Below are positions 1 to 32,804 of a DNA stretch of 32,804 nt, piece after piece. The notes below the pieces were generated by a model, which searched no databases, was not told where the DNA came from, and was given only the letters and a program-made list of their open reading frames with translations. The translations under genes and the position numbers were made by a program. The number at the start of each line of letters is the position of its first letter. Position 1 is the stretch's first letter. The DNA is from Ralstonia pickettii (GTDB lineage: Bacteria; Pseudomonadota; Gammaproteobacteria; Burkholderiales; Burkholderiaceae): the NCBI RefSeq assembly GCF_001699815.1, contig NZ_MCGB01000080.1:1-32804 (forward strand), given 5' to 3'.

Positions 1-545
1 GCTCCAATGGCGGTGACGCCAATCACCATCATGGCTCAGGCTCAGCAACGGGTGGCGCAGCAGCCGCGGCCGGCGGAAACGGCGCGGCCGGCGGCACCGG
101 CACCAGTGGCAGCTCTACCGCGTCTGGTGGCGCAGGCACTGGAACGAGCACGGCCACCGGCACCAGCACAGGTGGTGCAGGCGCGGCAGGTGGGGCCGCT
201 ACCAACGTGGCCGGTACTGGCGGTGCAGGCGGTACTTCCACGAACGGCAGCGCGACCAACGGCGCAGCATCGTCCACGGCAGGCAATGGTGCCGTTGGCG
301 CCGTGGGTGCGGCTGGTGGTGCAGGCGGTGTCGGCAATGGTGGCGTCGGCAATGGTGCGGTGGGTGGCACCGGCGGTGCAGGCGGCACGGTCATGGTGGA
401 CGCAGGCACGTTCAACATGTCCAACGCCATGACCAGCGTCGGTCAATCCGCAGCTGGTGTGATGGTGGCGAGCCAGAACAGCGGCTTCGCTTCCCTCATC
501 CAGCAAAGCATCAACGTGCAGGCCAACCTGAACGTGGGCAAGTAG
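1..545 (+). CDS. Gly/Ala/Thr-rich secreted Fap-type amyloid subunit (3' part only)
   Basis: The gene enters from the left edge, open from base 3 in frame to the TAG at 543-545, so start and signal peptide are not visible. About 135 residues are extremely rich in Gly, Ala, Thr, Ser and Asn (blocks such as GGAGG, GNGG, GTGGAGG), with one NHHHG patch. The last 45 residues change character to a non-repetitive tail containing FNMSNAM, GQSAAG and QNSGFASLIQQSINVQANL. That tail resembles the C-terminal signature of the two downstream small secreted proteins. I infer a fibre subunit of a Fap-like functional amyloid, from its neighbours (C39 peptidase, FapF-like pore) and its composition. It could instead be a low-complexity surface adhesin; which of FapA, B or C it corresponds to cannot be decided from the visible part. 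The same low complexity recalls mycobacterial PE-PGRS proteins, but nothing else here is mycobacterial. Confidence 0.6.
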   Translation, partial: SNGGDANHHHGSGSATGGAAAAAGGNGAAGGTGTSGSSTASGGAGTGTSTATGTSTGGAGAAGGAATNVAGTGGAGGTSTNGSATNGAASSTAGNGAVGAVGAAGGAGGVGNGGVGNGAVGGTGGAGGTVMVDAGTFNMSNAMTSVGQSAAGVMVASQNSGFASLIQQSINVQANLNVGK

Positions 546-642
546 CCCGGTATCGGGCATGAGCGGGGAAGTGCCGCTGCGCGAGCGATGATGCTCAGCG
601 CATGACGGTGGATGGGGCCGGACTGCATCCGTGGTCCGGCCC
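545..642 (+). promoter_or_regulatory. two intercistronic stem-loops
   Basis: Immediately at the stop codon lies GCCCG-gtat-CGGGC (545-558). A second hairpin has a perfect 9-bp stem, GGGCCGGAC (615-623) with GTCCGGCCC (634-642), and a 10-nt loop. Neither is followed by a T-tract, so these are not canonical intrinsic terminators. They may protect the 3' end of the upstream subunit mRNA or attenuate read-through into the downstream genes. Confidence 0.45.
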
Positions 643-669
643 GCAGTTGGAGCGTATAGGAGACGTTTG

Positions 670-1104
670 ATGCGATCCGACAGAAGAACCACAGCAGGGT
701 GGGCAGCATGGTGGTTGGCGTGCGGCCTGGTGGCGTGGCCGGCGGCAGCAGCAACGGCAGCGAACGATGCGCCAATTGCAGACGGTGCGCAGGTGGCCAG
801 CACGGAAGCGGTGCGTCCCCCGGCCGCCGCGGCCATGTCGGTGCCTGGGCTCGGTCATGCGGTGGGCGCAGATCGGCTCGACAGCTATCGCGGCGGCACG
901 CAGGATCTCTACCAGACCGTCAATGAAGCGCGCCTGTCGGGCACGGTGAGCGACAACGCCGCCATTAACGTGGCGACGGGGTCGAACATCGTGCGCGACG
1001 GCTCGTTTGCCAATGCCAGCGGGATCCCCACGGTCATCCAGAACAGCGGAGCGAACGTGCTGATCCAGAACGCCACCATTGTCAACGTGCAGTTCCGGCC
1101 TTGA
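670..1104 (+). CDS. small secreted Fap-locus protein with LDSYRGG motif
   Basis: A 144-residue protein. The start at 670 is chosen for the AGGAG just upstream and because it gives a Sec-type signal peptide (RR-containing n-region, hydrophobic core at about residues 11-24, then PAAAATAA). A Pro/Ala-rich stretch is followed by ADRLDSYRGG (residues 68-76) and then a Ser/Asn/Val-rich part with NAAINVATGSN and a C-terminal VIQNSGANVLIQ ending in NVQF. The tail matches the pattern in the preceding and following secreted proteins. The RGG motif looks like a double-glycine processing site, possibly for the C39 peptidase encoded next. The stop at 1102-1104 lies 16 nt before the peptidase start, suggesting one operon. 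I infer a minor amyloid component or nucleator (FapA/FapB-like); its exact role is unknown. Confidence 0.6.
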   Translation: MRSDRRTTAGWAAWWLACGLVAWPAAAATAANDAPIADGAQVASTEAVRPPAAAAMSVPGLGHAVGADRLDSYRGGTQDLYQTVNEARLSGTVSDNAAINVATGSNIVRDGSFANASGIPTVIQNSGANVLIQNATIVNVQFRP

Positions 1105-1120
1105 GCTTGAGAAGGGCGGA

Positions 1121-1804
1121 ATGATGCGCAAGACGTTCGGAGCAGTGCTGGTGGCACTGATTTGCGGGCCCGCGTTGGCGGGCACGATCGACATGCTCGG
1201 CACGGGCGGCGGCACGTATGCCATGCCGGTGACGAGCATGAAGGCCGCGCGCTATCTGCGTACCGTGCATCAGCGTTTCGACTTCAGTTGCGGGTCCGCT
1301 GCGGTGGCGACACTGCTCACGTATCAGTACGGCTATCCGGTGAGCGAGCAGACCGTGTTCCAGGCCATGTACGAGCATGGCAACCAGGAGAAGATCCGGC
1401 GAGAAGGCTTTTCGCTGCTCGACATCAAACGCTATCTGGCATCTCTGGGCTTTGAGGCCGATGGTTTCGAGCAGCCGCTGGATGCATTGAAGGGCGCCCA
1501 CCTGCCGGCCATCGTGTTGTTGACCGAGAACGGCTATCACCACTTTGTGGTGGTCAAGGGCGTACAGGAAGGGCGTGTGCTGGTGGGCGATCCGGCCATG
1601 GGCACGCGTGCGATTCCGCGTGCGAGTTTCGAGAGCATGTGGGACAACCATTTGCTGTTCGTTGTCCATAACCGCGAGGCGGGGGCGACGTTCAACGCCT
1701 CATCGGATTGGCGCGTGGCACCGCGTGCACCGCTGGAGGAAGGCATGGACCGCAGCGGCCTGGGAAACATCGTCGTTCCCAAGCATGGTCCGTCCGACTT
1801 CTGA
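1121..1804 (+). CDS. fapD: secreted C39-family cysteine peptidase, FapD-like
   Basis: A 227-residue peptidase with a signal peptide (MMRKTF..., hydrophobic core, ending near ALAG at residue 21), so it should act in the periplasm. Catalytic features of the C39 (bacteriocin-processing) family are visible: Gln51 of the oxyanion hole, Cys57 in FSCGSAAVATLL, His141 in HHFVVVKG and Asp157 in GDPAMG. The domain stands alone, without the ABC-transporter membrane and ATPase parts of bacteriocin exporters; this is the FapD architecture of Pseudomonas amyloid operons. GAAGGG at 1111-1116 serves either ATG 1121 or ATG 1124; the latter has the more usual spacing. Neighbouring secreted proteins carry L-D-x-x-R-G-G sites that could be its substrates; this is inference. 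The peptidase call is firm and the Fap assignment rests on context. Confidence 0.82.
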   Translation: MMRKTFGAVLVALICGPALAGTIDMLGTGGGTYAMPVTSMKAARYLRTVHQRFDFSCGSAAVATLLTYQYGYPVSEQTVFQAMYEHGNQEKIRREGFSLLDIKRYLASLGFEADGFEQPLDALKGAHLPAIVLLTENGYHHFVVVKGVQEGRVLVGDPAMGTRAIPRASFESMWDNHLLFVVHNREAGATFNASSDWRVAPRAPLEEGMDRSGLGNIVVPKHGPSDF

Positions 1805-1849
1805 GCATCGTTGGCGCGCGACATTCCGGTAGTCGGGCAGGAGGGCATC

Positions 1850-2386
1850 ATGAAGCGGTTTGGCAAGGTGGCGTGGGCCGCTGGATGGTTCGCGCTGGCT
1901 GCGGCCGGGCATGCGTGTGCGGCCGGCATGGGCGGCATGGACAACAATCCGGTCCATGCCTGGCAGGCCGTGTCCGAAGACAAGCTCGACGACATGCGCG
2001 GCGGGTTTGATGTGCCCTCGCTCGCGGGGTTGCGCATTTCGTTCGGCATCGACCGTGCGGTCTTCATCAACGGCGACCTGGTGGCGAGTGCATCGGTCAA
2101 TATTCCCGATGTGGCACGCATGACGACCACGCAGGCGCAGCAACTGGCCTCGGTGGTCAATACGGTCAACATCGTGCAGAACGGTCCAAACAATGTCGCT
2201 CCGCCCGATGTGGCGACGGGGGGGGCAGCGGCAGCCACGGTCATCCAGAACAGCCTGAACAACCAGACGCTGCAGGCGGTGACGACCATCAATGCGGCGG
2301 TCAACAGCTTGCCGCAGTTCCGTCAGATGAATCTCTCCAACGTGCTGCAAGGCGCGTTGGCCAACGTCGTCACCATGCTGCACTGA
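1850..2386 (+). CDS. secreted Fap-locus protein with LDDMRGG motif, FapE-like
   Basis: A 178-residue protein. The start at 1850 is preceded by a strong AGGAGGG and gives a signal peptide (MKRFGK, hydrophobic core, cleavage near HACAAG). After the signal comes VSEDKLDDMRGG (residues 41-52), which fits the double-glycine leader pattern (Leu at -7, hydrophobic at -4, GG at -2/-1). The body is Val/Asn/Gln/Ala-rich, with SVVNTVNIVQNGPNN and VIQNSLNNQTLQ, related to the C-terminal signatures of the two upstream secreted proteins. It lies 45 nt after the C39 peptidase gene in the same direction. Position after fapD and before the fapF-like gene suggests FapE, a minor secreted amyloid component. It lacks the Gly-rich linkers of the first gene. 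The stop at 2384-2386 is 1 nt from the stop codon of the convergent fapF-like gene. Confidence 0.62.
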   Translation: MKRFGKVAWAAGWFALAAAGHACAAGMGGMDNNPVHAWQAVSEDKLDDMRGGFDVPSLAGLRISFGIDRAVFINGDLVASASVNIPDVARMTTTQAQQLASVVNTVNIVQNGPNNVAPPDVATGGAAAATVIQNSLNNQTLQAVTTINAAVNSLPQFRQMNLSNVLQGALANVVTMLH

Positions 2387-2387
2387 G

Positions 2388-3698
2388 CTAGAACTGGATC
2401 GGCAGGCGCAGCGTGACGGTCAGGTCCGGCGTGTCACGCGTCAGGCCCGCACCCACCGACAGGTTCAGCGCCATCTTGGGTGAGAGCCGGTACGAATAGC
2501 CGACCAGCAAGGTGCCGAGAATCGTGCGCACAGAACCCGGCACGCGCTGGCCGTTTTGCGTGGTCGGCCCGATGATGCTCTGGTCGTAGCCGATAGAGAA
2601 CGACGCCTTCTCGTTCAGCGCCAGCCCCATGCCGAAGTTCAGGCCGATGATGTCGCCGGCCTTCACGTTGCCCAGGAACTGCTTCGAGCCGTCCACCAGG
2701 TTCAGACTGACGTCCTTGCGCTCGAAGTTGTGCAGGTAGCTGATGCTGCCGAAGAAAACCGCCGGGTCCGTCGGGAACAGCCACGTCAGCCCTGGCTGTA
2801 CGGCGAAGAAGCCCGAGCCCGTCGGCTGTTGCAGAGGCAGGCCGGTGCCCGTGGTATTGCTCACACAGCGTGTCACGCAATCGGTGGTGACTTCAAACGG
2901 ATCCTTGCCGGTGCGCGTCTTGAAGCGCAGCCAGCCGATGTAGAACGGCTTGTCGACCCCGCCTGCATTGATTTGGTAGCGCGCAGTCAGCTCCACGTCG
3001 CCGATGCCGTGTCCGTGCGAGCTGAAGGCGTTGTCCGTCGCCGTGCCGGTGAACAGCTCGCGGCTGACGGTGTCGCTCTTGCTGTAGACATAGGGCACCC
3101 GCGCCTCCAGCTCCCAGCGCCGCGCGAGGCCGTAGCGCATCGCCACCGTGCCGGTCAGCGTGGTGGTCTTCACCTGCCGTACGTCGATCAGCCCGATCAG
3201 CAGCGCGGGGATGATGGTGTAGCCCACCAGCGCCACGCGGTCCGACGACGAATACGCCATCTGAAATGACGGCTCGACAACAACCTTGCCCGGCGGTGTG
3301 AGTGCGCTGGGCTCGTCGAAAATCTGCGCGATGCGTGGCGGCCGGTCAGGAGGCTCCGGCGGTTTGCCGACAGGCGTGGTTCCGGGCTGGTCGTTCTGCG
3401 CGAGTTCCACGGCGTCGCCGGCCGCGCCGGGAGCACCGGCACCGCGCACGGTGTCGAGTCGGCCCTCACTCATGCCGAGCGCGCGCCGCATGTGCCGCAG
3501 ATGCGCTTCCTGTTGCTGGATCGAGCGCTTGAGCTCCTGCAGGCGCGCCTGCGTATCGACAAGCTCGCGCTGCAGCGCTTCCAGGCTGGGTGGCTTGTCG
3601 TCCACCGGCTCGTTGGTCTGTGCAAGTGCCGACCTGCCGCACAGCAGCAGGCATGCGCACGCAACCGCGCGAAGCGGCCCCCATGGTGCGTTCTTCAT
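2388..3698 (-). CDS. fapF: FapF-like outer-membrane amyloid secretion pore
   Basis: A 436-residue outer-membrane protein. The start at 3698 is chosen because it directly precedes a signal peptide (cleavage near SALA-QTNE, residues 26/27), with AGGGA upstream. A heptad-like coiled coil follows (residues about 37-74; EALQRELVDTQARLQELK), then SEGRLDTVRGAG, a Pro-rich linker, and a beta-barrel of alternating amphipathic strands ending in LPIQF with a terminal Phe, as in outer-membrane barrels. EPSFQMAYSSSDRVALVGYTIIP and LIGLIDVRQVK look like the FapF family of Pseudomonas, where a trimeric coiled coil gates a barrel that exports amyloid subunits. Such proteins are often labelled phenol-degradation MetA-like. 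Here it is encoded on the opposite strand to the subunit genes and convergent with them, so it must have its own promoter in 3699-3870. Confidence 0.78.
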   Translation of the reverse strand: MKNAPWGPLRAVACACLLLCGRSALAQTNEPVDDKPPSLEALQRELVDTQARLQELKRSIQQQEAHLRHMRRALGMSEGRLDTVRGAGAPGAAGDAVELAQNDQPGTTPVGKPPEPPDRPPRIAQIFDEPSALTPPGKVVVEPSFQMAYSSSDRVALVGYTIIPALLIGLIDVRQVKTTTLTGTVAMRYGLARRWELEARVPYVYSKSDTVSRELFTGTATDNAFSSHGHGIGDVELTARYQINAGGVDKPFYIGWLRFKTRTGKDPFEVTTDCVTRCVSNTTGTGLPLQQPTGSGFFAVQPGLTWLFPTDPAVFFGSISYLHNFERKDVSLNLVDGSKQFLGNVKAGDIIGLNFGMGLALNEKASFSIGYDQSIIGPTTQNGQRVPGSVRTILGTLLVGYSYRLSPKMALNLSVGAGLTRDTPDLTVTLRLPIQF

Positions 3699-3782
3699 GG
3701 CAATGTCCCTGTCGAGAGCGCCCTGTCCACGAAAGGGGATGGGCCCTTCACGATTTCCCCCGGGCGGCGTACTGCGGATACC

Positions 3783-3788
3783 ACTATA
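3783..3788 (-). promoter_or_regulatory. possible -10 box for the fapF-like gene
   Basis: On the minus strand this reads TATAGT, 85 nt upstream of the start codon, in the only non-coding stretch upstream of the gene. No good -35 match lies 16-18 nt further up, so this is weak. Confidence 0.25.
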
Positions 3789-3870
3789 GGCGAGCGGGCG
3801 GGAAACGATAGGGCGCTGGCGTCCACAAAACGGACGAGGCCGAAATGCCCGTTTGGTGGATCGCTCGGGC

Positions 3871-3897
3871 AAGAAAAAAGGCGCCCGAAGGCGCCTT
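3871..3897 (-). terminator. rho-independent terminator of ilvA-queF
   Basis: On the minus strand the hairpin is AAGGCGCC-TTCG-GGCGCCTT followed by TTTTTTCTTG: an 8-bp stem closed by a stabilising C(UUCG)G tetraloop and a U-tract. It lies about 25 nt past the queF stop. Confidence 0.9.
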
Positions 3898-3921
3898 GCG
3901 TGTTTTGCCCAACGTCAGCGC

Positions 3922-4758
3922 TTACTGACGTGCATTGCGCAAGTTGTCCGGCCACGGTGTGTTGTAGTTTGTGCGGAACGGATTGATGTCCAGCCCGCCG
4001 CGACGTGTGTAGCGCGCATACACGGCCAGCTTGACCGGGCGGCACTGGCGCAGGATGTCGGTAAAGATCCGCTCCACACACTGCTCGTGAAATTCATTGT
4101 GTTCGCGGAACGAGATCAGATACTTCAGCAGCGCTTCCTGGTTGATCGGCGCGCCCACGTAGCGGATCTGCACGCTGCCCCAGTCCGGCTGGCCCGTCAC
4201 CAGGCAGTTGGACTTCAGCAGGTGCGACACCAGCGTTTCTTCCACCGGGCTTTCTTCCTCATCGGCATGTAGCAGCTCGGGCGTGGGCTGGTAGACATCT
4301 GTTTCGATGTCCAGGCGGTCGAGCAGCAGGCCATCGAGTTCGCCCATCTTCTGCCGCGCGAACTCTTCCTGCGTGACGATGCGCACCTGCACCGGCGCGC
4401 CGCATGCTTCCGACAGATCGTGGTGGATCAACTGCTGCAGCGCCTCGTGCGACGCCACCTTCGTCTGGTTGAACGAATTCAGATACAGCTTGAACGACTT
4501 CGATTCAACGATGTTGGGCGAATCCGCCGGCACGATCACGGTGCCCAGCGCCACCTGCGGCTTGCCGCGCAGGTTCAGCCACGACAGCTCGTACAGGTTC
4601 CAGAGGTCCACGCCGAAGAAGGGCAGCGGCGTGCCGGCGGCGAGGCCGATCTCGTCGCGCTTGCCCTGGCGCGGAATCGGAAACAGCAGGTGCGGGTCGT
4701 ACTCCGTCTTGTAGGCGGACGTCTTGCCCAGCGGCGAATGTTCGGGTTGGTTGCTCAT
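3922..4758 (-). CDS. queF: NADPH-dependent 7-cyano-7-deazaguanine reductase
   Basis: QueF reduces preQ0 to preQ1 with two NADPH in the pathway to the tRNA wobble base queuosine. The protein is 278 residues, the long bimodular form (as in E. coli, about 282). The catalytic Cys185 and Asp192 lie in [16 protein letters not shown], and the QueF signature [15 protein letters not shown] is at residues 85-99. The start at 4758 is chosen because the next Met upstream would add 14 untypical residues inside ilvA, and because its ATG overlaps the ilvA stop (TGATG), implying translational coupling. A UUCG-tetraloop terminator follows. The family call is firm; the link to ilvA is probably co-transcription rather than pathway. 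Confidence 0.95.
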
Positions 4759-6278
4759 CACAAAAACAGGCTGTAGACGGGGTTCTCGCTTTCGTCCCAA
4801 TAGGTATAGCCCAGCGTGGCGAGGAACGCCTTGAACTCGCGCTTCTCGTTCTTCGGTACCTGGATGCCGACGAGGATGTTGCTCGAATCCGCGCCTTGGT
4901 TACGGTAGTGGAACAGGCTGATGTTCCAGTTCGGGCTCATGCTCGAGAGGAACTTCATCAGCGCGCCTGGCCGCTCAGGAAACTCGAAGCGGTAGAGATG
5001 CTCGTTCTCTGCCAGCGGCGAACGCCCACCCACCATGTAGCGGATGTGCTGCTTGGCCAGTTCGTCGTTCGACAGGTCCAGTGTCGGGAAGCCGTGCTTG
5101 CGGAAGTTCTCGGCAATCTTGTCGCCCTCTGCGCGCGACGCAATTTGCACGCCCACGAAGATATGCGCGGCGTCCTTGCTGGCAATGCGGTAGTTGAACT
5201 CCGTCACGTTGCGCGACCAGCCGACCAGTTCGCAGAAGCGCTTGAAGCTGCCGCGCTCTTCCGGAATCGTCACGGCAAACACGGCTTCGCGGGCCTCGCC
5301 CACTTCGGCGCGCTCGGCCACGAAGCGCAGGCGGTCGAAGTTCATGTTCGCCCCGCTCGCCACGGCCACGAGCGATTCGTTCTTCAGCTTGTGCGTCTCG
5401 GCATACTGCTTGAGGCCGGCCAGCGCCAGCGCGCCCGACGGCTCCAGCAGGCTGCGCGTGTCCTGGAACACGTCCTTGAGCGCCGCGCAGATGGCATCCG
5501 TATCCACGGTGATGATCTCGTCGACGAGTTCGCGCGTGAGGCGGAAAGTCTCCTTGCCCACCAGCTTGACCGCCGTGCCGTCCGCAAACAGGCCCACCTC
5601 CTTCAGTTCGACGCGCTTGCCGGCGGCCACCGAGCGCGCCATCGCGTCGGAATCCACGCTCTGCACGCCGATGACCTTGACGTCCGGTCGCACGGCCTTC
5701 ACGTAGGCCGCAATGCCCGAGATCAGCCCGCCGCCACCGATCGAGCAAAAGATCGCATGGATCGGCTGCGGATGTTGGCGCAGGATTTCCATGGCGATCG
5801 TGCCCTGGCCGGCAATCACTTCCGGATCGTCGAACGGGTGAACGAAGGTGTAGCCATGTTTTTCCTGCAGCTTGGCGGCGTGGTTGTAGGCGTCGGAATA
5901 GCTTTCACCGTGCAGCACAACGTCGACCCAATCGCCGCCGCGCGAGCGCACGCCGTCAATCTTCAACTGCGGCGTCGTCACTGGCATGCAGATTACCGCC
6001 TTGCATTCCATGCGCGCCGCGCTGAACGCCACGCCCTGCGCGTGGTTGCCCGCCGATGCCGTAATTACCCCGCGCTTGCGCTCGGCCGGCGTGAGCGAGG
6101 CCATCTTGTTGTAGGCGCCGCGCAGCTTGAACGAGAACACCGGCTGGTCATCCTCGCGCTTGAGGTAGACGCGGTTGCCGGTGCGCACTGACAGGTTGGG
6201 CGCGAACTTCAGCTCGGTTTCCACCGCGACGTCATAGACCTTCGCAGTCAGGATTTTCTTGAGGTAATCGATGGCCAT
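4758..6278 (-). CDS. ilvA: threonine ammonia-lyase, biosynthetic
   Basis: Converts L-threonine to 2-oxobutanoate and ammonia, the committed step of isoleucine synthesis; PLP enzyme, cytoplasmic. It is 506 residues, close to E. coli IlvA (514). The PLP lysine is Lys51 in [20 protein letters not shown] is at residues 75-82, and the phosphate-binding SIGGGGL at 179-185. The C-terminal third (about 330-506) contains the two ACT-like regulatory domains typical of the long, isoleucine-inhibited form. The start at 6278 ([10 protein letters not shown]) matches the family N-terminus; upstream in-frame Met codons would add a basic, non-conserved tail. First gene of a two-gene unit with queF, divergent from the KirBac channel gene across 142 bp. 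Confidence 0.95.
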
Positions 6279-6420
6279 GGTGCGGACCGGGTTGGACGTG
6301 AACAGAGCCCGTAAGCCTATCACGCGGCGCCTGGCCCGCCTTGCCGGACTGGCGTGCCGGTCGGTACACTGCCCCGGCCGTACCCGGGCGGGCACGGCGC
6401 ATCATCGGCGAGAGGCCTCC

Positions 6421-7338
6421 ATGAACACCCCGTCGTCTTCCTCCGGGCGTGCCGGGCGCGCGCGCCGGGGCCGCAAAGTCTGGTCCGGCACGCAGCACGT
6501 CATCGCCTACGGCATGCCGCCGCTGGGCTGGCGCGACCTCTATCACCACGCGCTGGAGGTCAACTGGCCGACCTTCTTTGCGTTGCTGGCCACGTTGTTC
6601 CTGGCGCTCAATGCCGTATTCGCGGGGCTGTATTCGCTCGGCGACGGCGCGATCGCGAACCAGTCGCCGCCGGGTTTCGTGGGGGCGTTCTTCTTCAGCG
6701 TCGAGACCCTGGCCACCGTCGGCTACGGCGACATGCACCCGCAAACGCTCTACGCCCACGTCATCGCCACGCTGGAGATCTTCATCGGCATGTCGGGCAT
6801 TGCCATGGCGACGGGCCTGGTGTTTGCCCGCTTCTCTCGCCCGCGCGCCAAGATCATGTTTGCGCGCAACGTTGTTGTGCGGCCGCTCAACGGCAAATCC
6901 ACGCTGATGCTGCGCGCCGCCAATGCGCGCCAGAACGTCATCGCCGAGGCCACCGCCCGGCTGCGCCTGATGCAGGACGAGGTCTCGCCCGAGGGCTACG
7001 CGATCTACAAGATCCACGACCTGAAACTTGAGCGCAGCGAGCACCCGATCTTCCTGCTGGGCTGGGTGATGATGCATGTCATCGATGAAGCCAGCCCGCT
7101 GCACGGCGCCACCGCGGAATCGCTTGCGGCGGGTGATGCCTTGCTGCTGCTGACCATCGAGGGCGCCGACGAGACCGCCGCGCAGACCGTGCAGGCACGC
7201 TATTCCTGGCGGCACGACGAGATCCGCTGGAACCATCGCTATGCCGACCTCATCCGCGACGAGAGCGGCGTCACATCGGTCGACTACGACAACTTCCACC
7301 TGATCCACCCGATCGAGACGCCCCCGCAGGCACAATGA
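6421..7338 (+). CDS. KirBac-type inward-rectifier potassium channel
   Basis: A 305-residue inner-membrane channel closely resembling Burkholderia pseudomallei KirBac1.1. In order: a basic N-terminus with WSGTQHVIAYGMP (slide-helix entry), TM1 at about residues 50-72, pore helix, selectivity filter TVGYGD at 99-104, TM2 at about 112-137, and a cytoplasmic immunoglobulin-like Kir domain (about 140-300) with RAANARQNVIAEA and DLKLERSEHPIFLLGW. The start at 6421 has AGAGG about 5 nt upstream; the longer reading frame starting at 6271 overlaps the ilvA start. Bacterial Kir channels conduct K+ and are closed by anionic or cholesterol-like lipids in vitro; their physiological job is not settled. Confidence 0.93.
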   Translation: MNTPSSSSGRAGRARRGRKVWSGTQHVIAYGMPPLGWRDLYHHALEVNWPTFFALLATLFLALNAVFAGLYSLGDGAIANQSPPGFVGAFFFSVETLATVGYGDMHPQTLYAHVIATLEIFIGMSGIAMATGLVFARFSRPRAKIMFARNVVVRPLNGKSTLMLRAANARQNVIAEATARLRLMQDEVSPEGYAIYKIHDLKLERSEHPIFLLGWVMMHVIDEASPLHGATAESLAAGDALLLLTIEGADETAAQTVQARYSWRHDEIRWNHRYADLIRDESGVTSVDYDNFHLIHPIETPPQAQ

Positions 7339-7369
7339 CCGGCTTGTCCGATCCCAACGCGCAACCCCC

Positions 7370-8617
7370 GTGGCCCTGAATCTCGTCTGGCTCGCCTTCT
7401 TTCTCGTCGCCTTCGTTACCGCATGCGTGCAGGTGGTGCAGGGCGACATGGAAGTCTTCTCCCGCATGCTGACCGGTATGTTCGATGCCGCGCGCACCGG
7501 CTTCGAAATCGCGATCGGCCTGACCGGCATGATGGCGCTGTGGCTGGGCATCATGCGCGTGGGCGAGCGCGCCGGCGTGGTCGATCTGTTCGCGCGCCTC
7601 GTGAACCCGCTGATGCGGCACCTGTTTCCTTCCGTGCCCGCCGGCCACCCCGCCAACGGCGCGATGATGATGAACGTGTCGGCCAACGTGCTCGGGCTGG
7701 ATAACGCCGCCACTCCACTGGGCCTGCAGGCCATGCGCGAGCTGCAGCAGATCAATCCGCAGCCGCAACGCGCCAGCGATGCGCAGTTGATGTTCGTGGT
7801 GCTCAACACAGCGGGGGTGACGCTGGTGCCCACCTCCGTCATCGCCATCCGCCAGGCCATGGCCGTCAAGCAGGGCCTGGTCGGTTTCAATGCGGCTGAC
7901 ATCTTCCTGCCGACCTTGCTGTCCACGTTCATCGGCTTCTGCGCGGGCATCGCGGCGGTGGCGTGGTATCAGCGGATCAACCTGTTCAAGCCTGCCCTGC
8001 TGGCGTATTTCGGGGGCTTTGTCGCGACGATGGGGTTGCTGTTTGCGTGGCTGCGCCAGTTTCCGCCGCAGCAGATGGCGGCGTGGATCGGCCTGATCGG
8101 CGCGGGTGCCATCCTGACCATTGTCGTGGCGTTCCTGGTCTGCGGGGCCATTCGCCGCATCAACGTTTACGAAACCTTTGTCGATGGCGCCAAGGACGGC
8201 TTCCAGGTGGCGATCGGCATCGTCCCGTATCTGGTGGCGGTGCTCGTGGGCATCGCCGTGTTTCGCGCGGCGGGGTGCATGGATTTCCTGATGCAGGGGC
8301 TTTCCGTGCTGTTCACGCACCTCGGCATCGACACGCGCTTTGTGCCGGCGCTGCCCGTGGGGCTGATGAAGACGCTGTCGGGCGCCGGCGCGCGCGGCCT
8401 GATGGTCGACGTGATGACCACCTACGGCGTCGATTCCTTCCAGGGCAAGCTGGCCGCCATCATCCAGGGCTCGACCGAGACCACGTTCTACGTGCTGGCC
8501 GTGTATTTCGGCAGCGTCGGCATCAAGGACACGCGTTACGCGCTGGCCTGCGGGCTGTGGGCCGACCTGGTCGGGCTGATCGGCGCCGTGCTTGTTGCCT
8601 ACCTGTTCTTCGCCTGA
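7370..8617 (+). CDS. fused SpmA-SpmB (nucleoside-recognition/Gate domain) membrane protein
   Basis: A 415-residue polytopic membrane protein in which an SpmA-like half (about residues 1-200, with MMMNVSANVLGLDNAATPLG) and an SpmB-like half (about 220-415, with LMVDVMTTYGVDSFQGKLAAIIQGSTETTFYVLAVYFGSVGI) are joined. In Bacillus the two are separate genes needed for spore-core dehydration; the organism here is not a spore former, so the role must differ and the substrate is unknown. The start is GTG at 7370, giving MALNLVWLAFF; there is no convincing Shine-Dalgarno. It follows the KirBac gene by 31 nt, so the two may be co-transcribed. Confidence 0.85.
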   Translation: MALNLVWLAFFLVAFVTACVQVVQGDMEVFSRMLTGMFDAARTGFEIAIGLTGMMALWLGIMRVGERAGVVDLFARLVNPLMRHLFPSVPAGHPANGAMMMNVSANVLGLDNAATPLGLQAMRELQQINPQPQRASDAQLMFVVLNTAGVTLVPTSVIAIRQAMAVKQGLVGFNAADIFLPTLLSTFIGFCAGIAAVAWYQRINLFKPALLAYFGGFVATMGLLFAWLRQFPPQQMAAWIGLIGAGAILTIVVAFLVCGAIRRINVYETFVDGAKDGFQVAIGIVPYLVAVLVGIAVFRAAGCMDFLMQGLSVLFTHLGIDTRFVPALPVGLMKTLSGAGARGLMVDVMTTYGVDSFQGKLAAIIQGSTETTFYVLAVYFGSVGIKDTRYALACGLWADLVGLIGAVLVAYLFFA

Positions 8618-8661
8618 CCGGCTAGGGCGGCCCCCAAGCGACGCCGCGGCCGCTCGCACTC

Positions 8662-8667
8662 TACAAT
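8662..8667 (+). promoter_or_regulatory. -10-like TACAAT just before a start codon
   Basis: TACAAT ends 7 nt before the ATG at 8675, so transcription would begin at or next to the start codon. There is no clear -35 and no Shine-Dalgarno. A leaderless mRNA is possible. Confidence 0.3.
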
Positions 8668-8674
8668 CGATCGC

Positions 8675-9256
8675 ATGGAACAGTGGATCGACACGCTTTT
8701 TGCCACGCTCGCCCTGCCAAAGGTCGGGCTGCCCGCCATCTTCGTCGTCAGTTTCATTTCGGCGACGCTCTTGCCGCTGGGCTCAGAGCCCGCCGTGTTT
8801 GCTTACATCAAGCTCAATCCGGAGATGTTCTGGCCGGCCATCATTGTCGCCACGCTCGGCAACACGCTGGGCGGCGTGGTCGACTGGTGGATGGGCTACG
8901 CGGCCAAGCTGGCGCTGGTGCGCTACCACCTGGGGCGCCGCCGCCGGCAGCACAACGTCGAGCACGCCCATCACGTGCCGCACCCCAAGCGCCACCGTGA
9001 ACCTCCGCTCGACAAGAAGTACTTCCGCTGGATGCGCCGCATCGGGCCGGTGTCGCTGCTGGTGTCGTGGCTGCCGGGCATCGGCGATCCGCTGTGCACG
9101 CTGGCCGGCTGGCTGCGCCTGAAGTTCTGGCCGAGCGTCATGTACATGGCGATCGGCAAATTCCTGCGCTATCTGGCGATGACAGCAGCGCTCATGACCT
9201 TGCCCGACGGCTTCTGGCACGGCATCCTGGGCTGGATCAAGAGCGTGATGATGTGA
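8675..9256 (+). CDS. YqaA/DedA-like (SNARE-associated) inner-membrane protein
   Basis: A 193-residue membrane protein of the VTT/YqaA group. Visible parts: an N-terminal hydrophobic hairpin with FISATLLPLGSEPAVF (residues about 27-42), GNTLGGVVDWWMGY near 66-79, a long polar basic/His-rich loop (RRRRQHNVEHAHHVPHPKRH), and a C-terminal half with SWLPGIGDPLCTLAGWLR, typical of the family. The reentrant G-x-x-x-D/E-P motifs suggest a transporter- or scramblase-like fold; E. coli YqaA has no settled function. It has its own -10-like element directly upstream, so it may be transcribed independently of the SpmAB gene. Confidence 0.85.
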   Translation: MEQWIDTLFATLALPKVGLPAIFVVSFISATLLPLGSEPAVFAYIKLNPEMFWPAIIVATLGNTLGGVVDWWMGYAAKLALVRYHLGRRRRQHNVEHAHHVPHPKRHREPPLDKKYFRWMRRIGPVSLLVSWLPGIGDPLCTLAGWLRLKFWPSVMYMAIGKFLRYLAMTAALMTLPDGFWHGILGWIKSVMM

Positions 9257-9387
9257 CGTTTGCGTGGCGTTCGGCGCACTCGATCAGGCCTGCGCTTTTC
9301 GCAAGCCATTGAAAACGCGATGGTTTTGCCGCCCATATCACCGGCAGGGATACCGTTGCTGCGACGCATCAACGGCGCGCGTTGCAG

Positions 9388-9393
9388 TACAAT
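9388..9393 (+). promoter_or_regulatory. possible -10 box for the DUF3683 oxidoreductase gene
   Basis: TACAAT, 64 nt before the ATG at 9458. No good -35 at the expected distance. Confidence 0.25.
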
Positions 9394-9457
9394 CGCCCTT
9401 TAAAGACCGCGCGGCTTGAGCCCTCCTTGCCGCGCCCTCCCTCCCGAGCGGCACGCC

Positions 9458-12400
9458 ATGAATGCCCCACTTCTGATCGACGCCAAACTCACGGCGCAGG
9501 ACGCTGCGCCCCGGCTGCGCGAGATTCCCTACAACTACACCTCGTTCTCGGATCGGGAAATCGTCATCCGTCTGCTGGGCGAGTCTGCGTGGCAGATTCT
9601 GGACGAACTGCGGGCCGAGCGTCGCACCGGCCGATCGGCACGCATGCTGTACGAAGTGCTGGGCGATGTGTGGGTAGTTCGCCGCAACCCATATCTGCAG
9701 GACGACCTGCTCGACAACCCGAAGCGCCGGCAGATGCTGATCGACGCACTCAATCACCGCCTGGCGGAGATCGAGAAGCGCCGCGTGGCCGACCACGATT
9801 CGCACCACGACCCCGTGGGTGACGAGCGCGCCAGCAAGGTCGAGCAACTGGTCGTGCATGCCCGTCGCGCCGTCAAGGCGTTCCAGGAAGAATTCGCTCA
9901 GGTGTACGACCTGCGCCGCCGCGCCCAGAAAGTGCTCGGCCGCGTCACCGCCAAGGACAACATCAAGTTCGACGGCCTGTCGCGCGTGTCGCACGTGACC
10001 GACGCCACCGACTGGCGGGTCGAATATCCGTTCGTGGTGCTCACGCCCGATACGGAAGAAGAGATCGCCGGTATCGTCAAGGGCTGCTTCGAGCTGGGTC
10101 TGACCATCATCCCACGCGGAGGCGGCACCGGCTACACCGGCGGCGCCGTGCCGCTCACGCCATTCTCGGCCGTCATCAATACGGAAAAGCTCGAGCGCCT
10201 GGATGCGGTCGAGATGACCGACCTGCCGGGCGTTGACCACCCCGTGGCGACCATCTATTCGGGCGCCGGCGTGGTGACGCGACGCGTGGCCGATGCGGCG
10301 GAAAAGGCCGGCCTCGTCTTCGCCGTGGACCCGACCTCGATCGACGCGTCGTGCATCGGCGGCAACGTCGCCATGAACGCGGGCGGCAAGAAGGCGGTGC
10401 TGTGGGGCACAGCGCTGGACAATCTCGCCTGGTGGCGCATGGTTGACCCGGACGGCAACTGGCTCGAAGTCACGCGCCTCAATCACAACCTGGGCAAGAT
10501 CCACGATGCGCCGGTTGTCACCTTCGAGCTGAAGTGGTTCGACGGCAACGCGCCGGTCGGCGCCAAGCTGCTGCGCACCGAGACGCTGACCATCGAAGGC
10601 CGCAAGTTCCGCAAGGAAGGCCTCGGCAAGGACGTCACCGACAAGTTCCTGGCGGGCCTGCCCGGCGTGCAGAAGGAAGGCTGCGACGGCATCATCACCA
10701 GCGCGCGCTGGATTCTGCACCGCATGCCCAAGTCGATCCGCACCGTGTGCCTGGAGTTCTTCGGCCAGGCACGCGACGCGATCCCGAGCATCGTCGAGAT
10801 CAAGGATTACCTCGACGCCGAGACCAAGAAACCCGGCGGCGCGATCCTCGCGGGCCTGGAACACCTGGACGAGCGCTACCTGCGCGCGGTCGGCTACGCC
10901 ACCAAGAGCAAGCGCAACGCGTTCCCGAAGATGGTGCTGATCGGCGACATCGTCGGGGATGACGATGACGCCGTGGCGCGCGCCACGTCGGAGGTGATTC
11001 GCCTGGCCAACGGCAAGAGCGGCGAAGGTTTCGTGGCCGTAAGCCCCGAGGCACGCAAGAAGTTCTGGCTCGACCGCTCGCGCACGGCAGCGATTGCCAA
11101 GCACACCAACGCCTTCAAGATCAATGAAGACGTGGTGATTCCGCTCAATCGCATGGGCGAGTACACCGACGGCATCGAGCGCATCAACATCGAGCTCTCG
11201 ATCAAGAGCAAGCTCAAGCTGACCGACGCGCTGCTCGATTTCTTTGCCGGCAGCAACCTGCCGCTGGGCCGCACCGACGACGCTAACGAGATCCCCAGCG
11301 CCGAACTGCTGGAAGACCGCGTGCAACAGGCGCAGCAACTGCTGCGTGCCACGCGTGCACGTTGGCAATACCTGCTGGATCATCTGGACACGCCCGTTAC
11401 CACGGCGCGCGCGAGCCTCATCGGCGTTGGCCTGGGCTACCTCGCGCAGACCATCGATGACCGTCTGGTGAATCAGCCTGACGCCAACCTGTTCCACCTG
11501 CTGCAGGATCGGACGATCCGCGTGTCGTGGAAGGCGGAGATCCGTGCCGAGCTGCGCAAAATCTTCAACGGCGGCGAGTTCAAGCCGATCCTCGACGAGG
11601 CGCAGGCGATCCACAAGAAAGTGCTGCGCGGCCGCGTGTTCGTCGCGCTGCACATGCACGCCGGCGACGGCAACGTGCACACCAACATCCCCGTCAACTC
11701 GGATGATTACGACATGCTGCAGGACGCCCACAAAGCGGTGGCCCGCATCATGACGCTGGCGCGTTCACTGGACGGCGTGATTTCAGGCGAGCACGGCATC
11801 GGCATCACCAAGCTGGAATTCCTCACCGACGAAGAGATCGCCGACTTTGCTGCCTACAAGCGCCGCGTCGACCCGAACGGCCGCTTCAACAAGGGCAAGC
11901 TGCTGCGCGACATCAATGACCCGCAAGGCCTGGCCGCCGACCTGCGCAACGCCTATACGCCGTCGTTCGGCCTGATGGGGCACGAGTCGATCATCATGCA
12001 GCAGAGCGACATCGGCGCCATCTCGGAGTCGATCAAGGACTGCCTGCGCTGCGGCAAGTGCAAGCCGGTGTGTGCCACGCACGTGCCGCGCGCCAACCTG
12101 CTGTACAGCCCGCGCAACAAGATCCTCGCCACGTCGCTGCTCATCGAGGCCTTCCTGTACGAAGAACAGACGCGCCGCGGCGTGTCGGTCAAACACTGGG
12201 AAGAGTTTGCCGACGTGGGCGACCACTGCACGGTCTGCCACAAGTGCGTGACGCCGTGCCCGGTCAAGATCGACTTCGGCGATGTATCGATGAACATGCG
12301 CAACCTGCTGCGCAAGATGGGGCAGAAGAAGTTCAACCCCGGCACCGCAGCGGCGATGTTCTACCTGAACGCGACTAACCCGGAGACCATCAACTTCACG

Positions 12401-13495
12401 CGCAAGGTGATGTTCGACTGGGGCTACAAGGCGCAGCGTCTGGGCAACGACATCCTGAAGAAATTCGCCAAGAAGCAGACCGCACGTCCGCCCGCTACGG
12501 TGGGCAAGCCGCCGGTGCGCGAGCAGGTGATCCACTTCATCAACAAGAAGATGCCGGGCAACCTGCCCAAGAAGACCGCGCGCGCGTTGCTGGACATCGA
12601 AGACAACGAGATTGTCCCGATCATCCGCAACCCGAAGGCCACCACGCCAGATAGCGAGGCGGTGTTCTACTTCCCGGGTTGCGGCTCGGAGCGCTTGTTC
12701 TCGCAGGTGGGCCTGGCCACGCAGGCAATGCTGTGGCACGCCGGCGTGCAAACGGTGCTGCCGCCGGGCTACCTGTGCTGCGGTTATCCGCAGCGCGGCA
12801 CCGGCCAGTTCGACAAGGCCGAGAAGATCGTCACTGACAACCGCGTGCTGTTCCACCGCGTGGCCAACACGCTCAACTACCTCGACATCAAGACGGTGGT
12901 GGTGAGCTGCGGCACTTGCTACGACCAGCTGGCCGGGTATGAATTCGACAAGATCTTCCCGGGTTGCCGGATCATCGACATTCACGAATACCTGCTGGAG
13001 AAGGGCGTGAAGATCGACGGTGTGCAAGGCACGCGGTACATGTACCACGACCCTTGCCACACCCCGATCAAGACCATGGACCCCACCAAGCTGGTCAACC
13101 AGCTGATGGGCGGCAACATCGGCGCGGATGGCCAGACCCACGCGATCGAGAAGAACGATCGCTGCTGCGGCGAGTCGGGCACGCTGGCGATTTCGCGCCC
13201 CGACATTTCCACGCAGGTCCGCTTCCGCAAGGAAGAGGAGATGCAGAAGGGGGCCGACAAGCTGCGTAGCCTTGGCCAGACGAGCGGCCAGGGCGGTGAG
13301 GCGTTCAACGGCGACGTGAAGATCCTCACGAGCTGCCCGGCGTGTCTGCAGGGCCTGTCGCGGTACACCGAAGATGTTTCGGTGCAGGCCGACTACATCG
13401 TGGTCGAGATGGCGCGTCACGTGCTCGGCGAGACCTGGCTGCAGGACTACGTTGCACAGGCCAATGCCGGCGGCATCGAGCGGGTTCTGGTGTGA
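9458..13495 (+). CDS. GlcD-GlcF-type FAD/Fe-S oxidoreductase fusion with DUF3683 N-terminus
   Basis: A 1345-residue soluble or membrane-associated oxidoreductase. In order: a DUF3683-type N-terminus (about 1-170); a PCMH-type FAD-binding domain with [15 protein letters not shown] near residue 219; an FAD-oxidase C-terminal domain with [12 protein letters not shown] (about 731) and ISGEHGIG (about 777); a two-cluster ferredoxin domain ([11 protein letters not shown] about 862, [13 protein letters not shown] about 925); and two CCG domains ([16 protein letters not shown] about 1070-1110; DPCH about 1199 and CCGESG about 1236). Glycolate and D-lactate dehydrogenases have the same parts as separate GlcD and GlcF chains. 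A 2-hydroxyacid substrate with electrons passed to quinone is likely but not shown. The start at 9458 ([11 protein letters not shown]) is preferred over 9416, which adds a Pro/Arg-rich tail. A HIT-family gene starts 3 nt after the stop. Confidence 0.88.
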
Positions 13496-13497
13496 CG

Positions 13498-13935
13498 ATG
13501 ACCGAACGGGCGCCCGGCTGCGCGCTATGCGAGGCGGACGGCGGCGAGCCCGTCTGGCGTAACGCCAAAGCGCGCGTGGTGCTGGTCGAGCACGCGCGCT
13601 TTCCGGGTTTCTGCCGTGTCATCTGGAACGACCACGTGGCCGAACAGACCGATTTGTCCGATAACGATCGCCATTGGCTGATGGAACTCGTCTCCCGCGT
13701 TGAGCGTGTGCTGCGCGCCGAACTGGCCCCGGACAAGATCAACCTGGCCAGCTTCGGCAATTTCGTGCCGCATCTGCACTGGCACGTCATCCCGCGCTAT
13801 CGGTGGGACACGCATTTTCCAGAAGCCGTGTGGGGGCCCGAGCAGCGCGCGCCCGATAACGAGCGCATGGCCGAGATCACGGCCAAGCTGCCGGCGCTGT
13901 CGTACGCACTCCAAGCGGCGCTAGCCGACGCGTGA
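13498..13935 (+). CDS. HIT-family (histidine triad) hydrolase
   Basis: A 145-residue protein with the histidine-triad active site HLHWHVIPRY near residues 97-106 (H-x-H-x-H), preceded by KINLASFGNFVPH. An N-terminal CALC pair recalls the metal-binding cysteines of some HIT proteins. HIT enzymes hydrolyse nucleotide phosphoramidates or dinucleoside polyphosphates; this small bacterial subgroup has no fixed substrate. ATG 13498 is chosen; an in-frame GTG at 13492 overlaps the upstream stop. The 3-nt gap to the oxidoreductase gene implies translational coupling. Confidence 0.9.
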   Translation: MTERAPGCALCEADGGEPVWRNAKARVVLVEHARFPGFCRVIWNDHVAEQTDLSDNDRHWLMELVSRVERVLRAELAPDKINLASFGNFVPHLHWHVIPRYRWDTHFPEAVWGPEQRAPDNERMAEITAKLPALSYALQAALADA

Positions 13936-13965
13936 GCCCGGTCGGCGGTAGCGCCGGAGAACCCT

Positions 13966-13971
13966 GATAAT
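13966..13971 (+). promoter_or_regulatory. possible -10 box for the ABC transporter gene
   Basis: GATAAT in the 114-nt gap between the HIT gene and the ABC transporter gene, 78 nt before the ATG. No strong -35. Confidence 0.25.
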
Positions 13972-14049
13972 GCATCGCCGCGTCCTGTGCGGAACCCCCG
14001 TGGCGCGCACGACGTCTGATTCTCTTTCTGTTGCGCCAACGCCCTCGCC

Positions 14050-15894
14050 ATGACGACACCGCGCACCGCCGCCACGCCCGATTCCCACAAGGATTCCATC
14101 TCCGAGTTGACCGTTCACCATGGACGGCTCAATCTCTCGGAGACCTGGCAGCTGATCCGCCCGTACTGGTTTTCGGAAGACCGCCACAAGGCCTGGGGGC
14201 TGCTTGCATTGGTGGTCGCCCTGAACCTGTTTCTGGTCTACATGAACGTGCTGTTCACGGACTGGAACCGGCTTTTCTACAATGCGCTCGAGCAGAAGAA
14301 CTACGGCGAATTCTGGACGCAACTGGGCCGCTTTTCATGGATTGCCGCGTTGCTGATCTTTGGCTCCATCATGCGGTTGTACTACTCGATGATGCTGCAG
14401 ATGCGTTGGCGGACGTGGATCACCGGTAGCTTCCTCGACGACTGGCTCAGCAAGCAGGCGTTCTACCGCCTGGAACAAACGCACAGCGCTGACAACCCCG
14501 ACCAACGGATCGCCGACGACCTGCGCAACTTCACCGATGCGACGCTCACCTTGGCGCTGGGTTTCCTGAATTCAGCTGTCACGCTGGTGTCGTTCTTCGG
14601 CATCCTCTGGGCGGTGTCGGGGCCGCTGGCGTTCAGCCTGGGCGGCCACGACTTCGTGATTCCCGGCTACATGGTGTGGTTTGCGCTGCTGTACTCGATC
14701 GTGGGCTCGGTCATCATCCACTTCGTGGGGCGGCCGCTGATCGGGCTGTCGTTCCAGCAGGAACGTTACGAGGCGTACTTCCGTTTCCTGCTCGTGCGCG
14801 TGCGCGAGAACAGCGAGAGCATTGCCCTGTACCGCGGCGAGCCGACCGAAAAAGCCATCCTGCGCGGCCGTTTCGAACGCATCCGCACCAACTGGAACCA
14901 GTTGATGGACTACACGCGGCGCCTGACTTTCGCCAGCTCCGGCTATGCGCAGTTCGCCATCATCTTTCCCTTTCTGGTATCGGCGCCGCGCTACTTTGGC
15001 GGCACGCTCACGCTGGGCGGAATGATGCAGGTCGCCACGGCGTTCGGCCAGGTACAGGATGCGATGTCGTGGTTTGTCACGAACTACCGCACGCTCGTCA
15101 CCTGGAAAGCCTCCACCAACCGTCTGATCGAATTCCAGCGCGCCATCCGCGCCGCCGAGCGAGAAGAGGAGCACCGCGCCGGCGTGCGCGATGTCGAGGT
15201 CGAAACCGCCGCCGTACCCGCCATCGAAGCCCGCGGCCTCGCGCTGAACCTGCCGAACCGCAAGCCCGAAGACTTGCTGGTCGAACCCTTCGACATGACG
15301 CTCGCACGCGGTGAGCGCGTACTCGTCAGCGGCCCGTCGGGCTGCGGCAAAAGCACGCTGGTGCGCGCCGTGGCCGGCATCTGGCCGTATGGCAGTGGCC
15401 GCATCGAGGTGCCGGACGATGCCCGCGTACTGTTCCTGCCGCAGCGCAGCTACCTGCCGTCGGGCACGCTGGCCGATGCGCTGTCGTATCCGGATTTGGC
15501 CACCCAGTACACCGCTGAGCGTCTGACCCAGGTGCTGAACGCATGCCGGTTGCCGGCACTGGTTGATCTGCTGGACGAGGTCAGCAACTGGAGCCTGCGC
15601 CTGTCCCCGGGCGAGCAGCAGCGCCTCGCTTTTGCACGTGCGTTGCTGCAGCGCCCGGATTACCTCTTCCTCGACGAGGCCACCAGCGCGCTCGACGAAG
15701 ACACCGAGGCCTTCATGTACAGCCTGATGCTCGAATCGATGCCTGATGTGACGATTGTCAGCGTGGCGCACCGCAGCACCGTGGCACGATTCCACCATCG
15801 CCGCCTGCGCTACATCCCCGAGGGCGATCCGTTGACTGCGGTAAGCTATCGGGTGGTGGAAGAGCCTGCGCACATGGCGCTGGCGGCTTCCTGA
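14050..15894 (+). CDS. YddA/SbmA-BacA-type ABC half-transporter (permease-ATPase fusion)
   Basis: A 614-residue protein with an N-terminal ABC_membrane_2 / SbmA-BacA-like transmembrane domain (about residues 50-370; FTDWNRLFYNALEQKNYGEFW and RMRWRTWITGSFL-type signatures) and a C-terminal nucleotide-binding domain. Walker A is GPSGCGKST near 430, the ABC signature LSPGEQQRLAFARALL near 518, Walker B YLFLDEATSALDED near 538, and a switch His in VAHRS near 573. E. coli YddA and mycobacterial vitamin B12/peptide transporter Rv1819c share this layout; the substrate here is unknown (peptide-like molecules or cobalamin are possible). Start at 14050 from the codon pattern; no strong Shine-Dalgarno. 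Confidence 0.9.
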   Translation: MTTPRTAATPDSHKDSISELTVHHGRLNLSETWQLIRPYWFSEDRHKAWGLLALVVALNLFLVYMNVLFTDWNRLFYNALEQKNYGEFWTQLGRFSWIAALLIFGSIMRLYYSMMLQMRWRTWITGSFLDDWLSKQAFYRLEQTHSADNPDQRIADDLRNFTDATLTLALGFLNSAVTLVSFFGILWAVSGPLAFSLGGHDFVIPGYMVWFALLYSIVGSVIIHFVGRPLIGLSFQQERYEAYFRFLLVRVRENSESIALYRGEPTEKAILRGRFERIRTNWNQLMDYTRRLTFASSGYAQFAIIFPFLVSAPRYFGGTLTLGGMMQVATAFGQVQDAMSWFVTNYRTLVTWKASTNRLIEFQRAIRAAEREEEHRAGVRDVEVETAAVPAIEARGLALNLPNRKPEDLLVEPFDMTLARGERVLVSGPSGCGKSTLVRAVAGIWPYGSGRIEVPDDARVLFLPQRSYLPSGTLADALSYPDLATQYTAERLTQVLNACRLPALVDLLDEVSNWSLRLSPGEQQRLAFARALLQRPDYLFLDEATSALDEDTEAFMYSLMLESMPDVTIVSVAHRSTVARFHHRRLRYIPEGDPLTAVSYRVVEEPAHMALAAS

Positions 15895-15925
15895 AACACC
15901 GTTTTTGACTCGACGAGACGTTTTC

Positions 15926-16342
15926 ATGGCTGGACTTTCCGCCGACACCCCGCACCCCACCGGCATCACCGTGCACACGCAATCGCGTGTGCTACAGATC
16001 GCCTTTGCTGATGGCAAGCAGTTCAGCCTGCCGTTCGAATACCTGCGCGTGCTGTCGCCGTCGGCCGAAGTGCAGGGGCATGGGCCCGGCCAGGAAGTGC
16101 TGCAGACCGGCAAGCGCGAGGTGGGCATCGTCGGCGTCGAGCCGGTGGGCAATTACGCGATCCGGCCGCTGTTCTCCGACGGCCACGATTCCGGCATCTT
16201 CGATTGGGCCTACCTGTACCGCCTCGGCATTGAGCACGGCGCGCTGTGGCAGGCCTATCTCGATCGCCTGGCTGCTGCCGGCGTCGACCGCGACGCTCCG
16301 ATGGCAGAGAACGCCGGCCACGCCTGCGGCCACAGTCACTGA
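15926..16342 (+). CDS. DUF971-domain protein
   Basis: A 138-residue protein. The DUF971 (gamma-butyrobetaine hydroxylase N-terminal-like) fold is seen in TGITVHTQSRVLQIAFADGKQFSLPFEYLRVLSPSAEVQGH and in NYAIRPLFSDGHDSGIFDWAYLY. It ends in a His/Cys-rich tail (GHACGHSH) that could bind a metal. ATG 15926 is used; the in-frame TTG at 15905 is less likely. It lies 54 nt before ubiE, and this pairing is common in betaproteobacteria, suggesting an accessory role in Fe-S or ubiquinone metabolism; this is inference. Confidence 0.88.
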   Translation: MAGLSADTPHPTGITVHTQSRVLQIAFADGKQFSLPFEYLRVLSPSAEVQGHGPGQEVLQTGKREVGIVGVEPVGNYAIRPLFSDGHDSGIFDWAYLYRLGIEHGALWQAYLDRLAAAGVDRDAPMAENAGHACGHSH

Positions 16343-16396
16343 TTCCCGATTCATTTCGCGGCGCCCCTGTGCGCTGCATCCGCATCCCTTTCTGTC

Positions 16397-17128
16397 ATGA
16401 GCCAAACCCACTTCGGATTCCAGCAGGTCGATGAGCAGGAAAAGGCCGGCAAGGTTGCCGGCGTGTTTCATTCCGTCGCGAGCAAGTACGACGTGATGAA
16501 CGACCTGATGTCCGGCGGCCTGCACCGCGTGTGGAAAATGTTCACCATTGCCCAGGCAGCAGTGCGGCCGGGCTACAAGGTGCTCGATATCGCTGGCGGC
16601 ACGGGTGATCTGGCGAAGGCCTTCGCGCGCCAGGCAGGTCCGACCGGCGAGGTCTGGCTGACCGACATCAACGAGTCGATGCTGCGCGTCGGCCGTGACC
16701 GGCTGCTCGATGCTGGCGTGCTCACCCCCACCGCCCTGTGCGACGCCGAGCACATTCCCTTTCCGAATGCTTACTTCGATGTGGTGACAGTGGCATTCGG
16801 CTTGCGCAACATGACGCACAAGGATCGCGCGCTCGCGGAAATGCGTCGTGTGGTGAAGCCAGGGGGCAAGGTCATGGTGCTGGAGTTCTCCAAGGTGTGG
16901 CAGCCACTGGAGAAGGCCTACGACGTGTACTCGTTCAAGGTGCTACCTTGGTTGGGCAGCAAAGTGGCGGGCGACCCCGAGAGCTATCGTTACCTGGCCG
17001 AGTCCATCCGCATGCACCCGGATCAGGAAACGCTCAAGCAGATGATGGAACAGGCCGGATTGGACTCGGTCGAATACTTCAATCTGACAGCAGGTGTCGT
17101 GGCTCTGCACGTCGGCCGTCGCCTCTAG
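16397..17128 (+). CDS. ubiE: ubiquinone/menaquinone C-methyltransferase
   Basis: SAM-dependent C-methylation of the benzoquinol ring in ubiquinone synthesis. At 243 residues it is a little shorter than E. coli UbiE (251). Family motifs are clear: [19 protein letters not shown] (residues 24-42), SAM-binding motif [13 protein letters not shown] (about 62-73), TDINESML, and the UbiE signatures [10 protein letters not shown] and [16 protein letters not shown], followed by [16 protein letters not shown]. It lies between the DUF971 gene and the Tim44-domain gene in a ubiquinone-related block. Confidence 0.96.
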
Positions 17129-17255
17129 GTGTTTTCGTGGTTCCACCAGATGGGCGATGCAGCGCGCTGCGGCGATATGCCACGATCCTTCACATTGAAT
17201 TTCGGCGTTGACGTCTTCATCTAATGGCGTCACTGCGACTGGAGAGAAGACAGCG

Positions 17256-18302
17256 ATGAGTTTGCACTGGGGTGGAAAATTGATGGCGGGCGCGCTGGTC
17301 GCGACGCTCGCACTGGGCACGGCAATCGATGCCAACGCCAAGCGCATGGGTGGCAGCCGCAGCATCGGCAAGCAGTCGTCCACCGTGACGCAACGCCAAC
17401 AGACGCCGCCGGCCACAACGCCGTCGCCGACACAGCAGGCCGCACCGGCCGCGCAACCTTCACCGGCCGCACCGGCTCCGGGCGCACCGGCCGCAAAGCC
17501 CGGACGTAACTGGGGCGGCATGCTGGGCGGCCTGGCTGCCGGTCTGGGTATCGGTTATCTGCTGTCGAAGTTCGGTCTGGGCGCGGGCCTCGCCTCGTTG
17601 CTGTCGAACCTAATCCTGATCGCACTCGTCGCCTTTGTGGTGATGTGGATCATCCGCAAGGTCCGCGGCAGCCGTCCGCAAGGCCCTGCCTATGCCACGG
17701 GTGGCCCGTCGCTGGGCGGCGACCGTGAACCGTACGTGCCGCAACCTGCCGCACCGGCCCCGCAGGCTTCTGCTCCGGCGGCCGCATCGCTCAACACCGG
17801 CAACACGTCGGGCCTCGGCGCCGGCGCGGCAACCGCCGCACAGTCGTGGAACCTGGGTGGTTCGGCTGCGAGCGCGCAGGCCGTCAACGCTCAGCCTGCT
17901 GCAGCCGCACCGCAGCAGCCGTGGGGCGTGCCGGCAGATTTCGACACGCAAGCCTTCCTGCGCAACGCCAAGGTGTACTTCATCCGCCTCCAGGCCGCTT
18001 GGGACGCGGGCAATCTCAACGACATCCGGGAGTTCACCACGCCCGAGATGTTTGCCGAGATCAAGATGGACCTGGCCGACCGCGGCACTTCGCCCAACAA
18101 GACCGACGTGGTCTCGGTCGAAGCCGAAATGCTGGGCATCGAAACGCAGGCCGCCGAGTACCTCGCGAGCGTGCGCTTCTCCGGCATGATTCGCGAAGAA
18201 GCCAACGCCCCTGCACAGCCCTTTGCCGAGGTCTGGAACCTGACCAAGCCGACGCAGGGCGCAGGCGGCTGGGTGTTGGCGGGTATTCAGCAGTTGCAGT
18301 GA
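17256..18302 (+). CDS. secreted/membrane Tim44-domain protein
   Basis: A 348-residue protein. The start at 17256 is preceded by GGAGA and gives a signal peptide (cleavage near DANA-KR, residues 28/29). Then come a Pro/Ala/Gln/Thr-rich linker (about 40-80), two closely spaced hydrophobic segments (about 88-130, MLGGLAAGLGIGYLLSKFG and LILIALVAFVVMWIIRKV), a second Ala/Pro-rich linker, and a C-terminal Tim44-like domain (about 225-348; DTQAFLRNAKVYFIRLQAAWDAGN, REFTTPEMFAEI). In mitochondria Tim44 works in protein import; bacterial versions are membrane-bound with no agreed role. It is placed between ubiE and ubiJ-ubiB and ends at a strong terminator. Confidence 0.88.
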   Translation: MSLHWGGKLMAGALVATLALGTAIDANAKRMGGSRSIGKQSSTVTQRQQTPPATTPSPTQQAAPAAQPSPAAPAPGAPAAKPGRNWGGMLGGLAAGLGIGYLLSKFGLGAGLASLLSNLILIALVAFVVMWIIRKVRGSRPQGPAYATGGPSLGGDREPYVPQPAAPAPQASAPAAASLNTGNTSGLGAGAATAAQSWNLGGSAASAQAVNAQPAAAAPQQPWGVPADFDTQAFLRNAKVYFIRLQAAWDAGNLNDIREFTTPEMFAEIKMDLADRGTSPNKTDVVSVEAEMLGIETQAAEYLASVRFSGMIREEANAPAQPFAEVWNLTKPTQGAGGWVLAGIQQLQ

Positions 18303-18356
18303 TGCCGTAACAACTTGAAGCGGCGCAAACGGCCGTTTCAACATTCCCCGTAAAAT

Positions 18357-18390
18357 AGGGCCCGACCGTCTGGTTCGGGCCCTTTTTGTT
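18357..18390 (+). terminator. rho-independent terminator after the Tim44 gene
   Basis: A 9-bp stem AGGGCCCGA (18357-18365) with TCGGGCCCT (18375-18383), a 9-nt loop, and a TTTTTGTT tract. It lies 55 nt past the stop and separates the ubiE-Tim44 unit from ubiJ-ubiB. Confidence 0.9.
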
Positions 18391-18447
18391 GCCCGCCGCT
18401 AGCCCGCTTTTTGCTGCTTTCTTGCTGTTTTTGCGCACCGTCACCGC

Positions 18448-19110
18448 ATGTCCTCGACAGCCACTTCGTCTCCGTCTTCGTTTCCGCTCGTGCTGATGCA
18501 GCCGCTGCTGCTCGCGCTCAACCATCTGCTGCGCCAGGAGCCCTGGGCGCAGGAGACGTTGCGGCCCTTCGCAGGCCGCGTGGCGCGCTTTGACCTGGCG
18601 CCCATGTCGATGACGTTGCAGGTGGACGCCGCCGGCCTGGTGACCGCTCCCGCGCCTGATGTTGAACCGGCTGTGACCGTTGTCGTGCCGCTCGCGGCCG
18701 CTGCCGGCGATTACGCCACGGGCGGGCAGGCCGCCGTGCTCAAGCACGTGCGCATCGAGGGCGAGGCCGAATTTGCCAACGTACTGTCGACACTGCTGCG
18801 CAACCTGCGCTGGGATGCGGCCGAAGACCTCTCGCGTGTGTTTGGCGACGTGATCGCGCAGCGCATGGTGAGCGGCGCCCAGGCCGCCCGCACCGAAGCC
18901 ACGCGCGTCAGCCGTTCGCTGGCGGAATCGGTGGCGTCGTACCTGACCGATGAGCAACCGACGCTGGTGCGCCATGCGCGCCTTGCGCAGTTCGCCGCCG
19001 ATGTGGCCGCACTGCGTGACGCCGAAGCGCGTCTGGTCAAACGGCTGGAGCGGCTCGAAAAGCTCCCGCGACCGGCCACCCGGACCGCACGTCAGGGTGA
19101 ATCGGCATGA
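18448..19110 (+). CDS. ubiJ: ubiquinone biosynthesis accessory factor UbiJ (SCP2 domain)
   Basis: A 220-residue protein with an N-terminal SCP2-type lipid-binding domain (about 15-130; [25 protein letters not shown] and [24 protein letters not shown]) and a C-terminal helical, charged segment ([19 protein letters not shown], coiled-coil-like). In E. coli UbiJ forms a soluble complex with UbiK and the Ubi hydroxylases and methylases, binding the quinone tail. The stop codon overlaps the ubiB start (ATGA), so the pair is translationally coupled, as in many proteobacteria. No clear Shine-Dalgarno precedes 18448; another Met follows at residue 17. Confidence 0.9.
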
Positions 19111-20684
19111 CGCGCTTCTTCCGGCTGGGCAAGATCGTTTTCGTCATCCTCTATTACGGGCTGGATCAGCTCGCGTTGTCGGGCTTCAAGAGCCGCCGCA
19201 TTCGCGCGCTGGTCTGGCTGCTCACGCTGGGCCGCAAGCCGAAACTCCCGCGTGGCGAGCGCCTGCGCCTGGCGTTGGAGCAGCTTGGGCCCATCTTCGT
19301 GAAGTTCGGGCAGGTGCTGTCGACGCGGCGCGATCTGCTGCCGCCAGATGTGGCCGACGAACTGGCCAAGCTGCAGGATCGTGTGCCGCCGTTCGACCCG
19401 AAGGTGGCCGCCGCCATCGTGGAGAAATCGCTCGGCAAGCCGCTCTCGGCGCTGTTCCATCGTTTCGATCATCACCCCGTGGCGAGCGCGTCGATTGCAC
19501 AGGTGCATTTCGCCACGTTGCGCGGCGGCCCCTATGATGGTCGCGAGGTGGCGGTCAAGGTCTTGCGCCCGGGCATGCTGCCTGTGATCGACAGCGACCT
19601 CGCGCTCATGCGGGATCTCGCTACCTGGATCGAAAAGCTGTGGGCCGACGCCAAGCGCCTGAAGCCGCGCGAGGTGGTCGCCGAGTTCGACAAGTACCTG
19701 CACGACGAGCTGGACCTGATGCGCGAGGCGGCCAACGCCAGCCAGCTGCGCCGCAATTTTGCCAAGTCCGATCTGTTGCTGGTGCCCGAGGTGTTCTGGG
19801 ATTGGTGCACGTCTGAAGTGTTCGTGATGGAGCGCATGCACGGCATGCGGATCTCGCACACCGAAGAGCTGCGTGCCGCCGGTGTCGACATGCACAAGCT
19901 CGCCCGCGACGGCGTGGAGATCTTCTTCACGCAGGTCTTTCGCGACGGCTTTTTCCACGCCGACATGCACCCGGGCAACATCCTCGTGAGCGTGGCACCC
20001 GAGACGCTGGGCCGCTATATCGCGCTGGATTTCGGCATCGTCGGGGCGCTGTCGGAGTTCGACAAAAACTACCTCGCGCAGAACTTCCTGGCGTTTTTCC
20101 AGCGCGACTACCACCGCGTGGCGGTGCTGCATATCGAGTCCGGCTGGGCGCCGGAAGAGACGCGCGTGGAAGAGCTGGAAGGCGCCATCCGCGCATGCTG
20201 CGAACCGTATTTCGATCGGCCGCTGGGCGAGATCTCGCTCGGCCTGGTGCTGATGCGACTGTTCCAGACCTCGCGCCGCTTCAACGTGGAAGTGCAGCCG
20301 CAGCTCGTGCTGCTGCAGAAGACGCTGCTCAACGTGGAAGGCCTTGGGCGCCAGCTCGATCCCGATCTGGACCTGTGGAAGACGGCCAAGCCCTTCCTCG
20401 AGCGCTGGATGCACGAGCAGATCGGCTGGCGCGGTTTTGTCGAGCGCCTGAAGGTCGAGGCGCCGCAATGGGCCAACAAGCTGCCGGACTTCCCGCGTCT
20501 GGTGCACCAGATTCTGGATCGCCACTCCCGCGAGGACGGCAATGCGCAAACTGCGGCGCTCACCGCGCTGCTTGCCGAGCAAAAGCGCACGAACCGGCTG
20601 TTGTCTGCCGCTCTGCTGTTCGTTGGTGGCTTCGCAGTCGGCATTGTCGCGACGCATGTGCTGGCCTGGATGGCCCGTTACTGA
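19107..20684 (+). CDS. ubiB: UbiB-family atypical kinase/ATPase for ubiquinone synthesis
   Basis: A 525-residue ADCK/ABC1-family protein. The family KxGQ motif is in [14 protein letters not shown] (about residues 67-80), the Ala-rich nucleotide loop in ASIAQVHFA (about 127-135), the conserved Lys in [10 protein letters not shown] (about 147), the catalytic loop in [11 protein letters not shown] (about 284), and the metal-binding LDFGIVG (about 308). A C-terminal hydrophobic segment (about 497-520) anchors it to the inner membrane. UbiB ATPase activity is needed for ubiquinone synthesis, probably for extracting lipid intermediates from the membrane. ATG at 19107 overlaps the ubiJ stop. Confidence 0.96.
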
Positions 20685-20707
20685 TCCGCCTTCACTTTCC
20701 CAGCGCC

Positions 20708-21337
20708 ATGGCCCAACCGCCCGTCTTCCAATCCCGTGACGCCGCCGATCCCGCCTTCTGGGACGAGCGCTTCACCCGCGAGCACACCCCATGGGACGCG
20801 GCCGGTGTGCCCGCCGCCTTCCGGCAATTCTGTGAAGCGCAGCCTGCGCCGCTTTCCACGTTGATCCCCGGTTGCGGCAACGCCTACGAGGCCGGTTGGC
20901 TGGCCGAGCGCGGTTGGCCGGTTACGGCGATCGACTTTGCACCGAGTGCCGTGGCATCGGCCAGGGCCGTGCTGGGCCCGCACGCCGACGTGGTGCAATT
21001 GGCCGATTTCTTCCGCTTTTCGCCGCCTCGCCCGGTGCACTGGATCTACGAACGCGCATTTCTGTGTGCGATGCCGCGTCGGCTGTGGCCCGACTACGCC
21101 GCGCAGGTGGCGAAATTGCTACCGCCTCGCGGGTTGCTTGCGGGCTTCTTTGCCGTGGTGGAAGGCCGTGAGGCGATGCCCAAGGGGCCGCCGTTCGAGA
21201 CCACGCAGCCTGAGCTGGATGCGCTGCTGTCGCCTGCGTTCGAACGCATCAGCGATATGCCGATCGCCGAGACCGACTCGATTCCGGTGTTTGCCGGGCG
21301 CGAGCGTTGGCAAGTCTGGCGGCGCCGCGCTGATTGA
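20708..21337 (+). CDS. thiopurine S-methyltransferase (TPMT)-family methyltransferase
   Basis: A 209-residue SAM-dependent methyltransferase. FWDERFTREHTPWDAAGVP (about 14-32) is the TPMT-family N-terminal signature, followed by motif I as IPGCGNAYEAGWLAERGWPVTAIDFAP (about 48-74), and YERAFLCAMPRRLWPDY and GLLAGFFAV further on. Bacterial TPMT relatives methylate thiols, selenium or tellurium species or halides; the substrate is not evident here. It begins 23 nt after ubiB, so it may be co-transcribed. Confidence 0.88.
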   Translation: MAQPPVFQSRDAADPAFWDERFTREHTPWDAAGVPAAFRQFCEAQPAPLSTLIPGCGNAYEAGWLAERGWPVTAIDFAPSAVASARAVLGPHADVVQLADFFRFSPPRPVHWIYERAFLCAMPRRLWPDYAAQVAKLLPPRGLLAGFFAVVEGREAMPKGPPFETTQPELDALLSPAFERISDMPIAETDSIPVFAGRERWQVWRRRAD

Positions 21338-21487
21338 TCTGTCTACCCGGTCAGTGTTGGTGCGAAGCAACATGAGCCGTGGTCAACAAAAAGCCTACTG
21401 GCGCCCGTTGCGGGCCGTCGCCCAAGAATCTGGCAAACCGGGCGGCATTCGTGGTCGCACCGATGCCCCGGCGCGCAGTCCCATCGC

Positions 21488-21493
21488 TATAAT
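21488..21493 (+). promoter_or_regulatory. TATAAT -10 box for the symporter gene
   Basis: A perfect TATAAT 44 nt before the ATG at 21538, in the 200-nt gap after the methyltransferase gene. No good -35 at 16-18 nt. Between it and the ATG a GCCCGG (21505-21510) can pair with CCGGGC (21528-21533), directly in front of the start codon. Confidence 0.45.
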
Positions 21494-21537
21494 CCGGCCA
21501 CTTTGCCCGGCACCCCTGGGCCCAAAACCGGGCCACC

Positions 21538-23007
21538 ATGGGTTTTCCTGCTTCTTTCCGCGCTGCCATGCTGATCTGGTTTGTCATTGTTTACTGGGTG
21601 ATTTCGGTCGGGATCGGCCTGTGGGCTGCACTGCGCGTGCGCAGTACCGCCGACTTCGCCGTGGCTGGCCGCAGTCTGCCGTTCTACGTCGTGACCGCCA
21701 CGGTGTTCGCCACCTGGTTCGGCTCCGAGGCGGTGCTCGGGATTCCCGCGGAATTTCTCAAGGATGGCCTGCACGGTGTGGTGGCCGATCCGTTCGGTTC
21801 GTCGCTGTGCCTGGTGTTGGTGGGTCTGTTCTTTGCCAAGCCGCTGTACCGGATGAACCTGCTCACCATTGGTGACTTCTATCGCAACCGCTTTGGCCGC
21901 GTGGCCGAAACGCTGACCACCCTGTGCATCGTCGTATCGTACCTGGGCTGGGTGGCAGCGCAGATCAAGGCGCTGGGGCTGGTGTTCTACACCGTGTCTG
22001 ACGGCGCGGTTTCGCAAGACCTCGGGATGATGATCGGCGCGGGCAGCGTGCTGGTCTACACGCTGTTTGGCGGCATGTGGTCGGTGGCGGTGACGGATTT
22101 CATCCAGATGATCATCATCGTGATCGGCATGCTGTACATTGGCTGGGAAGTGTCGGGCCAGGCCGGTGGTGTGGGCGCGGTGGTGGCGCACGCCGCGGCT
22201 TCGGGCAAGTTCTCGTTCTGGCCGGCGTTCAACCCGATCGAGGTCATCGGCTTTGTGACGGCGTGGATCACCATGATGCTCGGCTCGATCCCACAGCAGG
22301 ACGTGTTTCAGCGGGTAACGTCATCGCGCACCGAGCGCATCGCCGGTACGGCGTCGGTGCTGGGCGGCGTGTTGTACTTCATGTTTGCGTTCGTGCCGAT
22401 GTTCCTAGCGTATTCGGCCACGCTCATCGACCCGGAGATGGTCGCGAAATACATCGATACCGATTCGCAGATGATCTTGCCGAACCTGGTGCTGCAGCAT
22501 GCGCCGATCTTCGCGCAGGTGATGTTCTTCGGTGCGCTGCTCTCAGCCATCAAGAGCTGCGCGAGCGCGACGCTGCTGGCGCCCTCCGTGACGTTCGCCG
22601 AAAATGTGCTGCGTCCGCTGCTGCCCAACATGGACGACAAGCGTTTCCTGCGCGTGATGCAGGCAGTGGTGCTGACGTTCACGGTCTTGGTGACGCTCTT
22701 TGCGCTGAACTCGCATCTGTCGATCTTCCACATGGTCGAAAGCGCCTACAAGGTGACGCTGGTGGCCGCGTTCGTGCCCTTGGCCTTTGGCCTGTTCTGG
22801 AGGCGCGCGACCAAGCAGGGCGGTCTGTTGGCCATCATCCTGGGCCTCGCGGCGTGGATCTGGTGCGAAGCGTTCCAGCCGAATGCGATGCTCCCGCCAC
22901 AATTGGTTGGCCTCCTTGCCAGCTTTGGCGCGATGGTCCTGGGCTCTCTCGGACCACAGTGGATCGCGAACCGCGCGCCGACCACCAAGGCGGTCACGCA
23001 AGCCTGA
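21538..23007 (+). CDS. sodium:solute symporter (SSS/PutP-like)
   Basis: A 489-residue polytopic membrane protein of the SSS family with about 13 transmembrane segments. Family signatures: STADFAVAGRSLPFYVVTATVFATWFGSEAVLGIPAEF (TM2 region, residues about 36-73), YTLFGGMWSVAVTDFIQM (TM5 region, about 172-189), and AWITMMLGSIPQQDVFQRV (about 241-259). The substrate cannot be told; relatives carry proline, pantothenate or carboxylates. ATG 21538 is used; a second ATG at 21568 (MLIWFVIVYW) starts right at TM1 and is a reasonable alternative. Probably monocistronic. Confidence 0.88.
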   Translation: MGFPASFRAAMLIWFVIVYWVISVGIGLWAALRVRSTADFAVAGRSLPFYVVTATVFATWFGSEAVLGIPAEFLKDGLHGVVADPFGSSLCLVLVGLFFAKPLYRMNLLTIGDFYRNRFGRVAETLTTLCIVVSYLGWVAAQIKALGLVFYTVSDGAVSQDLGMMIGAGSVLVYTLFGGMWSVAVTDFIQMIIIVIGMLYIGWEVSGQAGGVGAVVAHAAASGKFSFWPAFNPIEVIGFVTAWITMMLGSIPQQDVFQRVTSSRTERIAGTASVLGGVLYFMFAFVPMFLAYSATLIDPEMVAKYIDTDSQMILPNLVLQHAPIFAQVMFFGALLSAIKSCASATLLAPSVTFAENVLRPLLPNMDDKRFLRVMQAVVLTFTVLVTLFALNSHLSIFHMVESAYKVTLVAAFVPLAFGLFWRRATKQGGLLAIILGLAAWIWCEAFQPNAMLPPQLVGLLASFGAMVLGSLGPQWIANRAPTTKAVTQA

Positions 23008-23100
23008 GCGTCTCGTTGCGGGCGTGCGCGGTGTGCCACTTTGTCGCGCATCGCCATCGGCCGCTCCGAATCTGCGGTCGGGAATTCCCTCGAAAGGGTT

Positions 23101-23106
23101 TATAAT
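23101..23106 (+). promoter_or_regulatory. TATAAT -10 box for the fmdB-like gene
   Basis: A perfect TATAAT preceded by CCCTCGAAAGGGTT, a small imperfect inverted repeat. It lies in the 247-nt gap after the symporter gene, about 150 nt before the ATG, and suggests a long leader. -35 is weak. Confidence 0.45.
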
Positions 23107-23254
23107 TCAAGGCTTTGCGCGCCAGCACTTGTACGGCGCGCAGTTGCCCCAATCTTCCGTGAGCCCGTCGTGCGCGTTTCTCGCACCGCGTTCGCGGCCC
23201 GCGCGGGCAATCCATCGCTTTCTTGTCATTTGTTTGTTCCAGGGTGAGGACACC

Positions 23255-23596
23255 ATGCCGATCTATGCTTATCGATGCGACGCCTGCGGCCACGCCAAAG
23301 ATGTGCTGCAGAAGATGAGCGACGCGCCGCTGACGGATTGCCCCGCATGCGGCGCGCCGGCGTTCAAGAAGCAGCTCACCGCTGCCGGCTTCCAGCTCAA
23401 GGGTTCGGGCTGGTACGTGACGGACTTCCGTGGCGGCTCGGGCGGCGCATCGGCTGCGGCTCCGGCAACCGGTTCGGCGGCCAAGACGGAGCCCGCTGCG
23501 CCTGCGGCGGCTGCCGCGTCGTCGGACAGCGCGTCGTCCAGTGCCAGCACGCCGGCCGCGTCCGGTGGTTGCGGCACGTCGTGCGCTTGCCACTGA
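23255..23596 (+). CDS. FmdB-type zinc-ribbon protein
   Basis: A 113-residue protein. The N-terminal FmdB/CxxC zinc ribbon is complete: MPIYAYRCDACGH (Cys8, Cys11) and DCPACGAP (second CxxC), then a GFQLKGSGWYVTDF motif seen in this family. The second half is low-complexity Ala/Ser/Pro and ends in GGCGTSCACH, an additional Cys-rich tail. AGGGTGAGGA upstream supports the start. The role of FmdB proteins is not fixed; a regulatory or RNA-binding role has been proposed. It lies 31 nt before the DUF502 gene, a common pairing next to aspS in betaproteobacteria. Confidence 0.92.
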   Translation: MPIYAYRCDACGHAKDVLQKMSDAPLTDCPACGAPAFKKQLTAAGFQLKGSGWYVTDFRGGSGGASAAAPATGSAAKTEPAAPAAAAASSDSASSSASTPAASGGCGTSCACH

Positions 23597-23627
23597 TCGC
23601 ATCGCTCACCTTTCGGTCCATCGCCCC

Positions 23628-24365
23628 ATGAAACAGAAAACCAGCGCACTCAAGACATGGTTCCTAACCGGTCTTCTGGTGCTTGTCCCGCTTGCGATCA
23701 CGCTGTGGGTGCTGTCGCTCATCATCGGCACGATGGACCAGAGCCTGGCGCTCCTGCCGTCGGCCTGGCAGCCGGATCAGCTGTTTGGCCGGCGCATTCC
23801 CGGCGTGGGGGCCATTCTCACGCTGGCGTTCATCCTGATTGTGGGCGTGCTCGCGCACAACTTCATCGGCCAGAAACTGGTGCTGTGGTGGGAAGCGCTC
23901 GTGGGCCGCATTCCCGTGGTCGGCCCCATCTATTCGAGCGTGAAGCAGGTGTCGGACACGCTGCTGTCGTCCAACGGCAATGCGTTCCGCAAGGCGCTGC
24001 TGGTGCAGTACCCGCGCGAGGGCTCGTGGACGATCGCCTTCCTGACCGGCCGCCCGGGCGGTGATGTTGAAAACCACCTGCAAGGCGAGTACGTCAGCGT
24101 GTATGTGCCGACCACGCCCAACCCGACGTCGGGTTTCTTCCTGATGATGCCCAAGGCCGACACCATCGAGCTGGACATGACGGTGGACGCTGCGCTCAAG
24201 TACATCGTGTCGATGGGGGTGGTGGCGCCCGAAGCGCTGCCGCGCCGCATGGACCCGCCCGATGCCTCGCCACAGACGGAGGACCGGTCGCCGGCTCAAG
24301 TGCCGCGCGACCCTTCGAATCCGACCGCGCTGCCTGCAGAGGGCGGCGCCATCGCGGCACCCTGA
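23628..24365 (+). CDS. DUF502 membrane protein
   Basis: A 245-residue protein with two N-terminal transmembrane segments (about residues 10-32 and 62-82) and a cytoplasmic/periplasmic domain containing the DUF502 signatures RIPVVGPIYSSVKQV and SVYVPTTPNPTSGFFLMMP. The last 45 residues are Pro/Ala/Asp-rich and probably disordered. Function unknown; plant relatives (COV1/LCV) affect membrane traffic. It is 96 nt upstream of aspS. Confidence 0.92.
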   Translation: MKQKTSALKTWFLTGLLVLVPLAITLWVLSLIIGTMDQSLALLPSAWQPDQLFGRRIPGVGAILTLAFILIVGVLAHNFIGQKLVLWWEALVGRIPVVGPIYSSVKQVSDTLLSSNGNAFRKALLVQYPREGSWTIAFLTGRPGGDVENHLQGEYVSVYVPTTPNPTSGFFLMMPKADTIELDMTVDAALKYIVSMGVVAPEALPRRMDPPDASPQTEDRSPAQVPRDPSNPTALPAEGGAIAAP

Positions 24366-24461
24366 GCCGGCGACACGAACGAAGTCGAATCGACGCCGGC
24401 CCCCCGATCAACTTTCATGCGCGACGCTTCATTGGCGGCGCGCTTCGCGGAAAACCACAAC

Positions 24462-26288
24462 ATGCAAATGCGTACTCAATACTGCGGTCAGGTCACCGAA
24501 CAACTGCTCGGCCAGAGCGTCACGCTGTCGGGCTGGGCCCATCGTCGTCGCGACCACGGTGGCGTGATCTTCATCGACCTGCGCGACCGTGAAGGCCTGG
24601 TGCAGGTCGTCTGCGACCCGGACCGCCCGGAGATGTTCAAGGTGGCCGAAGGTGTGCGCAACGAGTTCTGCCTGCAGGTGAAGGGCGTCGTGCGCGCCCG
24701 CCCGGAAGGCACCACCAACGCCAACCTGACCAGCGGCAAAGTTGAAGTGCTGTGCCACGAGTTGACGGTGCTCAACGCCTCCGTCACGCCGCCGTTCCAG
24801 CTGGACGACGACAACCTGTCGGAGACCACGCGCCTGACGCACCGCGTGCTGGACCTGCGCCGTCCGCAGATGCAATACAACCTGCGCCTGCGCTACAAGG
24901 TCGCGATGGAAGTGCGCAAGTACCTCGACGACAAGGGCTTCATCGACATCGAAACGCCGATGCTGACCAAGAGCACGCCCGAAGGTGCGCGCGACTATCT
25001 GGTGCCGTCGCGCGTGAACGCCGGCCAGTTCTTCGCGCTGCCGCAGTCGCCGCAGCTCTTCAAGCAGATGCTGATGGTGTCGGGCTTTGATCGCTACTAC
25101 CAGATCACCAAGTGCTTCCGCGACGAAGACCTGCGCGCCGACCGCCAGCCCGAATTCACCCAGATCGACTGCGAAACGTCGTTCCTGAGCGAGCAGGAGA
25201 TTCGCGACCTGTTTGAAGAGATGATCCGCACGGTGTTCAAGAACACCATGTCGGTGGACCTGGATGCCAAGTTCCCGGTGATGGAGTTCCGCGAGGCGAT
25301 GGCCCGCTTCGGTTCGGACAAGCCGGACCTGCGCGTCAAGCTCGAGTTCACCGAGCTCACCGACGCCATGAAGGACGTCGACTTCAAGGTGTTCTCCGGC
25401 CCGGCCAACGCCGAAGGCGGCCGCGTCGTGGCACTGCGCGTGCCGGGCGGTGCTTCCCTGTCGCGTGGCGATATCGACGCCTACACCAAGTTCGTCGAAA
25501 TCTATGGCGCCAAGGGCTTGGCCTGGATCAAGGTCAACGAAGTGGCCAAGGGCCGTGACGGCCTGCAATCGCCGATCGTGAAGAACCTGCACGACGCGGC
25601 CATCGCCGAGATCCTCAAGCGCAGCGGCGCACAGGATGGCGACATCCTGTTCTTCGGCGCCGACCGCGCCAAGGTGGTCAACGACGCGATGGGTGCGCTG
25701 CGCCTGAAGGTCGGCCATTCGGACTTCGCCAAGAGCACCGGCCTGTTCGAAGACGCCTGGAAGCCGCTGTGGGTGATCGACTTCCCGATGTTCGAGTACG
25801 ACGAGGAAGACGCGCGCTGGGTGGCCATGCACCACCCGTTCACGAGCCCGAAGGACGAGCACCTGGAATACCTGGAAACCGATCCGGGCAAGTGCATCGC
25901 CAAGGCTTACGACATGGTGCTCAACGGCTGGGAAATCGGTGGCGGCTCGGTGCGGATCTACCGCGAAGAAGTGCAGAGCAAGGTGTTCCGCGCGTTGAAA
26001 ATCAACGATGAGGAAGCGCGTGCAAAGTTCGGCTTCCTGCTCGATGCACTGCAGTACGGCGCGCCCCCGCACGGCGGTATCGCGTTCGGTCTGGATCGCG
26101 TCGTCACGATGATGGCCGGCGCCGATTCGATCCGTGACGTGATCGCCTTCCCGAAGACACAGCGTGCGCAGGACTTGCTCACGCAGGCGCCGAGCCCGGT
26201 CGACGAAAAGCAACTGCGCGAACTGCATATTCGCCTGCGCGCCGCCGAGGCCAAGGTGGCTGCCCCGACGGCTGCAACGACCGCCTAA
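24462..26288 (+). CDS. aspS: aspartate--tRNA(Asp/Asn) ligase, non-discriminating
   Basis: A 608-residue class II synthetase of bacterial type with an N-terminal OB anticodon-binding domain, the catalytic core ([21 protein letters not shown] motif 2 region; [13 protein letters not shown] motif 3 near the end) and a GAD insertion (about 290-420). The anticodon-recognition positions have His ([10 protein letters not shown], His32) and Gly (ARPEGTTN, Gly83), as in non-discriminating AspRS such as that of Pseudomonas, rather than the Leu/Lys of E. coli. So it probably charges both tRNA-Asp and tRNA-Asn, with amidation by GatCAB. Start 24462 (GGAAA about 9 nt upstream) or 24468 is likelier than 24417. 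A 16-bp terminator follows. Confidence 0.96.
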
Positions 26289-26309
26289 GCACCCGCGCCA
26301 ACGCTCCAC

Positions 26310-26351
26310 AACAAACCGCGCCGCCTGACAAGGGCGGCGCGGTTTGTTTTT
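26310..26351 (+). terminator. rho-independent terminator of aspS
   Basis: A perfect 16-bp stem, 26310-26325 with 26333-26348 (AACAAACCGCGCCGCC and its complement), a 7-nt loop and a run of T at 26347-26351. The stem is symmetrical in A/T ends but only the plus strand has the gene just upstream. Confidence 0.93.
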
Positions 26352-26450
26352 GGGCGCCTGGGGGCAACTTGCAGCGCTCGGGAACATTGCGTGCTAAACC
26401 GAATCTTTCGTTTCTGTCACGTTGGGTGACAACGAAGGAGGGCTGTTCAG

Positions 26451-27311
26451 ATGGATTACATCGACTTTGCGCGCACCTGGGTCGTCACCCACGCTGAGTT
26501 CCTGCTGACTTGGCTGATCACTGCGCTGCTGGTGATGACGCTGGCCTGGATCGAAATACGCCGCGCCACCCGGCGTGCCGCCATGGCGATGACCGAGGCT
26601 GTGGCCACCACGGTTGCGGCGTGTGTGCCCGAAATTGCGGCGGCGGCGCAGAGCGCACATCCGGGCGTATCCGCATCGGCATCCTCTCCGGGTTTGGTCG
26701 AGGCGATGCGCGCACTCGGTCACCTCTCGGCGGACCGGATGCATTGGCTGCACGCCGTCGCGAACCTGCGTTTGCCTGAGACGGCGTTGCCGCCGGCGGC
26801 ACCAGGCATGCCCGTGCATCCGCTCGTATACGACACGCCGCGCCCGCTGGCCGAAGCTCACTTGGCGGCAGAACGCTGCTTTGCCGATCACGCGCGTGTT
26901 TTGCAGGCCGAACGCCGCGCCTTGCAAGCGCTGGAGACCGCCGAGCGTGAGGGCTCCAGCGAACTGCATCGCATCGAGCGAGAGACCTCGGCCATCGTTG
27001 AACGCTTCGACCAGGCCAACGCGCAATCGGAGCAGACCGATGTGCAGCGCTTTCTCATCCAGAAATTCAACACGCTTGGCAATCGCGAACGCGAGTTGAC
27101 CGCACAGCTCGCGGCGCTTCGCCAACAACTCGGGGAGCGTACGGAGGCGTTGTGGGCGCAATCGCAGCGTGCAGCCGATGACTATGCTGCGATGCTTGAT
27201 CCGCTGGTGGCCGTAGCCCGTCGCGAGCTTGGTCACGAAACGGCGACGGATGAGACGGCACTGTGGCTTGCCCGCACGCGCACGGGTCAAGGGCCGCTGC
27301 GCGCTGCCTGA
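26451..27311 (+). CDS. unrecognised membrane-anchored coiled-coil protein
   Basis: A 286-residue protein I do not recognise. It has a strong AAGGAGGG before the ATG. There is one transmembrane segment near the N-terminus (about residues 15-34, AEFLLTWLITALLVMTLAWIE), an Ala-rich stretch, a Pro-rich linker (about 108-130), then a long charged helical region (about 140-245; FADHARVLQAERRALQALETAERE ... NRERELTAQLAALRQQLGERTEAL) likely to form a coiled coil. The topology (short periplasmic N-terminus, cytoplasmic coiled coil) resembles RmuC- or cell-division-type scaffold proteins, but I see no defining motif. It has its own transcription unit, lying after the aspS terminator and 117 nt before nudB. 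Confidence 0.75.
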   Translation: MDYIDFARTWVVTHAEFLLTWLITALLVMTLAWIEIRRATRRAAMAMTEAVATTVAACVPEIAAAAQSAHPGVSASASSPGLVEAMRALGHLSADRMHWLHAVANLRLPETALPPAAPGMPVHPLVYDTPRPLAEAHLAAERCFADHARVLQAERRALQALETAEREGSSELHRIERETSAIVERFDQANAQSEQTDVQRFLIQKFNTLGNRERELTAQLAALRQQLGERTEALWAQSQRAADDYAAMLDPLVAVARRELGHETATDETALWLARTRTGQGPLRAA

Positions 27312-27427
27312 TCGCTGCCACGGCATGGCAGCACGCTGAACGTCACGGTGGCACGCTTCTGGCTGCGGTAAGCTATGGACTTGCAGCGCGATCGCGCCGT
27401 CATCGAAGCACGCAGCAACCCACGCCC

Positions 27428-27913
27428 ATGCCGCACAAGATTCCCGTCTCCGTTCTCGTCGTCATCCACACGCCCGATTTGCATGTGTTGGTGATGGAGC
27501 GGGCAGATCATCCGGGCTTCTGGCAATCCGTGACGGGCAGTTGCGACGCGCTCGACGAACCTCTGGCCGACACGGCCCGCCGGGAGGTGCTGGAAGAAAC
27601 CGGCATCGACGCAGCCCAGCATCATCTGATCGACTGGGGCCACCATATCGAATACGAAATCTACCCGCGCTGGCGGCATCGCTACGCGCCGGGCATCACG
27701 CGCAACACCGAGCATTGGTTCGGCCTGCTGGTGAGCGGCAAGATGCCGGTGCGGATGTCTCCGCGCGAGCATGTGCAAGCCGAATGGTTGCCCTACCAAG
27801 ATGCCGCCGCGCGCTGCTTCTCGCGCAGCAACGCCGAGGCCATCCTGCAGTTGCCCGAGCGCCTCGCTGCCTATCATGCCCGTCAGGCGGCTCTGACAAA
27901 GGACCAGGCCTGA
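27428..27913 (+). CDS. nudB: dihydroneopterin triphosphate diphosphatase
   Basis: A 161-residue Nudix hydrolase resembling NudB, which removes pyrophosphate from dihydroneopterin triphosphate in folate synthesis. The Nudix box is at about residues 37-60: G-S-C-D-A-L-D-E ... RREVLEETGI; there is one residue more than the canonical G-x5-E spacing, while REVLEETG is intact. WQSVTGS just before it and FGLLVSGKMPVRMSPREHVQAEWLPY after it fit the NudB family. The start at 27428 (MPHKIPVSVLVVIHT) matches family N-termini. It precedes ybhP by 1 nt. Confidence 0.9.
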   Translation: MPHKIPVSVLVVIHTPDLHVLVMERADHPGFWQSVTGSCDALDEPLADTARREVLEETGIDAAQHHLIDWGHHIEYEIYPRWRHRYAPGITRNTEHWFGLLVSGKMPVRMSPREHVQAEWLPYQDAAARCFSRSNAEAILQLPERLAAYHARQAALTKDQA

Positions 27914-27914
27914 C

Positions 27915-28661
27915 ATGCTTCGTTTGCGCGTTGCCACCTACAACATCCACAAGGGCGTGACAGGCATTGCGCGGCGCGTGCGCGTGCATGACGTGCGGCA
28001 GGGCCTGCATAGCATGGACGCCGATATCGTCTTCCTGCAGGAAGTGCAGGACCGCAACGACCGCCTGGTCGCCGCAGAACTGTTCGACCCGAATTACACG
28101 CAGCTGCGCTACCTTGCGACGGACGTCTATCCGCACACCGTCTATGGCCGCAATGCCGTCTACGAGCACGGGCATCACGGCAACGCCATTCTGTCGCGGT
28201 TTCCGATCCTGCTGTCGGAAAACTTGGATATCTCCGACCACCGTTTCGAGCAGCGCGGACTGCTGCACGCCGTGACCGATCTCGGCTTCGGCGAAGTGCA
28301 CCTGCTGTGTGCACACTTCGGCCTGTTCGCCCGCAGCCGGCAGCGGCAGGCGGAGGCGCTCGTCGATCGCGTGCGTTCGGTCGTGCCACCCGATGCGCCG
28401 CTCGTGGTGGCGGGCGATTTCAACGATTGGAACAACCGGCTCGATCGCACGATTTGCCAAGCGCTGGGGGCGACCGAAGTGGCCGACAAGGCCGCCAACG
28501 CGCGCCCGGTGCGCACCTTCCCGAGCCACATGCCGTGGTTGCGTCTAGACCGCATCTACGTACGCGGTTTCGATATTGAACGTGCGCATGCGCTGACCGG
28601 CCGCGAATGGGCGCAGCGCTCCGATCACGTTCCCCTGCTAGCTGAACTGGCGCATCCATGA
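27915..28661 (+). CDS. ybhP: endonuclease/exonuclease/phosphatase-family protein, YbhP-like
   Basis: A 248-residue metal-dependent EEP-fold protein. Active-site motifs: TYNIHKGV (Asn10), FLQEVQ (Glu), NAILSRFP, HFGLFARSRQRQAE, GDFNDW (Asp/Asn), and a C-terminal RSDHVPLLAEL (Asp-His). No signal peptide. In E. coli ybhP sits directly before clsB; the same order here, with an ATGA overlap at 28658-28661, suggests a link to phospholipid metabolism, perhaps as a phosphodiesterase. The substrate is unknown. Confidence 0.9.
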   Translation: MLRLRVATYNIHKGVTGIARRVRVHDVRQGLHSMDADIVFLQEVQDRNDRLVAAELFDPNYTQLRYLATDVYPHTVYGRNAVYEHGHHGNAILSRFPILLSENLDISDHRFEQRGLLHAVTDLGFGEVHLLCAHFGLFARSRQRQAEALVDRVRSVVPPDAPLVVAGDFNDWNNRLDRTICQALGATEVADKAANARPVRTFPSHMPWLRLDRIYVRGFDIERAHALTGREWAQRSDHVPLLAELAHP

Positions 28662-29926
28662 GGGTCGTGCGCGATGCGGGTCCGCTGCGCTCGGAGTGGC
28701 GGCGGGGTAAGCCCCTGCCGGGCAACGACGTCGACCTGCTGTGCGGTGGCGCCGAGTTCTTCCCCGCACTGATCGAAGCCATCGATGCCGCTCAACGCCG
28801 CGTCGCGCTCGAAACCTACATCTACACCGACGACGCCACCGCCCACAGCGTGACCGAAGCGCTCGCCCGCGCGGCGCGCCGCGGCGTGGATGTCCACCTG
28901 ACCATCGACGGCTTCGGCACCGGCCTGCTGCCCCCGAGCATCGCGGCGATGCTCGAAACGGCGGGTGTGAACTTGCGCATCTATCGTCCGGTGCGCGGTT
29001 TCCGCCTGCAGCGCCGCCACTTGCGACGGCTGCATCGCAAGATCGCCGTCATCGATGACGACGAGGCATTCGTGGGTGGCATCAACATCATCGATGACCT
29101 GAATCACGCGCCGTTTAACGACACCGCGCTGGGGCCGCGTTACGACTTTGCCGTGCGGGTGCGCGGCCCGCTGGTCGCGCAGATTGCGCTGACCGTCGAC
29201 CGGCTCTGGTGGCAAATGGGCGTGCGCGTTGGCATGCGGGAGGTGGGCGTCACGGGCGTCGCCGCCGAGTTTCCGGTGATGACGGATACGCCGCGGCCAC
29301 GACATCGCGGAGCATCCGGGCGAGAAAGTGAGCGCGCACCGGGCACCGTGCTGGCTTCGCTGGTGCTGCGTGACAATGTCCGTAACCGACGCGCGATCGA
29401 ACGCGAATATCTGCGCGCGCTGGGTGCGGCGCGGCACGAGGTAATCATCGCCAACGCGTACTTTTTGCCGGGTGTGCGTTTCATGCGTGCGCTGGCTGCA
29501 TGTCGACGGCGCGGTGTGCGCGTGCGCCTGTTGCTGCAGGGGCAGGTCGAATACCGGCTGCAGCACTACGCGACGCGGTCGCTGTATCACATGCTGCTGC
29601 GCGACAACGTCGAGATCCACGAATACACCGCCAGCTTCCTGCACGCCAAGGTGGCCGTGGTGGATGATCGCTGGGCAACGGTCGGCTCGAGCAACATCGA
29701 CCCATTCAGCCTGCTGCTTGCTCGCGAAGCGAACGTAGTGGTGTGGGATTCGACCGTGGCCAACGAACTGCGCGGCGCGCTGGAAGGCGCCATGGCCCAT
29801 CACGCACGCCGCGTCCTGGCCGATGCACACGCCGCGCGCCGCTGGTGGTGGCGCCTGGCAGATTGGTGCGCCTACCGGCTCGTGCGCCTTGGCGTCGTCA
29901 TCAGCGGGCGCGCAGCACAGTATTAG
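28658..29926 (+). CDS. clsB: cardiolipin synthase B (phospholipase D family)
   Basis: A 422-residue member of the PLD superfamily. Two HKD motifs are visible: HRKIAVIDDDEAFVGGIN (His126) and HAKVAVVDDRWATVGSSNIDPFS (His329). The first part, GNDVDLLCGGAEFFPALIEAI...RRVALETYIY, matches ClsB. It joins two phosphatidylglycerols to cardiolipin at the inner membrane, and ClsB can also make phosphatidylglycerol from PE-type donors. There is no long N-terminal membrane anchor, unlike ClsA. The ATG overlaps the ybhP stop, giving a nudB-ybhP-clsB transcription unit. Confidence 0.93.
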   Translation: MRVVRDAGPLRSEWRRGKPLPGNDVDLLCGGAEFFPALIEAIDAAQRRVALETYIYTDDATAHSVTEALARAARRGVDVHLTIDGFGTGLLPPSIAAMLETAGVNLRIYRPVRGFRLQRRHLRRLHRKIAVIDDDEAFVGGINIIDDLNHAPFNDTALGPRYDFAVRVRGPLVAQIALTVDRLWWQMGVRVGMREVGVTGVAAEFPVMTDTPRPRHRGASGRESERAPGTVLASLVLRDNVRNRRAIEREYLRALGAARHEVIIANAYFLPGVRFMRALAACRRRGVRVRLLLQGQVEYRLQHYATRSLYHMLLRDNVEIHEYTASFLHAKVAVVDDRWATVGSSNIDPFSLLLAREANVVVWDSTVANELRGALEGAMAHHARRVLADAHAARRWWWRLADWCAYRLVRLGVVISGRAAQY

Positions 29927-29965
29927 TGGTACGGACATCTACAAAACAAACAAGACGGAGGAGAC

Positions 29966-31630
29966 ATGCAAGTCATCACAGCGGATGAGGCCGCGCGATT
30001 GGTGCAGCCCGGGTGGACGGTGGCATGCGCGGGGTTTGTCGGCGCGGGCCATGCAGAGGCCGTCACGCACGCGCTGGAACGCCGCTTTCTGACCACAGGC
30101 GAACCGCGCGATCTCACGCTGGTCTACTCCGCCGGACAGGGCGATCGCGCTACGCGCGGCGTCAACCATTTCGGCAATCCAGAGATGACGCGCTGCGTGG
30201 TGGGTGGGCATTGGCGCTCGGCCACGCGGCTCGCAGACATGGCGCTTGCCGAGCAATGCGATGCGTTCAACCTGCCGCAGGGCGTGCTCACGCATCTGTA
30301 CCGCGCCATCGCGGGCGGCAAGCCTGGCGTGCTGACCAAGATGGGCCTGCATACCTTCGTCGACCCACGCACGGAGCTTGACCCGCGCTACCACGGTGGG
30401 GCGATCAATCACCGCGCAAAGGCGGCGCGAGCGGCAGGTAAGGCGTCCTGGGTCGAATACGAGCGCTTTCGGGGCGATGACTATCTCTTCTACCCCAGCT
30501 TCCCGCTGCACTGCGTCTTTCTGCGCGGCACTGCCGCCGACCCGCGCGGCAACATCAGCACGCACGAAGAAGCCTTTCACCACGAGTTGCTGGCCATGGC
30601 GCAGGCCGCGCGCAACTCGGGCGGCATCGTCATCGCGCAGGTGCGTCGGCTCGTCGATCGGCATGACAACCTGCAGGCGATCCACGTGCCGGGCATCCTC
30701 GTCGATTACGTGGTCGTTGCCGAGGATGAAGCCGAACACCAGATGACCTTCGGCGAGGCGTTCAACCCAACCTATATCCGCCCCTGGCAAGGCGAGGCGA
30801 TCCAGCTCAAGGAAGACGCCATCGAAGCGAGCGACGCGCTGGAGGCGAGCCAGCACGGCGCGCTCGACGCCCGCACGCTGGTGCAACGCCGCGCCGTGCT
30901 GGAACTGATGGCGCAGCAACCGCGCGTCGTGAACCTCGGCGTGGGCATGCCGGCAGCGGTCGGCGCCCTGGCTGAACAGGAGGGGGCGCGCGGTTTCACG
31001 CTCACCGTGGAAGCCGGCCCCATCGGCGGCACGCCGGCAGATGGCCTCAGCTTTGGCGCGTCGGCCTATCCCGAAGCGGTTGTCGATCAACCCGCGCAGT
31101 TTGACTTCTACGAGGGCGGTGGCATTGATCTCGCCATCCTCGGTCTGGCAGAACTGGACGGCGCCGGCAACGTCAACGTCAGCCTGTTCGGCGAGGGCGG
31201 CGACACCATTGTCGCCGGCGTTGGCGGCTTCATCAACATCACGCAGAGCGCTCGTTCAATCGTGTTCATGGGCACGCTCACCGCCGGCGGCCTGCAGGTC
31301 GAAGCCGAAGGCGGCAAGCTGCGCATCGTGCGCGAAGGACGGCTCAAGAAGATCGTGCCCGCCGTGTCGCACCTGACCTTCAACGGTGAATATGCGGCGC
31401 GATCGGGCATTCCCGTGCGCTATGTGACCGAGCGCGCCGTCTTCGAGATGCGCGCCGATGGCAACGGCGGTCGGCGCCTCACCCTCACAGAAATCGCCCC
31501 CGGCATCGATCTGCAGCGTGATGTACTGGACCAGTGTGCCGCAGAGGTTGCCGTGGCAGCCGACCTACGCGAAATGGACGCTCGCATCTTCCGCCGCGGC
31601 GCCATGTGTGCGGGCATCACGCCGGTCTGA
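29966..31630 (+). CDS. family I acyl-CoA:acetate/3-ketoacid CoA-transferase (fused alpha-beta)
   Basis: A 554-residue single-chain CoA-transferase, of YdiF/propionate CoA-transferase type, in which the alpha (about 1-290) and beta (about 300-554) domains of SCOT-like enzymes are joined. The alpha half has AGFVGAGHAEAV and GLHTFVDPR, the beta half GVGMPAAVGALAEQEGA and the catalytic Glu349 in LTVEAGPIGG, followed by GGGIDLAILGLAELDGAGNVNVS. It would move CoA between short acyl groups via a glutamyl-CoA intermediate; substrates are not visible. GGAGGAGAC upstream fits 29966. It starts 39 nt after clsB, but may have its own promoter. Confidence 0.92.
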   Translation: MQVITADEAARLVQPGWTVACAGFVGAGHAEAVTHALERRFLTTGEPRDLTLVYSAGQGDRATRGVNHFGNPEMTRCVVGGHWRSATRLADMALAEQCDAFNLPQGVLTHLYRAIAGGKPGVLTKMGLHTFVDPRTELDPRYHGGAINHRAKAARAAGKASWVEYERFRGDDYLFYPSFPLHCVFLRGTAADPRGNISTHEEAFHHELLAMAQAARNSGGIVIAQVRRLVDRHDNLQAIHVPGILVDYVVVAEDEAEHQMTFGEAFNPTYIRPWQGEAIQLKEDAIEASDALEASQHGALDARTLVQRRAVLELMAQQPRVVNLGVGMPAAVGALAEQEGARGFTLTVEAGPIGGTPADGLSFGASAYPEAVVDQPAQFDFYEGGGIDLAILGLAELDGAGNVNVSLFGEGGDTIVAGVGGFINITQSARSIVFMGTLTAGGLQVEAEGGKLRIVREGRLKKIVPAVSHLTFNGEYAARSGIPVRYVTERAVFEMRADGNGGRRLTLTEIAPGIDLQRDVLDQCAAEVAVAADLREMDARIFRRGAMCAGITPV

Positions 31631-31846
31631 TTTTGAGGCTGTCTATTTACTGATGGGTAGCACTAGAAAACCCATCCACTGTGCCACGCCGCACGCGTTT
31701 CTTGGGTGCGGCGCACACCCCGCAAAGCCTTTCATTTAAAGGGCTTGCTGGATTCGCGCTGCACCGCGAAAGGTGGCGATTCGGTGTCGCCATTTAGATG
31801 CCCCTTTCTAATAAAACACTTGCCGCTCAAAGGCCCCCTGTAAATA

Positions 31847-31864
31847 ATTGAACGACCGTTCGAT
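31847..31864 (+). promoter_or_regulatory. palindromic operator, probably for the TetR regulator
   Basis: The 18-bp site ATTGAACGACCGTTCGAT is an inverted repeat (7 of 9 pairs match), with GAACG-AC-CGTTC at its centre, the form of many TetR-family operators. It lies about 120 nt before the tetR-like start and covers the putative -35, so it suggests autorepression. Confidence 0.6.
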
Positions 31865-31877
31865 TTTGGGCTAGAGT
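31848..31877 (+). promoter_or_regulatory. promoter of the tetR-like gene
   Basis: -35 TTGAAC (31848-31853), 18-nt spacer, -10 TAGAGT (31872-31877). The -35 lies within the palindrome. Transcription would start near 31884, giving a leader of about 100 nt. Confidence 0.55.
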
Positions 31878-31983
31878 GTTTGCGCAGGCTGGTTTACAGT
31901 CCTGCCCGGCACGCGAAAGGCGCCCTGCAAGAAGCCAATTTTCTCGCGTGTCACGCCCCAGAAAAGAACGGAGAGAAATCATC

Positions 31984-32634
31984 ATGCGTCACCCGACCGC
32001 TCGTCTCGAATCGAATCACGCAGCAGCCACGCCGATGCGAAAGGGCGAGTTGACGCGTGCAGCGATTCTCGATGCCGCGCTGGAACTGGCCTCGCGCGAC
32101 GGACTGGAAGGATTGACGATCGGTGTGCTCGCGGAGCGCATGCAGATGAGCAAGAGCGGGGTGTTCGCGCACTTCGGCTCGCGTGAGGATCTGCAGGTGG
32201 AAGTGGTTCGCGAGTATCACAAACGGTTCGAGCAGGAAGTTTTCTACCCGAGCTTGACGGAACCGCGCGGTCTGCCGCGCCTGTGGAGCATGGTGCGACG
32301 CTGGATGGAGCGCCGCATTCAGGAAGTGACCACGGGCTGCATCTACATCAGCGGCGCGGTGGAGTACGACGATCGTGCCGAAAGCCCGGTGCGCGACGAA
32401 CTCGTCAAGAGCGTGACGATCTGGCGTGCAGCATTGGCCCGCGCGATCGCACAGGCAAAGGAAGAAGGCCACCTGCGTGCAGAAGCGGACCCGCAATTGA
32501 TGCTCTTCGAGATGTACAGCCTGGAACTGGGTCTGCATCACGATGCGCGTTTCCTGCGGTTGCCGAACAGCGCCGAGCTGGCCATGGTGGCGCTTAGAGC
32601 GTGTTATGCACTTTGGACGACAGGTGCGGCGTGA
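31984..32634 (+). CDS. TetR/AcrR-family regulator with IS-altered C-terminus
   Basis: A 216-residue product as read. The helix-turn-helix domain is at about residues 20-70 ([47 protein letters not shown]), followed by a helical ligand domain with [14 protein letters not shown] and a conserved [17 protein letters not shown]. The start at 31984 has GGAGA 9-10 nt upstream. The native sequence ends near AELAMVAL (about residue 205); the last dozen codons ([12 protein letters not shown]) read into the IS end at 32597-32634, so the true C-terminus has been replaced. Loss is small and the protein may still work. Probably controls itself through the operator upstream; target genes are not visible, since what lay to the right is now separated by the IS. 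Confidence 0.88.
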
Positions 32635-32804
32635 ACGAGCATGAGCATGGCAAAGACGACGAAATGCAAGCCGGCGAGTGTTTCAGGCAAGCGCTCGTAG
32701 TCGCGTGCGAGTCTTCGAAACCGATTGAGCCATCCGAAACTGCGCTCGACGACCCATCGGCGTGGCAGCAGGACAAAGCCTTTCTTCGCCTCTGGCAGTT
32801 TGAT
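32597..32804 (-). mobile_element. IS5-family (IS427-like) insertion sequence, one end only
   Basis: The element begins near 32597-32599 with GAGCGTGTTATGCAC, the likely terminal inverted repeat, directly after a TTAG that fits the YTAR target of IS427-group elements. It extends past the right edge. The transposase gene reads leftwards and stops 6 nt from this end, as is usual for the group. The other end and the target duplication are not in the window. Confidence 0.8.
32604..32804 (-). CDS. IS5-family transposase, C-terminal 66 residues
   Basis: The frame is open from the right edge to TAA at 32606-32604. It reads [40 protein letters not shown] and ends in [11 protein letters not shown]. 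The [12 protein letters not shown]...RRLARDYE block carries the third acidic residue (Glu) of the DDE triad and the flanking Arg/Tyr of IS5-family transposases. The gene is cut by the window, so it is not known to be intact. Confidence 0.88.

Follow-up and report, generated by a model that had tools for sequence, protein, structure and literature searches.

We identified a Fap-like cluster in Ralstonia pickettii in which a periplasmic FapD-like C39 peptidase probably processes Sec-exported proteins through a second leader, a reading to which we give a probability of about 0.8. The cluster lies at the start of the window, the whole stretch of 32,804 nucleotides that was analysed. Our computations show the leader motif, its register, its conservation, its link to FapD and its absence from the main fibre protein.

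A shared motif in three exported proteins

Frame translation of positions 3..545 (+ strand) revealed a FapC-like fibre protein rich in Gly, Ala and Asn, of which only the 3' end is present, the contig edge cutting off the 5' part. This putative fibre subunit sits upstream of the other genes, and its relatives have a Sec-type N-terminus. The fibre gene is followed by a small secreted protein of 144 amino acids (670..1104, +), a FapD-like free C39 peptidase of 227 amino acids (1121..1804, +) and a FapE-like protein of 178 amino acids (1850..2386, +), all with Sec-type N-termini as called by a home-made rule for signal peptides. On the opposite strand lies a FapF-like outer-membrane pore of 436 amino acids (2388..3698, -), comprising a signal peptide, a coiled coil, a linker and a β-barrel. 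Neither Pfam nor NCBIfam scans matched the small protein (up to E 1) or the FapE-like protein, the latter being placed by an alignment of 41 sequences.

The preliminary description had reported a related motif in these three exported proteins. In the small protein, ADRLDSYRGG is present in frame, at residues 67-76 rather than 68-76 as first given; LDSYRGG spans residues 70-76 (positions 877-897), and the complete leader-like segment from -12 to -1 is VGADRLDSYRGG (862..897, +). The other two copies stand where they had been described. SEDKLDDMRGG occupies residues 42-52 of the FapE-like protein, in frame, with LDDMRGG at positions 1985-2005 and the segment VSEDKLDDMRGG at 1970..2005 (+), where a cut would be expected after G52. 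In the FapF-like protein, SEGRLDTVRGAG lies at residues 77-88, after the predicted coiled coil, with LDTVRGA at positions 3458-3438 (- strand) and the segment MSEGRLDTVRGA at 3438..3473 (-), between the coiled coil and a disordered linker. The part of the FapC-like fibre protein present in the window (3..545) lacks the motif.

We compared these counts with a background of 626 other ORFs, each 100 amino acids or longer, from 80 named loci; they were picked greedily by length, so some of them are not genes. The short form L...RG[GA] occurred 30 times in 232,745 residues, a rate of 1.3 per 10,000; for the full pattern [LIVM]x4Lx3RG[GATKR], the count was 11 (0.47 per 10,000). Three of these 11 full matches resemble small proteins missed in sorting. 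Across 214 cluster ORFs, the full pattern was found 148 times in 73,259 residues (20 per 10,000), and the three window proteins, 758 residues in all, hold three full matches vs. about 0.04 predicted from the background. The cluster proteins are Gly/Ala-rich, which could favour chance similarity among secreted proteins, but the roughly 40-fold enrichment over neighbouring ORFs and the strict full matches in 36 of 69 FapF proteins, vs. 0.24 expected after shuffling, make this explanation negligible; register, background counts and the FapE alignment refute it. The motif in the three exported proteins is real and far above chance.

Conservation in FapE and the small protein

The preliminary description had made its proposal depend on conservation of the motif over many fap loci. 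We collected orthologues from the 80 named loci with motif-free profiles and found that the motif is kept. All 78 genuine FapE matches carry it, each ending in RGG. A register test by profile start placed 71 of the 80 best matches; reading the nine failures individually gave seven real motifs and two wrong picks, both of which were the small protein. The small protein keeps the motif in 62 of 79 loci; Arg -3 is replaced by Ser or Cys in 13, and RAG or HAG stands in four. The motif was absent in 69 of 70 relatives of the FapC-like main fibre protein, the lone match preceding the start. FapE profile matches were found in 20 of 41 genomes, each of them having FapD; the 20 genomes without FapD gave none.

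We aligned the FapE of the window with 40 of the 62 sequences that had a placeable start. At a mean identity of 27%, L46, R50, G51 and G52 make up four of the nine invariant columns. Conservation runs beyond the motif, with Phe/Tyr at +1 and Gly at +6, so part of the FapE motif could be structural. In its full form, this explanation would give the motif a structural role, or one in targeting to the pore, in FapE and its relatives, with no relation to FapD. We consider that unlikely, since FapF, with a different fold, has the motif in the same register, the -12/-7/-2/-1 spacing is that of C39 leaders, and the fibre protein, although also secreted, lacks the motif.

FapE and the small protein have a fibre-like C-terminal segment in common (TVIQNSGANVLIQNATIVNVQ in the window's small protein), and the profile built for FapE finds the small protein as well. 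We therefore dropped the view of the three motif proteins as mutually unrelated and count FapE and the small protein as non-independent cases, with FapF as the independent one.

Register and predicted structure of the proposed leader

The constrained positions are a hydrophobic residue at -12, Leu -7, Arg -3 and Gly -2. Leu -7 was fixed by the search pattern; position -12 played no part in selection, and Leu, Ile, Val, Met or Phe stands there in 93% of 68 FapE, 88% of 42 small-protein and 86% of 43 FapF windows. The same residues occupy -4 in only 63, 40 and 23% of these sets, and we dropped -4 as a hydrophobic position. The canonical formula L-x3-L/M/I-x-GG used in the preliminary description is thus loose, -4 being hardly constrained here. 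Positions -2/-1 are GG in 68 of 68 FapE windows and, among the 42 small-protein windows, GG in 41 and GA in one. Glu -8 is not conserved, FapE having mainly Arg, Thr or Gln there; to our knowledge, Glu -8 is not known to be essential in PCAT1-type leaders.

AlphaFold predicted a short helix at residues 43-49 of FapE, corresponding to -10 to -4 (block pLDDT 74), and one at residues 78-86 of FapF at low confidence (pLDDT 42-51). PCAT1-type leaders have the consensus L-12, L-7, G-2, G-1, and the PCAT1 leader forms a short helix from -10 to -4, with Glu -8 conserved in its alignment (PMC6959990). Like the leaders of PCAT1-CtA, LahT and ComA, the motif of the window type combines a hydrophobic -12, Leu -7, Gly -2 and a small -1 with a short -10 to -4 helix and a partner enzyme bearing C39 catalytic residues. 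Unlike in those systems, the enzyme lacks an ABC part and starts with a Sec-type N-terminus, the substrates would be exported by Sec first, the leader sits behind the signal peptide, Arg -3 is added and Glu -8 is not conserved.

The FapD-like peptidase

The secreted C39 peptidase with Cys57, as first described, was confirmed by a match to Pfam Peptidase_C39 (PF03412, E 2.6e-23). Besides C39-type domains, Pfam gave only a weak, sub-cut-off HTH_21 match, and we found no ABC part. Its catalytic residues are Gln51, Cys57 (1289-1291), His141 (1541-1543) and Asp157 (1589-1591), on the + strand; each is kept in 159 of 160 loci, with one gap (156 loci are distinct, four occurring twice).

This conservation bears on whether the motif serves purely for binding, with FapD acting as a chaperone that does not cut. 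C39-like chaperone domains do exist as inactive parts of exporters (PMC6173800), but Cys57, His141 and Asp157 are each retained as above, and no secretion is seen with the published Cys38Ala mutant (PMC5557850); we regard this alternative as very unlikely. Published FapD is described as acting in the periplasm and requiring Cys38 (PMC5557850). It is needed for amyloid secretion, but published accounts, among them PMC5557850 and PMC6173800, call its substrate unclear or undetermined.

Automatic sorting of the 160 loci by residue -1 gave Gly in 81, Lys/Arg in 22, and another residue or no call in 57. At several FapD positions, the Gly -1 and Lys/Arg -1 sets have no residue in common. Because one ancient split would explain this, we do not claim coevolution of -1 with FapD.

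The motif copy in the FapF pore

The window's FapF is a FapF-type barrel with an N-terminal coiled coil: residues 121-436 match PDB FapF 5o67 (E 4.3e-32), and AlphaFold models the coiled-coil helix at residues 39-73 (3480..3584, -). When we looked for paralogous barrels not lying beside FapD, as a control, only the genome's second Fap-like locus turned up. Among 69 FapF proteins, 43 carry the strict motif and 59 when RA/HA variants are admitted, vs. 3.9 expected after shuffling; six with a coiled coil carry no motif. The last three residues of these 59 are RGG in 15, RGT in 13, RGA in 12, RAG in eight and RAR in seven, with four singletons. In an alignment of 31 sequences, R85 never varies and L81 is conserved in at least 90%; the 30 sequences aligned with that of the window were, with one exception, deliberately chosen from 65 for having the motif or a variant of it.

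FapF thus retains the residues at -12 and -7 and, in most cases, Arg -3, and -2/-1 are relaxed. The preliminary description had suggested that the C39 enzyme trims the coiled-coil gate of the pore. Such trimming may occur, but with -2/-1 relaxed and the motif absent from FapF in eight presumed Pseudomonas loci, a docking role fits equally well. The FapF copy may be a docking site that holds FapD at the pore for FapE processing and is itself cut slowly or never, which we rate as possible though not probable. It agrees with the retention of -12, -7 and mostly Arg -3 while the end residues vary, against RGG in every FapE. Four FapF proteins without a coiled coil have also lost the motif, and the periplasmic coiled-coil domain is reported to be essential for secretion (PMC6173795, PMC6173800). 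Against docking without cutting, C39 enzymes sometimes accept GA (PMC5557850), and therefore RGA, perhaps RGT, may be cut in FapF. A further point against it is that no FapF linker peptides were seen by Rouse et al. (PMC5557850). We think it likely that FapD binds where the FapF coiled coil ends.

Comparison with Pseudomonas Fap and Acinetobacter Fil

The window resembles the Pseudomonas Fap system (FapA-F) in its free C39 with a Sec-type N-terminus and its FapE-like and FapF-like neighbours. It differs in that its FapD and FapF fall below the NCBIfam cut-offs (C39_FapD, E 2.9e-39, 134.6 bits against a curated 330; FapF, E 3e-45, 154.8 bits against 700), and in its extra upstream small protein, Gly at -1 and the motif in its FapF. 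The window FapD is Fap-like yet outside the C39_FapD equivalog. In eight presumed Pseudomonas loci, taken as those with FapD above the NCBIfam cut-off, FapE carries Leu at -12, or Val in one locus, together with Glu -8, Leu/Met -7, Arg -3, Gly -2 and Arg/Lys -1, and none of the eight FapF proteins carries the motif.

The window C39 also matches NCBIfam FilB, below the curated cut-off (E 1.8e-36). In the Acinetobacter Fil system (FilB and FilC in NCBIfam), and where other genomes have a second C39 locus, a free C39 likewise adjoins a FapF-like protein. Close to these, a secreted protein carries MDDAALSAATGQ (A. baumannii, L242), MDDAALSGITGQ (L237), MDDSSLSSVTGQ (L238) or LNDTGLEQATGQ (L108), in the -12/-7/-2 register but with Gln at -1 and no Arg at -3. 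This form was found only in these four loci, and not in L240 or the rest of L104-L116; around the most divergent C39s (L104-L116) we found no RG-type leader. We read the Gln -1 proteins as FilA-like.

Discussion

The proposal of a Sec step followed by a C39 step is well supported for FapE, as judged from sequences and models, and extends to the small protein, with conservation, register, predicted helix and co-occurrence with FapD all pointing the same way; for FapF, the outcome is divided as set out above. We infer that the FapD-like C39 would act in the periplasm once Sec has exported its substrates, recognising in them a second leader that lies, in most cases, about 30 to 70 residues past the Sec site. 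This leader would consist of a hydrophobic -12, Leu -7, Arg -3 and Gly -2, with -1 being Gly in FapE and Gly, Ala, Thr, Lys or Arg elsewhere. FapD would bind the short leader helix and then cut after -1, and mature FapE and small protein would be released for passage through FapF, so that the cut may license secretion.

The general idea of FapE and FapF as FapD substrates has a precedent: Rouse et al. (2017) proposed that FapD, in the periplasm, acts on FapE and perhaps on FapF, while stating that Fap proteins lack canonical C39 sequences (PMC5557850). According to the same source, FapE is the Fap protein without N-terminal peptides, peptides of FapA-D being found throughout, and GG/GA motifs in FapE and FapF are marked in its supplementary figures. 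A 2016 review remarked on a double-glycine motif in FapF (PMC5135000). In the accessible portions of the open-licence literature, we found no statement of the present motif.

A broader generalisation, which we hold only tentatively and think rather doubtful, is a periplasmic double-glycine code: a second leader on Sec-exported Fap, Fil and related proteins would be read by a free C39, with -1 (G, K/R or Q) matching the peptidase type and the pore copy serving as a docking leader by which the peptidase is held at the gate. The narrower finding offers a testable answer to what the exported C39 enzyme cuts, namely a defined site with residues -12, -7, -3, -2 and -1. If true, the leader/C39 pair of ABC exporters that cut in the cytoplasm would have been re-used after Sec, across the membrane, and similar exported substrates would be findable by sequence.

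A proposed second leader motif in three Fap cluster proteins

The window begins inside a FapC-like glycine-rich gene, which is cut by the contig edge and present only as its 3' part (3-545). Four further genes follow: those of a small secreted protein at 670-1104, of a free FapD-like C39 peptidase at 1121-1804, of a FapE-like protein at 1850-2386 and of a FapF-like pore at 3698-2388, the last on the strand opposite to the others. The peptidase matched Pfam Peptidase_C39 (2.6e-23) as well as NCBIfam FapD and FilB, both below their curated cut-offs; the pore matched NCBIfam FapF below cut-off and also the solved FapF barrel structure. FapD of Ralstonia sp. SET104 was the nearest named protein in the genome scan (89% identity), and a FapD-like peptidase occurred in 16/16 genus genomes searched, the window's own included. 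The small protein and FapE have C-terminal segments similar to that of the FapC-like gene, QNSGFASLIQQSINVQ.

The preliminary description had quoted one L...RG(G/A) string from each of the small protein, FapE and FapF. All three were found in the window, one of the residue ranges being off by one and the strings themselves correct. Numbered back from the expected cut, they read V-12 GADR L-7 DSY R-3 G-2 G-1 (small protein), V-12 SEDK L-7 DDM R-3 G-2 G-1 (FapE) and M-12 SEGR L-7 DTV R-3 G-2 A-1 (FapF). The published C39 leader consensus (PMC6959990) is L-12 xxx E-8 L-7 xxxx G-2 G-1; its helix spans -10 to -4, and -12 and -7 together form a hydrophobic knot. The pattern that we used to find motif windows fixed only -7, -3 and -2; LIVMF residues occupied -12 in 93% of FapE (68 windows), 88% of small protein (42) and 86% of FapF (43) sequences, vs. 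0 to 23% at -13, -11, -10 and -9 in the same windows, 46% at -14 in FapE and 33% at -8 in FapF.

In the AlphaFold model of FapE, an isolated helix covers residues 43-49, which are exactly positions -10 to -4, and the RGG behind it is unstructured. The FapF model, of low confidence, showed a coiled coil at residues 39-73, then a short helix at 78-86, whose start is -10, and a disordered linker. In the ABC transporter PCAT1, the leader is held by A55 and I59, according to the same paper (PMC6959990). A hand count along the alignment, assuming that its chain numbering runs three ahead of the paper's, places these at L99 and K103 of FapD, in the block EGFSLLDIK, whose Ser98 was identical in 160/160 loci.

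Conservation in orthologues

The orthologues came from 80 named loci, ranked best among 580 confirmed; by title, most of them belong to the Burkholderiales or Xanthomonadales. Profiles were built from the sequence after the motif (FapE and the small protein) or from the barrel (FapF); the motif therefore played no role in finding the orthologues. Conservation across many fap loci, a check proposed in the preliminary description, was borne out in FapE, with L...RGG in 78/78 genuine hits (71 in register, 7 by reading); the other two of the 80 best hits were really the small protein (L169 and L193, where no FapE was called). In an alignment of the window and 40 of 62 sequences with a placeable start (n=41, 27% mean identity), L46, R50, G51 and G52 were four of nine invariant columns, which include the start Met.

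The small protein carried L...RG in 62 of 79 loci, and the remaining 17 had L...SGG or L...CGG in its place (13), RAG (1) or HAG (3). A narrower sorting left 53 loci, 42 with L...RG, 8 with another residue at -3 and 3 with neither. FapF orthologues lay within 4 kb in 69/80 loci, and 43 of these 69 had L...RG. Allowing R/H and G/A raised the count to 59/69, vs. 3.9 after shuffling the same stretches, and the strict full pattern gave 36/69 vs. 0.24. Four of the ten FapF proteins without the motif lacked any coiled coil and six had one. In a 31-sequence FapF alignment, R85 was invariant and L81 at least 90% conserved; because these sequences were picked from 65, with the motif or a variant in 30/31, this is weaker evidence than the 59/69 count.

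Several variants were observed. In Duganella/Rugamonas loci L158, L177, L193 and L194, FapF lacks both coiled coil and motif, and the small protein has HAG instead of RGG (RAG in L158). In one Cupriavidus FapE-like protein (L162) the full motif occurs twice, as LAALRGGF and LAVMRGGF, with a spacing of 121 residues, and the linker of Massilia-type FapF (L159, L182, L190, L236) has two [LM]...RGTG copies. At L074/L104, one in-frame TGA interrupts a relative's C39 gene.

Specificity and co-occurrence with FapD

Per 10,000 residues, the full pattern occurred 20 times in cluster ORFs (n=214) vs. 0.47 times in other ORFs (n=626). It was absent from the operon fibre protein in 69 of the 70 loci, out of 97 searched, that had an ORF of at least 200 aa, contig edges cutting some of these ORFs; the single match, from a stop-to-stop reading, precedes the start. 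FapE was found in 20/41 relatives, all with FapD, and in 0/20 relatives without FapD; in G032, the sole FapD genome without a FapE hit, FapE is of the other type.

Related systems

In eight presumed Pseudomonas loci, with FapD above the curated cut-off, FapE (such as PIELKDQELATLRGRY) has Leu at -12 (Val in L229), Glu at -8, Leu/Met at -7, Arg at -3, Gly at -2 and Arg/Lys at -1; the motif was not found in FapF of these loci. The window's genome holds a second system of this kind at L033 (G000:C39:24000-38000). It has its own free C39, an RGKY-type FapE (LADDGELAQQRGKY), a FapF in which RGRG follows the coiled coil (DLELVRVRGRG) and a secreted protein that contains repeats. L232, from another class of the phylum, has FapE GEPIADEELGSIRGKF and FapF GEPLAPDDLVTMRGRY.

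The Fil locus of Acinetobacter baumannii (L242) carries ..L....TGQ in the register of the Fap motif, as do L108, L237 and L238; in all four this leader-like sequence is on a secreted protein adjoining a free C39. They possibly represent a Fil-type version with Gln at -1. The surroundings of the most divergent C39s (L104-L116) yielded no RG-type leader, and the matches there, L108 excepted, look like chance.

Proposed processing

Rouse et al. (2017, PMC5557850) proposed FapE, and possibly FapF, as substrates of periplasmic FapD, and stated that canonical C39 sequences are missing from Fap proteins. A 2016 review mentions a double-glycine motif in FapF (PMC5135000), and a 2018 review describes the FapD substrate as yet to be determined (PMC6173800). 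Given these sources, we count the general idea as already known. The article text covered by the literature search, from open-licence PMC papers, held no statement of the present motif. The features that appear to be new are a register-matched recognition sequence, carried by three proteins, its Arg at -3, its G and K/R types and the fibre protein's lack of it.

FapF retains the binding positions but has variable residues around the bond, so that both docking and cutting are possible roles of its motif. The most likely course for FapE and the small protein is that Sec export comes first; FapD would then bind to their second leader and cut it.
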